DNA of 64,000 nucleotides from the NCBI RefSeq assembly GCF_003053565.1, contig NZ_QAXS01000006.1, positions 62,001 through 126,000 on the forward strand, written 5' to 3'. The DNA comes from Halanaerobium saccharolyticum. Its GTDB lineage: Bacteria > Bacillota > Halanaerobiia > Halanaerobiales > Halanaerobiaceae. Made by a program: the position numbers and the translations under genes. The notes below the pieces were generated by a model. It did not search any database and was not told where the DNA came from. It was given only the letters and a program-made list of their open reading frames with translations. This document shows, piece after piece, positions 1 through 64,000 of this stretch. Position 1 is the first letter of the stretch. Each line of letters opens with the position of its first letter.

Positions 1-295
1 CACTGTTATTATTGACTGCAGACTCTTCAATTAAAAAATGTATTTTTTCTATATTTTCAATCTCTTCATCAATTAACAAAGGCTTAATTTTATTTTTAAT
101 AATTCCCCTGATGCTCTGGTTAGTATCTCCAGTAATTACAGCTGTCGGCGGCGCCTCTCCAAAACCCACCTGGCCCGTATCGGTTTCAATTTTGATTATT
201 GTCTCTGCTGCAGTTTTGACAGTTCTTAAGGAAGTTTTAAATTCTTTTTTAAGTGGTACATTTAATGAAAAAATTTTAATGTCTTTGATTTTCAT
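1..295 (-). CDS. Dipeptide epimerase (L-Ala-D/L-Glu epimerase family), 3' end cut by window edge
   Basis: Reading the minus strand from an ATG at 295 gives an open frame to the window edge with no stop, so only about 98 N-terminal residues are present. The start MKIKDIKIFSLNVPLKKEF followed by TDTGQVGFGEAPPTAVITG is the capping-domain signature of enolase-superfamily dipeptide epimerases (YkfB/YcjG type), which epimerise L-Ala-D-Glu released from murein peptides. AAGGAGAG lies just before the ATG and overlaps the stop codon of the NlpC/P60 gene upstream, so the two are one transcription unit. A muropeptide-recycling role is inferred from the pairing. The catalytic lysines and metal ligands lie outside the window. 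Confidence 0.85.
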   Translation of the reverse strand, partial: MKIKDIKIFSLNVPLKKEFKTSLRTVKTAAETIIKIETDTGQVGFGEAPPTAVITGDTNQSIRGIIKNKIKPLLIDEEIENIEKIHFLIEESAVNNNS

Positions 296-311
296 TCTAA
301 TCTCTCCTTTT

Positions 312-1655
312 TTAGCTGGTGATTTTTGTAGCCGTAGAAAATTTTTCTAAATAACTGAGCTGTTCACTTTTTAAAAATTGTTCTAGATCCATTATAAAAA
401 CACTCCTGATTGACTTTGCCTGCAGTTTTCCTCTTTGATCGAGCTCCCCATAACCGGAAGCTGCATGAATCAAATAATTCTTCCCTGCTGACTCTCCCAG
501 ATAAAGCATAATATGGCCCGGCATATGTAAAATGTCACCCGGCTTTAATTTTTCTAAAATAATTTTTCTTGCTTTTAAATCTCCCCTAAAGATTTGCTTT
601 GCAAACGGGATCAATTTTTCCTGTAGATCAGCATTGCGGGGAAACTCAAAACCAAAAGTTCTGAAGATATCCATAATAAAGCGGGAACAGTCTCTTCTTT
701 TAACTGCACCACCCCAGTCATATCTTTCTCCCAGCATTTTAAAAGCCTGTTTGATAATATTTTGCTGATTAAATTTAAGAAATCCCAGGTTGAGATCTCT
801 GGCTGAGGCCACTATTCCCTGTTTTAGTTCTAAATAACCTCTGTCATCCTTTGTCGGCAGCCAGACTAAATAGTTATTTAAATTAGACTGAGCATGGGGG
901 TGGGCGGCTGGAATTTCGCTTATGCCTGAATCCTTAACCAGCGGTATTTTATCCCCCATCTGAAAAAATAGATTGGCTGTCTCCGGGGCAAAGGGATTTG
1001 GCTCAGTTTCAAGATAGCTTTCTCTGACTACTAAAAACTGATCAGTATTTAAATAATCTCTGGCAGTTTTTAGATCCTCAGTTAGGGCAATATTTTCTTT
1101 TTTAACCCAGCCGGTCATCAATTTTGCTTTGATATAAAAATATTTTCGGTCACTGCTTTCATATAAAATCAGCAGGGGAGTACCAGGCGAAAGAGCTGTC
1201 AGCTGCAGCAGATCCTGATCACCGCTGAATTTTTCAGAGGCAAAAACTTCTTCTGTCGGCAGGGCTCTAACAGCTGATCTCCTGATCAAAATTCCGCTCT
1301 CAACCTGATTGCCCTCTTTAACTGAATTAAGATTACAGTTAGCTATAATCTTTTCTTTTGTTTTTTGAGCCAGCAGCTCTCCTCTTAAATTAAAATAATC
1401 TCTTTTAGGATCAATTTTTCTACTGAAAGTATTTCTAATCATTTCTTTCAGCTCAGATTTTTGATAACTCTCTGGGACAGATTCCAGATTAAAATAATAA
1501 TCAGTAAAATTATTTTCCTCGGCTTTAAGAGCAGTTTTATTATTAATCTCTTCAACTTCTTGATAGTTTAAAATGCTCTCAGCTGCTGAATCATTAAGCC
1601 AGAATTCAGCTTTTAACATTTCTTTTTTGACACTGGGGGCTAAATTAATTTTCAC
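312..1655 (-). CDS. NlpC/P60 cysteine peptidase with SH3-like domains (YkfC-like)
   Basis: 447-residue protein. The C-terminal ~130 residues are an NlpC/P60 domain: nucleophile C323 in RRDCSRF, H381 in GHIMLYLG and H397 in LIHAASGYG. The middle part (about 110-300) carries SH3-like segments, including GTPLLILYESSDRKYFYIKA. No signal peptide is visible, which fits a cytoplasmic gamma-D-glutamyl-L-diamino acid endopeptidase of the YkfC type that cuts imported murein peptides; the downstream dipeptide epimerase supports this. I chose the GTG at 1655 because AAAGGAG lies 9 bases upstream; the ATG at 1703 has no such site. The exact substrate is inferred. Confidence 0.8.
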   Translation of the reverse strand: MKINLAPSVKKEMLKAEFWLNDSAAESILNYQEVEEINNKTALKAEENNFTDYYFNLESVPESYQKSELKEMIRNTFSRKIDPKRDYFNLRGELLAQKTKEKIIANCNLNSVKEGNQVESGILIRRSAVRALPTEEVFASEKFSGDQDLLQLTALSPGTPLLILYESSDRKYFYIKAKLMTGWVKKENIALTEDLKTARDYLNTDQFLVVRESYLETEPNPFAPETANLFFQMGDKIPLVKDSGISEIPAAHPHAQSNLNNYLVWLPTKDDRGYLELKQGIVASARDLNLGFLKFNQQNIIKQAFKMLGERYDWGGAVKRRDCSRFIMDIFRTFGFEFPRNADLQEKLIPFAKQIFRGDLKARKIILEKLKPGDILHMPGHIMLYLGESAGKNYLIHAASGYGELDQRGKLQAKSIRSVFIMDLEQFLKSEQLSYLEKFSTATKITS

Positions 1656-1826
1656 AGATAAAAACTCCTTTAAAATTATTTTCTGATGTTTAAAGATAAT
1701 CACTATTCTGATATTTCATTCCAAAAATTTTCTCTCTGCTGCTGAATAACAGAGAGAAGTTTTAATAATTATATCTAATAACAAATTAAATAACAATTGT
1801 TTTAGCCAATTTTTATCTATTAAATA

Positions 1827-1871
1827 GAAAAATCCTAAAAAGGACAGTTTAAACTGCTGCCCCTTTTAGGA
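1827..1871 (-). terminator. Terminator of the lactose/galactose operon
   Basis: On the minus strand TCCTAAAAGG pairs with CCTTTTTAGGA and is followed by TTTTT. It lies about 50 bases past the stop of the GH42 gene. The rest of the gap to 1655 is AT-rich with no other recognisable element. Confidence 0.7.
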
Positions 1872-1923
1872 ATTAAATCCAGATATTATTTAATTGTTAA
1901 AATGATTATTTATTACTTAACTA

Positions 1924-3978
1924 TTATGCTTTAATTAAAATATCCACACCATAAGCTGCTAAACCTATCTCACTTAACTTTTTACCACTAATCAGACTTT
2001 GATAATTATCCTTTAAATCAAGCTTATGTTTTTGATCACTAAAATTCATTAGAAAAATATAGCTATTTTGACCATCACTTCTTTTTTGAGCTGTTACTCC
2101 TGAAGGAAGTTCAATATTTAAGACCCTATTCAGTTCAAGATCATCAATTAATTTATAATAAAATTCATCCACAAATTCTTCTTCATTTCTGGAGGCAACA
2201 TAGTATGCTTTTCCCCGGCCATAATTATTTACGGTCAAAGCAGCTCTGCCGGCATAGAAGTCACTCTTATATTCAGCCAGTATCTCTGCTCCCTGCGGAT
2301 GAATTAAATCACAGAAAATCTCAGCCTGATATTTTCCTTCTAAATTCAGCTGATTTTCTTTTTTAAATTGAACTTCATTACTGTCACCGTCATAGAGAAC
2401 ATCCAGCTCTTCTGACCAGATTCCAAATAATTCTTTTAGCTGACCGGGAAATCCACCTTCAAAACAGAGATCAGTTTCGTTAACAATTCCGGACCAGTAA
2501 GTACTGACAACTCTGCCCCCGTTTTTAACAAATTCTTTTAAACGCTCAGCGGTTCCTTCTTTCAGCATATATAACATTGGAGCAACAATTAATTTGTATT
2601 TTGAAAAATCTTTTGTCTGGTCAATTACATCAACGGAAATTCCTTTTTTCCAGAATGGCTGATAGTGTTTTACACAGGCCTCAACATAATTTTTCTTATC
2701 CTGCCTGGGACCTGAGGCTTCATTAATCGCCCAGCGGTTTTCCGTGTCAAAGATCACTGCAACTTCTGCCTCAACCGAAGTTCCTCTAATCTGATCTAAT
2801 TTCTTTAAATCTGCTCCCAGATCCTGAACATCCCTAAAAACTCTGGTCTTGGAATGACCGACATGGTCGACCACAGCTCCGTGGAATTTTTCAAAACCAC
2901 CTCTGCTTTTACGCCACTGAAAATACTGCACTGAATCTGAGCCGTGGGCTACTGCCTGCAGTGAAGAAAGTTTATGCATTCCCGGTCTTTTGAGTTTGGC
3001 AACAGGCTGCCAGTTAGTTTTACTGGGAGTACTCTCCATTAATAAAAATGGCTTTCCGTTTTTGAGAGATCTAAAATAGTCATGCATAAAAGCCACATCC
3101 GCAGCTCTGTGGCTGTCACTTTCGTGATCACTGTGCCAGCTTGGATAGGAATCCCAGGAAATAACATCAACTTCCTCAGCAAATTTATTATAATTAAGAC
3201 CCTCATATCTGTACATGAAATTTGTAGTGATCGGAATTTCAGGTGTTATTTCTCTTAAGGATTCAACCTCATTTTTATAAAAATCAATAGTCTGCTTGGT
3301 TACAAATCTTTTCCAGTCCAGAGCCAGACCGTGATTGGACTGCATTCCCTGTGGTGCTGGTGATTCAATATTTTTCCACTCTGTATAAGTATGGCTCCAG
3401 AAATTTGACCACCAGGCCTGATTTAAAGACTCCAGGTCACCATATTTATCTTTAAGCCAGCTGCGAAAATCAGCCTGACAGAGATCACAGTGACATTCAC
3501 CACCATATTCATTTGAAACATGCCACATAATTACTCCCGGGTGCTTACCATATCTTTGGGCCAGTTTTTTATTTAACTCAGCAATTTTTTCTCTGTAAAC
3601 AGGTGAAGTATAGCAGTGATTGTGCCTTTCTCCAAACAAATTCTTGCTGCGATCAGCATTTACTCTCAAAACCTCCGGATATTTGGCTGCCAGCCAGTCA
3701 GGTCTGGCTCCACTTGGGGTTGCTAAAATAACATTGATTCCGTTTTCATATAGTTTATCAATTATTTGATCCAGCCATTCAAAGTTGTATTTTCCTTCCT
3801 CAGGTTCTAAGGCTGCCCAGGAAAAAATTCCTACACTCATCACATTAGTATTTGCTTTTTTCATCAATACAATATCTTTTTTTAAAATATCCGGCCGGTG
3901 CAGCCACTGATCAGGATTATAGTCTGCACCGTGGAGTAAACTATCCACTTTTCCATTAAATAAATCGTATTTTTGCAT
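1924..3978 (-). CDS. Beta-galactosidase, glycoside hydrolase family 42
   Basis: 684 residues, the usual GH42 length. The N-terminal TIM barrel has the acid/base E157 in HVSNEYGG and the likely nucleophile E315 in LLMESTPS. Four cysteines (C122, C162, C164, C167) match the zinc cluster of the Thermus-type enzymes. A trimerisation domain and a small C-terminal beta domain follow. It hydrolyses terminal beta-galactosides; with no signal peptide it acts in the cytoplasm on imported lactose or galacto-oligosaccharides. It is the last gene of a ROK-galE-galK-GH42 operon, 21 bases after galK, so released galactose can enter the Leloir pathway directly. Start supported by AAAGGAAG. No sugar transporter is present in the operon. 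Confidence 0.95.
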   Translation of the reverse strand: MQKYDLFNGKVDSLLHGADYNPDQWLHRPDILKKDIVLMKKANTNVMSVGIFSWAALEPEEGKYNFEWLDQIIDKLYENGINVILATPSGARPDWLAAKYPEVLRVNADRSKNLFGERHNHCYTSPVYREKIAELNKKLAQRYGKHPGVIMWHVSNEYGGECHCDLCQADFRSWLKDKYGDLESLNQAWWSNFWSHTYTEWKNIESPAPQGMQSNHGLALDWKRFVTKQTIDFYKNEVESLREITPEIPITTNFMYRYEGLNYNKFAEEVDVISWDSYPSWHSDHESDSHRAADVAFMHDYFRSLKNGKPFLLMESTPSKTNWQPVAKLKRPGMHKLSSLQAVAHGSDSVQYFQWRKSRGGFEKFHGAVVDHVGHSKTRVFRDVQDLGADLKKLDQIRGTSVEAEVAVIFDTENRWAINEASGPRQDKKNYVEACVKHYQPFWKKGISVDVIDQTKDFSKYKLIVAPMLYMLKEGTAERLKEFVKNGGRVVSTYWSGIVNETDLCFEGGFPGQLKELFGIWSEELDVLYDGDSNEVQFKKENQLNLEGKYQAEIFCDLIHPQGAEILAEYKSDFYAGRAALTVNNYGRGKAYYVASRNEEEFVDEFYYKLIDDLELNRVLNIELPSGVTAQKRSDGQNSYIFLMNFSDQKHKLDLKDNYQSLISGKKLSEIGLAAYGVDILIKA

Positions 3979-3999
3979 ATCTAACTTCCTTTATCTAAT

Positions 4000-5160
4000 T
4001 TATAACTTTCTCGCTCCATCACCAGGATTGCTGACATAAACTTCAGCCTCAATACCTGTTTCTGCTTTATATTTCTCCTTAATATTCTTTACAAAATCAT
4101 CTACCTTAGCTTTTTTGACTAAATTAACTGTACAGCCTCCAAAACCAGCTCCGGTCATTCGCGCTCCTTCTACTCCTTCTTCAGCAGCTAAGTTAACTAA
4201 AATATCTAATTCCTTACAGCTGACCTCATAATCTTCACTTAAGCTCTTATGAGAAGCATACATTAAGTCACCAAATTTCTGCATATCATCAGCTGCTAGA
4301 GCTTTTTTGCTGGCCAGAACTCTTTCGTTTTCGCTGACCACATGGTGTGCTCTTTTATAGACATTTTCAGCCAGCTGATCTTTATATTTGATTACAGTTT
4401 CTAGCTCAACATCTCTTAAGGCTGTTATATTTCCATCTTCTTTTTCGGCAAAGAATTCTACTGCCTGATTGCATTCACTGCGACGCTGATTATACTCAGA
4501 ATCAACAAGCCCTCTTTCTACTTTAGAGTTGCAGATTACTATCTGGTAATTTTCATTTTTAAATGGTACCAGTTCATAATCATTTGTGCGGCAGTCAATT
4601 AAAAGTGCATGATCTTTTTGGCCCAAACGGGAAATATACTGATCCATAATTCCACACTGAACTCCGACAAAATTATTTTCTGCCCGCTGAGCAAGTAAGG
4701 CCATCTCTACTCCATCAATTTTAATTTTATGCAGATCGGTAACTGCCAGTGCGGTAACTACCTCTAGTGCTGCCGATGAACTCAAACCTGAACCCTGGGG
4801 CACATTACCGGTAAACATCAGGTTAAAGCCCTGCAGACTTTCTCCCAGCTTTTGAATTTCATCGATAACTCCGAGCAGGTAGTTGGCCCAGACATTTTCT
4901 TCATCATATTCTAGGTTTTCCAGGTCATACTCCACCAGCTGGTCATAATCAAGTGAATAAAATTTGATTTTTTTATCCGGACGCAGCTGGGCCAGCATTG
5001 TAATCTCTTTTTCAATTGCCATCGGCATTACAAAACCATCATTGTAGTCTGTGTGCTCACCAATTAAATTAACTCTTCCCGGGGCCTTATAGGCTCCACT
5101 TTCTAAATCATAATCTCTAAAGGTCTTTCCAAACTTATCCCACAACTCCTGTTTATTCAT
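4000..5160 (-). CDS. galK: Galactokinase
   Basis: 386 residues, a full-length GHMP kinase. The galactokinase signature GRVNLIGEHTDYNDGFVMP is at 28-46, the ATP-binding loop NVPQGSGLSSSAALE at 119-133, the catalytic base D173 in GIMDQYI, and the third GHMP motif GARMTGAGFGGC near the C-terminus. It phosphorylates galactose to galactose-1-phosphate in the cytoplasm. It lies between galE (105-base gap containing a tRNA fragment) and the GH42 gene. No galT (uridylyltransferase) occurs in this window, so the pathway needs a copy elsewhere. The ATG is preceded by AGAGGTGG. Confidence 0.97.
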   Translation of the reverse strand: MNKQELWDKFGKTFRDYDLESGAYKAPGRVNLIGEHTDYNDGFVMPMAIEKEITMLAQLRPDKKIKFYSLDYDQLVEYDLENLEYDEENVWANYLLGVIDEIQKLGESLQGFNLMFTGNVPQGSGLSSSAALEVVTALAVTDLHKIKIDGVEMALLAQRAENNFVGVQCGIMDQYISRLGQKDHALLIDCRTNDYELVPFKNENYQIVICNSKVERGLVDSEYNQRRSECNQAVEFFAEKEDGNITALRDVELETVIKYKDQLAENVYKRAHHVVSENERVLASKKALAADDMQKFGDLMYASHKSLSEDYEVSCKELDILVNLAAEEGVEGARMTGAGFGGCTVNLVKKAKVDDFVKNIKEKYKAETGIEAEVYVSNPGDGARKL

Positions 5161-5225
5161 TTTTCCACCTCTTTTTAAATTTTGTTATAGTTTATTTTTT
5201 GCTTTTAAATTATTCTTTTAATAAG

Positions 5226-5254
5226 CCTACGGATTAGAAGTCCGCTGCTCTATT
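5226..5254 (-). pseudogene. tRNA-Arg(UCU) internal fragment
   Basis: On the minus strand this stretch reads ATAGAGC followed by GCGGACTTCTAATCCGT and AGG. That is the 3' strand of a D-stem, a complete anticodon arm (stem GCGGA/TCCGT, loop CTTCTAA, anticodon TCT) and the start of a variable loop. The flanking bases do not form an acceptor stem or T-arm, so it is a remnant and not a gene. It sits in the galE-galK spacer. The match to bacterial tRNA-Arg(UCU) is from memory of that tRNA, not from a search. Confidence 0.75.
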
Positions 5255-5265
5255 TAGATCTCCAA

Positions 5266-6246
5266 TTATTCTTCAAAGTCACCTGATTTATGCCACTGCC
5301 AGGCGGTAGAAATTATTTTTTCTAATTCCGGATACTCCGGCTGCCAGTTCAATTCTTTTTGAATTTTATCAGAACTAGCAATTAAAACTGCCGGATCTCC
5401 AGCTCTTCGATCGGAAATCTCAACTTCAAAATCACGTCCGGTCACTTCCTTTACTGTATCAATAACTTCTTTAACAGAATATCCTTCTCCATTACCCAGA
5501 TTATAGATTGAACTATCTTTACCATCAGCCAGCGCCTCTACTGCCAGCACATGGGCTGCTGCCAGGTCATTAACATGGATATAATCTCTAATACAGCTGC
5601 CATCTCGGGTTGGATAGTCATCTCCAAAGATATAGATTTTATCTCTAATTCCTAACGCTGTCTGCAGTACAATCGGAATTAAGTGAGTTTCCGGATCATG
5701 AGCCTCTCCAATTTCACCTTCAGGATCGGCTCCGGCTGCATTAAAATAGCGGAGAGAAACAAAATTGATTCCGTGAATATCATCATAACGCTTTAAGGCT
5801 TTTTCGAAAAAGAGCTTGCTTTCACCATAGGTATTTGTGGGCTCAGTCTGATTATCTTCCTTAATCGGTATCTGATCAGGCTCACCATAAACTGCAGCAG
5901 TCGAAGAAAAAACAATATTATTTACATCATTTTTGACCATCGCTTCTAAAAGATTAATTCCATTGGCAAAATTATTGCGATAATACTTGGCCGGGTTTTC
6001 CATTGACTCCCCAACCAGGCTGTCTGCCGCCAGATGGATTACTCCTTCAATCTTATTTTCCTGCATCACCTGTTCTAAAAGTTTCTGATCTGATAGATCT
6101 CCTTCTATAAATTTACCGCCGGTTACTGCCTCCCGGTGTCCTTTCTGTAAATTATCAAAGGTTACTACTTCGTGTCCTTCTTTTAAGAGTGCTTTTAAAA
6201 CATGACTGCCGATATAACCTGCTCCACCTGTTACTAAAATATTCAT
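5266..6246 (-). CDS. galE: UDP-glucose 4-epimerase
   Basis: 326 residues, an extended short-chain dehydrogenase. The NAD-binding glycine motif TGGAGYIGSH is at 6-15. The catalytic set is S114/S115/T116 in FSSTAAVYG with Y140 and K144 in TYGESK. It interconverts UDP-galactose and UDP-glucose, the last Leloir step. It follows the ROK gene by 30 bases and precedes galK. The start has an exact AAGGAGG site 8 bases upstream. Nothing in the sequence suggests broadened UDP-GlcNAc specificity, but that cannot be excluded by eye. Confidence 0.96.
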   Translation of the reverse strand: MNILVTGGAGYIGSHVLKALLKEGHEVVTFDNLQKGHREAVTGGKFIEGDLSDQKLLEQVMQENKIEGVIHLAADSLVGESMENPAKYYRNNFANGINLLEAMVKNDVNNIVFSSTAAVYGEPDQIPIKEDNQTEPTNTYGESKLFFEKALKRYDDIHGINFVSLRYFNAAGADPEGEIGEAHDPETHLIPIVLQTALGIRDKIYIFGDDYPTRDGSCIRDYIHVNDLAAAHVLAVEALADGKDSSIYNLGNGEGYSVKEVIDTVKEVTGRDFEVEISDRRAGDPAVLIASSDKIQKELNWQPEYPELEKIISTAWQWHKSGDFEE

Positions 6247-6276
6247 TATTCGTCCTCCTTAAATTTTAGAATAAAC

Positions 6277-7425
6277 TTAGAGTTTTAATTCAAAAAAATT
6301 ATTTAAAACTTTTTCTGCTGCTCCTGCAGCTCCGGCAAAATCCTGATAATAGGCTGTGATTATTTTTAAATCCTTTACTGCCTGGCTCAAGGATTCTTCT
6401 GCTACAATCTGATATAAGGGATCAATTAGTAATTCCTGATAGTCAGCGAAAAGACCACCAATTATTACTGCTTCTGGATTTAAAATATTTACCAGGTCAG
6501 AAATTGCCCGGCCAAAATATTTTAGAGCATCATTAATTACAATTAGAGCTTCACTCTCACCTTTTTGATAATTATTCATTATTTGCTTAAAACTGATCTC
6601 CTGACTTAAATCTTTAAGTTTCTGGTAGCGAGAAATAATGCTCTCCTTGGATGAAAGGGCCTCCAGACAGCCTCTTTTGCCGCAGTGACAGCGGGTACCA
6701 TCATCAGTGATTTTCATGTGCCCAAATTCACCGGCTGCGTAGTTATTTCCATAGTGCAGTTCACCTTTAAAAACAAGGGCCGCACCGATACCTGAGCCGG
6801 TATTAATAAAGACAAAGTCATCTCTTCCCTGCCAGATTTCTCCGGCAGCCATCATCCGGACATCATTATCAATAAAAATTGGGTAATCATATTTTTCTGC
6901 TAAAATACTTTTGATATCAAGCTCACCCCATTCAAAATGCGGTGTGAATATCGACTTCCCAGCTTCGGGATCTACCAGCCCGTGGATGCCGAGACCTATC
7001 CCAATTATCTTGCTGCTCTTCTGCAGCTCATTTTGATATTTATCAATCAGAAAAAAAGTCTGCTTTTTATATTCCTCTAATGTGTAATCCTGAGGCTCAA
7101 TCTGATCTTTAGCAATTATTTCTGCTTCAAAGTCTAATAATACAGCTTTAATCGCCTCAATTCCCCACTCAATCCCGATTACATAGGCTCCTTCTGGATT
7201 CAGTTTGAGCAGCATCGGCCTTCTGCCCCCGCGGGATTCACCCATTTTTGACTCTTCAACCAGTTCAAGTTTAACCAGTTCCCTAACAATATTGGTTACT
7301 GTAGCCCGGGAGACATCCAGCTTTTCTGCTATCTGAGCCCTGGAAATACCATCCTCATTTTTGATTAAAGTAAGTATGTTTTTTTGATTCTGTTTTTTCA
7401 TATTTTTAAAACTGCCTTTTTCCAT
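6277..7425 (-). CDS. ROK-family transcriptional regulator of the galactose operon
   Basis: 382 residues. A winged helix-turn-helix (about 15-60, GISRAQIAEKLDVSRATVTN) precedes a ROK sugar-kinase fold with the zinc motif CHCGKRGCLE and the sugar-site segment FIDNDVRMMAAGE. This is the XylR/NagC layout: a repressor whose kinase-like domain senses a sugar. It is the first gene of the operon with galE, galK and the GH42 gene, and a perfect palindrome at its own predicted transcription start suggests autoregulation. The effector is inferred to be galactose, lactose or a phosphorylated derivative. The ATG follows GGGAGTGAG. Confidence 0.9.
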   Translation of the reverse strand: MEKGSFKNMKKQNQKNILTLIKNEDGISRAQIAEKLDVSRATVTNIVRELVKLELVEESKMGESRGGRRPMLLKLNPEGAYVIGIEWGIEAIKAVLLDFEAEIIAKDQIEPQDYTLEEYKKQTFFLIDKYQNELQKSSKIIGIGLGIHGLVDPEAGKSIFTPHFEWGELDIKSILAEKYDYPIFIDNDVRMMAAGEIWQGRDDFVFINTGSGIGAALVFKGELHYGNNYAAGEFGHMKITDDGTRCHCGKRGCLEALSSKESIISRYQKLKDLSQEISFKQIMNNYQKGESEALIVINDALKYFGRAISDLVNILNPEAVIIGGLFADYQELLIDPLYQIVAEESLSQAVKDLKIITAYYQDFAGAAGAAEKVLNNFFELKL

Positions 7426-7445
7426 TTGCTCACTCCCGTTTCTTT

Positions 7446-7464
7446 GTTAATTTATTAAATTAAC
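7446..7464. promoter_or_regulatory. Palindromic operator candidate for the ROK regulator
   Basis: GTTAATTTATTAAATTAAC is a perfect inverted repeat with 8-base arms around a 3-base centre. It lies immediately downstream of the -10 box of the operon promoter, so bound protein would block initiation. AT-rich palindromes of this kind are typical ROK (XylR-like) operators. No footprint exists here; binding is inferred. Confidence 0.55.
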
Positions 7465-7471
7465 TAAGTTT

Positions 7472-7500
7472 ATTATAGCATTATTTTAAGATTATGTAAA
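7472..7500 (-). promoter_or_regulatory. Promoter of the ROK-galE-galK-GH42 operon
   Basis: On the minus strand TTTACA and TATAAT are separated by 17 bases, with an extended -10 TGC before TATAAT. The predicted start is near 7465, inside the palindrome at 7446-7464. Confidence 0.65.
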
Positions 7501-7545
7501 GTAGAAGTTCTCATTTTTTTATCTTAATAAATCCGGCTGATTTAG

Positions 7546-7574
7546 TTGCTTGAAAATTGTAATTATAGTATAAT
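7546..7574 (+). promoter_or_regulatory. Promoter of the SprA-like gene
   Basis: TTGCTT and TATAAT are 17 bases apart, 30 bases before the ATG at 7604. The -10 box is consensus, the -35 box weak. Confidence 0.5.
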
Positions 7575-7603
7575 AAGTAAAAGAGATAAATGGGGTGAGC
7601 CAA

Positions 7604-8323
7604 ATGTTAGCCATGTCATCACTTAACTCTCAGCCGGTTCCAGGCTGGGCTGTTAAATCCAATATTAATAACAGCAATTCTCAGTCAAAGGATATTGACT
7701 TAGGAATCAATACTTCTGTAGATAAAAGTGATCAGAATAATAGCTTTGATAATGCTGTGGATAATTCCTCGAGTTCTGCCGAGGGGCAGAATAAAAATTA
7801 TGAGAATAAAAATGAAAATAGCTCTGGAAATGAATTCAGTGAAGCAGAACAGAGAGAAATAGAAAAATTAAAACGCAGAGATCGTGAAGTTCGGGCCCAT
7901 GAGATGGCTCATCAGTCTGCTGGTGGCCAGTATGCTGGCTCAGCCTCTTACAGTTACACAACCGGTCCCGACAATAAACGCTATGCAGTTGGCGGATCGG
8001 TAGATATTGAAACCTCTCCGGCAAAAACACCGGAAGAAACAGTTAAAAAAGCAGACCAGATTAAAAGAGCTGCTATGGCACCCGCTCAACCTTCTGGAGC
8101 TGACATGCAGATTGCAGCCAAGGCTACACGGATGAAAATGGAAGCCCAGGCTGAATTAAATCAAAAAGAATTCAGTGGTGAGGATAAAGAAGCTGAAGAT
8201 TCGTCTGAAATAAAGAAAAACGATGATTCAAAATTTGAAAATAAATATTTGCTTAATAAAAGAGAAAGTTCTTATCAAAACTCTGCGCGTGAAGTAAAAG
8301 TTAAGCAGGGTTTTGCCGCTTAA
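7604..8323 (+). CDS. SprA-related putative metalloprotease
   Basis: 239 residues from the ATG at 7604, chosen because GGGGTGAG lies 5 bases upstream; a GTG at 7595 would lie inside that site. The first ~80 residues are Asn/Ser-rich and low complexity. They are followed by the conserved core REVRAHEMAHQSAGGQYAG and GPDNKRYAVGGSVDIETSP, typical of the SprA-related family. H99-E100-x-x-H103 is a zinc-protease HExxH motif. No signal peptide or membrane segment is visible, and the C-terminus is charged. Peptidase activity is inferred from the motif alone; the biological role is unknown to me. It stands alone between two divergent or convergent operons. Confidence 0.75.
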   Translation: MLAMSSLNSQPVPGWAVKSNINNSNSQSKDIDLGINTSVDKSDQNNSFDNAVDNSSSSAEGQNKNYENKNENSSGNEFSEAEQREIEKLKRRDREVRAHEMAHQSAGGQYAGSASYSYTTGPDNKRYAVGGSVDIETSPAKTPEETVKKADQIKRAAMAPAQPSGADMQIAAKATRMKMEAQAELNQKEFSGEDKEAEDSSEIKKNDDSKFENKYLLNKRESSYQNSAREVKVKQGFAA

Positions 8324-8340
8324 ACTAAATAGAAATTGCA

Positions 8341-8376
8341 AAGACTGCTGAACTAAAATATTCAGCAGTCTTTTTT
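8341..8376 (+). terminator. Terminator between converging genes
   Basis: AAGACTGCTGAA pairs perfectly with TTCAGCAGTCTT (12 bp, 8-base loop) and is followed by a run of T on the plus strand. It ends the SprA-like gene and lies 4 bases from the stop of the opposing GH13 gene, so it may serve both. Confidence 0.85.
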
Positions 8377-8379
8377 AAA

Positions 8380-10068
8380 TTATTTAACTTTAAGTAGAAT
8401 TGTTTCAAAGGGGCTTAATTGATAATCGAGCATTTTAGCTTTTAAAGCTCGGTAATCGAATTCAGGGTAATTACTTAAAATAATTTCTTCAACCTGATAG
8501 TCTAAATTGATCTCAACCTCTTTATTTTTAAAGTTGGCAGCTAAAAGCAGCCTCTCTCCTTCTTTTTCTCTGAGATAAGCAATCAGATTTGGATCTGATT
8601 TTAAAAGCGGCTGATATTTACCATCTACAATTATTTCCTGATAGGGGCTGTTTTTTCTGAGCTTGATCAACTCTTTATAAAAGTAAAATACGGAATTATC
8701 ATCTTTTAGATTTTCTTCAACATTAATTTGCTGATAATTTGGATTCAGCTTTAACCAGGGCTCAGCTTCAGAAAAGCCAGCATTTTCAGCATCAGACCAC
8801 TGCATTGGGGTCCGACTGTTGTCCCTGCTCCTCCTCCAGACAACCTCCATCACTTCTTCTTTGTCATATCCGGCCTTTAAGGCTTCCTGATATAAACCGT
8901 GGGTTGCCAGATCCTGATAATCATCTATATTTTTAAATTTAACATTGCTCATCCCTATTTCCTGCCCCTGATAGATAAAGGGTATTCCCCGCTGCAGCAT
9001 AAAAACAGCTGCCAGCATTTTAATTGAACGCTCATTAATTTCAGTTTCATTTAAATATTTATTTAAAGAGCGGGGCTGATCGTGATTTTCCCAGAATAAA
9101 GTTGCCCTTCTCTTTCCGGCATAAGTTTTTTGAATCTCATTTAACCGCTCTTTTAGCTCAATTAGATCCCAGTCTCGAGCCTTAAACCACTCACTGCCCT
9201 CACTTAAATCCAGATCGACATGGCGGAAATCAAAGACCAGATCAAAAGGTCCAGCATCACCGGCAAATTCCTGCATCCTCTTATTATCTTCTGCATATAA
9301 TTCTGCTACAGTCACAATCTGATAGTTGGAAAAAGTCTCTGCCTTTAATTCATCTAATAAATTCAAAATTCCAGGCTGATTGGCAGAGGCTTCAAAAATA
9401 CTGCTCAGACCGTCAGGACCATTAACCTCCTGATCCTTAAATCCACTCTTTTTTATGTAGCTGATGGCATCAACTCGAAAACCGGCCAGACCCTTATCCA
9501 GCCACCAGTTTACCAGCTGATATAATTCCTGCCGCAGTTCCTTATTTTCCCAATTTAAATCTGGCTGCTCCTCGGCAAAGGTGTGAAGATAATACTGCTC
9601 GGTCTGCTGATCATAGGTCCAGGCTGAGCCGCCAAAAATTGAGCGCCAGTTTGTCGGTGGGCTGCCATCAGCCTTTGGCTCCTTCCAGATATAATAATCT
9701 CTTTTTGGATTATCCTTCGATTTTCTGGATTCTTTAAACCACCGGTGCTGGTCAGAACTGTGATTGATTACTAAATCCATCATAATTCCAATTCCTCTTT
9801 TATCAGCCTCAGCTATCAATTCTTCCATATCCTCCATTGAGCCGAACTGCTCAGCAATTGCATAATAATCATCAATATCATAGCCGTTATCCTTCATCGG
9901 GGAAGAAAAAACCGGGCTGAGCCAGATTAAATCTATTCCCAGTCGATTTAAATAATCAAGCTTTTCTATAATCCCCCGCAAATCACCAATTCCATCATTA
10001 TTGCTGTCATTAAAACTTTTAGGGTAAATCTGATAAATTACTGAATCATGCCACCATTTTTCTGTCAT
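8380..10068 (-). CDS. Alpha-glucosidase, glycoside hydrolase family 13
   Basis: 562 residues. All four GH13 regions are visible: DLVINHSSDQH; GFRVDAISYIKK with the nucleophile Asp; TVAELYAED with the acid/base Glu; and FWENHDQPRS. The N-terminus WWHDSVIYQIYPKSF is typical of the oligo-1,6-glucosidase/maltase subgroup (GH13_31-like). The residue after the nucleophile is Ala, as in alpha-1,4-specific maltases, where alpha-1,6 enzymes usually have Val; this points to maltose- or sucrose-type substrates, as an inference. No signal peptide. Start moved to the ATG at 10068 because the earlier ATG at 10077 lies inside the AAAGGATG binding site. Last gene of the melA operon, 37 bases after the MFS gene. 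Confidence 0.9.
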   Translation of the reverse strand: MTEKWWHDSVIYQIYPKSFNDSNNDGIGDLRGIIEKLDYLNRLGIDLIWLSPVFSSPMKDNGYDIDDYYAIAEQFGSMEDMEELIAEADKRGIGIMMDLVINHSSDQHRWFKESRKSKDNPKRDYYIWKEPKADGSPPTNWRSIFGGSAWTYDQQTEQYYLHTFAEEQPDLNWENKELRQELYQLVNWWLDKGLAGFRVDAISYIKKSGFKDQEVNGPDGLSSIFEASANQPGILNLLDELKAETFSNYQIVTVAELYAEDNKRMQEFAGDAGPFDLVFDFRHVDLDLSEGSEWFKARDWDLIELKERLNEIQKTYAGKRRATLFWENHDQPRSLNKYLNETEINERSIKMLAAVFMLQRGIPFIYQGQEIGMSNVKFKNIDDYQDLATHGLYQEALKAGYDKEEVMEVVWRRSRDNSRTPMQWSDAENAGFSEAEPWLKLNPNYQQINVEENLKDDNSVFYFYKELIKLRKNSPYQEIIVDGKYQPLLKSDPNLIAYLREKEGERLLLAANFKNKEVEINLDYQVEEIILSNYPEFDYRALKAKMLDYQLSPFETILLKVK

Positions 10069-10105
10069 TAAAACCATCCTTTGTCTATTTAGATCTTTTT
10101 ATAAT

Positions 10106-11266
10106 TTATGCTTCAACATTTTGAGTAATCATTTTTAAATAATAGGTAATTAAAATTGCTGCTCCCAGGATAATTACCAGGAAGACAAATCCCGCTTCAA
10201 TCGCAATAAAATCATTGATAAAGCCAACGACCCAGTTGGAAAGTACTGTCAAACCAATCATCCCGGCAGTCTGAGCAAAACCAACTACTTTAATCCCACT
10301 GCTCTCAAAACTGTCTAAAATCGCAGCCTGCAGGGTTGGTACCTGACCTGCTAAAAAGAGACCAGAAATCGGAATTAAAATTGTAAAGTTATAGCCGCCG
10401 ATTAAGGCAATCGAAATCAGGGAGGCCGCCGCTGCTCCGGTAAAAATCAGGAAATTATAATAACCAATTTTTTCAACAATAATGCTGGCCAGAAATCTAC
10501 CAGCAGTAAAGCAGATAAAAAAGAGCGATAAATAAAAACTAACTGTAAGATCAGTTCTTGACTGAGCATCTCTTAAAAATGGGGCCAGCCAGGTCACTAT
10601 AGAAAATTCTACTCCCACCTGAAAAAATACAATTAGAGAAAATAAAATTACCTTTTTATCCTTAAGCAGTTCTGAAGTTGTTTTCATTATCTTTTTGCCG
10701 CTGCTTTCGATATCCGGCAGAGAGGCTGCGTTAAATTCAAAAAAGATGATTATCAGTAAAATAATTGAGAATAAGAATGAATAATTCCAGCTAAAACCCA
10801 GTTTTAAAACTGAGGTCACAAAATATGGGGCAATAATCCCCCCGGCTCCATAAAAAAGGTGGAGCAGGTTGATCATCTTTCCTCTTTTTTCACTATAAGA
10901 AATTGAGGTAAGATTTACAGCCACAATATTTAATAGAGTTATTCCGGTTCCCAGAAAAAAGAAGGAAGCTAGAAGAGTATAATAATTTACTGATGCATAA
11001 ACCGCTCCCAGGGCAAGTGAATTATAAATAACACCATAAAACAATATTTTAATCAGACCGAATTTTTCAATCAGCTTACCACTGCCAAAAAAGACCAGCA
11101 TTGAGCCAATTGAAATAAAGGAAAGCAAAAATCCAAGTCGGCTGTAATTGAGACCAAAATCATCCATAATATATGGCCCAACCTGACCTCTGATATTATT
11201 AACAACTCCGTTCATAAACATTATGGTAAAAGCAAGTATAATTATCTTCTTTTTGTTTTTAAGCAT
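10106..11266 (-). CDS. MFS sugar transporter (fucose/glucose permease-like)
   Basis: 386 residues with about 12 hydrophobic segments and a short cytoplasmic loop near the middle (ESSGKKIMKTTSELLKDKK). The N-terminal pattern MNGVVNNIRGQVGPYIMDDF resembles the FucP/GlcP-type sugar permeases of the major facilitator superfamily. It lies between melA (21-base gap) and the GH13 gene, so it is the likely importer of the alpha-galactoside or alpha-glucoside handled by these enzymes. The substrate cannot be read from the sequence. The ATG follows AAGGTGGGA. Confidence 0.8.
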   Translation of the reverse strand: MLKNKKKIIILAFTIMFMNGVVNNIRGQVGPYIMDDFGLNYSRLGFLLSFISIGSMLVFFGSGKLIEKFGLIKILFYGVIYNSLALGAVYASVNYYTLLASFFFLGTGITLLNIVAVNLTSISYSEKRGKMINLLHLFYGAGGIIAPYFVTSVLKLGFSWNYSFLFSIILLIIIFFEFNAASLPDIESSGKKIMKTTSELLKDKKVILFSLIVFFQVGVEFSIVTWLAPFLRDAQSRTDLTVSFYLSLFFICFTAGRFLASIIVEKIGYYNFLIFTGAAAASLISIALIGGYNFTILIPISGLFLAGQVPTLQAAILDSFESSGIKVVGFAQTAGMIGLTVLSNWVVGFINDFIAIEAGFVFLVIILGAAILITYYLKMITQNVEA

Positions 11267-11287
11267 TCTGTAAATCCCACCTTATTT

Positions 11288-12583
11288 TTATTTGTATTCG
11301 GGCAGCCAGTCTCCATGAGCCTCTATTAAATCATCGCATAAATTAACTATCTCGTCAATGGTTAATTCTGAGCCAGTGTGGGGATCGAACATTGCAGCCT
11401 GGTAAATATATTCTTTCTTCTTCTCTAAAGCAGCCTTGATTGTCATTAAATGAACATTTATATTTGTTCTGTTGAGTGCTGCCAGCTGCTCGGGTAATTC
11501 TCCTACATGACAGGGGCTAATGCCGCTGCGGTCAACCAGGCAGGGAACCTCAACTACCGCTTTTGCTGGTAAATTTTCAATCAGACCGGTATTTAAAACA
11601 TTACCTCCAATTTTATAAGGTCTGCCGGTTTCCAGGGCCTCCATGATATAAGAAGCATATTCGTGAGTCCGCTCATGTTCTAGTTCTTCATTTTTAACCA
11701 GCTCATCCCGCATCTCTTCCCATTCTGCAATCTGTTTTTCACAGCGGCGCGGGTATTCATCTAAAGGAATATTATATTTTTCAATTAATTCCGGATACTT
11801 AGATTTAATAAAATAAGGGTGATATTCTGCATTATGTTCACTTGATTCAGTTATATAATAACCAAAACGCTTCATCAATTCATAGCGAACCATGTCATCA
11901 TGAGGTGTTTCTCTCTCAAAGGCTTTCTTCTTAATCTCCGGATATAGATCCTTACCATCTCGACTGATCTCCAACAGCCAGGCCATATGATTGATTCCTG
12001 CAATCTTATACTGCAGATTTTCGGTGCTCATCCCAAGCGGCTCCAGCAGCTGCTCGTGACAGATCTGTACACTGTGGCAGAGACCTACTGTTTTAACATT
12101 GGTTGCTCTAAGCATCGCCCCGGTTAAAATTGACATCGGATTGGTGTAATTTAAAAACCAGGCATCAGGAGCAACTTCTTCAATATCCCGGGCAAAATCC
12201 AGCATTACCGGAATGGTTCTTAGAGCTCTAAAAATTCCACCAATACCCAGTGTATCTCCAATTGTCTGCCGCAGTCCGTATTTTTTGGGAATTTCAAAGT
12301 CAATCACTGTTGAAGGTTCATAACCACCAACCTGAATTGCATTGATTACATAATCTGCATCTTTGAGAGCAGCCCGACGGTCAGTATAAGCCTTAATCTC
12401 AGCATAACTGCCGTGATTACTGTTGATATTTTTAAGCATCATTTCCGAATCTTTTAAGCGCTGCTCATCAATATCATATAGAGCAAACTCTGATTCTCTT
12501 AAAGCCGGGGTTAAAATACAGTCCCCCAGAACATTTTTGGCAAAGACAGTACTGCCTGCACCCATGAAAGTAATTTTAGCCAT
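11288..12583 (-). CDS. melA: Alpha-galactosidase, glycoside hydrolase family 4
   Basis: 431 residues from the ATG at 12583, which follows AAAGGAGAG; an upstream extension to 12667 has no such site. The N-terminus KITFMGAGSTVFAKN is the NAD-binding strand of GH4. The Mn2+ ligands C169 (GLCHSV) and H199 (AGINHMAWL) and the NYTNP motif (145-149) are all present. GH4 enzymes cleave by NAD-dependent oxidation at C3 and elimination. The GINHMAW form fits the MelA group better than 6-phospho-glycosidases. First gene of an operon with an MFS permease and a GH13 alpha-glucosidase; together these would degrade raffinose or melibiose. A related alpha-glucosidase specificity cannot be excluded. Confidence 0.85.
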   Translation of the reverse strand: MAKITFMGAGSTVFAKNVLGDCILTPALRESEFALYDIDEQRLKDSEMMLKNINSNHGSYAEIKAYTDRRAALKDADYVINAIQVGGYEPSTVIDFEIPKKYGLRQTIGDTLGIGGIFRALRTIPVMLDFARDIEEVAPDAWFLNYTNPMSILTGAMLRATNVKTVGLCHSVQICHEQLLEPLGMSTENLQYKIAGINHMAWLLEISRDGKDLYPEIKKKAFERETPHDDMVRYELMKRFGYYITESSEHNAEYHPYFIKSKYPELIEKYNIPLDEYPRRCEKQIAEWEEMRDELVKNEELEHERTHEYASYIMEALETGRPYKIGGNVLNTGLIENLPAKAVVEVPCLVDRSGISPCHVGELPEQLAALNRTNINVHLMTIKAALEKKKEYIYQAAMFDPHTGSELTIDEIVNLCDDLIEAHGDWLPEYK

Positions 12584-12656
12584 TAAAATCTCTCCTTTTA
12601 GTATTATTGTGAGCTTTAATTTCTCACTTTTAAAATTTATTTTAATTTGTACTTTT

Positions 12657-12708
12657 ATTATATCCATAGTATTATGTTTATATAAATGGTCTAATGTTAA
12701 ATTAACAT
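12657..12708 (-). promoter_or_regulatory. melA promoter with upstream palindrome
   Basis: On the minus strand TATAAT lies at 12662-12657 with no good -35 box at the usual distance. A perfect palindrome, ATGTTAAATTAACAT, occupies 12694-12708, about 50 bases upstream of the expected start. A poor -35 box with an upstream palindrome is the layout of an activator-dependent promoter, and the AraC gene is divergent from this spot. A weak plus-strand TATAAA at 12723 may serve the regulator. Confidence 0.5.
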
Positions 12709-12747
12709 GTTATTATGTTGTTTTATAAAATTCAAAGGAGGGATATC

Positions 12748-13581
12748 ATGGCTGAAGAACAGGATTTAAATATTGAAAGGCTGCATTTAACTGATATGGA
12801 AATTCACATCTGTGGCTCACAGCAGTGCAGTCAGGGTCACAGTTATGGTCCGGCACTTAGAGATTATTTTTTAATTCATTATATCCACCGGGGAAAAGGA
12901 ATTTTTGAAGTAGACGGCAAAAAATTCGAATTAAAAAGAGGTGAGGGCTTTGTAATCTGGCCCCATCTTCTTTCCTATTATCAGGCAGACAAGAATAATC
13001 CCTGGCAGTACTCCTGGATTGGCTTTACCGGCTTAAAAGCTGAAGATTATCTTAAAGAGGCTGGAATTACAAAAGCTAAACCCTTTTTTAGGACTCAAAA
13101 TTCGGAAAAAACTTCCGCTATTTTTAATGAAATGACTGAAACAGGCAATTTAAAAAAATCAAAGGAAATTAAACTAATGGGTCTCCTCTACCTTTTCTTT
13201 TCCGAGCTTATCGAAAATTCAAATCGACAGCAAAAAAACAACCAAAATCTAAAACAGGAATACTTAAAAAAAGCAGTTAACTATATTGACCGCAATTATT
13301 CGCGACCTGATTTAAAAGTCTCAGATGTCGCTTCTTATCTAAACTTAAACCGCTCCTATCTCTGGCAGCTGTTCAGTGAGCTATTAGATAAATCTCCGCA
13401 GCAGTATTTAATTGAATTCAGAATGGAAAAAGCTGCTTTGCTTTTAGAAAACTATGATCTTAAAGTTAGATCAGCAGCTTTAAGTGTCGGCTATGAAGAC
13501 CCTTTCAACTTTTCTAAGATTTTCAAAAAAGTTATGGGGAAGTCTCCCAGTCATTATAAGAATGGACAAAGTAGTAGATAA
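12748..13581 (+). CDS. AraC-family regulator of the melA operon
   Basis: 277 residues from the ATG at 12748, which follows AAAGGAGGG by 6 bases. The N-terminal cupin domain (YIHRGKGIFEVDGKKFELKRGEGF) is the sugar-sensing half. Two helix-turn-helix motifs fill the C-terminal 100 residues (LKVSDVASYLNLNRSYLWQLF and VRSAALSVGYEDPFNFSKIF). It is divergent from melA with a shared palindrome in between, the arrangement of RafR/MsmR-like activators. The effector is likely an alpha-galactoside; this is inferred from position only. Confidence 0.88.
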   Translation: MAEEQDLNIERLHLTDMEIHICGSQQCSQGHSYGPALRDYFLIHYIHRGKGIFEVDGKKFELKRGEGFVIWPHLLSYYQADKNNPWQYSWIGFTGLKAEDYLKEAGITKAKPFFRTQNSEKTSAIFNEMTETGNLKKSKEIKLMGLLYLFFSELIENSNRQQKNNQNLKQEYLKKAVNYIDRNYSRPDLKVSDVASYLNLNRSYLWQLFSELLDKSPQQYLIEFRMEKAALLLENYDLKVRSAALSVGYEDPFNFSKIFKKVMGKSPSHYKNGQSSR

Positions 13582-13656
13582 ATGCTAAAATTAATTAAAG
13601 GAATATTTTTAAAATTAAGTTAAATTTATATATAAACCAGGGAGGGAGTTTAAAAA

Positions 13657-14529
13657 ATGAGTATTGGAATTGTAACTGACAGCACCTGTGATTTAAATCA
13701 GGAAATTATCGAAAAATATGGGATTGAAGTTATCCCTCTTTCAGTTCATTTTGGTGAAGATGAATTTCAGGATGGAGTTGACATTAAACCGGATGGTTTT
13801 TTCAAAAAACTAAAACAGAGACAGGAACTTCCCCACACATCAAGACCGGCACCTGCATTATTTATAGAAAAATATCAGGAAATGCTCAAAAAATATGATC
13901 AGCTGCTTTCAATCCATGTTTCTGCTGCCTTAAGTGGTACTTTTGAATCAGCAAAACTGGCAGCTCGCGAGGTGGATGATAAAGTTACTGTAATTGATTC
14001 TGCTACTATTTCCCTTGGACTCGGTATGCTGACAGTGCTGGCGGCAAAATCAGCTGAAAAAAATCTCAAAATAGATGAGATTATAGAAACTTTAAAGCAG
14101 GCTAAAAATAAACTGCACCTCTATTTTACAGTCAAAGATCTGACCTACATGGAAAAAGGCGGTCGCATCGGTAAGGCCAGTTCATTTTTGGGCTCAATCT
14201 TCAGCATTAACCCGGTAATCTCGATCAGCACAGAGACTGGAAAGGTTAAACCAATTGCCAAAGTTAGGGGTCAACACCGGGCTCAGGATAAAATAATAGA
14301 ACTGGTTAGAGAAAAAGTAGAAAATGATAGAAATGTCTGGCTTGGCTTTGCTCACGGCAAGCGCGAGGAAGAACTGGAAGATACTAAAATAAAACTGATT
14401 AAAGAACTTAAAGCTGAAAAAGATATAAATCTAAATATTTATGACAGCCGAATCAGTGCCACCCTGGGCTGTCATGTTGGTCCTACAGTTTATGCTGTTA
14501 TTGTTTTGAGTGGAGATTTTCTGGAGTGA
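13657..14529 (+). CDS. DegV family protein (fatty-acid binding)
   Basis: 290 residues, full family length. The N-terminus IGIVTDSTCDLNQEIIEKYGI and the segments HTSRPAP, SAALSGTFESA and GGRIGKASSFLG are DegV signatures; the C-terminal GCHVGP completes the lipid pocket. Members bind long-chain fatty acids and some (FakB) feed a fatty acid kinase. No FakA partner lies in the window. It is monocistronic, 75 bases after the AraC gene and with its own GGGAGGG site. The specific fatty acid is unknown. Confidence 0.92.
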   Translation: MSIGIVTDSTCDLNQEIIEKYGIEVIPLSVHFGEDEFQDGVDIKPDGFFKKLKQRQELPHTSRPAPALFIEKYQEMLKKYDQLLSIHVSAALSGTFESAKLAAREVDDKVTVIDSATISLGLGMLTVLAAKSAEKNLKIDEIIETLKQAKNKLHLYFTVKDLTYMEKGGRIGKASSFLGSIFSINPVISISTETGKVKPIAKVRGQHRAQDKIIELVREKVENDRNVWLGFAHGKREEELEDTKIKLIKELKAEKDINLNIYDSRISATLGCHVGPTVYAVIVLSGDFLE

Positions 14530-14543
14530 ATTTTAAATAAGAG

Positions 14544-14586
14544 AAAGTGCAGCTCCTCCCTGCAAATAGGAAGACTGCACTTTTTT
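14544..14586 (+). terminator. Terminator of the DegV gene
   Basis: AAAGTGCAG (14544-14552) pairs with CTGCACTTT (14575-14583), followed by a T-run. The opposing methyltransferase gene ends 50 bases further on and may share it. Confidence 0.75.
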
Positions 14587-14637
14587 ATAAATTGATGAAT
14601 ATTCATTTTCAAAAAATCAAATTATCTATTAAATCCT

Positions 14638-15216
14638 CTAAACTTTAACCCCGCTGATTAAATAGGAATTATAATCTATAGCTCTTACTTCAATGTTTTT
14701 AACATTTCTCTCTGCCAGCATTGCTTTTAACTGCTCACTTTTAACCCGATGATGAAGTGGTGGGCCCTCTTCTCTCTGATCTGGATCCCATTCAATGAAA
14801 ACAACTCTGGATCCTTTCTTTAAAAAACTAAAATAATTATCAAGAAACTTATCTTTTTCCTCCACCTCATGAAAAAGATAGGCAAAAAGCATAAAATCTG
14901 CATCCTGGTGTAAGTTGGCATCATTGTCTTCACTCTTACAGATTTCTATTCTGTCCGTTAAACCGGCCTGCTGGGCACGATGTTTTAAGTCCAAAAGCAT
15001 ATCTATTTCTACATCAACAGAATAAACTTTTCCCTTTTCACCAACTATTTCTGCTGCTGGCAGTGAGAAAAATCCATTCCCTGCTCCAACATCTATAAAA
15101 ATATCACCCTCATTTAAATTCAACTCTGATAAAAGTTCAGCTGGTTTTAGACTTTTAAGCCGCTTTTCTGCAAATAACTTTTTCTTTTTCGATGGATGAA
15201 ATCTCTTGCCTGACAT
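14638..15216 (-). CDS. Class I SAM-dependent methyltransferase
   Basis: 192 residues. Motif I is FIDVGAGNGFFSLPAA, motif II the acidic VYSVDVEIDM, and motif IV FMLFAYLFHEVE. The short length and lack of extra domains suggest a small-molecule or UbiE-like methyltransferase; the substrate is not evident. It starts at an ATG after AGGAGTG and stands alone, with a 17-base inverted repeat element in its upstream region. Confidence 0.85.
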   Translation of the reverse strand: MSGKRFHPSKKKKLFAEKRLKSLKPAELLSELNLNEGDIFIDVGAGNGFFSLPAAEIVGEKGKVYSVDVEIDMLLDLKHRAQQAGLTDRIEICKSEDNDANLHQDADFMLFAYLFHEVEEKDKFLDNYFSFLKKGSRVVFIEWDPDQREEGPPLHHRVKSEQLKAMLAERNVKNIEVRAIDYNSYLISGVKV

Positions 15217-15237
15217 ACGACCACTCCTATTCTCTAA

Positions 15238-15330
15238 AATAATTTCAGTTATAAAAACATGATTTAATATATTTAAAAATAACCTAAGTATTTCTAAAAT
15301 CTTTCTAAAATTATTATAACTGAAATTATT
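15238..15330. repeat. 93-bp element with 17-bp perfect terminal inverted repeats
   Basis: The 17 bases at 15238-15254 (AATAATTTCAGTTATAA) recur as an exact reverse complement at 15314-15330, enclosing 59 AT-rich bases with no reading frame. The layout is that of a very small MITE. Alternatively it is a pair of operator half-sites upstream of the methyltransferase gene. No clear target-site duplication is visible. Confidence 0.5.
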
Positions 15331-15338
15331 ATATTTAA

Positions 15339-15383
15339 AAGTAAAAGACCCTACATCTTTAAAAATTGTAAGGCCTTTTACTT
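15339..15383 (-). terminator. Probable terminator of the glucuronide operon
   Basis: AAGTAAAAGRCC-type arms pair across 15339-15350 and 15372-15383 (AAGTAAAAGGCC with GGGTCTTTTACTT on the minus strand), followed by TTTAA. It lies about 90 bases past the GH3 stop. The T-run is short, so strength is uncertain. Confidence 0.45.
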
Positions 15384-15413
15384 CATCTATATTAATTTAA
15401 TAAGGAGCTTAAT

Positions 15414-15460
15414 GTTGGTACCGGGCACTTGGAAATTATTCCCAAGTGCCCGGTGCCAAC
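15414..15460. repeat. ACCGGG palindromic repeat, copy A
   Basis: GTTGGTACCGGGCACTTGG (15414-15432) and its near-exact reverse complement (15442-15460) flank a 9-base AT loop. The only imperfection is one T opposite G, still able to pair in single-stranded form. It ends 11 bases before the GH3 stop codon region. It shares its design with the copy at 24442-24482. Confidence 0.85.
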
Positions 15461-15470
15461 AACTAACAAT

Positions 15471-17177
15471 TTATCTTTTTGCTTCCCAGATATCACACCA
15501 GACATTTTCGTTATAAGAACCTTTAAATTTAGATTTACCCATTATTTTTTCGATGGTCTGTCTGATAACTTCACTGGTATTTCCGTGGGCATTGATAAAT
15601 GTTTTGACCATTGGAACATCAATAAAATGATTGGTGTAATTTAAAGATACAAATACAGTTGGAATTTCAGCAGCATACCAGGGCACTTCATTTGCCATTG
15701 GGGCTTTCCACTTAATCCGATAATTGTTCTGCTGAGCATATCCTCTGACATCAGCAAAGACAAAGGCCGCATCATATTTATCCCGATATTCCATTATCTT
15801 ACCCTTTTCTCTAGCTTCACCTTCATTTAGATCAACTTCAAATCCTGCCTTTTCCAGTTCTTCAACTACTCTGTCCCTGGAAGAAGTATCACTATTATAA
15901 ATTCCACCCAGTTCACCGTAAAGATAATATAACTTGATTCTTGGATGAGTTTCCGGTGTTATCGGCAGTTGATCTAAACTATCTTTAACCAGAGTAATTC
16001 CTTTATCTGCAGCATCGGCTGCCATCTGATGGTGCTCATCCTGTCCGATTAGATCCAGCTTTTCTTCTGCTGGCATTAACTCATCTGATTCTGCTTTTTG
16101 GTGCAGATTAATGGCTGCTTTAAGGCCTAAAATTCTTTCAAGGGCTTCATTTAAGCGCTGATCTGTAATCACGCCGTTTTTGTAACCATCAAGCATAAAC
16201 TGAAAATCTTCTTCCTTATCATTGAAGAATAAGAACATATCACAGCCAGCAGCAATCGCTCCCGGAACATAATCTTTTCTCGGCATGGCGGCTGTCATTC
16301 CAAGCATATGGGAAGCATCTGTAACTACCAGACCATTAAAGCCTAACTTATCTCTTAATAAATCATTCAATAACTCAGGTGCTAAGGTTGCCGGCATAAT
16401 TTCCTGTTCCGTTAATTCTGGGTTCAGCTTTTTAGAATATTCCGGCATTGCAATATGGCCGGCCATAATGCTCATCAGGCCATTATCAATATGGTGTTTG
16501 TAGACTTTACCAAAGGTCTGATCCCACTTCTCTGGTCCAAAATCATTAATTCCTAAAACTAGATGCTGATCTCTTTCTTCAACTCCATCACCCGGGAAAT
16601 GTTTAACACAGGTGGCAATCTCGGCAACTTCACTGTCTTTTAATCCCTCAAGATAGGCTGAGGTGTATTTAATTACCTTTTCCGGTGTATTTCCATAGGC
16701 CCTGGTGTTGACAATTGTATTCCGCCAGTTATATAAAATATCAACTGAGGGATCAAAGTTCCAGTTAACGCCCAGAGCTGCTTCTTCTCTACCGCTGACC
16801 AGACCGGCATTATATGCTACTTCCTCTGATTCTGAGGCTTCAGTCATTGCCCCACTGGCAATAAAAGTCCCATCAGTTGCGGCTCCGTCTCCACCATTAT
16901 CACAGTTAGCTGCTGCCAGCAGTGGAATTTTACTGGCTGCCTGCATATCTTTAATAAAATTATAAACTTGATTAGAACCTTTGCTGGCATATCTGATTCC
17001 ACCAACATGATACTTCTTCACAATTTCTGCATTTTCCGGATCAGCTAAATCCCCGTGAATTCTGGTAATAAACAACTGCCCAATCTTTTCTTCCAGTGAC
17101 ATTTCTGAAATTGTATCCTTTACCCATTTAATATCCTCATCATTTAAATAAAAAGGCTTTGCTTTTAAATCTACCAT
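15471..17177 (-). CDS. Glycoside hydrolase family 3, NagZ-type beta-N-acetylhexosaminidase
   Basis: 568 residues. A (beta/alpha)8 domain contains KHFPGDG (K192, H193), D203-Q204-H205, and the nucleophile D287 in NGLVVTDASHML. The KH...D-x-H loop is the acid/base histidine motif that separates NagZ-type beta-N-acetylhexosaminidases from beta-glucosidases. A C-terminal GH3-like alpha/beta domain of about 170 residues follows. No signal peptide. It is the last gene of the glucuronide operon, 15 bases after the HAD gene, suggesting action on disaccharides containing both uronic acid and hexosamine. Some relatives are phosphorylases; that cannot be decided here. CGGAGG precedes the ATG. Confidence 0.85.
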   Translation of the reverse strand: MVDLKAKPFYLNDEDIKWVKDTISEMSLEEKIGQLFITRIHGDLADPENAEIVKKYHVGGIRYASKGSNQVYNFIKDMQAASKIPLLAAANCDNGGDGAATDGTFIASGAMTEASESEEVAYNAGLVSGREEAALGVNWNFDPSVDILYNWRNTIVNTRAYGNTPEKVIKYTSAYLEGLKDSEVAEIATCVKHFPGDGVEERDQHLVLGINDFGPEKWDQTFGKVYKHHIDNGLMSIMAGHIAMPEYSKKLNPELTEQEIMPATLAPELLNDLLRDKLGFNGLVVTDASHMLGMTAAMPRKDYVPGAIAAGCDMFLFFNDKEEDFQFMLDGYKNGVITDQRLNEALERILGLKAAINLHQKAESDELMPAEEKLDLIGQDEHHQMAADAADKGITLVKDSLDQLPITPETHPRIKLYYLYGELGGIYNSDTSSRDRVVEELEKAGFEVDLNEGEAREKGKIMEYRDKYDAAFVFADVRGYAQQNNYRIKWKAPMANEVPWYAAEIPTVFVSLNYTNHFIDVPMVKTFINAHGNTSEVIRQTIEKIMGKSKFKGSYNENVWCDIWEAKR

Positions 17178-17192
17178 AATTACCTCCGTTTT

Positions 17193-18035
17193 TTACTTTA
17201 AAATAAAATTAAATTTTTTAATCAAATTTTCTTCATATTTCCCCTGATAATCTCCACTGAAAAAATTTGCCGCTGCCTCTTCAGCAAATTTCTGCCAGGA
17301 TTCAGCTTCCTCACAGGGCATAATTGGATAAAATAAAACATTATTTTTCTGAGCTGCTCTTAAATCTCCGGGAGCATCACCGATCATCAATATTTTATTT
17401 TGATCATAACCTTCTGCTTTTAAATCCTTAATATTGTCAGCTTTTGAGCCTGCTTCCTGTCCTAAAATCACTTTAACATGCTGTTTTAAATCATAACTAG
17501 CCCATTCATCTAAAAGTGCTTCCTGATTTGCAGAAGAAACAACTGCTAGATCTGCTTCAGCTGAGATTTCAGCCAGGATTTTTTTAACACCTGCAAAAAC
17601 TTTTCTCGAATCTTTTTCCAGTTTTGAAATCTCCTGATTAACCTGCCTGCTCCAATTGAGAGCTAATTTAAGCTGCTGATTATTCTCAGTATTTTTGATA
17701 GCTCTGCTTAAAGCTGGATTTGATAATTCACTGCTTTCTAATGTCCACTTCTCTATCTGATCAAGCCCAGGCAGACCATAACCTTCTGCTCTTAAATCAT
17801 TAAAAGTCTTAACCAGTCCCTGAAAGCGGTTAATTCCTCTGCTGTGAGAATAGAGATTAACTTTATTCCATTTTTTTAAAAAGTCTTCTTCAATCTCTTC
17901 CAACTGCCAGACTTTGACTGCCTCTGGACCAAATGCCTTTTTATGTTTTTCAGTCATTGTATCAATTGCCGAACCATCAGAATCAATGCAGATCAAAAAT
18001 TCTTTTTCCTTAACAAAATTAGCAATAGTAGTCAT
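17193..18035 (-). CDS. HAD-superfamily hydrolase
   Basis: 280 residues. HAD motif I is CIDSDGSAID (nucleophile D18, acid D20), motif II VVSSANQEA, and motif IV MIGDAPGDLRAA. A helical cap lies between motifs I and II. The enzyme is probably a cytoplasmic sugar-phosphate phosphatase; the substrate is not evident. It lies between GUS and the GH3 gene, so the product may belong to glucuronide or amino-sugar catabolism. The upstream spacer holds a 40-bp palindrome. The ATG follows GGAGCGGG. Confidence 0.82.
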   Translation of the reverse strand: MTTIANFVKEKEFLICIDSDGSAIDTMTEKHKKAFGPEAVKVWQLEEIEEDFLKKWNKVNLYSHSRGINRFQGLVKTFNDLRAEGYGLPGLDQIEKWTLESSELSNPALSRAIKNTENNQQLKLALNWSRQVNQEISKLEKDSRKVFAGVKKILAEISAEADLAVVSSANQEALLDEWASYDLKQHVKVILGQEAGSKADNIKDLKAEGYDQNKILMIGDAPGDLRAAQKNNVLFYPIMPCEEAESWQKFAEEAAANFFSGDYQGKYEENLIKKFNFILK

Positions 18036-18068
18036 TTTTTTACCCGCTCCATTTGTGATTTGTTATAC

Positions 18069-18108
18069 TTGTACCCGGTACAAATAAGCTTATTTGTACC
18101 GGGTACAA
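18069..18108. repeat. 40-bp perfect palindrome made of two TTGTACCSGGTACAA units
   Basis: The 40 bases are their own reverse complement. Each half contains a 15-base unit (TTGTACCCGGTACAA at 18069-18083, TTGTACCGGGTACAA at 18094-18108) that is itself nearly palindromic. The same 15-mer occurs once more at 24658-24672. It sits in the 93-base spacer between GUS and the HAD gene, where it would form a strong hairpin in the operon mRNA. Confidence 0.85.
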
Positions 18109-18128
18109 AAGAATATTTTCACTATAGC

Positions 18129-19940
18129 TTAGCCTTTATAATCATTCGGTAGTTTTTCCCATCTCTGCTTTAAAAGATGAGCTGCCATCTTGGGCTGTCT
18201 GTCTCTGGTAAAGGCACCCTTTTTGTTACCATCTACTCTTAAAATCCCTTCTACTGTCTGGAAGTCAGCAAAGTTCCACATCTGTTCTCCGACTATAGAA
18301 TCACAGTTATCAAATACTTTATGCTGCAGTTCTAAATATTCATTCTGATATTCTTCTGACCACTGGACTGAAGGTAGTTTATGAATACCTGCCTTAGTAT
18401 CTGCACCATATTCGGTCATCACAATCGGCTTTCCTTCTTTTTCCCAGCCGGCAAGTTCCTCTTCGAAATTCTTCTGAGAATATCTTAACTCTGCTCCTCC
18501 CATTAAGTACCAGCCATAATAGCGGTTAAGGGAAATTACATCTGCAAATTGAGCTGCATTACATTTGCCGTATTGTGCTGTCATTAAATTAGTAAAGGTA
18601 AGTGGTCTTGCCTGAGGATCAAGGTCTCTGGCATAGGAGAAAATTTCTTCAAAATACTCCTCGGCTCTTTCCTGAGCACTGTCCGGTTCATTGGCCAGAC
18701 ACCACATGACAACAGAAGCATGGTTTTTATCTCGCTTCATTAAACGCCTAATCTCTCTTTTGTGGTTTTCCTTAGTCTGCTCGTGTACAATTTCTTTATC
18801 AAAGAAATCAGATTCTTCACCGGTTCCAGCTGCCAGGAAGTTCATATTCATATCAAACAGTCCTACTGCTGGAGTCTCGTCAATTACTACTACTCCGCGG
18901 CGGTCACACATCCGATAAAATTCTTCATCATAAGGGTAGTGAGAAGTACGAACTGAATTAGCTCCAATCCAGTCTAAAAGCTCAGCATCTCTGATCATTA
19001 CTGCTGGGTCAAAACCTCGGCCATTGATCTCACTGTCCTGATGTTTACCAAATCCTTTAAAGTAGAAAGGCTCATCATTGATTAAAAAGCGATTTCCTTT
19101 TACCTCAACTCTTCTAATTCCTACTGGAAGTGGATAATTATCAACCAGCTCACCTGCACTTAAAAGGCTTACTTCCAGATTGTATAAATATCCTTCTCCA
19201 GGCTGCCAGAGTTTTACATTTTCAACTTCCAGTTTACCCTCTGTGCCGGAATTTTGAGCAACTACTTTTCCGTCAAGATCCTTTAATTCAACTTTTATTT
19301 CAGAATGGGAACTGCTTTCAATTTCATATTCTACAAAACCAGTTTCACCTTCAAAATCAGTAACTGTTGTTATATCATAAATATAGTCTTTTGGCAGAAT
19401 TTGAAGTTTAACTGCAGAATGAATTCCAGCGTAATTAAAGAAATCAAAGTAAGGAAATAGTCTTTTTTTGCCGTCATCATATTCTTTTACCTGACCTGTA
19501 GGAATGGTTGTTAAATCCAATTCATTATTGACAACTACAACCAGGGTGTTTTTAGCTCCAAAGTCAGCAGCTTCATTGATGACTGCTCCAAAAGGCATAT
19601 AACCTCCTTCGTGTTCAGCAATTTTTTCGCCATTCAGCCAGACTTCAGCTCGGTGGGTTGCACTGCCAAAGCGGAGATTAACATTTTTCTGCTGCCATTC
19701 TTCTGCCAGATAAAATTCTGTCTGATACCAGACATCACCTACATGTTCTCTAATATCTTTATCTGTAAATAAATCATTATAGCTTGAAGGCACTGGAACT
19801 TCACTAAAATCAGTTAAACCATTCTGCCAGCCCTCTTCTCTACCTTTTCCATCAAAATCGACTTTAAACTTCCAAATTCCTGATAAATCAACAACCTGAC
19901 GAGTTGGTGATTCTGCAGGATATAAAAATTGAGATTCCAT
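18129..19940 (-). CDS. uidA: Beta-glucuronidase, glycoside hydrolase family 2
   Basis: 603 residues, as for E. coli GUS. The order is a sugar-binding jelly roll, an Ig-like domain and a TIM barrel. The acid/base E418 is in LANEPDS and the nucleophile E510 in VMTEYGAD. N572 and K574 in GNKKGAFTRDRQPK match the Asn-x-Lys pair that grips the glucuronate carboxylate, the feature separating GUS from beta-galactosidases. It hydrolyses imported beta-glucuronides in the cytoplasm. The GPH permease gene lies 115 bases upstream and the HAD gene downstream. Unlike some gut enzymes, no clear active-site loop insertion is visible. Confidence 0.95.
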   Translation of the reverse strand: MESQFLYPAESPTRQVVDLSGIWKFKVDFDGKGREEGWQNGLTDFSEVPVPSSYNDLFTDKDIREHVGDVWYQTEFYLAEEWQQKNVNLRFGSATHRAEVWLNGEKIAEHEGGYMPFGAVINEAADFGAKNTLVVVVNNELDLTTIPTGQVKEYDDGKKRLFPYFDFFNYAGIHSAVKLQILPKDYIYDITTVTDFEGETGFVEYEIESSSHSEIKVELKDLDGKVVAQNSGTEGKLEVENVKLWQPGEGYLYNLEVSLLSAGELVDNYPLPVGIRRVEVKGNRFLINDEPFYFKGFGKHQDSEINGRGFDPAVMIRDAELLDWIGANSVRTSHYPYDEEFYRMCDRRGVVVIDETPAVGLFDMNMNFLAAGTGEESDFFDKEIVHEQTKENHKREIRRLMKRDKNHASVVMWCLANEPDSAQERAEEYFEEIFSYARDLDPQARPLTFTNLMTAQYGKCNAAQFADVISLNRYYGWYLMGGAELRYSQKNFEEELAGWEKEGKPIVMTEYGADTKAGIHKLPSVQWSEEYQNEYLELQHKVFDNCDSIVGEQMWNFADFQTVEGILRVDGNKKGAFTRDRQPKMAAHLLKQRWEKLPNDYKG

Positions 19941-20055
19941 TGATTATCACTCCATTTATTTTTTAATTTCAAATCGTTTATACTATCAGAGCTCCTCTAA
20001 TAATCTTTTAGAGAAGCCCTATTTGAATATCTCCTTATTACCCTATTTATTAACT

Positions 20056-21534
20056 TTAGGCCGGTGAACTAACCGACTTTTTTTCCTCAATCTCATCCTG
20101 AATCTCTGCCATTTTTTCTGCATCAAGTGGATAAAATTTCATAGCTATTAAGGAAGCCACATGACCAATTAAAGGCAGACCAAAAACAATAAATAAAATT
20201 GCAATTTCCAGACTCTGACTAACTGGAGAGTTAGGTGGAATTTTTTGACCACCATAGCCGGCTAAAGCTATACTGAAACCAATAATTACAGTTCCTAAAG
20301 ATGAAATCATTTTATCTACAAATGAGAAAATAGTTCCGATAAACCCGGACATGAATCTACCTGAACGACAGGATTCATAATCAGTACAGTCTGCAATCAT
20401 TGGAATAACAATATTTCCAGCCAGCTGACTTACAGAATACTGAGCTCCTAAAACTACTAATAAGATTAAAACTCCTGTTGTTAACTCACCTTCTGCCAGC
20501 ATTGGAGTAATTACCAGTAAAACTACAATTAAAGCTGTTCCCATCCAGGTCAGTTTGACAAATGCATTTTTAAGTCCCACTTTCTCTGCATATTTAACTC
20601 CAAGATAAGTTACTAAAATAGCTGGAGCCATAACCCAGACTGAAAAAGTTCCCTGCAGAGCGGTATTATATAAAATATTGGAGAAGAAATATACAAATCC
20701 AGCTCGGCGGGCGGTTAAAGCAAGCTTATCAGTTGATGCTGCTACAATTAACATCTGTAAGGGTCTATTATTTTTAAGAACCTCCCAGGCATCTTTAAAT
20801 TTAATTTCTACCGCATTTTCTGCCAGGCCAAAATATTCTGTTCTATCTTTAGACCAGATACCGATAATTGCTAAAACTGTCATTACAAAAGAAGCGGCCA
20901 TAAAGATAACTGAAACTGTGGACCATAAAGCAGGATCATTAACATTTTGAGCATATTTGGGTGCCATATAGGTCATGATAAACCAGGTAGCACCTGCAAA
21001 AAGTAGGGTATTATAAATTGCATCGAAAAAAGTAAATAGTGGTCTCTGAGCCGGGTCATTTGTCAGTGCAGCCTGTGCCCCTTTAGTACAGGAAGTCTGA
21101 AAAGTATAACCAATGATTGCCAAACCATATAATAAAGCTGTGACAATGTATTTAGTCTGTGCTGACCATTCCGGTGGAACATTAAACAGTGCTATAATCA
21201 TTACTACTAAAATAATATTACCAGCTAACATAAAGGGACGATACTTACCAAATTTAGTATCAGTCTTATCAAGTATAAAGCCAATAACTGGATCAGTAAA
21301 ACCATCAAACATTCTCATCGCAGTTGCTATTCCACCAACAATTGCTGCCGAAAGTCCAAGAACATTCTGAGTAAAAAATGCATAATACATTATTAGTACA
21401 AAAGCTGTGTTGGTTGCAGTATTATTTAGAGCGAAAAAAGCAATCTGCCATTTTTCGGCGTTGTGGTACTTCCCTTTTTCTTTGAGTTTTTTTCTTTTCT
21501 TTTTAATTTCTTTTTGATCTGGCTTATTTAACAT
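20056..21534 (-). CDS. GPH-family sugar:cation symporter, likely glucuronide permease
   Basis: 492 residues with about 12 membrane segments. The motif RMFDGFTDPVIGFILDKTDTKFGKYRP is the hallmark of the glycoside-pentoside-hexuronide family (MelB, XynB, UidB). The charged termini (KKRKKLKEKGK and EIEEKKS) are cytoplasmic. First gene of the operon with GUS, so glucuronides are the probable cargo; this rests on position. It is preceded by AGGAGGAC. The 297-base upstream gap has a leader hairpin (GTTC...GAAC, 21568-21596), a small palindrome GTTAGATTTAACTAAC (21623-21638) and a TATAAT on the minus strand at 21665-21660. Confidence 0.88.
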   Translation of the reverse strand: MLNKPDQKEIKKKRKKLKEKGKYHNAEKWQIAFFALNNTATNTAFVLIMYYAFFTQNVLGLSAAIVGGIATAMRMFDGFTDPVIGFILDKTDTKFGKYRPFMLAGNIILVVMIIALFNVPPEWSAQTKYIVTALLYGLAIIGYTFQTSCTKGAQAALTNDPAQRPLFTFFDAIYNTLLFAGATWFIMTYMAPKYAQNVNDPALWSTVSVIFMAASFVMTVLAIIGIWSKDRTEYFGLAENAVEIKFKDAWEVLKNNRPLQMLIVAASTDKLALTARRAGFVYFFSNILYNTALQGTFSVWVMAPAILVTYLGVKYAEKVGLKNAFVKLTWMGTALIVVLLVITPMLAEGELTTGVLILLVVLGAQYSVSQLAGNIVIPMIADCTDYESCRSGRFMSGFIGTIFSFVDKMISSLGTVIIGFSIALAGYGGQKIPPNSPVSQSLEIAILFIVFGLPLIGHVASLIAMKFYPLDAEKMAEIQDEIEEKKSVSSPA

Positions 21535-21751
21535 TAATAAGTCCTCCTAGTTTTTTTAATGGATTTAGTTCGGCCCTTCCGGATTGAGCTGAACTTTGAA
21601 AATACTTTCTTATAGGACTTATGTTAGATTTAACTAACTCTTATATAACTTCTAATAACATTATAAAATAAAATTTAATTTGTCTCGTCTCTATTTTTTT
21701 GTGATTTTTTAATAAAAGTCCAGTTATATTGAATTTTTCTTAAGCAAAATT

Positions 21752-21797
21752 AAAAAGACCCAAAGAAAAGATAATTAAGACTTGCTTTTCTTTGGGT
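21752..21797 (-). terminator. Terminator of the AraC-GH39 gene
   Basis: On the minus strand ACCCAAAGAAAAG pairs perfectly with CTTTTCTTTGGGT (13 bp) and is followed by CTTTTTA. It lies 35 bases past the stop codon. Confidence 0.85.
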
Positions 21798-21831
21798 TTG
21801 ATCACTTTGCTAATAAATATTAAGTTTTTAG

Positions 21832-24333
21832 TTAAAGCTGAAACTGTTTTCGGAGGAGATAAAATTCGATGCCGTGGCTTTCAATCTCACCCCTAAGCTT
21901 ATATTCTCCTGTCAGATTGAGATATTCAATTCTCAAATCAGGAAAAGATTTATTCTTTAAATATTTTATTTCATGATTATTTAGATCAGATGGCCCCCCC
22001 ATCTTCAGCCACTGGTCAAAGGCAGAACCTGAATCTCTATTTAATTTATACTGACTCAGCTTATAGCTTCCTTCCAGGCCGGTCAATTTAAGACTGAAAT
22101 CCAGTTTCTCCTTATTTTCAAAAACCTGGTACCTGTTATATTTATCAATAATACTGTAATCTGCATTCTGATAGCTTCTGCTCAAATAAGCATAATTATA
22201 AATCAAAATCTGCAGATCATTTCCTCTGGCAGTAATTATATAGTTATCACCCTGTTCAATAATCTCATCTCCCAGCTCTGTTAAGATTATATAGGCATAA
22301 TAACCGGATTTTTTAATTCCTTCTGTATTCATCAAACCTCTGCCCCCAAAAAAAGGAGCTTCATTAATCGGCCATTCCGAAATTAGATCTGATAAATTCA
22401 AATAGCCCAGACCATCTAAACTCTGCTGCAGTTTTAAAGCGTTATCAATAATAAAATCAGCCATAAAGGCAGTATCATGGACCAGTTCCTTAGCATTCCA
22501 GCTGACATTCCAGCGGGTTGCAATCAATTCCGCCTCCGGGAAATATCTAGCAAGCAGTTTTCTAATTCTTTTGGCTATTTTTATAGAATAATCTTTTTCT
22601 TTAAATTTAAATTTAATATTTTCCAGAGTACTTTCTTTATAAAACTGGCTTAAATCAAGCTCCTCCTCAATCATCGGAACCGAATTGTGATAGAGATTAA
22701 TATTATAAAAGTCTACTGCAGTGTCATTCTGCTCAGCATATTCCATGAATTTTTGAGAAAGAAAATTTTCTTCAAAAAACGTTTCCGAAGCAGGACCGAC
22801 TTTAAGAGATTGAGAAATCCCCTTTATTTTTTCGGCAGTTTTAGTATAAAACTCAAAATACTCTGTTTCTGTCCCTGCCCAGTGAAAGCCCCGGGCTGGA
22901 AACTCTGTCCAGACCTGAAAATACCAGCTTTTAACCTCTTCGATCCCATATCTATTAATCAGATGGACTATAAAAGCATTAATTAAATCAAGCCAGGCTT
23001 CAATTTTTTTAGGAGGAGAAAAATTTGCCTGGTAATAAAAAATTGTTTTATCCTTATCACTTGCCAGTAATTCAGGCATAAAACTTAAAGTAATAAATGG
23101 CTTCAAATCATTTTCTAAAACAAAATCCATTATATTGTCCACCAGTTTCCAGTTATAATGAATATTATCCAGGCTGTCTCCCTTACAGACTTCCAGATCA
23201 TCATTAAAAATCCCCTCAAATCGCAGATACTCAAAGTTGATTTCCTGCTGCAGCTCTTTTATCTGCTGGCGGAGATTTGAATCCAGAATGCTCTGGGCAG
23301 TACCTGCATTGATTAACTTCTGCCAGACAGGATTTAGCTCCGCAGCTCTCTTATTTCGAGTTAAGTCTATTTCTTTTTTGAGAAGATTACTTTTCCGTTT
23401 ATTCTGCTGCAGATATGAGATTGTAAAGTCATTTAAAAACTCATTTATTTGGTTGAGCTCAGCAAACTCTTCCTGCAGATGCTGATCTTTTAATTGAGGA
23501 TAGTTGTCTTTAAGTTCTACAGGACTTAAATTGAAATGATCGTTAAAAACACGATAAAAACTTTTTATATTTTTAAAACCAGATTCCAGAGCTATCTGAT
23601 TGATATTTTTGTTTGAATATAAAAGCTCATAAACTATTTTCTCCAGCCGCAGCCGGTCAAGATAGCTTTTAAAGTTTATTGCAGTTTTCTTTTTGAATTT
23701 CTCTGAAATATAGGAGCTATTATAATGTAATTCTTCAGCAATATCTTTAAGTCTTAAATTATTCATATAATCAGCTTCAAGTTTATCAATTACTTTAATT
23801 ATAATATCTTCCCTCTGCTGCTGATAAAAGTCATCCTGGCGCTGATTATTAATACAGAAATAATTATTTAAAAAATTAAGCAGCTGATTTAAATTAACTT
23901 CTATCTCCTCTGCCAGCTGATAATCTTCATTAAGGTAATTAAAACTTAAACGAGCCAGCAAATATTTAAGCTGATCGAGATTACCATTATTTAGCTGATA
24001 TATTTTAGCACTGAAATTTTCGTCGTGTTCTTTTAAAAACTGATTTTTAAAATCAAAAACTAAAAACCTATTTTCAGCCTGAATGGAAGCATTATTAATC
24101 AATTGAAAAGGAGTATAGCTGTTAATTAAATAAAGATCCCCCTTATTTAAATTAATTTCATTTTTTTGTTCGGTCTTCTGCTCAGCAAAATTATTCTTAA
24201 CTTTTAAGTTAAGTTCCCCTTTAAGAACCCAAATTATTTTGAAAGATCGATTAAAAACAAAATCTGAGCTTAGTGAATTACAGGAAATATTTAGGGGCAG
24301 TCCGTAACTAAAATTGACAGTTTCACAAATCAT
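21832..24333 (-). CDS. AraC-family regulator fused to a degenerate GH39-like domain
   Basis: 833 residues from the ATG at 24333, chosen because GAGGAG lies 7 bases upstream; a TTG at 24348 would overlap it. Residues 1-165 form a cupin-like sensor; 175-280 hold two helix-turn-helix motifs (LRLKDIAEELHYNSSYISEKF, INQIALESGFKNIKSFYRVF); about 330-700 resembles the GH39 TIM barrel. The acid/base segment reads WTEF (E477), not the usual W-N-E-P. The nucleophile segment reads ATRWNVSW with R607 where GH39 has Glu. The domain therefore looks like a catalytically dead sugar sensor. It lies upstream of, and parallel to, the glucuronide operon and probably controls it. Confidence 0.8.
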   Translation of the reverse strand: MICETVNFSYGLPLNISCNSLSSDFVFNRSFKIIWVLKGELNLKVKNNFAEQKTEQKNEINLNKGDLYLINSYTPFQLINNASIQAENRFLVFDFKNQFLKEHDENFSAKIYQLNNGNLDQLKYLLARLSFNYLNEDYQLAEEIEVNLNQLLNFLNNYFCINNQRQDDFYQQQREDIIIKVIDKLEADYMNNLRLKDIAEELHYNSSYISEKFKKKTAINFKSYLDRLRLEKIVYELLYSNKNINQIALESGFKNIKSFYRVFNDHFNLSPVELKDNYPQLKDQHLQEEFAELNQINEFLNDFTISYLQQNKRKSNLLKKEIDLTRNKRAAELNPVWQKLINAGTAQSILDSNLRQQIKELQQEINFEYLRFEGIFNDDLEVCKGDSLDNIHYNWKLVDNIMDFVLENDLKPFITLSFMPELLASDKDKTIFYYQANFSPPKKIEAWLDLINAFIVHLINRYGIEEVKSWYFQVWTEFPARGFHWAGTETEYFEFYTKTAEKIKGISQSLKVGPASETFFEENFLSQKFMEYAEQNDTAVDFYNINLYHNSVPMIEEELDLSQFYKESTLENIKFKFKEKDYSIKIAKRIRKLLARYFPEAELIATRWNVSWNAKELVHDTAFMADFIIDNALKLQQSLDGLGYLNLSDLISEWPINEAPFFGGRGLMNTEGIKKSGYYAYIILTELGDEIIEQGDNYIITARGNDLQILIYNYAYLSRSYQNADYSIIDKYNRYQVFENKEKLDFSLKLTGLEGSYKLSQYKLNRDSGSAFDQWLKMGGPSDLNNHEIKYLKNKSFPDLRIEYLNLTGEYKLRGEIESHGIEFYLLRKQFQL

Positions 24334-24441
24334 ATAAAGTCTCCTCAAATTTAATAATTGATTAAATTACTCAATTGAGCAATAAAGATGAATGTTGTGT
24401 ATCTAAAGTTATTATATCATCTCAAATTAAAAATGAAAAAG

Positions 24442-24482
24442 GGCACCGGGTACCTGGAAAAAATTCCCAGGTACCCGGTGCC
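24442..24482. repeat. ACCGGG palindromic repeat, copy C
   Basis: GGCACCGGGTACCTGG (24442-24457) and its exact reverse complement (24467-24482) flank a 9-base A-rich loop. Compared with the copy at 15414-15460, two paired positions have changed on both sides together (C-G to T-A and T-A to C-G), so the hairpin is kept while the sequence drifts. Confidence 0.85.
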
Positions 24483-24657
24483 GTTATTAAAAAGCAGAAG
24501 CAGCTCTGATCAAGCAGCCTCTGCCACCCCAGCATTAATAATAATTTGTTTACAATTATTATAATGACATATCAAAGTTACAGGAAGATTACAGGCAGGT
24601 TAATAAATTGTAACTAATTGTTTCAGCTGTGTTAAGTTATTTTGTTATTTTATTCAC

Positions 24658-24672
24658 TTGTACCGGGTACAA
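24658..24672. repeat. TTGTACCGGGTACAA palindrome, single unit
   Basis: A perfect 7-1-7 palindrome, identical to one half of the 40-bp palindrome at 18069-18108. It lies 138 bases before the chemoreceptor ATG. Confidence 0.75.
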
Positions 24673-24810
24673 AAGTTTTTTCACCTTAAAAAAAGGTTTT
24701 ATCTGCTCAATCGCGAATTATTATTAATATAGCTTGATTTTTATGGGCTATTTTTGTTTTTCTAACAATAGAAAATAAAATTTTATTCTAATCTAACTGG
24801 AGGGAAATAT

Positions 24811-26625
24811 ATGAAAGGTACAGTCGTTTCGACCTGGCTCAGTACTCTCAGCAAGACCTATGGAGAGGAAAAAGTCAATAAAGCCAAAAGGAAAGCCGGC
24901 TTTAAAGAAGATTTAATCATTACACCAATGACTACAATTGAAGATCAAAAAACTAAAGATTTAATGAAATACATCGGCCAGGATGTAGGTAAAGAGCCTG
25001 GTGAGATCTGGCATGAAATGGGAATGAAAAATATTGAAACTTTTTCCAAATGGTTTCCTTCCTATTTCAGTAATCGGACTCTGAAAAACTTTTTGATGTT
25101 GATGGATACCGTTCATCTGCAGCTGACAGAGATCCTGCCTGGTGCTAACCCTCCTCGGCTGCAGGCAGAAGAATTAAATGATCATAAAATTGAAATGACA
25201 TATAAGTCTAAAAGAGGAATGTATGATTACTTTCTGGGACTTTTGGAAGGGAGCTCTTCATTTTTTAAAACCCCAATTGAGGTAGAAGAGATTGATCGGG
25301 GCACCCTGGAAGATGGACGGGCATTTTTGAAAATTCATATTGGCTTTGAAAACTCATTCAGAAATAAAAAGAAATACATATTATCTAAGATTCTGGGACT
25401 GGGGATTTTTAAAAGCATCCCGGCAAAAATGGGACTTAGCAGTTTTGTTTTGAGTTTTGCCTTAATCTCTTTACCACAGTTTACAGCTGGCTGGCCAGTA
25501 AATTTAGGGGCAGCAGCGGGAATAGGAGTTGTTTTAGCTTTAATCAGCAGAATTTTAGTCTCTCCTATTAAAGCAATTGATGATGAATTAAGTAAGATTG
25601 AAGCCCTAAATCTTGATGATGAAAATAGACTTAAAACCGCTGATGATTTTGAAAATTTATTTGAAAAACTGCGCCAGATAAAGGCTAAGCTAAGAGAAGA
25701 TATTCTTTTCTTAAAGGGTGGAACTGATGATATGCATAACTTCACCGAAGATTTTGTAGAGCTGGCTGAAGATATGGAAGATGTATCTGACAGTATTTCA
25801 ACTGTGGTTGATGAGGTTGCTCAGGGAGCTCAGGCTCAGGCCCAGGAAACCGAAGAGTCAGCCTATATTGTTAATCAAAATGTTGAAGAAATTGAAAAGC
25901 TGGCTGCAGCGGGTCAGGATAGCCGTGATAACCTGGAAAATGCTGTAGAAAATATTCGAACTTCTACCCAGGAAGTAGTTGATGTTAATCAAAGAATTAG
26001 TGGAGTACGTTCAGCTTTTGCAGGTGTTAACCAGCTGGGGCAGCAGCTTTCGGAAAAAATTGAAACAATCATGGAAATTGTTGATACTGTTGAAGATATT
26101 GCAGGCCAGACCAATCTGCTTTCACTTAATGCTTCAATTGAAGCAGCTCGCTCTTCTGATAATGGCCGCGGCTTTACAGTAGTGGCAGAAGAAGTAAGAG
26201 AGCTGGCAGAGGAATCGCAGCAGGCTGTTGAAATAATCAGAAAGAATCTGGGCGAATTTACCGAACACGTTGAAACTCTCAGTGAAAGTATTAGTGAACA
26301 GTTCAGCAATCTTGAAGCCAGCAATCAAGCCTTAGAAGAAGTTGCTGAATCAAGCAACAGTGCTACCAATGATATTGAAGCTGCTACTGATCAGGTTGTT
26401 GATATCGTCAGCAGTTTAAATGAGGAAACCAAAAAGATTAGAGAGGTTATTGAAAACTTTAATAATCTGGCTGCAATTGCGCAGGAAAATTCAGCTTCCA
26501 GTGAAGAAATGAGTGCCAGTGTTAATAGTTATTCTGAAAAAATTAAAGAAATGACAGGTTATATTGAACAGATGGAAGATCTTACAGAAAACTTCCGCAG
26601 TAACCTTAAGGATTACAATGTTTAA
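24811..26625 (+). CDS. H-NOX-domain methyl-accepting chemotaxis protein (TarH-like)
   Basis: 604 residues. Residues 1-185 are an H-NOX heme domain: proximal ligand H102 ([17 protein letters not shown]), P115, and the propionate-binding Y131-x-S133-x-R135. The distal residues W9, N74 and Y140, which hold bound O2 in the Caldanaerobacter TarH domain, are all present at the same numbers. Two membrane segments (209-224, 230-249) lead to a HAMP-like stretch and a cytoplasmic signalling hairpin with its tip near 425-465 ([15 protein letters not shown]). The heme domain precedes the membrane segments, so it is cytoplasmic. It should signal oxygen, or NO, to CheA. No other che genes are near. The ATG follows GGAGGG. 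Confidence 0.95.
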
Positions 26626-26659
26626 AATTAAAATAAGCTGATAAAAAAATATATAAACT

Positions 26660-26714
26660 AAAACCGCTCTTAAGACCGGAATTTTTGGATTCTGATCTTA
26701 AAGAGCGGTTTTTT
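26660..26714. terminator. Bidirectional terminator after the chemoreceptor
   Basis: AACCGCTCTTAAGA pairs with TCTTAAAGAGCGGTT with a one-base bulge, followed by TTTT on the plus strand. It overlaps the stop of the opposing gene at 26713 and may serve both. Confidence 0.8.
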
Positions 26715-27171
26715 ATTCTTCCAGATTATCTTTAATTACCTGTTCCCAGGCATGCATATTATCTAAGAGCCAGGCGGCTGAATCTTTTTCTCCCAGATGA
26801 TTATTAAATTCTACTTTTAATAATTCACTATTTTTTCTTTTTCCCAAAAACGAATTAACCCTCTCAATATTTTTAATATTATCTAAGGGGATAACCAGAT
26901 TTTTTTTAGGAAGCCACCTTAAAAAATGTAGCTCATCTGGTGTTAAAAGTAAGGAGCCATTCCCTCTAACCTGGGCCCTGCCAGCTGACTTCTGACCAAA
27001 AAAATTAACTTCCTTACTAAAAAAAATAATTCTGTCTTTATGGTAATTTGTAAATAGTTCTTCTGCCCTTTTTCTTTTAATAGATGCAATTATTTTGTGC
27101 ACTATATAATACAGGACAGCTAAGAGAACAGGGATTAGCAAAATAAATGTTTTCTGATTGAAAAACTGCAT
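26713..27171 (-). CDS. Membrane-anchored protein of unknown function, PH-like fold possible
   Basis: 152 residues. One N-terminal membrane segment (8-30) is followed by a basic stretch and about 110 soluble residues. The segment SLLLTPDELHFLRWLPKKNLVIPLDNIKNIERVNSFLGKR has the alternating pattern of bacterial PH/GRAM-like domains (a beta strand, then 'IPLDNIKNIE'). I do not recognise the family with certainty. It starts after GGGAGG and is followed by nothing on its strand. No role can be given. Confidence 0.6.
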   Translation of the reverse strand: MQFFNQKTFILLIPVLLAVLYYIVHKIIASIKRKRAEELFTNYHKDRIIFFSKEVNFFGQKSAGRAQVRGNGSLLLTPDELHFLRWLPKKNLVIPLDNIKNIERVNSFLGKRKNSELLKVEFNNHLGEKDSAAWLLDNMHAWEQVIKDNLEE

Positions 27172-27240
27172 AATTAACCTCCCTAAAGAGCTGATATTAA
27201 ATTAAATAAAAACATTTTTCTATAAATCAAGACAATAAAA

Positions 27241-28029
27241 TTAAAGCTCTCTGCTAACAGTGTTTTCTAAACTTCCAATTCCTTCAATTTCAATTGTTAT
27301 TTGGTCTCCGTCTCTTAAAAAAATCTTCTCTTCTCTCGCAAATCCAACTCCCTCCGGAGTACCTGTCAGAATAACTGTCCCCGGCAGCAGAGTCATATTA
27401 TGTGATAAATAACTGATCAGCTGTTCTACCTTAAAAATCATATCTGAGGTTTTCGACTCCTGCATAGTTTTTCCATTTAAAATTGATCTAATCTTTAAGT
27501 TGTTGGAATCCAGGTCAGTTTCAATCCAGGGTCCAAGCGGACAAAATGTATCAAACGATTTTCCCCGAGCCCACTGCTTATCCAGTTTTTTCTGACAGTC
27601 ACGAGCGCTGACATCATTAGCACAGCTGTAACCAAGTACATAATCTTCAACCTCAACAGTTTCAAGATTTTTGGCTTTTTTTGAAATTATAACTGCCAGT
27701 TCTGCTTCAAAATCAACCTCTTCTGGAGCCAGTTTTGGTAAAATAATATCTGCAGCTGGATCAGTAATACTGCTAGTTGCCTTTAGAAAAACCACCGGAC
27801 GCTCTGGAATTTCAGCCCCGGTTTCAACTGCATGCTGCCTGTAATTTAAACCAATTGCTATTATATTTGGCGGCTGAACTGGAGCCAGAAGTTTAAGCTG
27901 ATCAAGCTCTGCAACCTTTTTGCCTTGAGAAAACTCTGAAAAAACATCTCCTTCAAGCTCAAATACTGTCTCACCTTTTAAGATCCCTCTTTTAATTTCA
28001 TCATCTTTTTGATATCTAATAATTTTCAT
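27241..28029 (-). CDS. Fumarylacetoacetate hydrolase family protein
   Basis: 262 residues with the FAH fold: IAIGLNYRQHAVE, the metal-binding E-x-E in DFEAELAV, and the later Asp in CANDVSARD. The conserved LLPGTVILTGTPEGVGFARE lies near the C-terminus. Such enzymes cleave or hydrate acyl-pyruvates and 2-keto-diacids, or decarboxylate oxaloacetate; the substrate here is unknown. It is 28 bases downstream of the inositol-phosphatase-like gene, so co-transcription is likely. The ATG is preceded by AGGTGAG. Confidence 0.9.
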   Translation of the reverse strand: MKIIRYQKDDEIKRGILKGETVFELEGDVFSEFSQGKKVAELDQLKLLAPVQPPNIIAIGLNYRQHAVETGAEIPERPVVFLKATSSITDPAADIILPKLAPEEVDFEAELAVIISKKAKNLETVEVEDYVLGYSCANDVSARDCQKKLDKQWARGKSFDTFCPLGPWIETDLDSNNLKIRSILNGKTMQESKTSDMIFKVEQLISYLSHNMTLLPGTVILTGTPEGVGFAREEKIFLRDGDQITIEIEGIGSLENTVSREL

Positions 28030-28057
28030 TTGCTGCTCACCTACTCAATTCTATAGT

Positions 28058-28840
28058 TTATAGATAAATTTCTTCGATAATCCCTCTCAATTCTGCGACT
28101 AATTCTTTACTACCTGCAATCAAAAGCGGGGCGCCCTCAATTTCAGACTTATAAACTTCTCCTCCCGCCTCTCTGACCAACAATTCTCCTGCTGCAAAAT
28201 CCCATTCTTTAAGTTTGAATTCCCAGTAGGCATCAATTCGACCACTGGCCACCGAAATAAGATCAAAAGCAGCACTTCCGGAACGCCTGAGCCCTCTAAT
28301 ATTTTTTAAAATTTTATTTAGGGGCTCCAGATTATCAATTTTAGATTCCTTTTTATCATAGGGAAAACCGGTAGCAACAAGCGAATTATTTAAAGCAGTT
28401 TTATGAGAAATTTTAATTGCTGTCCCCGACTTATAGGCTCCCTTACCTTTAATTGCGGAATACACCTCATCAAGTTCTGGAATATAAATAACGCCCAGCA
28501 CAACTTCATTTTCATATTTTAAGGCAATAGAAACACAATAAATAGGATAGGAACTGGCATAATTATTGGTTCCATCCAGAGGATCAATCACCCAGGTATA
28601 TTTGCTTTTTTTATCTGCAAAATCACTTTCCTCACCCATGATATTATGTTCTGGATAGCTTTTTTCAATCTTGGCTCTGATCATATCTTCACTCAACAAA
28701 TCAATTTCTGTAACTAGATCAGTGAGTGTACTTTTAGTCTCAACCTTGAAGCTTTCTTTTTTTAACTTTTCCTTCTGCATCTTACCCACATTTATAGCCC
28801 ATTCCTTTGCGAGTACTGCTGCGTCTGCTAAATTTATCAA
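28058..28840 (-). CDS. Inositol monophosphatase family protein
   Basis: 260 residues. The Mg2+/Li+-binding motifs are GEESDF, WVIDPLDGTNNY and EWDFAAGELLVREAGG. Family members hydrolyse inositol-1-phosphate, fructose-1,6-bisphosphate, histidinol phosphate or PAP; this one cannot be assigned further. The start is a TTG at 28840 with GGAGG about 12 bases upstream. The N-terminal helix (LADAAVLAKEWAINVG) belongs to the family, so a start at the later Met is unlikely. It precedes the FAH-family gene. Confidence 0.88.
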   Translation of the reverse strand: MINLADAAVLAKEWAINVGKMQKEKLKKESFKVETKSTLTDLVTEIDLLSEDMIRAKIEKSYPEHNIMGEESDFADKKSKYTWVIDPLDGTNNYASSYPIYCVSIALKYENEVVLGVIYIPELDEVYSAIKGKGAYKSGTAIKISHKTALNNSLVATGFPYDKKESKIDNLEPLNKILKNIRGLRRSGSAAFDLISVASGRIDAYWEFKLKEWDFAAGELLVREAGGEVYKSEIEGAPLLIAGSKELVAELRGIIEEIYL

Positions 28841-28903
28841 ATTAAAAATACACCTCCAGGATTAGTCTTTATTCAACTTAATTCTATCAAAAACTTTCTC
28901 TGA

Positions 28904-29350
28904 TTACAATTTTAAAAGCATCTCATAATGAGGAATATCATCTTCCAAATATCTATCAGAAACAACTTCAAAGCCCAGACTCTTATAAAAGTCAAGAATG
29001 TACTCCTGAGCAGAGATCCTAACCACTTCTGTATCCATATTATTTTGAATAAAAGAAATTGCCTGCTGCATCTGCTTTAATCCCAGCCCCTGTCTTCTAA
29101 ATTCTTTTTTTACAAGCACTCGCCCAATTGAGACTTCCGGATAGGATAGGCCCGAAGGAATAATCCGCAAATAAGCGGCAATTTGATCCTGTTCCTGATA
29201 AAATAAATGAAAAGAATCCTGATCTTTATTGTCACACTCATGGTAGGGGCAATCCTGCTCAACGACAAAGACATTAATCCTGGCTTCAATTATTTTATAT
29301 AATTCCTGGTTTGTCAGTTCTTCAAATTTTTTTATATATAGCTCCATCAT
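28904..29350 (-). CDS. ElaA-like GNAT acetyltransferase
   Basis: 148 residues. INVFVVEQDCPYHECDNKD is the ElaA-group signature, and IGRVLVKKEFRRQGLGLKQM is the acetyl-CoA binding motif A of GNAT enzymes. The substrate of ElaA proteins is unknown. The gene begins ATGATG after AAAGGAG; the second ATG (29347) has the better spacing and may be the true start. It lies 33 bases before the GGDEF/EAL gene ends, reading the same way as its neighbours. Confidence 0.88.
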   Translation of the reverse strand: MMELYIKKFEELTNQELYKIIEARINVFVVEQDCPYHECDNKDQDSFHLFYQEQDQIAAYLRIIPSGLSYPEVSIGRVLVKKEFRRQGLGLKQMQQAISFIQNNMDTEVVRISAQEYILDFYKSLGFEVVSDRYLEDDIPHYEMLLKL

Positions 29351-29383
29351 CTACTCCTTTGACAATTAATAATCTGATTTCAA

Positions 29384-31510
29384 TTATTTACTGAAGTTTT
29401 TTTCTACAACTGCAGCTTTTTCTGCTCTGGAAAAATAATAGCCCTGATAATAATTACAGCTGTTTTCTCGTAAAAATTCTAATTCTTCCTCTGTCTCTAC
29501 TCCTTCAGCCACAACTTCCAGGCCCAAATTTCTGCCCATCATAATTATCGTTTTTACAATATTTAAGTTACTGCGGTTGTGGACAAATGACTTATCAATT
29601 TTTAGTTTGTCGAGGGCAAAGCGATTTAAATATTCAAGTGATGAATAACCGGTTCCAAAATCATCAATTGAAATTTTGACTCCCAGCTGCTTCAGCTTTC
29701 TTAAAACTTCTACAGTATATTCAATATCTTTAATTACTGTTCTTTCGGTTATCTCTAACTCTAAAAATTCTGCTTCCAGCTGATGTTTATTCAGCAGCTT
29801 TTCTATTTTTTGAACAAAATCATCCTGCTGAAACTGCTGGGGTGCAATATTTACTGACATGACTAGGTTTTGATAGCCTTTATTCTGCCAGCTTTTTAAC
29901 TGCTGCAGGGCTTCATTTAAAATCCAGTCACCCAGTCTTAAAATCATCCCTGTTTCTTCGGCCAGCGGAATAAACTCTGCCGGTGAAATTCTTCCCTCTT
30001 TGGGGTGCTGCCAGCGGATCAGAGCTTCTACTCCAATAACCCTATCAGTCTTAGTTTCCAGCTGGGGTTGATAAAAAAGCTGAAACTCATTATTGACCAG
30101 TGCTTTCCTCAACTTCCCCTCTAAATTTAAGCGGCCTGAAAGCTGGCCCAGCATCTTCTGGTTAAAAAATTTGATATTATTTTTTTCATCAACAAAATGA
30201 AGAGCAAGCCTTGACTTTCGAATCAGATCAGAACAGCTTTCTTCTTCCTGGTTAACCGCTATCCCAATTTTTATTTTTAAATAAACAAGATTATTGTTGA
30301 CCTCATAGGGTTCTGAAAGTTTAGTAATAATCTCTTCTGCATATTTTTGGATCTCCGCTTTATTTTTTGCTGAAGCAAAATAGAAAATAAACTCATCACT
30401 TTTCCGGGCAATTGTCATCTCTTCAGATAAGCTTTTGCTCAGCCGCTGATAAAGTTCCTGCAGAATTTCATTACCTTTTTGATAACCATAATTACTGTTA
30501 ACTAAAGTTAAATTATCTGTAATTAGGGTAAATAAATAAACATCACTGGCACTGTCTTTATTTTTCTTTAGAGTTTCCGAAAGATTGCTTTCTAAAAAGT
30601 TCAGATTGGGCAGACCGGTCAGGGGATCATTGTAAGTTAACTTTTTTATTCTACTCAGCATCTGATTAAAGCCGGAAGCAAGACTGCCAAACTCATCTTC
30701 ACTTTTTATATCAAGTTTAAAACTCAGCTGCCCGTTTTCTACTCTTTTAAAAGCTGAGACGATCTGCTGGATATTCTGGTTTATGTATTCTGAAATATCG
30801 AAAATAATTAAAAATATAATTAGAATAATTATAGCAAAAGTAATTAAAAGTAAATAAAATGTATCATCACGAATATTTTTAATTTTTGAAAGAATCCGCA
30901 GAACGATGCTGTAATAACTGCTCTGATAACCTCCAGATCCTACAAACATATCTGTGCCCTCAATCTGCTGCAGGTATCCATATTTTGTTTCAATCATTCC
31001 ATTGCTGGGATTAGTGTAGGGATAACTTAATCTACCGCTGCCATTATTTTCAATAAGGGAAATCATTTCTTTTAACAGGGCTCTATCCCTAACCTGAAGG
31101 TCAATTCTATTTTTCCCTTCAAAGGCAGGCGTCGGAGGCAGAGAAATTGTATTACCATCCAGGTCATAAATATAAAAATAAAGATCATCAATAGCTATAT
31201 CATCATTTAACTGGGCCATCATATTCCTCAACTCAGCTTCAGTTACAGTTTCTCCCTGCGCCTCTTTTTTCTGGAGCCGCATCTGATAGACTTCAGATAA
31301 AATTTCTGCTCTACTTTTAACCAGAGCTTCGTATTTATCAAACTTTCTTTCCAGTAATTCTGATTCCATTAAAGTCTGGTTTTCATCAGAAAGATAATCA
31401 AACTGATAAATAACAATTGCCAGCAGAATAATCATCGTCAGAATAAAGCTGAGTCCAATTCCCAGTAAAATTTTATTTTTGATAGATAAATTTTTAAGTA
31501 TTCTCATCAT
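29384..31510 (-). CDS. Cache-HAMP-GGDEF-EAL protein, probable c-di-GMP phosphodiesterase
   Basis: 708 residues. Two membrane segments (about 13-36 and 216-238) enclose an extracytoplasmic Cache-like sensor; a HAMP region (240-290), a GGDEF domain (295-450) and an EAL domain (460-705) follow. The GGDEF site reads RKSDEF (369-374), so both glycines are lost and cyclase activity is unlikely. The EAL motifs are intact: E495-A-L, ITERT, IDDFGTGYSSLEYL, KIDKSFV and VAEGVE. The protein should therefore degrade c-di-GMP under control of an external ligand. It begins ATGATG after AGGAG; the second ATG (31507) is better spaced. Confidence 0.92.
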   Translation of the reverse strand: MMRILKNLSIKNKILLGIGLSFILTMIILLAIVIYQFDYLSDENQTLMESELLERKFDKYEALVKSRAEILSEVYQMRLQKKEAQGETVTEAELRNMMAQLNDDIAIDDLYFYIYDLDGNTISLPPTPAFEGKNRIDLQVRDRALLKEMISLIENNGSGRLSYPYTNPSNGMIETKYGYLQQIEGTDMFVGSGGYQSSYYSIVLRILSKIKNIRDDTFYLLLITFAIIILIIFLIIFDISEYINQNIQQIVSAFKRVENGQLSFKLDIKSEDEFGSLASGFNQMLSRIKKLTYNDPLTGLPNLNFLESNLSETLKKNKDSASDVYLFTLITDNLTLVNSNYGYQKGNEILQELYQRLSKSLSEEMTIARKSDEFIFYFASAKNKAEIQKYAEEIITKLSEPYEVNNNLVYLKIKIGIAVNQEEESCSDLIRKSRLALHFVDEKNNIKFFNQKMLGQLSGRLNLEGKLRKALVNNEFQLFYQPQLETKTDRVIGVEALIRWQHPKEGRISPAEFIPLAEETGMILRLGDWILNEALQQLKSWQNKGYQNLVMSVNIAPQQFQQDDFVQKIEKLLNKHQLEAEFLELEITERTVIKDIEYTVEVLRKLKQLGVKISIDDFGTGYSSLEYLNRFALDKLKIDKSFVHNRSNLNIVKTIIMMGRNLGLEVVAEGVETEEELEFLRENSCNYYQGYYFSRAEKAAVVEKNFSK

Positions 31511-31646
31511 TAGCTCCTATTTATATTTTTGTGTGCTGATTAGAGAAATTTAAACCATATTATTAGTCTTTATTATAACAGAAATATCTAATTATATCTA
31601 TTTTTGCTGCCAATTTTACTAAATTCTGAATATTATTTCAAACAAT

Positions 31647-31678
31647 TAAAAAAAGAAAACAGCCACTACAGCTGTTTT
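31647..31678 (-). terminator. Terminator after the small membrane protein gene
   Basis: On the minus strand AAAACAGC pairs with GCTGTTTT around a 7-base loop and is followed by CTTTTTTT. Confidence 0.85.
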
Positions 31679-31680
31679 GA

Positions 31681-31965
31681 TTAATCTTTATTTTGATTTG
31701 AATTTTCCTGTTTCTTTTCTTTTACTGCTTTTGACATTGTTTTTTTGAGAGTTTTCATCATATCTTCTTCACTATCAACACCCATTACTATAATGTCAGG
31801 ACTGCCGCCGAAATAGTGATTAAATACCTCAAAGACTAAAATCCCGGTTAAAAGAGCAGCCAGAGCCAACTCCAAACCAAACTCAGTGTAAACAAGAGCA
31901 AAAGCTAGTGCAGATATAAAACCGATAACATATGACAGTTGATTTCTATGCTGGGTAATAAACAT
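31681..31965 (-). CDS. Small membrane protein of unknown function, possible ATT start upstream
   Basis: 94 residues from the first ATG. One long or two short membrane segments (about 10-45) are followed by a charged cytoplasmic tail (EEDMMKTLKKTMSKAVKEKKQE). I do not recognise the family. The ATG at 31965 has no ribosome binding site. In the same frame, 14 codons earlier, an ATT at 32007 lies 7 bases after AAAGGAG and would add MIKKKLAVLKDLLS, a plausible amphipathic start. No ATG, GTG or TTG exists in between, so translation may start at ATT. It is monocistronic with its own terminator. Confidence 0.6.
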   Translation of the reverse strand: MFITQHRNQLSYVIGFISALAFALVYTEFGLELALAALLTGILVFEVFNHYFGGSPDIIVMGVDSEEDMMKTLKKTMSKAVKEKKQENSNQNKD

Positions 31966-32072
31966 TGAGAGAAGGTCTTTTAGAACAGCTAATTTTTTCT
32001 TGATAATACCACTTCTCCTTTATATTAATTTCTTAAGATTACCTACATAATATCAGTCCTGTTAATGAATGT

Positions 32073-32103
32073 CAAAAGCTCAGTCTATGCTGTAAACTGA
32101 GCT
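32073..32103 (-). terminator. Terminator of the FLGPIH-family gene
   Basis: On the minus strand AGCTCAGT pairs with ACTGAGCT around an 11-base loop, followed by TTTTG. Confidence 0.65.
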
Positions 32104-32137
32104 CTTAAGTTATCTTAAATATGATTTACTGTCATTA

Positions 32138-32788
32138 TTATTTAACAAAAAAGATATCATTATAATAGTCACTTTCTATTTCTCTTTTGTGAGCAAGCTC
32201 AGGATTAAGATTTTCAGTAAAAACCTGCAGCCACTCAGCATAAAGCTGATGCATTAACTCCAGCTCAACCTCTGTCTGCTGCCAGAATTCCTGGTGCAGA
32301 CGGCTCTGATGTTTCCAGATTATCTTTCCATCTTCTTTTACTGCACCGGAAAGACGATCACAGGGCATTCTTTCCACAAAATGCTCATTTATTATTTCAA
32401 AAGCATCATTTAAATTAAACTCATCTACATCATCTCTTACTTTAGCTTTTTCGGCCAGTTCTTCTGCCTGCTCAGCATAAATGGATAATAATAACTCCTG
32501 ATCATTAAACTCATCCATTAATGCAGCAACTACTGCTGCTTCTCTACTCTGAGCACTGCTGATTGCTGCCTCAAGCCAGGGGTGAATATCACTACCGGCA
32601 ATTAATTCTACCAGCGGCTTATCCTCTTTTAACTCACCGTACTGATGGCGGTAAGGAAAAATTAAGTCATCTACTTTTTCTGCTGAATATTTCTGGCTGA
32701 ACTGATCAACAATCTCAGCCTCTCTTTCTTCAACAATCTGAATCTGATTATATAACCACATATGGATTGGACCTAAAAATGCACTCAT
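32138..32788 (-). CDS. Conserved protein of unknown function (FLGPIH family)
   Basis: 216 residues, soluble and predicted all-helical, rich in Glu, His and Gln. It starts MSAFLGPIHMWLYNQI, an opening I recall from uncharacterised clostridial proteins, and has a conserved-looking segment MPCDRLSG...IWKHQSRLHQEFW. Regularly spaced His and Glu residues would suit metal or heme binding in a helical bundle, but no known motif proves it. The ATG at 32788 follows AAAGGAG by 8 bases; a TTG two codons earlier is less likely. It is monocistronic. Confidence 0.7.
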   Translation of the reverse strand: MSAFLGPIHMWLYNQIQIVEEREAEIVDQFSQKYSAEKVDDLIFPYRHQYGELKEDKPLVELIAGSDIHPWLEAAISSAQSREAAVVAALMDEFNDQELLLSIYAEQAEELAEKAKVRDDVDEFNLNDAFEIINEHFVERMPCDRLSGAVKEDGKIIWKHQSRLHQEFWQQTEVELELMHQLYAEWLQVFTENLNPELAHKREIESDYYNDIFFVK

Positions 32789-32959
32789 TATCAAAACTCC
32801 TTTTTTATATACTTGATTATTCTTCTCAAGTTATTATAGCATTTTTGTAAGGGGCTTTATATGATTTGCATCACACTAGCATCCAATCACCACGTTTTAA
32901 ATAACCATTTTAATTCTAAAAAGAGATTTTCAGCCGCTGGCAAAATTAATTTTTCTCAG

Positions 32960-33832
32960 TTATCGAATAGTGATTCTATGAGTGCATTCAAATTCTTGAC
33001 CTGCTTTTAATTTTCTGATCCCTTCTTTTTCCTCTATTTTACCACTGCTGTCTACTGAATCAGCAATTCCCTGCCAGGGCTCAATACAGATAAATGGTGC
33101 CTCTGCTGACTGGGACCAGACTCCAAGGTAGGGAAAATCTTTAAATTCTACTTCTACTTCTCTGTCTGATTTTCTACTTTTTAAAGTTATTTTTTCTGAT
33201 TTTAAATTTTTAAATACTAAGGCATCATCTCTAAAGGTGTCAGGCTTAAGTTCTAAAATCTTAGAGTCAGTTAAAACTTTTTCAGTCTGGTGATTAAGCA
33301 GTCCAGATTCTAATAGATATTTATCCGCATTTTCTTTCTTCTCAAATTCTAAATAATAATCTTCCTTGCTTTCTCCCTCAGTCAGCGGCCAGTAAAATGC
33401 AGGGTGGGCTCCAACTGAAAAGTAAATTTCCTGATGATCCTGGTTAACCACTCTGTAAGAAATAGCAAGAGAATTACCTTTAATAGTATATTTAATTTCC
33501 AGTCTAAATCTGAAAGGATATTTTTCTAAAGTATCCTCGCTCTCCTCAACTGCATAAGTTAAGTGATTCCTGCTCTGCTCGACCAGCTCAAACTCCTTAT
33601 CCCTGGCAAAACCATGCTGAGTCATCTTATATTTTTGACCATCATAAAAATAGCGGTCATCTTTTAGACGGCCAACAATCGGAAATAAGACGGGAGCTCT
33701 TCTACCCCAGTAATCAGAATTTCCATGCCAGAGGTAGTTTTTATTATCCTTTTTTAAAATTAACTTCTGCAGCTGGGCTCCATCAGTATCAACTTCAATT
33801 TTTATTTCGTTATTTTCCAGTTTTGAAATCAT
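32960..33832 (-). CDS. Aldose 1-epimerase family protein (LacX-like)
   Basis: 290 residues from the ATG at 33832, which follows AGGAGGAG; the longer frame from 33853 starts upstream of that site. The fold is a galactose mutarotase-like beta sandwich: ISKLENNEIKIEVDTDGAQL, WHGNSDYWGRRAPVLFPIVG, the His in FSVGAHPAFYWPL, and WSQSAEAPFICIEPWQG. It interconverts anomers of a free or phosphorylated sugar. It is divergent from the cellobiose phosphorylase gene, but the substrate is not evident. Confidence 0.88.
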   Translation of the reverse strand: MISKLENNEIKIEVDTDGAQLQKLILKKDNKNYLWHGNSDYWGRRAPVLFPIVGRLKDDRYFYDGQKYKMTQHGFARDKEFELVEQSRNHLTYAVEESEDTLEKYPFRFRLEIKYTIKGNSLAISYRVVNQDHQEIYFSVGAHPAFYWPLTEGESKEDYYLEFEKKENADKYLLESGLLNHQTEKVLTDSKILELKPDTFRDDALVFKNLKSEKITLKSRKSDREVEVEFKDFPYLGVWSQSAEAPFICIEPWQGIADSVDSSGKIEEKEGIRKLKAGQEFECTHRITIR

Positions 33833-34025
33833 AAATAATCTCCTCCTGGTCATTTTTTTATATTTCTCAAATTATTAATCTCTATGTTTAGATTATATAA
33901 TAGATAAATTAATTTTAAAAGATATTACAGTTAATTTAAAACAGTATTTTTAGGCCCCGGAACTTAATTTATTCGTTAAAAAAAGAAGGATTTTTCTGCT
34001 TTAGCAAGAATATTATAAATAATGC

Positions 34026-34043
34026 TAAAACGATTTCGGTTTA
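34026..34043. promoter_or_regulatory. Operator-like inverted repeat before the cellobiose phosphorylase gene
   Basis: TAAAACGATTTCGGTTTA has 7-base arms with one mismatch around a 4-base centre. It lies 55 bases before the GTG start, just after a weak TATAAA (34014-34019). The AAACG/CGNTT arms recall LacI-family operators. No regulator gene is adjacent. Confidence 0.3.
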
Positions 34044-34097
34044 TGTTTAATTGTTGGCTTAAAGTTTTTTATCAGTCATTTAGAAAGGAGTTATATT

Positions 34098-36524
34098 GTG
34101 AAATATGGTTATTTTGATGATCAGAGTAAAGAATATGTAATTGAGAGACCGGACACTCCCTATCCCTGGATTAACTACCTTGGTTCTGAAGATTTTTTTA
34201 GCTTGATTTCGAATACTGGTGGAGGTTACAGTTTCTATAAAGATGCCAGTAAAAGGCGTCTAACTCGCTACCGCTACAATAATGTTCCTACTGACTTCGG
34301 CGGCAGATATTATTACATTTACGAAAATGGTGATTATTTTTCTCCTGCCTGGGCACCACAGAAATCTGAACTGGACAGCTATCAGTGCCGCCACGGGCTT
34401 GGTTATACAGTAATTGAATCAGAAAAAAATAATTTAAAAACAGAGATGAAATTTTTTGTTCCCAAAGGTGATAATGCGGAACTACACCAGATAAAAATTA
34501 AAAATCTGGCTGATTCCAGAAGAAAACTAAAACTATTTTCCTTCCTGGAATTCTGTCTCTATGATGCAGAAGATGATATGACTAATTTTCAGCGCAATTT
34601 TAATACTGGAGAAGTTGAGGTGGATGGATCCACAATCTATCATAAAACTGAATACAGAGAAAGAAGAAATCACTACACTTTTTATAATGTCAATCAGGAA
34701 ATTGCCGGTTTTGATACCGACCGCGAAAGCTTTCTAGGTTTATATAACAGCTTTGCTGAACCACAGGTATTAGAAGCTGGAAAATCTTCTGATTCTATTG
34801 CTCACGGCTGGTCTCCTATTGGATCTCATTCCCTGGAAATTGAACTGGAAGCCGGTGAAGAAGAAGAATTTATCTTCCAGCTTGGATATATTGAAAATGA
34901 TAATGATCAGAAGTGGGAAAAACCTGGCGTAATTAATAAAGAAAAGGCTAAAAAATTAATGACAAAGTATAATAGTTCAGCCAAAGTAGAAAAAGCCTTT
35001 GCAGAACTCAAAAATCACTGGGATATGCTTCTCTCTTCTTTCTCGATTGAGCATCCAGATTCTAAATTAGAAAGAATGGTCAACACCTGGAACCAGTATC
35101 AAAATATGGTCACCTATAATCTTGCCCGCTCTGCCTCCTATTTTGAATCAGGTATCAGCCGCGGAATTGGTTTTAGAGATTCTAACCAGGATCTGCTGGG
35201 TTCAGCTCACATGATTCCCGAGCGAGTAAAGCAGAGAATCAAAGATCTGGCAGCAACTCAGTTTGAAGACGGCAGTGCCTACCATCAGTATCAACCTTTA
35301 ACCAAAAAAGGTAACGATAAAATAGGCAGCGGCTTTAATGATGATCCCCTCTGGTTAATCTTTGCAGTGGCAGCATATATCAAAGAAACTGGAGACTATT
35401 CTATCCTGACGGAAGAAGTTCCTTTTAACAGTGGGAAAGATGCTGTTATTTTTGATCACCTGGAAGCTTCTTTTATGCATGTTGTCAATAATTTAGGTCC
35501 CCATAATTTACCTTTAATCGGTCATGCAGACTGGAATGACTGCTTAAACTTAAGTGCTTTTTCTGAAAAACCAGGAGAATCTTTTCAGACTGTAAGCAAC
35601 AAAGATAACAGTCCGGCTGAATCAGTTATGATTGCAGGAATGTTTTTAACCACAGGCCCAGATTTTATCCAGCTGGCCAAAAAAATGAACAAAGAAAAAC
35701 TGGCAGCCAAGGCAGAAGAAGCTCTTGCTGAAATGAAAGAAGCAGTAAATAAATATGGCCGTGATGATGATTGGTTCTTAAGAGCTTATGACTATTACAG
35801 TAATAAGGTTGGCTCAAAAGAAAATGAATACGCAGAAATATTTATTGAGCCTCAGGGTTTCTGCATTATGGGAGGAATTGGACTGGAAGATGGTTTTGCT
35901 GAAAAAACACTCACTTCAGTTAACCAGAGATTAAATTCTGACCACGGTCTAATGATTTTAAATCCAACAATCAAGGAATATCAGCTTAATTTGGGTGAAG
36001 TAAGTTCTTATCCACCGGGATATAAAGAAAATGGTGCAGTCTTCTGCCACAACAATCCCTGGATTATGATTGCCGAAACAATTGTTGGTAATGGAAAACG
36101 GGCTTTTGAATATTATAGTAAAATTGCTCCTGCTTACAGAGAAGAAATAAGTGAGCTGCACCGGACTGAGCCCTATGTTTATTCTCAGATGATTGCCGGA
36201 AAAGATGCAGCCACTTTTGGTGAGGCTAAAAACTCCTGGCTGACAGGAACAGCTGCCTGGAACTTTGTAGCTATAAGCCAGTGGATTTTAGGAATCAGAC
36301 CGGAGTTTGAAGGCCTAAAAATTGACCCCTGTATCCCAGCTGACTGGGATGGATTTAAAGTTCAGCGTAAATTTAGAGGTACTGAATTTGAGATTGAAAT
36401 TAGAAACTTTGATAATGTAAATAAGGGAGTTAAGAAAATTTTAGTTGATGGTAAGGAAATCGAAGGACAGACACTAAAAGATTTTACTAAAGATAAAGTT
36501 AAAGTTGAGGTTGAAATGGGATAG
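34098..36524 (+). CDS. Cellobiose phosphorylase, glycoside hydrolase family 94
   Basis: 808 residues, full length. The N-terminal beta-sandwich begins [20 protein letters not shown]. The (alpha/alpha)6 barrel carries [18 protein letters not shown] (351-368), HMIPERV, and the general acid D478 in [10 protein letters not shown]. These segments fit cellobiose phosphorylases better than chitobiose or cellodextrin enzymes. It splits cellobiose with phosphate into glucose-1-phosphate and glucose in the cytoplasm, saving one ATP. The start is GTG, 7 bases after AAAGGAG. It is monocistronic, with no cellobiose transporter in the window. Confidence 0.93.
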
Positions 36525-36543
36525 ATGAATAAAAATTAAGCAG

Positions 36544-36588
36544 AAAAAAAGCGGCCTGACTCTATTAAGAGTTTTAGCCGCTTTCTTA
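36544..36588. terminator. Bidirectional terminator
   Basis: AAAGCGGC pairs with GCCGCTTT, and inside it ACTCT with AGAGT. The minus strand has seven T after the stem, the plus strand a mixed T-rich tail. It lies between the phosphorylase and the opposing lipoprotein gene. Confidence 0.8.
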
Positions 36589-36606
36589 TTTAACTAATCA
36601 ATTATT

Positions 36607-38009
36607 TTAATAGTCTGCTCTGAAGTTAACTTCTGTTTCTGGTCCTGAAAATCTGTCATTTTCAGGTGTAAAACCTGAAATTGATCCAGTAACCTGAGGA
36701 GTAACTATTACAGTTCCCCAGACACTTGTAGATGTCCAGTTACCTTCATCATTAGTTATTGCATTTGCTATTAGAGTGTTATCTGAAGCTCTTCTAATTT
36801 CAATGTGAATATTGGCACCATTATTATCTTCTACTACACCTGATAAAGTGTAATATTCATAATTATCAGCAGGTTGAGCTGTAAAATTTGTTATGTCATT
36901 TTCTTCATATACAGTCTTATTGGCTGGACTAAACTGCCAGTCATCAAGTTCTGGAGTCACAACTACTTCTCCAGTTAAACCAGTTTTTTCCCAATATCCA
37001 TTATAATCAGTATTAACAGAAGTTCCATCATTAAAGTTAATTACTACATCTGGAATTGGAATATTTTCCTCATTAGTTATAGTCCCACTGACTGTATAGG
37101 GTTGTTCTTCTGCTATTGCTGTGAAATTAACATTATCATCTGTAGTTTCTACAGGTATTGTTGCTGGTTCAAAAGTATAATTAAATTTTTCTGCTTTAAT
37201 TTCAACTTTACCAAAAAGATCTGATTTTTCCCAATTTCCATCTGCATCTGTCATAACAGAAGAAAATTTGCCATTATTAAATGTTATTTTTGCATTTTCT
37301 ATTCCATTACCTTTTTCATCAGCAACTTTACCAGAAACAATATAGAAATTTTCAGTTGATAGTGCTGTGAAATTAACATTCTCATCAGATGTTTCAAGAC
37401 TTCTCGTTGGAGGTTCAAAAGTATATCCATACTTTTCAGCCTTTACCTCTACTCTACCGGTTAAATCTTCTTTTTCCCAACTGCCATCTTCAGCTGTCGT
37501 AACTGATGAAAATTCACCACTATTAAAATGAATGATTACATCAGATATGCTCTCTCCTGATTCATTTTTAATTTTACCTGATAAAACAAATAAATTATCT
37601 TCAGTACCATCAGAATCATCACTATTTTCATCAGAACCATCATCTCCACCTGAATTATCGGAATCATCACCGGAATCAGTTCCGTTAGAGTTCGCGGTAA
37701 AAAGAATACTATCTTTATTCTCATCTAATTGAGACAGGTGAAAACTGCTCGGTGAAAAAGTATAACCAGATTTTTTCGGAGTAATTTCTATATCACCATT
37801 AAGTCCTGTCTGCTTCCAACTTCCATCTGCCTGCGTTTTCACTGAAGAACCATCACTAAAATTGATTGATGCACTTTCAATTCCTGCTCCACTACTATCC
37901 TTTACCGTCCCTGAAGCCTCATAGTCTTTAAAATAGAGCTGATCACAACCTGTTAAAAGAAAAAAAGCTGATACTAATAATAACAAAACAACAAGACTTT
38001 TTTCAGCAT
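36607..38009 (-). CDS. Repeat lipoprotein with carboxypeptidase-regulatory-like domains; start is one base out of frame
   Basis: The main frame runs from 37986 (a TTG without a site) to 36607, 459 codons, and contains a lipobox LLTGC. The only ATG with a ribosome binding site (GGGGAG, ATG at 38009) is in another frame and stops after 11 codons. One extra A in the A6 tract at 37998-38003 would join them into MLKKSLVVLLLLVSAFF-LLTGC, a textbook lipoprotein signal. The mature protein has five repeats of about 80 residues (SGKI...DGSWEK...LTGRVEVKAEKYGYTFEPP...NVNFTA), beta-sandwich domains, with an Asp/Ser/Gly linker after the first. It should be a surface lipoprotein. A sequencing error, slippage or a true mutation are all possible. 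Confidence 0.75.
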
Positions 38010-38140
38010 AAACCCACTCCCCTTATTTATAAAAATTAAAATAATGAATACATTTCTATATTATGTTATTTATTAACTTCTCCAGTAATTAAAATAATCC
38101 TTTAAAAAATGTGATAATTTTGAAAATAATTCTTAAATTC

Positions 38141-38169
38141 TTGCATTATTTTAATTATAATTATATTAT
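38141..38169 (+). promoter_or_regulatory. Promoter of the small membrane protein gene
   Basis: TTGCAT and TATTAT are 17 bases apart, ending 34 bases before the ATG at 38203. Confidence 0.6.
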
Positions 38170-38202
38170 TATAGTAACTACTAAAGAAATGAGGAGTTTT
38201 AA

Positions 38203-38643
38203 ATGAAATTAATTTACAGAAAGACAATTTCTTTTATTTTAACTATTATCAGCAACATTTTAAGCTTTATCTTTGCGACTCAAATATTTAATTTAATTAA
38301 AATAACCATGCTGCAGTCTGGATATAGGGAAGGTGGAGGGGTTCCACAGTTTATTAAAGTTTTTACAGGTATTCCTCTATTTTTGATTGTGGCAATTTCA
38401 TGGATGGGATTTTTCATTTACTCATTTTATTATTATGAGAAAGGAGCAGAAAAGAGAAACCTTATCGAAAGATTTCTCTTTATCAGTGGAGTTGAAATTT
38501 TACTTATTCCCTTTATAATTTTAATTTATCAATTATTTTTACCTATACCTACTCGAACAAGTGATATTCTCTTACTTGCCATTACCTTCATTGGAGGGGC
38601 CATTTCTATTTATCTTTCTAAAAAGCTGGATATTAACTTTTAA
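38203..38643 (+). CDS. Small integral membrane protein of unknown function
   Basis: 146 residues with four hydrophobic segments (about 9-32, 54-78, 88-110 and 118-140) and short loops. No family motif is recognised. The ATG follows GAGGAG by 8 bases and a good promoter lies upstream, so it is probably a real gene. Its stop codon overlaps that of the convergent AEC gene. Confidence 0.65.
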   Translation: MKLIYRKTISFILTIISNILSFIFATQIFNLIKITMLQSGYREGGGVPQFIKVFTGIPLFLIVAISWMGFFIYSFYYYEKGAEKRNLIERFLFISGVEILLIPFIILIYQLFLPIPTRTSDILLLAITFIGGAISIYLSKKLDINF

Positions 38644-39587
38644 ACAATCCCCATCGCCCTAAAAATAAAGACAAATAGGGTCAGAGAAAATACTGATCCC
38701 AGGGTAGTCATCATAACTATTGAAGCTGCCAGATTCTCGTCTCCTCCCATAGCTGCAGTGATGATTGCCGAAGAAATGGAAGTTGGAACTCCAAATAAAA
38801 TATAAATTAAAAATATTTCCTGATTTCCAAGTCCAAAAGCAAAGGCTGCCAGAACTGCTGCTGCCGGGTTAATAATCAGTTTAAAAATTGTAGCAGCAAC
38901 TGCAGGTCTGATATCAACAAATAATTTATCAACTTTAAAGGTAGCTCCAATTGTCAGCAGGGCCAGCGGAGTAGCTAAAACATCAAAATAATTAGCTGTG
39001 TTCTGCAGCAGTGTTGGAAATCTGAATTCTACTAAAGAAGCTATGATTCCCAGAGCAATAGCAATAATAAAGGGATTAGTCACAATGTTTTTAAGAGAAT
39101 TTTTAAACTGATTTTTAGTTTTATTATCAGGATTACTCAGCACTAAAACCAGTACTGCCAGCACATTATAAATTGGAACTACAAAAGCAACTACCAGAGA
39201 GGCTAAAGGACCAACCGCTCCTGTCACATTCTCTAAAAGAGAAAAACCTACATAGACAAAATTACCCCGAAAGGTTCCATGGATAAATGCTCCTAATTTA
39301 CTCTCTTCCTTAACAATAAATTTAGAATAAATATAAATAATAATTACACTTAAAGTTGTACCGATAATTGCAAAACTGATAAACTTTAAATTAAAGTTAT
39401 CTGCAACTGAACTCCGTGATACACTATTAAAAAGTTTTAAGGGTAAGGCTATGTAAAAAACTATAAAATTAGCAGCATTAATAAAATCCTGTTTAATTAT
39501 ATTTTTCCTCTTCAAAATAAAACCACTCAACATAATCAAAAAGATTGGTAAAGCAACACTGAGACTGAATATAAAATTAGCTAACAT
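38640..39587 (-). CDS. AEC-family (auxin efflux carrier) transporter
   Basis: 315 residues with about ten membrane segments in two inverted halves. SGFILKRKNIIKQDFINAANFIVFYIALPLKLFNSV at the N-terminus and LATPLALLTIGATF with FKLIINPAAAVLAAFAFGL in the second half are typical of MleP/YfdV-like permeases. These often carry malate, other organic acids or amino acids; the substrate is unknown here. AGGAGG precedes the ATG. No catabolic partner is adjacent. Confidence 0.85.
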   Translation of the reverse strand: MLANFIFSLSVALPIFLIMLSGFILKRKNIIKQDFINAANFIVFYIALPLKLFNSVSRSSVADNFNLKFISFAIIGTTLSVIIIYIYSKFIVKEESKLGAFIHGTFRGNFVYVGFSLLENVTGAVGPLASLVVAFVVPIYNVLAVLVLVLSNPDNKTKNQFKNSLKNIVTNPFIIAIALGIIASLVEFRFPTLLQNTANYFDVLATPLALLTIGATFKVDKLFVDIRPAVAATIFKLIINPAAAVLAAFAFGLGNQEIFLIYILFGVPTSISSAIITAAMGGDENLAASIVMMTTLGSVFSLTLFVFIFRAMGIV

Positions 39588-39700
39588 AATTACCTCCTGC
39601 GATATTTGTATTTAATAGTAGTTTATATAAAAATAAGAGGAATAACAAGACATTTATTGTTATAAGTATTTGCTTTTCTACTTTTTTTGATATAAACGAG

Positions 39701-39739
39701 AAAAAAGCAGAAAGACCCTGCTAAAAGGCCCCTCTGCTT
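39701..39739 (-). terminator. Terminator of the PL9 lyase gene
   Basis: On the minus strand AAGCAGA pairs with TCTGCTT, with a secondary GGCC...-containing loop, and six T follow. It lies about 20 bases past the stop. Confidence 0.7.
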
Positions 39740-39759
39740 GATTATAAATATGATCTTAT

Positions 39760-42700
39760 TTACTTAAAAATTGGAGAAGTGAATTCTAAAAAATCTCCTA
39801 TTTTTATACTTCCATCTTCATTTCGGGTCAATGGTAATTCAATTTCTAAGCTTTCAAAATTCGCCTCAGAAATTTCTACATCATTAACATTAGTAGAATT
39901 TTCTCCATTATAGAAGAAGTTATGATTAGAAGCTTCTGCTTCAGGATAGCTATCAGCTTCAATCTCTTTGGTGGCAAAGGAAACGAATTCTTCAATTACA
40001 AAGTCCTCTTCGATGCCATCATAAGTTGTAAAGACAATATTTCCACCCTGGTTATTAAAGGAAATATTATTTACAGCTCTTACTCCCGGGTTACTGTTGC
40101 TGGCAAAACCTACAGCTCCATTACCAAAAGCAATACTGTTTTTAATTAGATGAGGAACATGTACTCCTTCTCCACCAAGTTTAAACCCATTTTTATCTCC
40201 ACTTCCTTCAGTTCCATCTGTTAAGGTACCATTATTATAAGCAACAGAATCTTCAATTACGACTTTTCCAATTGCTCCAGTACCAACTTTTGTATATAAA
40301 TCCCAGCCGTCATCAATATTATTATGGGCAATACAGCCTTTAAATACATTTCCCTCACCGGAGGTTAACTTAGCTGCAAAACCATCGGCATTATTGTTGG
40401 ATGGATCAACATTATCAAAGGCGGTTGAATTTAAGATCAGGTTATGAGATGGCCATTTATTCTTATCATCTTCGGTAATATCGGTTCTGCTGATCTGGAG
40501 GCCAGTATTACCATTATTATAGAATCTACTTTCTTCTATAATATTATGATTTCCACCGATTACCATACCCTTTTCATTGGCTGCAGAATTGGTAACATCA
40601 ATTCCCTTGATATGCCAGTAATCTCCACTGAGAATAATTCCTTCAGTCTTCTTATCAAAGTCAATTACCACTTCTGCATCCTCTGCTGCAATTAAATACT
40701 TATAATTATCTGGAGTACCATCATTATACTCTTTGATTTCTAATTTTTGATCTCTCAGATAATGGCCGGCAAGCATTACTATTTTCTGTCCCGGCTGTGA
40801 ATAAGCAGCTGCTGTATCCAGATCAAGTGGATTTTCCTGACTACCATCTCCAGCGGCACTTCCTTCTGGAGCAACATAAATATCTTTACCGGCCCTGAAG
40901 GTCTTCATCTCAATAGTAAAGTTTTCAATAATCCGGTCATAATCAGTCAGTTTTTGAGTATCATCAGGTAAGAAGATTAAAGTAAAGTCATTTTGAGCAT
41001 TTGCTTTCAGCTCTGAATTTAATTTAAACTCTTTTCCTGCCTCTACTTTCTGATCAACTGCAATTATTTCTTTACCCTGTTTTACAGTTAATGTTCCAGC
41101 TACATTTGCTTCAGTGATTAACTGGTAATCTTTAACAGCGGTTTCAGTTAAAGATAAGAGATTGATTTCAGGTTCTACCGGTTCAGCAGGTGGTATAACC
41201 TGAGGTGCATCAGTTTCTGCATTAGACACCTTTAAATCAATATTACTAACTTCTATATGACCTATTCTGGCTCCAAAGAAACCAAGATAGATCTTATCAT
41301 TTTGAACTTCTAATAATTCTGGCTCAAATAAAATTTCTTCCTTTTCGCCATTTAAGCGGCCTACATAACCACTATTTGTTTTTGCCAGAGTTAAGCGATA
41401 TTCCTCGGCTGGATGTGTATTATCAGGAGTTGGCTTAAGCTCTTCAATCATAATCCCCTGATCCCCATTACTTCCTTTTCCGTCTGGAGATTCTACTCCT
41501 GTTCTGTAGAAAAGCTGAGTTCCATTTGGATCTTTACTACCACCACTATAGCCACCTACTCCAGCTATGTTGGAAGCAAATACACCGGTGTCACCATCTT
41601 CACCAATTGCATCACGAGCCATAATTCCAAAAGCTTCCTGACCGTCATGAGGATCTTTGGCATATTCAATTACCTTCACATCTGCTGAAAGCTCAAAGTT
41701 ATCTTCAGCATCAAGTACTGTGTAGTAATAGGCGATTCCATCGTGATCAGTTGCAACTTTTCCTCCACCATTAATTGAGGCAACTTCTACTGAATCTTCT
41801 TTGACATTAATAAAAGTATCATCATCAGAAGCAGACTGACCAAAGTTAATTGCATTCCAGCTGTAGTCTTTTGCTTCTCTGACAGTCACATCAAAGGTAA
41901 TAGAGTCTACTTGATCAGATTCAGGAATTACTCTAACTGTATAAATCCCCGGCTGCTGATTATCAATTTTTGAGGCATTGATTCTATATTCATCTGCGTC
42001 TAGAATTTCCTGATCTCCATTGTCATAAACCCTGGCGATCTTAATTCCTTCTTCAGCAAAATTCTCAGCAAGACCAATAGTTGTTTGAGGATATTCAACA
42101 ATTTTTAGACCTTCAAGTTCTTTTTCTTTAACTCGGTAATCCATTTCAGTTTTTTGATCTTTATATTCGATTACTAACTTTTTATTTCCAGCTGTCTCAC
42201 TATCAAAACCTGAGACCTGGTACTGATCTCGCATTAATCTGATAGAATTACCATCAGCATAATTTGCATAAACAGAAAGACCGTCTAATTTTAACTCTTC
42301 ACCAGGAAAATATAGAGTTTTTGCTGGCTTATTTTTAATTTCCAGTTCTGCGAGAGCTGCATCACTGACCTCAACTGTAAAATCAGTTTTGATCTCTGAA
42401 TTTTCATTATAGATTACAGAAATTTTCTTTTCTCCTGCAGCTTCAACTGTATAATCAGCTGCTGCAAGTGTTTCTCTTCTGTAGCCGTCATTATACTCTG
42501 CTATTACTGTAAGACCTTCAGGATCAAAATTATCTCCTAAATAATAGTCTGTTTTAGCAGGATAATATTTAATCTCTAAAGCTGTAGCACTTAACTCATT
42601 GATATTTAGCTTAAGTTCTTTTTCAGCTCCACCATAATGAATTGTAATTGTATTTTCACCGGCCTCAGAGCTGTCAAAGCCAGTTACTATATAATCTTCC

Positions 42701-43527
42701 TGGCTCAACTTTTTACTGCTGCCGTCTGCAAATTCTGCAGTAACTTTTAGTCCCTCAAGCTCAAAATCTTCTTCTAATAAATAGTCTGTTTTAAAATCTG
42801 AAGTATCAGTTTTCAGTTCCGAAACTTCTTTAATCTCTTCAAAGTTCAAATCATTGTAATAAACAGTGGTATTTCTGGAAGTATATAAACCGGCGAATAG
42901 ATCTTCTCCTTCAAAACCATTAAAATCTTCTATTACTACCGGTTCTTCCTCACCAAATTTAAGCCAGTATGTATTTCCTGATTTTTTCAGCTCAACCTGA
43001 TAGCTGAGTTCAGGCGCAGGAACTGCACCATTTACCAATTCTCCCAGCTTTTTTTGACCTTCTGCAGTTCTATAAAAAGCTGTAGTTGGAGTATCTTTAG
43101 TTGCATTTAAGGGTCCAACTGCCAGTGCATACCCGATATCCTCTTTATTATTTTCATTATATAGAACTTTATCTCTAAGCATTATTCCAAAAGAAACCTG
43201 ATTGTTCATATCAAAAGATTCCACTTCAGCCTGAACAGTCATTTTAAAATTGTCTCCCTGCTTCATCTTTTTAAAGTAATAGGCTATTCCTTCAGATGAA
43301 CTTTCAATTTTACCCCGATTATTGGCACTCATCATTTTAATCCTGCCGTCTGCAAGTTCCTGAATGGCAAAGTTTTCAGCAGTAATTTTATTGTCCCCAC
43401 CAACATTACCAAATACACTTGCTTCCCAGTCACTTTCTACTTCTATCATTTCGGCGGCCAGTACGGGTGTAATCAAAAATGTAATTAATAAAGTTAAGAT
43501 AATACTAAAAGTAATTTTAGAATTCAT
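39760..43527 (-). CDS. Secreted multidomain pectate lyase-like protein (PL9 beta-helix)
   Basis: 1255 residues. A Sec signal peptide (1-25, ending TPVLAAE) is followed by two LamG/DUF1080-like beta domains (about 30-230 and 560-770), four bacterial Ig-like repeats between them (about 232-560), and a right-handed beta-helix (about 880-1230). The helix begins KDIYVAPEGSAAGDGSQENP and holds NNADGFAAKL (D1048, K1053) and NIDDGWDLYTK, the PL9 site in which a lysine is the base and aspartates hold Ca2+. It should cleave pectate or rhamnogalacturonan outside the cell. The beta domains are probable carbohydrate-binding or spacer modules. No S-layer anchor is visible. It is monocistronic. Confidence 0.87.
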   Translation of the reverse strand: MNSKITFSIILTLLITFLITPVLAAEMIEVESDWEASVFGNVGGDNKITAENFAIQELADGRIKMMSANNRGKIESSSEGIAYYFKKMKQGDNFKMTVQAEVESFDMNNQVSFGIMLRDKVLYNENNKEDIGYALAVGPLNATKDTPTTAFYRTAEGQKKLGELVNGAVPAPELSYQVELKKSGNTYWLKFGEEEPVVIEDFNGFEGEDLFAGLYTSRNTTVYYNDLNFEEIKEVSELKTDTSDFKTDYLLEEDFELEGLKVTAEFADGSSKKLSQEDYIVTGFDSSEAGENTITIHYGGAEKELKLNINELSATALEIKYYPAKTDYYLGDNFDPEGLTVIAEYNDGYRRETLAAADYTVEAAGEKKISVIYNENSEIKTDFTVEVSDAALAELEIKNKPAKTLYFPGEELKLDGLSVYANYADGNSIRLMRDQYQVSGFDSETAGNKKLVIEYKDQKTEMDYRVKEKELEGLKIVEYPQTTIGLAENFAEEGIKIARVYDNGDQEILDADEYRINASKIDNQQPGIYTVRVIPESDQVDSITFDVTVREAKDYSWNAINFGQSASDDDTFINVKEDSVEVASINGGGKVATDHDGIAYYYTVLDAEDNFELSADVKVIEYAKDPHDGQEAFGIMARDAIGEDGDTGVFASNIAGVGGYSGGSKDPNGTQLFYRTGVESPDGKGSNGDQGIMIEELKPTPDNTHPAEEYRLTLAKTNSGYVGRLNGEKEEILFEPELLEVQNDKIYLGFFGARIGHIEVSNIDLKVSNAETDAPQVIPPAEPVEPEINLLSLTETAVKDYQLITEANVAGTLTVKQGKEIIAVDQKVEAGKEFKLNSELKANAQNDFTLIFLPDDTQKLTDYDRIIENFTIEMKTFRAGKDIYVAPEGSAAGDGSQENPLDLDTAAAYSQPGQKIVMLAGHYLRDQKLEIKEYNDGTPDNYKYLIAAEDAEVVIDFDKKTEGIILSGDYWHIKGIDVTNSAANEKGMVIGGNHNIIEESRFYNNGNTGLQISRTDITEDDKNKWPSHNLILNSTAFDNVDPSNNNADGFAAKLTSGEGNVFKGCIAHNNIDDGWDLYTKVGTGAIGKVVIEDSVAYNNGTLTDGTEGSGDKNGFKLGGEGVHVPHLIKNSIAFGNGAVGFASNSNPGVRAVNNISFNNQGGNIVFTTYDGIEEDFVIEEFVSFATKEIEADSYPEAEASNHNFFYNGENSTNVNDVEISEANFESLEIELPLTRNEDGSIKIGDFLEFTSPIFK

Positions 43528-43608
43528 TTGCTTAATTTCCCCCTATTTGTAATTTTAATTTAATTCTGAGTCAGTTTGGCTGATTAATTTTCACCCCCTA
43601 GTTAAGGT

Positions 43609-43625
43609 TTAACGTTTTCCGTTAA
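43609..43625. promoter_or_regulatory. Operator-like palindrome upstream of the PL9 gene
   Basis: TTAACG-TTTTC-CGTTAA is a perfect inverted repeat with 6-base arms, 82 bases before the PL9 start in an otherwise featureless 274-base gap. It is a candidate binding site for a pectin regulator; the protein is unknown. Confidence 0.4.
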
Positions 43626-43763
43626 GTGAAAAGATTTTAAATTTATAAACAATTACAAATATAATTTTACCAGCTTAAGCTGATTTAATCTAAACATATT
43701 TTTTGATACTTTCTAAACTTAAACATATTTTTAGGTGAACTGTTTAAATTTTCATATAATTAT

Positions 43764-43792
43764 TAAAAAAACAGGCCATCTCTGACCTGTTG
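43764..43792 (-). terminator. Terminator of the pectin operon ending with the AraC gene
   Basis: On the minus strand AACAGG pairs with CCTGTT, followed by TTTTTTT. It begins 10 bases past the AraC stop. Confidence 0.75.
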
Positions 43793-43801
43793 ATCTGAAA
43801 T

Positions 43802-44632
43802 CTATTTATATGCTTTTCGGTAATCACTTGGTGAAAGCCCGGTTCTATCTTTAAAATTCCTGCCGAAATGAATTAAATTATTATAGCCAACCTTTTCTGC
43901 AACCTGACTGACATTATATTTATTTTTTAAGAGGAGATTTTGAGCCTCTTTAATTCTGACACTATTAATATATTCTGTTACTGTATAACCAGTTTTTTCT
44001 TTAAATAGAGTACTCAAATAACTGCTGCTGTAAGAAAACTTTGCTGCCAGCTGGTTGAGAGAAAAGTTTTGAGAAAAATTATCTTCAATGAATTTCATTA
44101 TTTCCATTATTTTTAGATGATAGTGATCTCTGCTCTCCTGATTGTTTTTGGATTTTAGATAGCGGTTGATTAAAATTAAGAGCTCAGAAATTAAAAGTTT
44201 TAAATAAATTTTCCTGCCAAAATCATTCTTCTTACTTTCCATTTCCATTCTGGCAAAAATATTTTCGATCATCATTCTGTCATTAATTTCAAGTCGCAGG
44301 TGATAATAATCTTTCTTAAAATTAGAAAGTAAATCAGCCTCTTTCCCACCAAATTGCCCCAGTGAGTCAGCCTTGAATTTAACTAGAAAGCGATTAAAAT
44401 AAGATTTATCCCTGACAAAAGTCTGATGTTTAACCCCTTCTTTGATCAGAATTAAATCTCCTTTTTTAACATTAAAACTCTTATCTTTAAAATCATAGCC
44501 GCGGCTTCCATCCTGCAGATAATATATTTCATAGGCATTATGAAAATGGGGCCAGTTCATCCCCTGGTCTTCTCTTTTCAGTAACCTCTCAAAACTAAGC
44601 TCCTGCTCCAGAGTTTCTGCTTTACAAAGCAT
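43802..44632 (-). CDS. AraC-family regulator of the pectin locus
   Basis: 276 residues. The N-terminal cupin has HFHNAYEIYYLQDGSRGYDF and VKKGDLILIKEGVKHQTF; the C-terminal 100 residues hold two helix-turn-helix motifs (FSLNQLAAKFSYSSSYLSTLF, NVSQVAEKVGYNNLIHFGRNF). It is the last gene of the six-gene operon with GH28, 19 bases after the FAD flavoprotein, so it is made together with the pathway it probably controls. The effector is likely a uronate or oligogalacturonide, by position only. GGAGG precedes the ATG. Confidence 0.87.
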   Translation of the reverse strand: MLCKAETLEQELSFERLLKREDQGMNWPHFHNAYEIYYLQDGSRGYDFKDKSFNVKKGDLILIKEGVKHQTFVRDKSYFNRFLVKFKADSLGQFGGKEADLLSNFKKDYYHLRLEINDRMMIENIFARMEMESKKNDFGRKIYLKLLISELLILINRYLKSKNNQESRDHYHLKIMEIMKFIEDNFSQNFSLNQLAAKFSYSSSYLSTLFKEKTGYTVTEYINSVRIKEAQNLLLKNKYNVSQVAEKVGYNNLIHFGRNFKDRTGLSPSDYRKAYK

Positions 44633-44651
44633 TTTATTACCTCCAGCAATA

Positions 44652-46646
44652 TTATTTTATAACCTCGTCGTTGAGATACTTATTCCAGATTGTTTCAAAC
44701 CAGTTATTATCTTCGGGAATCTCTCTGACATCCTGCCAGCTGAATTCAAAATGGTCACCTCTGTATCTTAAGCGCTGGATCTTTTTGCTTAAGGCACCAT
44801 CTTCCAGGCTGAATCTAAAATCTTCGCTTAAGCTCTCTAATGGCAGCTCTCCTTCTTCATCCTGAACCAGGTAGGAGCCGCGACTTTTACCCCCAAGCTG
44901 AATATAATCCTTAAAGGCAGTTAAATAAACTAATTGGGCTAAAAGCAGATCATAATTTTGAAAAGCCAGACTTAAATCACGAATAGAATTTAGACTGCTG
45001 ATTTCTCCCAGCTGATCTAATTCAGACTCTGTTTCCTTAAGAGCGGCTTCGATTGCAGCAAGATTTCGAATATGAGCTCCAGCTTTACTCATTCTCTCAC
45101 CCAACTTTTCTCTGATCTCTATAATATTTGCCTTAGATTCTTTAATCGATTGAATGAATTTCTCCCCCAGCTTTAATTTCTTTTCGATTTGAGAGGAAGC
45201 CTGAGCTGCAAACACATCTAGCTCAGCTGGCTCTTTTTGATAACGGGCAGCTATAAATTGTGCGGCTCGGGTACTCCCCACCTGGCCTGAATTAAGGGCA
45301 GTTCCTCCGGGTCGATAGACTCCATGACTTCCATTTACCTCTCCGACCGGGAAAAAGTGAGCAAGATTACTCTCCCACCAGATATTACCCTCAAGACCTC
45401 CGTTGTTGTGCTGAGCGCAAACTGCAATTTCCAGCATTTCACTGGTCAAATCAATACCATTGTCAGCATAAAGATCAATTGCCGGCTGGTTCATTTTTTT
45501 AAGCCTCTCAATTGGAGTTCCAAATAGGGCTTCAGAATTCTCAAGATACTGATAGGCCTCTTCGCCAAGTTGAGAAAAGTTTAGATTTCCATTTTCAGAT
45601 GCAAATTTAGAATTCTGACGGTAATCAAGCCAGACTCTTCTTCCCTTAACAACAGTTTCATTATAAACTAAGATATCAATTAGGGATGAGCCAAAATCTT
45701 CAACCTTCCTGGGGTCAAAGGGCCACTGATAACCTTTTAGAAAAATTGCATCCAGCATCTTTCCAGGATCAGCAAAATATTCATTTAAAAACTCCTGCCT
45801 GTCATTTCCCCCCTGATCGGTTGAGATATAAGTTGGTAAAACCTGCTGATAGGTCCCGGAGAGGTTCCAGCGAAATTTTGTTGAAGCAATTCCGTACTGC
45901 CACTCGGTTAAATTTTTCCCCTTTACCCCGGCCTCAAAGGCAAGCCCTGATGCACCAGTTTGAGAACCCGGATAAACTGAAGTAGCATAAAGTCCAGCTG
46001 GACCACCTGTGGCATAAACTATATTGGTAGTATTGAAGAGAGTATAGCGCTTTTCTTCATTTTCCATCTGATTTTTATTCAGAGTTAAAAGACCGACAGC
46101 GTTTTCCTGCTTTTGATCAGTTAAAACTGCTATTACCTGATAATTATCAAAGATTTGAATCCCCTTATTTTTAACCTCTTTTTCCAATTTTTCTGTCATA
46201 TAGCGGGAGGTTAAGGGACCAGCCGAAGTTGCTCTTTTGCGGGGGTCATGGTCAGTTTTATAGCCTACATACTCCCCAAAACGATTGTGGGGAAAAGGGA
46301 CCCCAATATCTACCAGATGGTAAAAGGAGCGGGCTGATAATGCAGCCTCCACCAGAGCCAGATCGCCATCCATTGAGCCACCTGAAAATAGGGTTTCTGC
46401 CATCTCAAAAACTGAATCCTGGTCTTTTCCTCCCAGAGTTAATTTATAATAGGTCTGCTTGTCTGAACCGGTATTGCGGGAAGTCCCCATATTTATTCCT
46501 TCAGTTACAATAGCTATATCTTCCTGGCCAAAATTATATAATCTGTCAGCTGCATTTAACCCTGCAGCTCCGGATCCAACCACGACCGTATTTAACGAGT
46601 AGACATCGAGCATTTTATCTTCTATTTGAAGCTGATCTTTTCGCAT
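44652..46646 (-). CDS. FAD-dependent oxidoreductase, fumarate-reductase-flavoprotein fold
   Basis: 664 residues. The FAD-binding motif VVVGSGAAGLNAAD starts at residue 21; later FAD contacts are YATGGPAGLY and GEVNGSHGVYRPGGTALNSG. The loop that is HSxxAQGG in fumarate reductase and aspartate oxidase reads TSRNTGSDKQTYYK, so the substrate differs. The fumarate-reductase-like HNNGGLEGN is present. No iron-sulfur or cytochrome subunit lies near, so it probably acts alone in the cytoplasm. It belongs to the GH28 operon between the MATE-like gene and the AraC gene. Its pathway step is unknown to me; a uronate-derived substrate is a guess from context. Confidence 0.8.
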   Translation of the reverse strand: MRKDQLQIEDKMLDVYSLNTVVVGSGAAGLNAADRLYNFGQEDIAIVTEGINMGTSRNTGSDKQTYYKLTLGGKDQDSVFEMAETLFSGGSMDGDLALVEAALSARSFYHLVDIGVPFPHNRFGEYVGYKTDHDPRKRATSAGPLTSRYMTEKLEKEVKNKGIQIFDNYQVIAVLTDQKQENAVGLLTLNKNQMENEEKRYTLFNTTNIVYATGGPAGLYATSVYPGSQTGASGLAFEAGVKGKNLTEWQYGIASTKFRWNLSGTYQQVLPTYISTDQGGNDRQEFLNEYFADPGKMLDAIFLKGYQWPFDPRKVEDFGSSLIDILVYNETVVKGRRVWLDYRQNSKFASENGNLNFSQLGEEAYQYLENSEALFGTPIERLKKMNQPAIDLYADNGIDLTSEMLEIAVCAQHNNGGLEGNIWWESNLAHFFPVGEVNGSHGVYRPGGTALNSGQVGSTRAAQFIAARYQKEPAELDVFAAQASSQIEKKLKLGEKFIQSIKESKANIIEIREKLGERMSKAGAHIRNLAAIEAALKETESELDQLGEISSLNSIRDLSLAFQNYDLLLAQLVYLTAFKDYIQLGGKSRGSYLVQDEEGELPLESLSEDFRFSLEDGALSKKIQRLRYRGDHFEFSWQDVREIPEDNNWFETIWNKYLNDEVIK

Positions 46647-46687
46647 TTTTTCCTCCTCTAATAAATTTTAAGCCGATAATTTAAGCT

Positions 46688-48058
46688 TTAATGATTTTCT
46701 GCATATATTTTTTCTAAAACATTATTTTTGATTATAAAAAAACTAATTGTTAGTGCATCAGCAGCTTCACCTGCGGTTAGAGCTAAAGCAGCAATTATAG
46801 CAGCATTGATTTCCACTGTCAGAGCTAAAATTAAAAAGACTAAAACCACAAATACAAGCCCAACAATTTTAGCAGCTGCGATAATATTGGTAGTCTGCCG
46901 CTGCATCATCACTCCCCAGAAGGTTTCTCTAAAAGCTCTGATAATCGGAAAGAGAATAAAAGCTACTATTACTTTTTTGACAATCGAGCTTATAGCCGGT
47001 GATACGGAAATCAATTTAATTAAAACAAAATCTCCAATTTGGGTAAAAGCAAGTACTGCCAGAATGAAACTTACCATTGTCCCTGCCGCCAGTGAAAATT
47101 TTAAAATTCGCTGCCAGTTGTGATTATTTAGTTCACGAGCATAAACAAGTGAACACTGATGAAGTTGGTCTAAAGGACCCACAAAAATCATTACCAGAGT
47201 CCAGCTGACACCATAGGCAGCCAGATCATGAGTACCAATACTGCTCCTGACAATTCCACTCTGAACAACCGGCTGCACAAAACGAGCCAGAAAAGCCATC
47301 ACTGCGATTGGAATAAAAAATTTAATTATTCTCTTTAAATTAACTTTTTTTGTTACATTATTCGGCAGACTGGCAAGAACTCCATTTTTTCCCCTAAAAC
47401 TGCCAAATGTATATCTTAAGGCAAAAGTAATAAAGATCATCTCAATTGCTATTCCAGCAAACCAGACACCACTGGCAGCAGTCACCCCGGCGACAGCCTG
47501 ATTTACAGTCACCCAGAGCAGAATTAAGGAGATGCTGATAATGCGAACTACTACTCCCGGTGTAATCAGCTCGGTTTTTTTAAGGCTGATTGCCAGACCC
47601 TGCATTATATTTCTGATTGACTCCACAAGTGGTATAAAGGCCATAATACTTAAGGCTTGATAGGCAAATTTAATCTCCTGTGGATCTTTTAGCCCAATAA
47701 TTTTTTTAAAGACAATTTCTCCCAGAGGAGTATAGCCCAGAGAGGCAATCATTAAAAAATATAAGACTCCGAGTCCAAAGATAAATGAGCTGACAAATTT
47801 AAAACTGCTCTGGTCATCGACCAGGGAGGTCACAGTCTGTCTTGACATATGGATCGGGGATTTAATAATATTGGTAATACTCTTAGAAACTGCATAGACG
47901 GCCAGAGTAATTTCCGGAAAAGGAAGTCTGGCCAGACTGGCATTAACCGCATTGTGAGAAACCCCAATAATAATTGGCATCACAGCCAGGGGCAGAAAAA
48001 ATTTAATCAGTTCCTGATATTTTATTTCTGAAATTTTTCTCTTTATATTTTCTGACAT
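46688..48058 (-). CDS. MATE-like multidrug/oligosaccharide-lipid (MOP) family membrane protein
   Basis: 456 residues from the ATG at 48058 (AAGGAG 7 bases upstream; a TTG one codon earlier is less likely). About 12 membrane segments in two similar halves: FFLPLAVMPIIIGVSHNAVN at the start and FFIPIAVMAFLARFVQPVVQ near the middle, the inverted halves of MOP transporters. It diverges from typical NorM pumps. Lying between the FAD gene and an esterase-like gene in a pectin operon, it may export or import a uronate-linked metabolite; this is speculation from position. Confidence 0.72.
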   Translation of the reverse strand: MSENIKRKISEIKYQELIKFFLPLAVMPIIIGVSHNAVNASLARLPFPEITLAVYAVSKSITNIIKSPIHMSRQTVTSLVDDQSSFKFVSSFIFGLGVLYFLMIASLGYTPLGEIVFKKIIGLKDPQEIKFAYQALSIMAFIPLVESIRNIMQGLAISLKKTELITPGVVVRIISISLILLWVTVNQAVAGVTAASGVWFAGIAIEMIFITFALRYTFGSFRGKNGVLASLPNNVTKKVNLKRIIKFFIPIAVMAFLARFVQPVVQSGIVRSSIGTHDLAAYGVSWTLVMIFVGPLDQLHQCSLVYARELNNHNWQRILKFSLAAGTMVSFILAVLAFTQIGDFVLIKLISVSPAISSIVKKVIVAFILFPIIRAFRETFWGVMMQRQTTNIIAAAKIVGLVFVVLVFLILALTVEINAAIIAALALTAGEAADALTISFFIIKNNVLEKIYAENH

Positions 48059-48119
48059 CAAATTCTCCTTGTTAACTTCAAATTAAAAATTTAGTTTTGA
48101 ATTTTAGTTTTCTCTTGTT

Positions 48120-49232
48120 TTAGTCAATTTTCCTAAAAAAATCTATTATCGGAGCAGCTGAAACTGAATGCTCTGCTTTCTCTAAAATATTCATTTTCAG
48201 TTGCTCTTCTAAATTTAAAAATCTATAAACTTTTTTTATCTCCTGATAGGCCTTTTGAGCTGATTGAAGTGGAAACAAGCTGTCTTTTTCTGCTGTCTGG
48301 ATTAAAAGGGGCTTAGGTGCAATTGCAGAAATCATTGTTGGAAGTTCAGCATAATTTAAAATACCGGGCAGATAATTATCCAGACAGTGTCTTTGGGCCA
48401 GAATACTGTCCTTATAATATGAAGTATAGCCGCTAATTGCTGCCGCTTTAATTTTGTTTTCAAAAAGTGCTACTAAAATTGCAACTGGAGCACCTCCTGA
48501 AAAGCCTACCACACTTATTTGACGATTGAGAATATCCTTCCTTTTTTCAAGCACCCTTAGAGCTGAAATAAGATCCCAGAGTCTGTATTTTAAAATGCTC
48601 TCTCCTGATAATAATAAGTTGCTGCTGATTCGATAACAGGAGTTTGCTGTAGGGTTAGCTTTCAGATCAGGATCTTTCTGATAATCTTCTTTTAAACGTC
48701 TGTCTCCAAAACCAAGCAGCTCCGGAATAATAACTAGATAACCCTTACTAACAAAGTCAAGAGCCAGATTATTGTGACAGGTTGGGCTATCTAAGTTCTC
48801 TCCGGCACCATTTAAGCCAACTGTTTCCCGGCTGCCATTACCGTGGCCGTGGGCAATGATTAATGCCGGAAATTTTTTCTGAGTCTTTTTCTCTTTAGAA
48901 GCTGGAATTAATAAATAGGCAGGAATTTTAAGATAGTCTTTAACCTGATAGGCAATTCTAAGCCTTTTATAATCTTTAAAACTCTTTTCTGCTAAGATTT
49001 CTACGGCACCTGTTTCTACTGATAAATTACCGACTCCCTTGCCAGGATTTGAGCTCACCGCATTTTTCCCGGGAAGTCCACCAATTAATTCAGCAATTTT
49101 TAATTTAAGTTTTTCCCGCCAAAGTTTCCATTCTGCTTTAGTTTCGGCTACAAACTTAAATTCAGGCTGATTATTTTGATATAATTTTTCTAAATAAGAA
49201 TCAGGAGAAAAATCAAAGTTATTTCCTGCCAT
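48120..49232 (-). CDS. Alpha/beta hydrolase, probable carbohydrate esterase
   Basis: 370 residues. The catalytic triad is S245 in VGFSGGAP, D317 in TAEKDSLFP and H355 in KAEHSVS; the oxyanion segment is IIAHGHGNG. The N-terminal ~90 residues form an extra helical region seen in large acetyl-xylan-esterase-like and dienelactone-hydrolase-like proteins. No signal peptide, so it acts on imported material. Its place next to GH28 suggests removal of acetyl or methyl groups from oligogalacturonides; this is inferred. GAGGTG precedes the ATG. Confidence 0.82.
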   Translation of the reverse strand: MAGNNFDFSPDSYLEKLYQNNQPEFKFVAETKAEWKLWREKLKLKIAELIGGLPGKNAVSSNPGKGVGNLSVETGAVEILAEKSFKDYKRLRIAYQVKDYLKIPAYLLIPASKEKKTQKKFPALIIAHGHGNGSRETVGLNGAGENLDSPTCHNNLALDFVSKGYLVIIPELLGFGDRRLKEDYQKDPDLKANPTANSCYRISSNLLLSGESILKYRLWDLISALRVLEKRKDILNRQISVVGFSGGAPVAILVALFENKIKAAAISGYTSYYKDSILAQRHCLDNYLPGILNYAELPTMISAIAPKPLLIQTAEKDSLFPLQSAQKAYQEIKKVYRFLNLEEQLKMNILEKAEHSVSAAPIIDFFRKID

Positions 49233-49275
49233 CTATAACACCTCATTAATTTTAAGCTCTTAATTAGTTTAAATT

Positions 49276-50601
49276 TTAATCCTTATTCTGACAGCTGCTC
49301 TCTTCGATATTTAAATTACTCACATTTTTAAACTTAAACTGGTCTTCAGCTTCAACTCGTAAGTTAATATTTTTAAGATATAAGCCTTCAAGATTACTTG
49401 CTCTTAAACCTTCTTTACCGCTGAGGTTAATATTTTCCAGAGTTATATCCTTCATTTTCTTTTCCGGTAAACCGCGTAAAACAACAGGCTGAGCAATATT
49501 TTCACCTTTAATATTGCGCACAGTTATATTTCTAAATAAAGGCGGCATCTCACTCCTCGGCTCAACTGTAGTTGCATCATAATACATATTTAAAATAATC
49601 CCCTGATCCCGCAGATTGTTGATCTCAATATCTTCAAAAAGCAGATTTTCTACACAGCCTCCACGGCCGCGCATTGATTTCAAGCGAACTCCTCTTTCTC
49701 CACCATTAAAGACACAGTCGTAAACATGCACATTTTTAACTCCACCTGACATCTCACTGCCGATTACAACTCCACCGTGACCTTCTTTGGCCTTACAGTT
49801 ACGGATTAGCAGATTTTCAGTCGGCTTATTTACTCTTCTGCCGTCTTCGTTAATTCCAGATTTGATGGCAATACAGTCATCTCCGGTTTCAAAATCACAG
49901 TCTTCAATCAGCATATTTTTACAGGAATCAGGATTAATTCCATCTGTGTTTGGTCCATCTGTAATAATTTTTAGATCTCTAATAATTGTATTCTCACAGT
50001 AAACAGGATGGATGGTCCACATTGGACCATCTACAATTGTAATCCCTTCAATCAAAATATTTTTAGAATTAATAGGCTGAATAAACTGTGGTCTTAATCC
50101 TTCTTCTCTACCAAAAATTCTATCTTTTACCGCAATCCCGTTATATTCTGCATCATATAGTTCTTTAGCTGCAGCATGCTGGGTCTGCTTCCAGGGCCAC
50201 CATTTGGCTCCATTACCAACTAATTTCCCTTTGCCGGTAATCGCTATATTTTCACAGTCCTGAGCATAAATTAGAGGAGAATAATTATAGCATTCATTTC
50301 CCTCCCAGCGGGTAAAAACTACCGGCAGATAATCTTCAAAATCATCACTGAAAGAAATTACTGCTCCCTTTTCTAATTTCAGATGAACATTGCTTTTAAA
50401 GTGAATAGGTCCTGTAAACCACTCGCCTTCCGGCACGACAATTGTTCCTCCACCAGCCTGATGACAGCTGGAGATTGCCTCTGCAAAAACTTCAGTATTA
50501 TCAAATTTTCCATCTGCCACTCCACCAAATTCTTTTAGATCAAACTCCCGCTCTGGAAATTCCGGCCTTTTGACCTCTATTTCAAAATTAGATTTTAACA
50601 T
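49276..50601 (-). CDS. Polygalacturonase-type glycoside hydrolase family 28
   Basis: 441 residues, a right-handed beta-helix. The GH28 catalytic motifs are all present: NTDG (218-221, D220), DD in TGDDCIAIKSG (D241, D242), GHGG (H275) and RLK (306-308). The start FDLKEFGGVADGKFDNTEVFAEAI is the usual N-cap. There is no signal peptide, so it should work in the cytoplasm as an exo-enzyme on imported oligogalacturonides, releasing galacturonate for UxaC. Activity on rhamnogalacturonan cannot be excluded. It is the second gene of its operon, 21 bases after a Gfo/Idh gene. Confidence 0.92.
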   Translation of the reverse strand: MLKSNFEIEVKRPEFPEREFDLKEFGGVADGKFDNTEVFAEAISSCHQAGGGTIVVPEGEWFTGPIHFKSNVHLKLEKGAVISFSDDFEDYLPVVFTRWEGNECYNYSPLIYAQDCENIAITGKGKLVGNGAKWWPWKQTQHAAAKELYDAEYNGIAVKDRIFGREEGLRPQFIQPINSKNILIEGITIVDGPMWTIHPVYCENTIIRDLKIITDGPNTDGINPDSCKNMLIEDCDFETGDDCIAIKSGINEDGRRVNKPTENLLIRNCKAKEGHGGVVIGSEMSGGVKNVHVYDCVFNGGERGVRLKSMRGRGGCVENLLFEDIEINNLRDQGIILNMYYDATTVEPRSEMPPLFRNITVRNIKGENIAQPVVLRGLPEKKMKDITLENINLSGKEGLRASNLEGLYLKNINLRVEAEDQFKFKNVSNLNIEESSCQNKD

Positions 50602-50622
50602 TTAAGCCTCCCTTATAACTGC

Positions 50623-51609
50623 CTAAAACTGAATTAACTTTTTCTGATCAGCCGAGCGTCTGGCCTGCAGAGCCGCTTCGGTAACTCTAAATGATTCTTC
50701 CGCTGTAATCATACAGTCACCATTACCTTTGACCCAGTCCAGAAAATCAGCAAAAATTTCTTTTTTCTTGACTAAAGGCAGTTCTCTGTTTCCTTCAATT
50801 TCATCATTGATTAAATATACTTTTTCTTTTAAAACCTCGATAACTCCCTTATCTCCAGCAATTCTAATCCGATCATCATCATGGCTGGTCGCATTCTGCG
50901 GCCTTAAATAGTCAATATTAACTGAACCTGCAGCCTGATCCTCAAAATCAAAATGGCAGAGTGCCGAAACTTCCAATTCGCCATGATTTTGATTGGCAAT
51001 AGTAGAATGTGAGGCATAGACTGATTTAAAATCCTTGCCACTCAACCACTGCATCCAGTCAATTGCGTGACTGCCGACCCAGGGAATAGTACCACCATAA
51101 GTCTCGCGCTTTTTATAAAAGTCTTCGCGCTGGCCGAGTCGATAAGATTTCTGGGCATTCATCAGTCGTACTTCCCCAATTGCACCCTCTTTAATATATT
51201 TATAAGCGGTTAAAAACCAGGGTTTATAGCGGATTCCAAACATTGCTGCCAGTTTGGAGTCACTCTTCTCATAGGCACTCTTTACTTCTGCCAGCTCTGC
51301 CAGTGTGGTAGCAATCGGTTTTTCAACAAATAGATCAATATTTCTTTTTAAAACTTCAACTGCAGCCCGAGCATGATCGCCAAAATGACAGGCAACAGCA
51401 GCAACATCAGGCTTCAGCTCATCTAGCATTTTTATGTAGTCATCATATTTTTTTAGATCATAATCCAGTTTTAATTTCTGATAGAGGTCTTCAACACTTT
51501 CTCCCTCTGAACCTGGTGCAATTGCAACTATTTCATCTTCATAATTATCTTTTAAGCCGTTAACCACATATTTAGTATGACCGGTGGAACCAATTAAAAC
51601 TATCTTCAT
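50623..51609 (-). CDS. Gfo/Idh/MocA-family oxidoreductase
   Basis: 328 residues. The N-terminal Rossmann fold (MKIVLIGSTGHTKYV) is followed by the hallmark E96-K97-P98 in FVEKPIATT and a C-terminal substrate domain with GSHAIDWMQW. Such enzymes oxidise or reduce sugar hydroxyls with NAD(P). It is the first gene of the operon with GH28, the esterase, MATE, FAD and AraC genes; a palindrome lies 90 bases upstream. The substrate, perhaps a uronate or a sugar from the pectin side chain, is unknown. GAGGTG precedes the ATG. Confidence 0.85.
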   Translation of the reverse strand: MKIVLIGSTGHTKYVVNGLKDNYEDEIVAIAPGSEGESVEDLYQKLKLDYDLKKYDDYIKMLDELKPDVAAVACHFGDHARAAVEVLKRNIDLFVEKPIATTLAELAEVKSAYEKSDSKLAAMFGIRYKPWFLTAYKYIKEGAIGEVRLMNAQKSYRLGQREDFYKKRETYGGTIPWVGSHAIDWMQWLSGKDFKSVYASHSTIANQNHGELEVSALCHFDFEDQAAGSVNIDYLRPQNATSHDDDRIRIAGDKGVIEVLKEKVYLINDEIEGNRELPLVKKKEIFADFLDWVKGNGDCMITAEESFRVTEAALQARRSADQKKLIQF

Positions 51610-51698
51610 TTTCTACACCTCTCAATTAATATCTTCAGCTCAAAGCTGTATTTATTAAAATTTTTAGTCAAGTCATTATCTGGAAAGACTCTAATTTC

Positions 51699-51712
51699 GG
51701 AAAACATTTTCC
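51699..51712. promoter_or_regulatory. Operator-like palindrome GGAAAACATTTTCC upstream of the GH28 operon
   Basis: Six-base arms (GGAAAA/TTTTCC) flank CA. Almost the same site, TGAAAACATTTTCA, lies upstream of uxaC at 54781-54794. The form resembles catabolite responsive elements (CcpA) but has CA where cre usually has CG. The regulator is unknown. Confidence 0.4.
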
Positions 51713-51722
51713 AAAACTAAAG

Positions 51723-51774
51723 GAAAAAAGGTTTCTCCGGTCAAATATTATTAAATTTAGCCCGAGAGAAACCT
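51723..51774 (-). terminator. Terminator of the uxaBECA operon
   Basis: On the minus strand AGGTTTCTC pairs with GAGAAACCT, with a CGG/CCG extension, and TTTTTT follows. It starts 16 bases past the uxaA stop. Confidence 0.8.
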
Positions 51775-51789
51775 GTTCTGATAGAATAA

Positions 51790-53295
51790 TTAAAGTGTAA
51801 CTCCATCTTTGAAAATTGCAATTTCTCGATAATCATTAATCTCATTTTTAGTCTTTGTTTTTTTAGAAGCAAGATCAATTAGGTAATCAAAAAACTCAGC
51901 AGCTAGAGAGTCCATATCTCTACCTTCCAGTAATTCTCCTGCATTAAAATCAATCCAGTTCCGCTTTTGATTGTATAGTCTGTTATTGGTAGAAACCTTT
52001 ACAGTTGGCACCGGGCCGCCAAAGGGAGTTCCTCTTCCGGTTGTAAATAGAACCATGTGGGCACCAGAAATTGCTAAAGCTGTTGTTGCCACCAGGTCAT
52101 TGCCCGGACTTTCTAAAAGATTTAGGCCCTTACCGGTAACCTGATCCCCATAGAAAAAGACATCATTAACAATACCTGTACCACCTTTTTGAGTACAGCC
52201 TAAGGACTTTTCTTCTAAGGTAGTAATTCCCCCTTCTTTGTTTCCTGGAGAAGGATTTTCGTAAATTTCCTGATCATGAGAAAGGAAATAATCCTTAAAG
52301 CCATTGATCAGCTCGACTACCTTTTCGAAAGTCTGCTCATCTTTAGCTCTATTCATTAAAATTTTCTCAGCCCCAAACATTTCTGGAACTTCAGTTAAAA
52401 TACTTGTACCCCCATAGGCTCCCAGTTTATCAGAAATTCTACCGAGTAAGGGGTTGGCAGTTACTCCGGAAAATCCATCTGAGCCGCCACATTTGAGACC
52501 AATTTTCAGTTCAGAAACCGGCACTTCTTCCTGCTTAAATTTCCCGGCATAATCGACCAGGTTATCTAAAATCTTCTCGGCAGCCTTCTGGTCATCTTCA
52601 ACATCCTGCAGATTAATAAACTTAACCCGCTCCGGATTATAGTCTCCAATATATTCTTTAAAATCTTCTATTAGATTATTTTCGCAGCCGAGACCTACAA
52701 CCATTACTGCTGCTGCATTGGGATGATTGACCAGACCGGCCAGTGCCTTCTGGGTCATCTCCAGGTCATCACCAAGCTGGGAACAGCCGTAAGGATGTGG
52801 AAAAGCATGAATGCTGTCAATAACTTCATTTTCAATCAGCTCTTTGTATTTCATTTCTGCCTTTAAGGCCATTTTTTCTACAACTTTATTGATACAGCCG
52901 ACTGTATTGATAATCCAGACATCATTACGAATTCCAACTTTGCCCTTTTCCCGCTTGTAGCCCATAAAAGTAGGCATTTCTGCTGGGTTTTTTACTTCAG
53001 GTAAATCAGGCTGATATTCATAATCCAGTTTGCCTGAAAGAGCAGTCTTTAAATTATGAGTATGGATCCACTCACCTTTTTTGACCTCTTCTGTTGTTTT
53101 TCCGATTGGAAAACCATAACGAATTACTTCATCACCTGCAGCAAAATCTTTTAAAGCAACCTTGTGGCCGACAGGAATATCACTTAAAACCTTAATTTTT
53201 TCTCCCTTAACTTCAATTTGTTCCCCAGCATCTATTTCTTCAACAGCGATCACTATATTATCATTTTCATTTATTAATAAAACTCTGGCTCCCAT
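51790..53295 (-). CDS. uxaA: Altronate dehydratase
   Basis: 501 residues from the ATG at 53295, which follows AAGGAGG; the longer frame to 53337 lacks a site. The N-terminal SAF domain (residues 1-90, VLLINENDNIVIAVEEIDAG) precedes the altronate/galactarate dehydratase domain with GYKREKGKVGIRNDVWIINTVGC, HPYGCSQLGDD, and GLKCGGSDGFSGVTANP. It is an iron-dependent enzyme that dehydrates D-altronate to 2-keto-3-deoxygluconate. Single-gene SAF fusion matches UxaA rather than split GarD. It is the last of the uxaB-uxaE-uxaC-uxaA operon. KDG kinase and aldolase are not in the window. Confidence 0.95.
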   Translation of the reverse strand: MGARVLLINENDNIVIAVEEIDAGEQIEVKGEKIKVLSDIPVGHKVALKDFAAGDEVIRYGFPIGKTTEEVKKGEWIHTHNLKTALSGKLDYEYQPDLPEVKNPAEMPTFMGYKREKGKVGIRNDVWIINTVGCINKVVEKMALKAEMKYKELIENEVIDSIHAFPHPYGCSQLGDDLEMTQKALAGLVNHPNAAAVMVVGLGCENNLIEDFKEYIGDYNPERVKFINLQDVEDDQKAAEKILDNLVDYAGKFKQEEVPVSELKIGLKCGGSDGFSGVTANPLLGRISDKLGAYGGTSILTEVPEMFGAEKILMNRAKDEQTFEKVVELINGFKDYFLSHDQEIYENPSPGNKEGGITTLEEKSLGCTQKGGTGIVNDVFFYGDQVTGKGLNLLESPGNDLVATTALAISGAHMVLFTTGRGTPFGGPVPTVKVSTNNRLYNQKRNWIDFNAGELLEGRDMDSLAAEFFDYLIDLASKKTKTKNEINDYREIAIFKDGVTL

Positions 53296-53315
53296 AAGAA
53301 CCTCCTTAGATTCTA

Positions 53316-53349
53316 AAATAGCCCGGAATAAAGACATCCCAGGCTATTT
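53316..53349 (-). other. Intercistronic hairpin between uxaC and uxaA
   Basis: AAATAGCC pairs with GGCTATTT; on the minus strand TTTT follows, just before the uxaA binding site. It may act as a weak attenuator or mRNA end stabiliser. Confidence 0.45.
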
Positions 53350-53375
53350 AAATTTATATTTGATTATTTTATCAT

Positions 53376-54749
53376 TTACTTGACATTTTTAAAGAATAAC
53401 TTTTTTGGACCATAATAGCTTACATGTGCAACTAAATCTGCAGCTACACTGTAGGGCATACGGCCGCGGTCAACCTGACGCCCAACAACATTGGCTAAAG
53501 TTCTTCTAAACATTTCTGAGCGGGAAGAATAGGACATTAATTTTCTGGAGTCAGTAACCATCCCGGCCAGGTTATAGAATAAATCTACAGTTGTAACCTG
53601 CTGCAGCTGTCTTTCCATTCCAAATGGACTGTCAGTTAACCACCAGGGAGCCCCTAAGGATACATTGGGGAAAGCTCTGGAAATTGTAGAAGCTGTAAAC
53701 CAGTGAGTTGGTTCCATAGTATAAAGTACAATATCCAGCTCAGAATCAAATTTATTAACAAAATATTTAAGATTCTCAGCCAGCTCAATATCACTGTTTG
53801 AGATATCGCCACCCGTATCAGGACCAAGATTATCATAAAGGCTGTCCCGATAATCTCTTACAGCACCAATATGCAGCTGTGTTACCCAGCCGCTTTCCTG
53901 ATTTAACTTTCCAAACTCAACCAGGGTAAAGGCTTTAAAGTCTCTAATTTCTTCAGTACTTAATTCTTCACCATTTACTGCTTTTGCATAAATTTCAGCT
54001 GCTTTATCCTTTTCAACCTCGTAAGAAATTGGTTCAACTATTCCGTGGTCACTGGCTACACAGCCCATTTCCTCAAAATAATCATGAGATTTTTTAAGAG
54101 CAGTTAAAAGTCCATCTAAATCATTAACATCCTGCTCATAAGCATCACCTAATTTTTCAACATACTCAGACCAGTTCTGATGCTCAATATTCATAATCTT
54201 ATCAGGACGCCAGGTGGGAAGAATTTTTACTCCTTCTACCTCTTCTTTTGCCTTTTTATGATTTTCTAAGCGAGAATATGGCTCATCAGTTGTACACATA
54301 ATCTCAACATTCATTTCTTTTAATAAATTCTGAGGGCTCATTTCCTCTTTAGCCAGCATATTTTTGGTTTTCTGCCAGATCATCTCTGCAGTGTGCTCAG
54401 AAATTGGCTGGTCAATACCAAAACGGCGTTTTAAATCAAGGTGGATCCACTCATAAGTTGGATTCCCTGCAATTTCCGGGAATATTTTAGCCAGAGCAAG
54501 CCACTTTTCTTTATTAGAAGCATCACCGGTGATCTTTTCTTCCGGCACACCTCTTTTGCGCATCATTTCCCAGACATAGTGGTCAGTTTCAGCTTCAACC
54601 TCCCAGATATCATTCCAGCCTTCATTGGCTAATATTTCTGGTACATCACCGTGGTTGTGAGCATCTAAAATTGGTAAATTTTCAATTTCTTTATATAACC
54701 TTTTTGCTGTTTCACCTTCAAGTAAATAATTTTCATCTAAAAAAGCCAT
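53376..54749 (-). CDS. uxaC: Uronate isomerase (glucuronate/galacturonate isomerase)
   Basis: 457 residues. The metal-binding HxH is H31-N-H33 in ILDAHNHGD. WIHLDLKRRFGI, IMCTTDEPYSRLENH, TWRPDKIMNI and APWWLTDSPFGMERQL are family-specific. It converts D-galacturonate to D-tagaturonate and D-glucuronate to D-fructuronate in the cytoplasm. It follows uxaE and precedes uxaA. A palindrome lies 31 bases upstream of its start, so an internal promoter is possible. AGGAGG precedes the ATG. Confidence 0.97.
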   Translation of the reverse strand: MAFLDENYLLEGETAKRLYKEIENLPILDAHNHGDVPEILANEGWNDIWEVEAETDHYVWEMMRKRGVPEEKITGDASNKEKWLALAKIFPEIAGNPTYEWIHLDLKRRFGIDQPISEHTAEMIWQKTKNMLAKEEMSPQNLLKEMNVEIMCTTDEPYSRLENHKKAKEEVEGVKILPTWRPDKIMNIEHQNWSEYVEKLGDAYEQDVNDLDGLLTALKKSHDYFEEMGCVASDHGIVEPISYEVEKDKAAEIYAKAVNGEELSTEEIRDFKAFTLVEFGKLNQESGWVTQLHIGAVRDYRDSLYDNLGPDTGGDISNSDIELAENLKYFVNKFDSELDIVLYTMEPTHWFTASTISRAFPNVSLGAPWWLTDSPFGMERQLQQVTTVDLFYNLAGMVTDSRKLMSYSSRSEMFRRTLANVVGRQVDRGRMPYSVAADLVAHVSYYGPKKLFFKNVK

Positions 54750-54780
54750 TTTATTCCTCCTAATAAGATATTTAACTTCT

Positions 54781-54794
54781 TGAAAACATTTTCA
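54781..54794. promoter_or_regulatory. Operator-like palindrome TGAAAACATTTTCA upstream of uxaC
   Basis: A palindrome with 6-base arms around CA, in the uxaE-uxaC spacer. It shares its core GAAAACATTTTC with 51699-51712. Cre-like; function inferred. Confidence 0.4.
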
Positions 54795-54841
54795 TAAACA
54801 TCATATCAATTTTTCCATCAATATCTATAATAAATTAAATT

Positions 54842-56365
54842 TTAATTTTCGTAAAAGCCTAATTTATTGAGATGTCTGCCGATATGTCTCTCTAAAGCCT
54901 GACGGTATTCCTTATCATGCTCATCCCAGAATTTATACAGTTTATCTCTAAAAAGATAACGTCCATCTCTTTTGTCCTGCAGTATAAAGCCGTAAGTTAT
55001 ATGCAGCAGCTGTCTAACTTCATTGATTTCCAAGAGCTCTCCCAGTTCCTGATCGCTGAGCTGAGCAAGTTCCGGCACCTTTGACAGATCTGTAGTCACA
55101 TGATAAAACTTTTTAGCTTCTTCGAACTTTTCTAAAGCATAAGCATGAATATCCCTGTATAATGAAGGATCATTTTCGGCTACAACTCTAATTGCCTCCA
55201 GCCAGTTAGTTCCGGCTGTTTTGACATGAACTCTGCCTCCGGTATGTCTGCCAATTATCGGAAAGACACTAAATTTATCACTGCCGGAATGAATACTCAG
55301 TTTATAACCAAAACGATCGGCAATATCAGCATGGATTTTAAATTCTTTTTCAAACTGATCTAAATCTCCTATATAATCAATACCCTTTTGGAATTCTCCC
55401 ACAAAACGAGGGGCCAGAGAATTAACCTCAATCTTATTTCGCTTTAATTCATTGGCTACAAAAAAATGCGCTTCCGGAGTAGTAGGAGTTGAAGTCTCAT
55501 CAATTGAAATTTCAAAATCAACATCCCGGTCCGATTTTTTTAATAAATGCTGTATCTCTTTAGCAAAGTCCAGCATTTTATAATAAATTAAAACAATCTC
55601 TTTAAAATTATCCTGATTGTATTCCAGCTGGTAGCCAGAATTAAGAACAAAGGTTTTGTTTAAATACTGATCTTCCAGGCCCTGACGTAAATAATCAGGA
55701 ACCTCCTGGTAGGCATTTTCAATTTCAGCCTCAGTCATCTGGTCCAGATCATCATTAATATAATCTGTACAGTCTAAGGTCAGCATAGAATATCCTAAAT
55801 CTAAAGCTTCTTCGATATCTGGTTTTTCTTTTAAGTGATCTGCATCAGCTGCAAAACCATCCTGATAGCCTTCCTGAAAAACAGCCCAGCTGACATCATC
55901 AAGCACTGACTTAAAAGTTCTGCCGGTTAAATTAAGCTCCCGTACTGACTGCTGAGCAAAAACAGGCATAGCAGAACTATCTTTAACAGCCTCAATATGC
56001 CCGGGAGTTGCAATCCCAAGACGATCACCAAGACCAAAACTTGCTGTCTTATTCCCTAAAGCTCTGGGAGCTGTAAAAGGAAAAATCTCTCTTAAAATCT
56101 CAGCATTATAGTGACTTAAAGGTGCAATTTTAGCCTTAAAGCCCGCCAGTTCTTCTATTTTACCCTGAAATAGCTCGAAATTTTTAGACTTGTTTAATAT
56201 AACCAGCTTCTTTTTCTGATCAATTTTAGCCAAAAAATAGAATGACTTGCCCTCTTTAATTATTGAGCGGGGATAAATTCGATAATCTTCAGCGTATTCA
56301 GCAACTTTTTTAACGGCTTCTTTTGAAGTACCAACCAGTTCTTCAGCAAAATCTTTCCAGGACAT
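54842..56365 (-). CDS. uxaE: Tagaturonate epimerase
   Basis: 507 residues. The segment GLGDRLGIATPGH (111-123) and LDCTDYINDD, EISIDETSTPTTPEAH and SIHSGSDKFSVFPIIGR are the signature of the UxaE family, first defined in Thermotoga maritima. The enzyme epimerises D-tagaturonate and D-fructuronate and has a metal-dependent TIM-barrel fold. It lies between uxaB and uxaC, each with its own strong binding site (here AAGGAGG). Older annotation calls such proteins hypothetical. Its role here is to let galacturonate and glucuronate share one downstream branch. Confidence 0.9.
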   Translation of the reverse strand: MSWKDFAEELVGTSKEAVKKVAEYAEDYRIYPRSIIKEGKSFYFLAKIDQKKKLVILNKSKNFELFQGKIEELAGFKAKIAPLSHYNAEILREIFPFTAPRALGNKTASFGLGDRLGIATPGHIEAVKDSSAMPVFAQQSVRELNLTGRTFKSVLDDVSWAVFQEGYQDGFAADADHLKEKPDIEEALDLGYSMLTLDCTDYINDDLDQMTEAEIENAYQEVPDYLRQGLEDQYLNKTFVLNSGYQLEYNQDNFKEIVLIYYKMLDFAKEIQHLLKKSDRDVDFEISIDETSTPTTPEAHFFVANELKRNKIEVNSLAPRFVGEFQKGIDYIGDLDQFEKEFKIHADIADRFGYKLSIHSGSDKFSVFPIIGRHTGGRVHVKTAGTNWLEAIRVVAENDPSLYRDIHAYALEKFEEAKKFYHVTTDLSKVPELAQLSDQELGELLEINEVRQLLHITYGFILQDKRDGRYLFRDKLYKFWDEHDKEYRQALERHIGRHLNKLGFYEN

Positions 56366-56407
56366 AATAATACCTCCTTAGTATTGAGAAACTTTATCCA
56401 GGCAGAA

Positions 56408-56439
56408 TATCCTCACCAATAAATTATTAAGTGAGGATA
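56408..56439 (-). other. Intercistronic hairpin between uxaB and uxaE
   Basis: TATCCTCAC pairs with GTGAGGATA (9 bp) around a 14-base loop, with no T-run. It could stabilise the uxaB end of the mRNA. Confidence 0.5.
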
Positions 56440-56455
56440 AATCTACTTTTATATT

Positions 56456-57994
56456 CTATTTAATTAATTTCTCTAAACTGGCTTTCATTCCTTCTTTTTT
56501 AATCAGATTTAAATTAGAAATTAAGGAATCTGTTAGGCCTGGAAGCTCATTTAAATCTCTGTCCCAGAAATCCTGGTTTGCCAGTACATCCTGACCCAGT
56601 TCAGCTAAATCAATTTCTCCAGCTTCAAAGCTGCTCCAGAGATCTGCAAAGTAGTTAAGAGCATCCTTATCATCTCTAATTAAATATTTCTCTCCATCAC
56701 GGTAAGCAGCAAGTTTTCCTTCTTCCAGTTCAGTTCCATGGTAGAAATGAATTAAAGCTGCCAGAGCAAAACTTAAACGCTCAGGTACTTTATCATATTC
56801 TTCAATATGCTGAACCAGTGAAGGTAAAACTCTGGTTTTGAACTTAGAAGTTGAGTTTAAAGAAATATCAAGCCATTTATGATCAATATATGGATTTTTG
56901 AAACGCTCAAAGATTTTGGAAGCAAAGTCTTCCAGTTCATCTTCATCTGCATCTAAAGTAGGTATAATATCTTCAAATACTGCCTGGTTGATAAATTCAC
57001 CCACCAGCTCATCATTAACTGCATCTCTTACCAGATCAATTCCTGCTAGATAGGATACAGGTACTGTTGAAGTATGAGCACCATTTAATATTCTAACTTT
57101 TGTTGTTCTATAAGGTGTTAAATCATCCACCCACTTTACATTTAAACCGGCTTTATGGAAAGGCAGTTTTTCTTTTAAACTTTCATCTCCTTCGATAACC
57201 CAGAGATGAAAAATTTCGCCAGTATCCAGATTCTGATCATGGTAGCCTAGTTCAGCTTCCAGCTCATCAATCTCATTAAAAGGATAGCCGGTTACAATTC
57301 TGTCAACCAAAGTATTTAAAAAGTGATTTGCTTCTTCAATCCAGTTTTTAAATTCTGCTTCAAGATTCCAGTCATCTGCTAATTTTAAGATAATCCTTTT
57401 TAAATTATCTCCATTGCGGTCAATTAACTCTACTGGAATAATTACCATCCCTTTATCCCGGGCACCATTAAATGTCTGGTAGCGGTGGTATAAATAGGCA
57501 GCCAGTTTTGCCGGATAAGATTCTGGTGGTGTATCAGTTAATTTATCATCCTCATTATATGCTATACCAGCCTCTGTAGTATTAGAAACTACAAATTCTA
57601 TCTCTGGATTTTCAGCCAGCTTTAAGTACTGATCCCATTCGCTGTAGGATTCAATTCCGCGAGAGATTGCAGTCATAATTTCTTTTTTATTAACTTCTTC
57701 ACCATTTTCAATCCCTCTTAAGTAAAGAGTATAGAGTCCATCCTGTTCATTTAAATTAGAAATTCTACCTTCTCTAATTGGCTGAACTACAACTGTTCTC
57801 CCTTTAAAATGCCCTTTTTTATTCATAGTATGGAACATCCAGTCAACAAAGGCTCTTAAAAAGTTACCTTCTCCAATCTGAACGACTTTTTCAGGATAAT
57901 CTAAAATCTCAGCTGAAAAATCAGCCAGCTCAGTCCCCAGAAGTTCTGACTCTAAGTATTCACGATCTAACATCGGTAAATCATTTTTAGCCAT
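56456..57994 (-). CDS. uxaB: Tagaturonate reductase (mannitol dehydrogenase family)
   Basis: 512 residues. VVQIGEGNFLRAFVDWMFH is the UxaB form of the NAD-binding N-terminus; VVSNTTEAGIAY, PVELIDRNGDNLKRI and the C-terminal RILNGAHTSTVPVSYLAG (with the active-site Lys-region of polyol dehydrogenases) follow. It reduces D-tagaturonate to D-altronate with NADH. UxuB (fructuronate reductase) is a relative, but the overall pattern and the adjacent uxaA favour UxaB. First gene of the operon, with a good promoter 58-87 bases upstream and AAAGGAGG before the ATG. Confidence 0.94.
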   Translation of the reverse strand: MAKNDLPMLDREYLESELLGTELADFSAEILDYPEKVVQIGEGNFLRAFVDWMFHTMNKKGHFKGRTVVVQPIREGRISNLNEQDGLYTLYLRGIENGEEVNKKEIMTAISRGIESYSEWDQYLKLAENPEIEFVVSNTTEAGIAYNEDDKLTDTPPESYPAKLAAYLYHRYQTFNGARDKGMVIIPVELIDRNGDNLKRIILKLADDWNLEAEFKNWIEEANHFLNTLVDRIVTGYPFNEIDELEAELGYHDQNLDTGEIFHLWVIEGDESLKEKLPFHKAGLNVKWVDDLTPYRTTKVRILNGAHTSTVPVSYLAGIDLVRDAVNDELVGEFINQAVFEDIIPTLDADEDELEDFASKIFERFKNPYIDHKWLDISLNSTSKFKTRVLPSLVQHIEEYDKVPERLSFALAALIHFYHGTELEEGKLAAYRDGEKYLIRDDKDALNYFADLWSSFEAGEIDLAELGQDVLANQDFWDRDLNELPGLTDSLISNLNLIKKEGMKASLEKLIK

Positions 57995-58052
57995 TATGTG
58001 CCTCCTTTAAATTCAAAAATCGATAAAATAATCCATTTTACCCTTCAAGTTT

Positions 58053-58081
58053 ATAATACTAAAAATATACTCACTTAACAA
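58053..58081 (-). promoter_or_regulatory. Promoter of the uxaB-uxaE-uxaC-uxaA operon
   Basis: On the minus strand TTGTTA and TATTAT are 17 bases apart, 59 bases before the uxaB ATG. An inverted repeat TAACAA/TTGTTA (58076-58081, 58091-58096) overlaps the -35 box and could be an operator. Confidence 0.6.
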
Positions 58082-58131
58082 TAAACTTAGTTGTTATTTT
58101 ATTCAATAATTAGTCAATCTTTATTTTAAGT

Positions 58132-59445
58132 TCAACTGCTCGCTGCTGAAAGATTATTCAGTTCTTTTTCTTGCTGCAGTTCACGATAAATTGGTAAGTA
58201 AATTTCTCTGTCTCTGATAACACAGCCTGCTTTCTTTTTGGCTGCCTTTAATTCAGCACATTTGCTGCAGCTGATGCAGACTTTAGTACTGTCCATCTCT
58301 CCCTTTTGAAGAATATCTCTAGCAAAATCAGGGTAAGCGAAAGCCTGACGTCCAAAGCCAGCCAGATCAGTCCAGTCAGCAGCGACCATCCCTGCAGCTG
58401 CGTTAGCTCCATACTGGCGCAGCCAGCTAAATCCGGTACCAATAACCAGCGTCTGATTTAGATTTTCTTTAGTAAATTTAGTTAATTCAAGCAGTCTTTT
58501 TACTCCCAGCAGAGGATGTTCTGGCGGCTGATAACCACCGTTATCATAGGGGCGGTTGACATGAGGTTTCAAATAGGGAGTGCTGGCAGTAACATTAATC
58601 AACTTAACCCCCAGTTCTTCCAGCTCTTTTAAGAGTTTTGCCGCTTCAGCTAAATCAGGATTACCATCCTGATCTGTTGCCCAGCCTCCAGGAATTGCAT
58701 CATAAATATTTAAACGGACCGCCAGATCAATATCAACCTTATTTTTTACCTTCATAATAGTTTCTTTTAAAAAACGAGTCCTATTTTCATATGTCCCACC
58801 ATACTTACCTTTGCGGTCATAAGCAGCCAGCAGAGAAGAAAGCAGATAGCGGTGACAGCTTTTGATATCAACTGCATCAAAACCTGCCTCTGCCGCCAGC
58901 TCTGCAGCCTTAAGATAATCAAGCTGCAGCTGATCCAGTTCCTCATCTGTGATGATGTGGAAATCGTTTTCTGCAATTGAGACAGGGTCAAGCTCCTGAT
59001 CATTAAAGGCTATAATGTTATTCTCACCAAAACGACCTGAATGAGTCAGCTGAGCCACTGTATAAGGATCAACTTCTGACTCATTTTTTATAAGTTTAAT
59101 CAGGTCTTTAAATTGAGCTAAATTTTCCTGTTTCAGATATAACTGACTTTCATTTGCCCTACCTGCTTTATCCACAGCAATCGCTTCCAGCCAGATTAAT
59201 CCGGCTCCCCCATTTGCAAAGCGCTTATACCTTCTTTTAGTCAGCTCAGAAGGAGTCCCATCTGCTTCAGCATCTGCACCTTCCATCGGGTGGATAGCAA
59301 TCCGGTTGGGAATTAGACGATTATTTATTTTAAGTTCTTCATTTAATATTTTTGTGTTCTCCGACAGAGGCAGTTCAAAATCAAGCTCTTTTAGATCTGC
59401 TTTAAGCTCTTTTAGAGAACTATAATTAAATTTTTGAGCTTTCAT
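58132..59445 (-). CDS. NADH:flavin oxidoreductase (old yellow enzyme family) with C-terminal cysteine cluster
   Basis: 437 residues, an FMN-type TIM barrel: NRIAIHPMEGADA, VAQLTHSGRFG, FDAVDIKSCHRYLLSSLLA and the C-terminal MVAADWTDLAGFGRQAFAYP. Cysteines at 390, 393, 396 and 408 (CISCSKC...C) match the 4Fe-4S site of 2,4-dienoyl-CoA-reductase-like enzymes, but the second FAD/NADPH domain of those enzymes is absent. It likely reduces an activated C=C or a related substrate. It is downstream of the ABC and Gfo/Idh genes and upstream of uxaB. Its role in pectin breakdown is unknown. AAGAAGGGA precedes the ATG. Confidence 0.85.
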   Translation of the reverse strand: MKAQKFNYSSLKELKADLKELDFELPLSENTKILNEELKINNRLIPNRIAIHPMEGADAEADGTPSELTKRRYKRFANGGAGLIWLEAIAVDKAGRANESQLYLKQENLAQFKDLIKLIKNESEVDPYTVAQLTHSGRFGENNIIAFNDQELDPVSIAENDFHIITDEELDQLQLDYLKAAELAAEAGFDAVDIKSCHRYLLSSLLAAYDRKGKYGGTYENRTRFLKETIMKVKNKVDIDLAVRLNIYDAIPGGWATDQDGNPDLAEAAKLLKELEELGVKLINVTASTPYLKPHVNRPYDNGGYQPPEHPLLGVKRLLELTKFTKENLNQTLVIGTGFSWLRQYGANAAAGMVAADWTDLAGFGRQAFAYPDFARDILQKGEMDSTKVCISCSKCAELKAAKKKAGCVIRDREIYLPIYRELQQEKELNNLSAASS

Positions 59446-59461
59446 TTAATCAAATCCCTTC

Positions 59462-60685
59462 TTAATTAAATGGATTAAAAGCAGTATAGTTCTCTACATT
59501 TACCCATTTACTTTTAACTGCCCAGTCAAGATCAAGATCAGATAATAATTTTCTTTCGGCAAAGGCCTGATCAATTTTTTCGTCTATACCCGGTAAAACA
59601 GTCTGGTATTCTCCAGCTTCATTTTCAAATTCTTTTATTAAATTTTGCGGTACTGCTTTAATTTTTTCAGCCGAATCATAAGCTCCATTAATTGCTACAA
59701 CAAAGTTTCGGGTGTTTTCTGGTGTACAGTATAAGTCCTCAATTAAAGAAAGATGCTTATCTGCTGCAATCCGGAAAACTTCCTTTTTAGGATCCAGACC
59801 TTCATTATCAAATTCAATAACTTCACCATCATTAAGTTCAATTTTTGTTTCTTCATTCATCTTCCAGCTGATCTTTCCTTTGGTACCAATGATCTCCATT
59901 ACCGGATCTCTTTTTTCTTCTGGAATATGAGTTACATAAAAATATATCTTAGTGCCTGTAGTTGTTTCCGCTTTCAGGCAGGAATTATCATCAGCCTCTA
60001 TGTAGCTGTGCCCTCTGTAAAGTTCAGCTCTTACTCTTTTTAACTGGGCAGAACTGTGCATACTCTGTCCTGCTATAAAGATCATGTTATTTAAATAATG
60101 GGCAAAGGCATTGTGCATAGGTCCATCTAAAACTAATTGACCCATGGCCACACTTTTACCGGCCCAGTCATTACGGTCATAATATGATTTAAAACGCGGC
60201 CAGAATCCTTTCGCTGCTATCTCTTTTATCTCACCCAGCTTACCCTCTAAAATAAACTGCTTAATTTTTCTAATAGTATGAGAGTGGATATACTGAAAAC
60301 CAATAGAACAAAATCTTCCTGTTTCTTTTTCAGTTTTAATCATTGCATCAATTTCCTGAACAGTTGGTGCAGGCGGCTTTTCTAATAGAATATTATAACC
60401 TGCTTTCATACCTTTTATTGCCATCTCAGCATGGGTTGGAATTGATACAGGGAGTCCAATTACATCAACACAGGCCTTGGCTTCTTTTAGTAAGCTTTCA
60501 TAAGAACTGTAAATTGCTATTCCCTTATGTCTTAATTCTCTTACTTTATCAGCATTATTCACCTGATCATTAACTACTACAGCTGTCAGCTTCATTTTAC
60601 CTTCAGCTTCCAGTTCCTCAATATTTCTTAGATAACTTCCGGCAAAATTTCGCACACCAACAACTGCAAAACCTACTTCTGACAT
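59462..60685 (-). CDS. Gfo/Idh/MocA-family oxidoreductase (second copy)
   Basis: 407 residues, longer than the copy at 50623. The Rossmann motif is GFAVVGVRNFAGSYLR, the hallmark Lys is in E102-K103-P104 (LLEKPPAPT), and GPMHNAFAHYLNNM replaces the usual G-x-H-x-x-D segment. The insertion and sequence are unlike the first copy, so substrates probably differ. It lies 16 bases upstream of the OYE gene and downstream of the ABC permeases, suggesting a sugar or uronate from the imported oligosaccharide. AAGGAGG precedes the ATG. Confidence 0.82.
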   Translation of the reverse strand: MSEVGFAVVGVRNFAGSYLRNIEELEAEGKMKLTAVVVNDQVNNADKVRELRHKGIAIYSSYESLLKEAKACVDVIGLPVSIPTHAEMAIKGMKAGYNILLEKPPAPTVQEIDAMIKTEKETGRFCSIGFQYIHSHTIRKIKQFILEGKLGEIKEIAAKGFWPRFKSYYDRNDWAGKSVAMGQLVLDGPMHNAFAHYLNNMIFIAGQSMHSSAQLKRVRAELYRGHSYIEADDNSCLKAETTTGTKIYFYVTHIPEEKRDPVMEIIGTKGKISWKMNEETKIELNDGEVIEFDNEGLDPKKEVFRIAADKHLSLIEDLYCTPENTRNFVVAINGAYDSAEKIKAVPQNLIKEFENEAGEYQTVLPGIDEKIDQAFAERKLLSDLDLDWAVKSKWVNVENYTAFNPFN

Positions 60686-60840
60686 TTACGCAACCTCCTT
60701 ATTTTTTATCTTTTTCTCAGTAAGTAATTATCAAATATCTCTTCAATTTAAACTAATTATACATAACTATCTAAAATACTTCTAAACATAATTTGTGTTC
60801 TGATCAGATCTTTAACAAAATTTAAGCTGAAAAATCCTGA

Positions 60841-61686
60841 TCAATCAATACCTGAGAATGCAACACCATCAATTAAATATCTCTGGAAGAATATGAAGAG
60901 AATTATTGTTGGTAAGATTGAAAGAAATGTCATTGCAAACATTGCTCCCCAGTTTGTAATCGCATTTGGATCAGAGAACATTTTAAGTGCAATTGAAACT
61001 GGATATTTAGTTACACTCTGTAAATATAGTAAAGGTGTCATGAAATCATTCCAGGACCAGTAAAATCTAAAGATTCCAGCTGTTACTAATACCGGCTTTA
61101 AGTTAGGTAGAATGATTTTAAAGAAAATCCCAAATTTACTGCAGCCGTCAATTTCTGCTGCTTCATCTAATTCAGTTGGTATACCTCTAACAAACTGAAC
61201 CATTAAGAAGGTAAAGAATGGTACCGGCAGCATCTGAGGTAAAATAACCGGTAAATACGATCCAACCCAGCCCCACTGATTAAACATAATATACTGAGGT
61301 ATTCTTAGAATTTGTCCCGGCACTAAAACTGTTGCAATCATAATTGCAAACCAGAATTTTTGACCGATAAATCTGGTTCTGGTAAAACCAAAAGCAGAAA
61401 AAGAAGCTAAAATAATCTGACCAATTGTAGCAGTACCAGAAATGAAGAATGAATTTCTAAAGAAAGTTAAAAAAGATACTCCTCCAAATCCTCTCCAGCC
61501 TTCTAAATAATTTCTAAACTGCATTGCATCAGGCCATAAAGTAGCACTTAGAGCATTTCCGGATGATTTTAATGAACCTGCTACCATCCAAAGCAAAGGA
61601 TAAAGCATAAAGATACAAAAACCGCCGACTAATACCTGAAATAATATGTTTTTAAGTTTTTCTTTTTGACTAAAGGTTAAATTCAT
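60841..61686 (-). CDS. ABC sugar transporter permease (UgpE/MalG type)
   Basis: 281 residues from the ATG at 61686 (GGAAGGAG 8 bases upstream). Six membrane segments; the ATPase-contact EAA loop is ELDEAAEIDGCSKFGIFFKI-ILP. It pairs with the permease upstream, 3 bases away, and with the binding protein to form a carbohydrate importer of the CUT1 type. Given the neighbours, oligogalacturonides are the probable cargo. No ATPase gene is present here; a shared MsmX-like ATPase elsewhere is likely. Confidence 0.93.
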   Translation of the reverse strand: MNLTFSQKEKLKNILFQVLVGGFCIFMLYPLLWMVAGSLKSSGNALSATLWPDAMQFRNYLEGWRGFGGVSFLTFFRNSFFISGTATIGQIILASFSAFGFTRTRFIGQKFWFAIMIATVLVPGQILRIPQYIMFNQWGWVGSYLPVILPQMLPVPFFTFLMVQFVRGIPTELDEAAEIDGCSKFGIFFKIILPNLKPVLVTAGIFRFYWSWNDFMTPLLYLQSVTKYPVSIALKMFSDPNAITNWGAMFAMTFLSILPTIILFIFFQRYLIDGVAFSGID

Positions 61687-61689
61687 CAA

Positions 61690-62640
61690 TTATTCTCCTT
61701 CCGATTCATAATATACCCATTTATTGGATGTTTTAAACAGCACAATCGTAACAATGGTCAATAAAACAAGTATAATCCAGGCAAGAGCTGAACCGTAACC
61801 TAAGTATCCATTAGAAATACCTTTACGATAGAGATAAACGGCATATACCAGGGTTCTGTTTAAAGGACCACCCTCAGTAATAATGTAAACCTGAGTAAAG
61901 ACCATAAACATCTTAACCATCTGCATAATCAAATTAAAGAAAATAACTGGAGTTAAAAGTGGTAAGGTAACACTAAAGAACTGCTGTACTTTACCTGCTC
62001 CATCAATCTCAGCTGCCTCATATAAACCTTTTGGAATCTGTTTTAAACCGGCCAAAAAGATAATCATCGGAGAACCAAACTGCCAGGCAGCAAGTAAAAT
62101 AATTGTCCAGATAGCATAATCAGGGTGACCAATCCAGGAAATTCTATTACTCATAATCCCCATTCCAACAAGAAAGTCATTAAAAGCTCCCTGTGAGGAA
62201 AATAACTGACGCCAGATTACTGAAATAGCAACACTACCACCTAAAATAGAAGGTACATAATAGGCCGCCCGGTAGAAATTAGTAAAAGGTCTGGCTTTTC
62301 TAAAAACTAATGCCAGTGCCAGAGCACTTGCCAGTCTTAAAGGTACAGCAAAAACTACATAATAAAATGTTACTTTAAGCGAAGTCCAAAATTTTGGGTC
62401 ATCAGTAAATATTTCTATATAATTGCGAAGCCCTACCCAGCTTGGATCACCTACAATAGTATATTCTGTTAAAGAATAATACAGAGACCTTAGTAAAGGA
62501 AAAGCTAAAAATGCTAAAAACCCAATTAACCAGGGTAAAATAAATACATAACCAGTTAAATTCTCTTTTATCCACTTCTTTTTATTCATTCCAGCATCTA
62601 GAGAGCGAACCGAATCCAGTGCTTCAAATTTATTATTCAA
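61690..62640 (-). CDS. ABC sugar transporter permease (UgpA/MalF type)
   Basis: 316 residues. Six membrane segments with the N-terminal ENLTGYVFILPWLIGFLAFL and the EAA loop LYEAAEIDGAGKVQQFFSVTLP. The start is a TTG at 62640, 7 bases after AAGGAGGG; an internal ATG 17 codons later has no comparable site. The partner permease follows directly. It is separated from the binding-protein gene by a strong hairpin, so lower expression than the binding protein is expected. Confidence 0.92.
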   Translation of the reverse strand: MNNKFEALDSVRSLDAGMNKKKWIKENLTGYVFILPWLIGFLAFLAFPLLRSLYYSLTEYTIVGDPSWVGLRNYIEIFTDDPKFWTSLKVTFYYVVFAVPLRLASALALALVFRKARPFTNFYRAAYYVPSILGGSVAISVIWRQLFSSQGAFNDFLVGMGIMSNRISWIGHPDYAIWTIILLAAWQFGSPMIIFLAGLKQIPKGLYEAAEIDGAGKVQQFFSVTLPLLTPVIFFNLIMQMVKMFMVFTQVYIITEGGPLNRTLVYAVYLYRKGISNGYLGYGSALAWIILVLLTIVTIVLFKTSNKWVYYESEGE

Positions 62641-62669
62641 AAATCTCCCTCCTTAAGTGTTAATACAAA

Positions 62670-62708
62670 CTATAAGCTAGTGACTCATTTTAAATCACTA
62701 GCTTATAG
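62670..62708 (-). other. Intercistronic hairpin after the binding-protein gene
   Basis: CTATAAGCTAGTGA pairs perfectly with TCACTAGCTTATAG (14 bp, 11-base loop) and is not followed by a T-run. It lies 50 bases past the binding-protein stop and 30 before the permease start. Such hairpins protect the 3' end of binding-protein mRNA in other sugar operons. Confidence 0.7.
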
Positions 62709-62758
62709 AATTTTATCTTATTTTATTTTTTATTTAAATAAGAATGTTAATGCTCAAC

Positions 62759-64000
62759 TTATCTAGAAAGTAACTTTGTAGCTTCTTCTCTGAAATCTGC
62801 TGCAGCTTCTGCAGGAGTTTTCATACCATAAATTACTTCCCAGTACTGATCAGCAAATGCTGTAGTTACTTCTGAGAATGCAGGTGGCTGTAATGGAAGT
62901 ACAGGACCAGCGTTTTCAGCAGCTACTTCGATGAAATCAAATACAGCCTGATCATATTCGTCTGCGTCAGCTTTTAGAGCTGCTCTAACTTCACTGTTAG
63001 TAGGTACTCCACGATCTGTACCGATTACTTTACCAGCTTCAACATTGTTGAACCAGAAGTTTAAGAAAGTCATTACTTCTGCTGGATGCTCAGTATTTTT
63101 AGCAGCAGTCATAACCATTGCAGGCTTCATGAATCTACCTTCCTGAACTTCGTCTTCAGCTCTTGGATATAGGAAAGGTTGTAGAAGTTTGCCAGCACCA
63201 TTAGAAATAGCAGGTAACTGATTACTCCAGTAGTTAGTTGCAGTTGCAGCTTCACCCTTAGTTACAGGATCCTGCTCAATTGCACCAGGAGCTTCCTGTC
63301 TCTGCATAGCATCCTGAACTACACCAGCTTCAATTAATTCTAAATCATAGTTCATGTAATCTACAAATAACTGATCATCGTCATAACCTAAAGACTTTCC
63401 ATCTTCACTAAAGAAGCTCTGACCGTGCTGTCTTAACCAAACAACAAAACCATTACCTTCTTCCTGAGATGCAGGAGTTGCTGCACCTAAAATACCTAAT
63501 TCTTCATTTAACTTTTTGAACATTTCTGCTCTATCTTCCCAGGTATCTTCTGGAGAAGGATAATCTACACCAGCAGCGTCAAATAATTCTTTATCATAGT
63601 AACCAGCAGGAGCGTTTACACCAGTAGCAAGTCCCATCTGCTTACCATAAGCTCTACCCATTTCCAGGTATGATTCACCAATTTTACTTACATCTAAAGT
63701 TCCATCTTCAATAAATGGATCTAATTCTAATAACTGATCATTTTCAACATAACTTGCCATCATTTTTCTTACATGCTGAATAATATCAGGTAAGTTATCT
63801 CCAGCGGCCTGAGCATTCATCTTATCCCAGTATCCACCCCAACCAGTATATTCTGGCTGAATTTTTATGTTAGGATATTCTTCTTCGAACATTTCAATAA
63901 CTCTTAAAGTTCTTTCGTGACGACTCTGTGAACCCCACCAGGCGAAACGTAAAGTAACTTCTTCGTCCTGAGCCATTGCAGCAACACTAAGTGATAAGGA
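62759..64000 (-). CDS. ABC sugar-binding protein, 5' end cut by window edge
   Basis: At least 414 residues; the frame stays open to the window edge. Reading back from the internal Met at 63976 gives SLSLSVAAMAQDEE, the end of a Sec/lipoprotein-type signal peptide, so the true start lies beyond 64000. The mature part has the family-1 binding-protein pattern: LRFAWWGSQSRHERTLRVIEMFE, PNIKIQPEYTGWGGYWDKM, and PAEVMTFLNFWFNN. It should capture pectin oligosaccharides and deliver them to the two permeases downstream. The substrate is inferred from the locus. Confidence 0.93.
   Translation of the reverse strand, partial: SLSLSVAAMAQDEEVTLRFAWWGSQSRHERTLRVIEMFEEEYPNIKIQPEYTGWGGYWDKMNAQAAGDNLPDIIQHVRKMMASYVENDQLLELDPFIEDGTLDVSKIGESYLEMGRAYGKQMGLATGVNAPAGYYDKELFDAAGVDYPSPEDTWEDRAEMFKKLNEELGILGAATPASQEEGNGFVVWLRQHGQSFFSEDGKSLGYDDDQLFVDYMNYDLELIEAGVVQDAMQRQEAPGAIEQDPVTKGEAATATNYWSNQLPAISNGAGKLLQPFLYPRAEDEVQEGRFMKPAMVMTAAKNTEHPAEVMTFLNFWFNNVEAGKVIGTDRGVPTNSEVRAALKADADEYDQAVFDFIEVAAENAGPVLPLQPPAFSEVTTAFADQYWEVIYGMKTPAEAAADFREEATKLLSR

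Follow-up and report, generated by a model that had tools for sequence, protein, structure and literature searches.

An H-NOX chemoreceptor with an O2-type pocket in Halanaerobium saccharolyticum and the empty site of heme synthesis genes near it

The DNA considered here (the window) is a stretch of 64,000 nucleotides from a draft assembly of Halanaerobium saccharolyticum. On its forward strand, an open reading frame with an ATG start encodes a 604-residue H-NOX chemoreceptor; the assembly contains this one H-NOX gene only. The gene and its parts are as follows.

24811-26625, forward strand: H-NOX methyl-accepting chemotaxis protein (MCP), 604 residues (open reading frame and translation; PF07700 and PF00015)
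24811-25365, forward strand: H-NOX heme domain, residues 1-185, with W9, N74, H102, P115, Y131/S133/R135 and Y140 (phmmer to 1u4h; residue table; AlphaFold2 model and PDB match)
25429-25560, forward strand: hydrophobic hairpin, residues 207-250 approximately (read by eye from the sequence, without a topology program)
26032-26475, forward strand: MCP signalling domain, residues 408-555, including the CheA/CheW-binding hairpin tip (PF00015, E 6.7e-29)

The Pfam family HNOB (PF07700) spans residues 2-159 of the protein (E 1.7e-44, 152 bits against a cut-off of 25.5), and MCPsignal (PF00015) spans the signalling domain listed above. Considering that the HNOB match is above the curated cut-off and that H102 and the YxSxR motif are present, the protein is a member of the H-NOX family. 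The hairpin is read as two membrane helices, which would leave both the H-NOX and the signalling domain in the cytoplasm. An AlphaFold2 model of residues 1-185 (pLDDT 92) matches 1u55, the O2 complex, with Z 28.4 and an rmsd of 1.4 A over 184 residues. The nearest receptors in named genomes all belong to Halanaerobium: the identity is 96% for a Halanaerobium sp. 5-U2 bin, 91% for H. kushneri, and 89% for H. congolense, among others.

The best PDB match of the receptor is the Tt/Ct H-NOX 1u4h (phmmer, E 1.5e-58, residues 1-182 against 1-181). This is the crystallised O2-binding domain of Caldanaerobacter (Thermoanaerobacter) tengcongensis TarH, also designated Tt (Ct, Cs) H-NOX (PDB 1u55, 1u4h, 1xbn); the domain order is common to both proteins, and the identity over residues 1-182 is about 51%. 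The sole gap in the alignment falls after residue 165 or so; therefore, the numbering is identical up to there. At the Tt positions 5, 9, 74, 78, 102, 115, 131, 133, 135, 140 and 144, the receptor has V, W, N, F, H, P, Y, S, R, Y and L, respectively, and position 5 (V in the receptor, I in Tt) is the only difference among the pocket positions compared. The initial annotation had placed the ligand H102, P115, YxSxR, W9, N74 and Y140 at the TarH numbers, and the gap-free alignment bears this out; F78 and L144 are shared at equal numbers as well. We believe that the fold and the pocket are not a matter of chance because the residue identities, the in-register alignment and the model match to 1u55 all point the same way. 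The hosts differ: Tt H-NOX comes from a thermophile, and the receptor from a mesophilic halophile.

How usual such a pocket is can be judged from the H-NOX proteins of the order plus 398 genomes of the phylum. The set W9/N74/Y140 is complete in 38/38 readable MCP-fused H-NOX proteins of the phylum and in 0/10 stand-alone ones. The stand-alone NO-specific proteins (those of Shewanella and Vibrio, and the stand-alone forms of the phylum) share the fold with the receptor and usually also the proximal heme motif; however, the phylum members that were compared lack Y140, W9, N74 and the MCP fusion, all of which the receptor has. We consider the assignment of the receptor to the O2-binding, MCP-fused class (distal Tyr140 with W9 and N74, in register with Tt) well supported by pocket, architecture and conservation, and this part of the first reading stands. 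Its surprise value does not: an O2-type pocket in an anaerobe is to be expected because the reviews already describe exactly such a class, with O2-binding membrane-bound MCP-fused H-NOX carrying the distal Tyr in obligate anaerobes, as opposed to the NO-specific H-NOX of facultative species (PMC8738867, PMC9814294). The receptor is a further example of the described class, now from a salt-loving anaerobe; our literature search found no paper joining Halanaerobium with H-NOX. The Clostridium botulinum H-NOX, also an O2-binding type from an obligate anaerobe, is said in the 2015 work of Wu et al., which PMC8738867 cites, to have a less stable oxyferrous form.

It could be argued that the receptor answers NO (or CO) in the cell and not O2, considering that Ct H-NOX binds all three gases and that its O2 sensing in the living cell is presumed but undemonstrated (PMC9814294). 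We find this rather improbable. The distribution of Y140/W9/N74 between the MCP-fused and the stand-alone homologues indicates selection for O2 stabilisation, and the MCP-fused class is assigned to O2 in PMC8738867.

Two side observations were made in the same sample. One genome of the order (G023, locus L016) has, besides an O2-type receptor, a second, stand-alone H-NOX without W9/N74/Y140, and two types of gas sensor may coexist there. At two other loci (L060 and L061, of G249 and G102), the H-NOX-MCP genes are broken across two reading frames, which reflects either sequencing errors or decaying copies.

The genome with the receptor also encodes a CheA of 661 residues with five domains (Hpt-P2-dimer-HATPase-CheW), two CheW, CheC, CheD, a further CheW-domain protein, and two flagellin genes. 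A cytoplasmic H-NOX combined with a membrane hairpin and an MCP hairpin, in a genome with Che genes, should therefore be able to feed a working chemotaxis system. The presence of the Che and flagellin genes makes O2-avoidance signalling by the receptor plausible.

Beyond the receptor, the reverse strand of the window carries the following.

26713-31510, reverse strand: genes from the receptor to the ahb site, i.e., a 152-residue protein, three enzyme-like genes and a Cache-HAMP-GGDEF-EAL protein (gene order comparison; PF00563/PF00990 for 29384-31510)
31681-31965, reverse strand: 94-residue protein that borders the ahbAB site on the outside (cluster c6, present in six loci)
32055-32134, reverse strand: position of ahbA-ahbB in G016/G017, where the window has about 78 bp of unrelated sequence (blastn against L069, with breakpoints at 9092/10177)
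32138-32794, reverse strand: 218-residue protein of unknown family, kept in the window; in G016/G017 it separates the two ahb pairs (sequence clusters)
32875-32962, reverse strand: position of ahbC-ahbD in G016/G017, where the window has about 86 bp of unrelated sequence (blastn against L069, with breakpoints at 6148/8332)
32960-33853, reverse strand: aldose 1-epimerase-like gene that borders the ahbCD site on the outside (PF01263; flank conserved in L069, L070 and L074)

The alternative, siroheme-dependent heme pathway AhbA/B/C/D adjoins the receptor in other Halanaerobium genomes and is absent from the genome of our receptor. In two of those genomes (G016 and G017) the gene order is aldose epimerase, ahbC, ahbD, an unknown gene for 236/237 residues, ahbA, ahbB, the 94-residue gene, and then genes towards the receptor. 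The window has the aldose epimerase, the unknown gene, the 94-residue gene and the same following genes; it is precisely the ahbCD and ahbAB pairs that are missing, with the flanking genes kept and with clean breakpoints. The DNA similarity picks up again right after ahbD and right after ahbB, the flanks being 77-80% identical (blastn). A tblastn search of the window with the four Ahb proteins for remnants of these genes returned chance matches only (best E 0.056). The genes at 26713-31510 are syntenic with those of G016, G017 and H. kushneri (G012), and mostly with those of G014. H. kushneri is collinear with the window, and the ahb site there is assembled and empty too.

The 218-residue protein at this site has no match in Pfam or NCBIfam, and among the loci compared it is found only between the ahb pairs (G016/G017) or at the empty site (the window and H. 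kushneri). The 708-residue Cache-HAMP-GGDEF-EAL protein (29384-31510, reverse strand) is conserved near the receptor in the syntenic Halanaerobium loci; it is possibly a second signalling partner, or simply a neighbour. Two further genes of the reverse strand deserve mention in their own right. The gene at 21832-24348 encodes an 838-residue AraC-type regulator (HTH_18) fused to a glycoside hydrolase family 39 domain, and adjoins genes for MFS sugar transport, GH2 and GH3. The product of the gene at 39760-43527 (1255 residues) combines four Big_3 repeats with a weak pectate-lyase-like beta helix and is probably a surface carbohydrate-active protein.

In the relatives, ahbC, ahbD, ahbA and ahbB lie 0.2 to 12 kb from the H-NOX gene in five genomes (G010, i.e., H. 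congolense, G014, G016, G017 and G022), the ahbCD and ahbAB pairs of G016 and G017 being 5-12 kb away; in G018, the ahb genes are on a different contig from the receptor. The receptor of H. congolense is flanked by ahb genes on one side and by hemA, a precorrin-2 dehydrogenase gene and cbiM on the other. AhbA and AhbB of G016 are above their curated cut-offs. The two radical-SAM enzymes of the same genome reach 470 bits for AhbC and 316 bits for AhbD, and their best fits are the NCBIfam models NirJ1, with 553 bits, and NirJ2, with 491 bits; all these scores are under the curated cut-offs. In G009, G023, G024 and G026, four genomes of the order that are more distant, ahb is grouped with homologues of hemA, B, C, D and L, apart from the receptor; the hem assignments were made in G024 and extended to the other three by sequence cluster. 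Outside the class, ahbC-ahbA-ahbB are found about 4 kb from the receptor in G064. The neighbour link between ahb and the receptor rests mainly on Halanaerobium and G064, since the co-occurrence of H-NOX and AhbA across the phylum is weak (18/40 versus 103/358, P 0.045 with relatedness ignored). Within the genus, the association of Ahb with H-NOX is suggestive only (Fisher P 0.08, the genomes being related).

H-NOX works with heme b. The initial annotation left out that the genome of the receptor has no recognisable terminal heme-synthesis enzyme, and the heme loading of the receptor in its native cell is thus in question. Ferrochelatase has no match in this genome, the same search being positive in 8 of 14 control genomes. 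The model for AhbA, which also covers AhbB, gave no match at E<=1e-3, and 13 of the 38 genomes of the order exceed its curated cut-off. The best match to the model of AhbD, the heme b synthase, has 76.5 bits and belongs to the radical-SAM background; in members of the order with the enzyme, the score is 306-343 bits. The genome is a draft of 94 contigs, 98.7% complete according to the completeness tool, in which a distant heme gene could be missed.

A cell that makes its heme by an unrecognised or unassembled pathway, the loss of ahb being of no consequence for the receptor, is the main rival to our interpretation. The draft state of the assembly and the continuing strong purifying selection on the heme pocket agree with it. 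The same can be said of the 38 phylum genomes with an MCP-fused H-NOX: AhbA is over the cut-off in 17 of them, and 21 have neither AhbA at that level nor ferrochelatase, so that either scavenging is common or a route has been missed. Nevertheless, the ahb site is assembled and empty both in the window and in H. kushneri, three independent terminal-step models yield nothing convincing, and a single-contig genome of the order (G031, one of the 21) combines the receptor with a lack of both AhbA and ferrochelatase. We therefore regard self-made heme as unlikely, although it deserves more weight than the gas argument above. The counts suggest that more than half of the O2-type H-NOX receptors sampled from the phylum are found in genomes without recognised terminal heme synthesis. 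Heme borrowing may be common in this receptor class, or an unrecognised route may exist; the data do not separate the two.

The receptor tree groups our genome (G000) with H. kushneri (G012) and G019 (support 81/94), and all three are without ahb. The more distant G014 and G018 have ahb next to the same 94-residue gene. A single loss of ahb is the simplest reading, on a tree of one gene with several forks open. In this clade, the dN/dS of the H-NOX domain is 0.087 for G000-G019, 0.029 for G000-G012 and 0.023 for G019-G012, the latter two values being rough due to saturated synonymous sites (dS ranges from 0.35 to about 2 across the pairs). The pocket positions compared are intact in all three species. 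Relaxed selection on the H-NOX domain of the clade was not significant in two comparisons (P 0.08 and 0.54). Relative to the rest of the protein, the domain is slightly more changed between G000 and G019 than in the ahb-bearing pairs, a difference which is not significant and would fit mild relaxation.

One could then suppose that the sensor is decaying: apo in nature for want of heme synthesis, it would be a constitutive chemoreceptor heading to loss. The slightly raised change in G000/G019 agrees with this, as do four Halanaerobium genomes (G011, G013, G015 and G020) that lack both ahb and the receptor and so demonstrate that the receptor can be lost too. Considering that the heme-contact positions compared are all intact in three ahb-less species and that dN/dS remains at 0.023-0.087 over such distances, we hold decay to be very improbable. 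Most likely, the receptor is still in use and obtains its heme from outside.

Heme-free redox sensing by cysteines, of the type found in the V. cholerae H-NOX, was also considered and is rejected in its described form: neither the 604 residues of the receptor nor its eight nearest homologues contain a single cysteine.

We presume the following mechanism. The receptor would be a heme chemoreceptor of the O2-type H-NOX class, cytoplasmic but anchored to the membrane. Ferrous heme, bound via H102, would take up O2, which would be held by the hydrogen-bond network of Y140, W9 and N74. The membrane hairpin would relay the resulting change in the H-NOX fold to the MCP hairpin, and the activity of CheA would be altered; the most likely outcome is that the cell moves away from oxygen. 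The neighbouring ahb genes, which lead from siroheme to heme, appear to have been lost from this genome and from the two relatives of the same clade, and the receptor most likely functions only with heme of external origin. Taken jointly, an O2-type chemoreceptor, the loss of ahb nearby and heme of external origin are in our opinion the best explanation of the locus, and a fairly probable one. To the stronger statement that an O2 receptor has outlived its own cofactor pathway, i.e., that the lineage deleted ahb, selection keeps the pocket, and sensing depends on the heme of other organisms, we would give an even chance. A search of the literature for links of H-NOX with heme uptake or siroheme found none.

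The new part of this report is the apparent loss of heme genes near the receptor; the receptor class itself is already known. The receptor extends this class of O2 sensors to a salt-loving anaerobe whose genus is often met in the brines of oil fields. A natural comparison is at hand in close relatives, some of which have the ahb genes and some of which do not. If the receptor does need borrowed heme, these anaerobes rely on neighbouring organisms to avoid oxygen.
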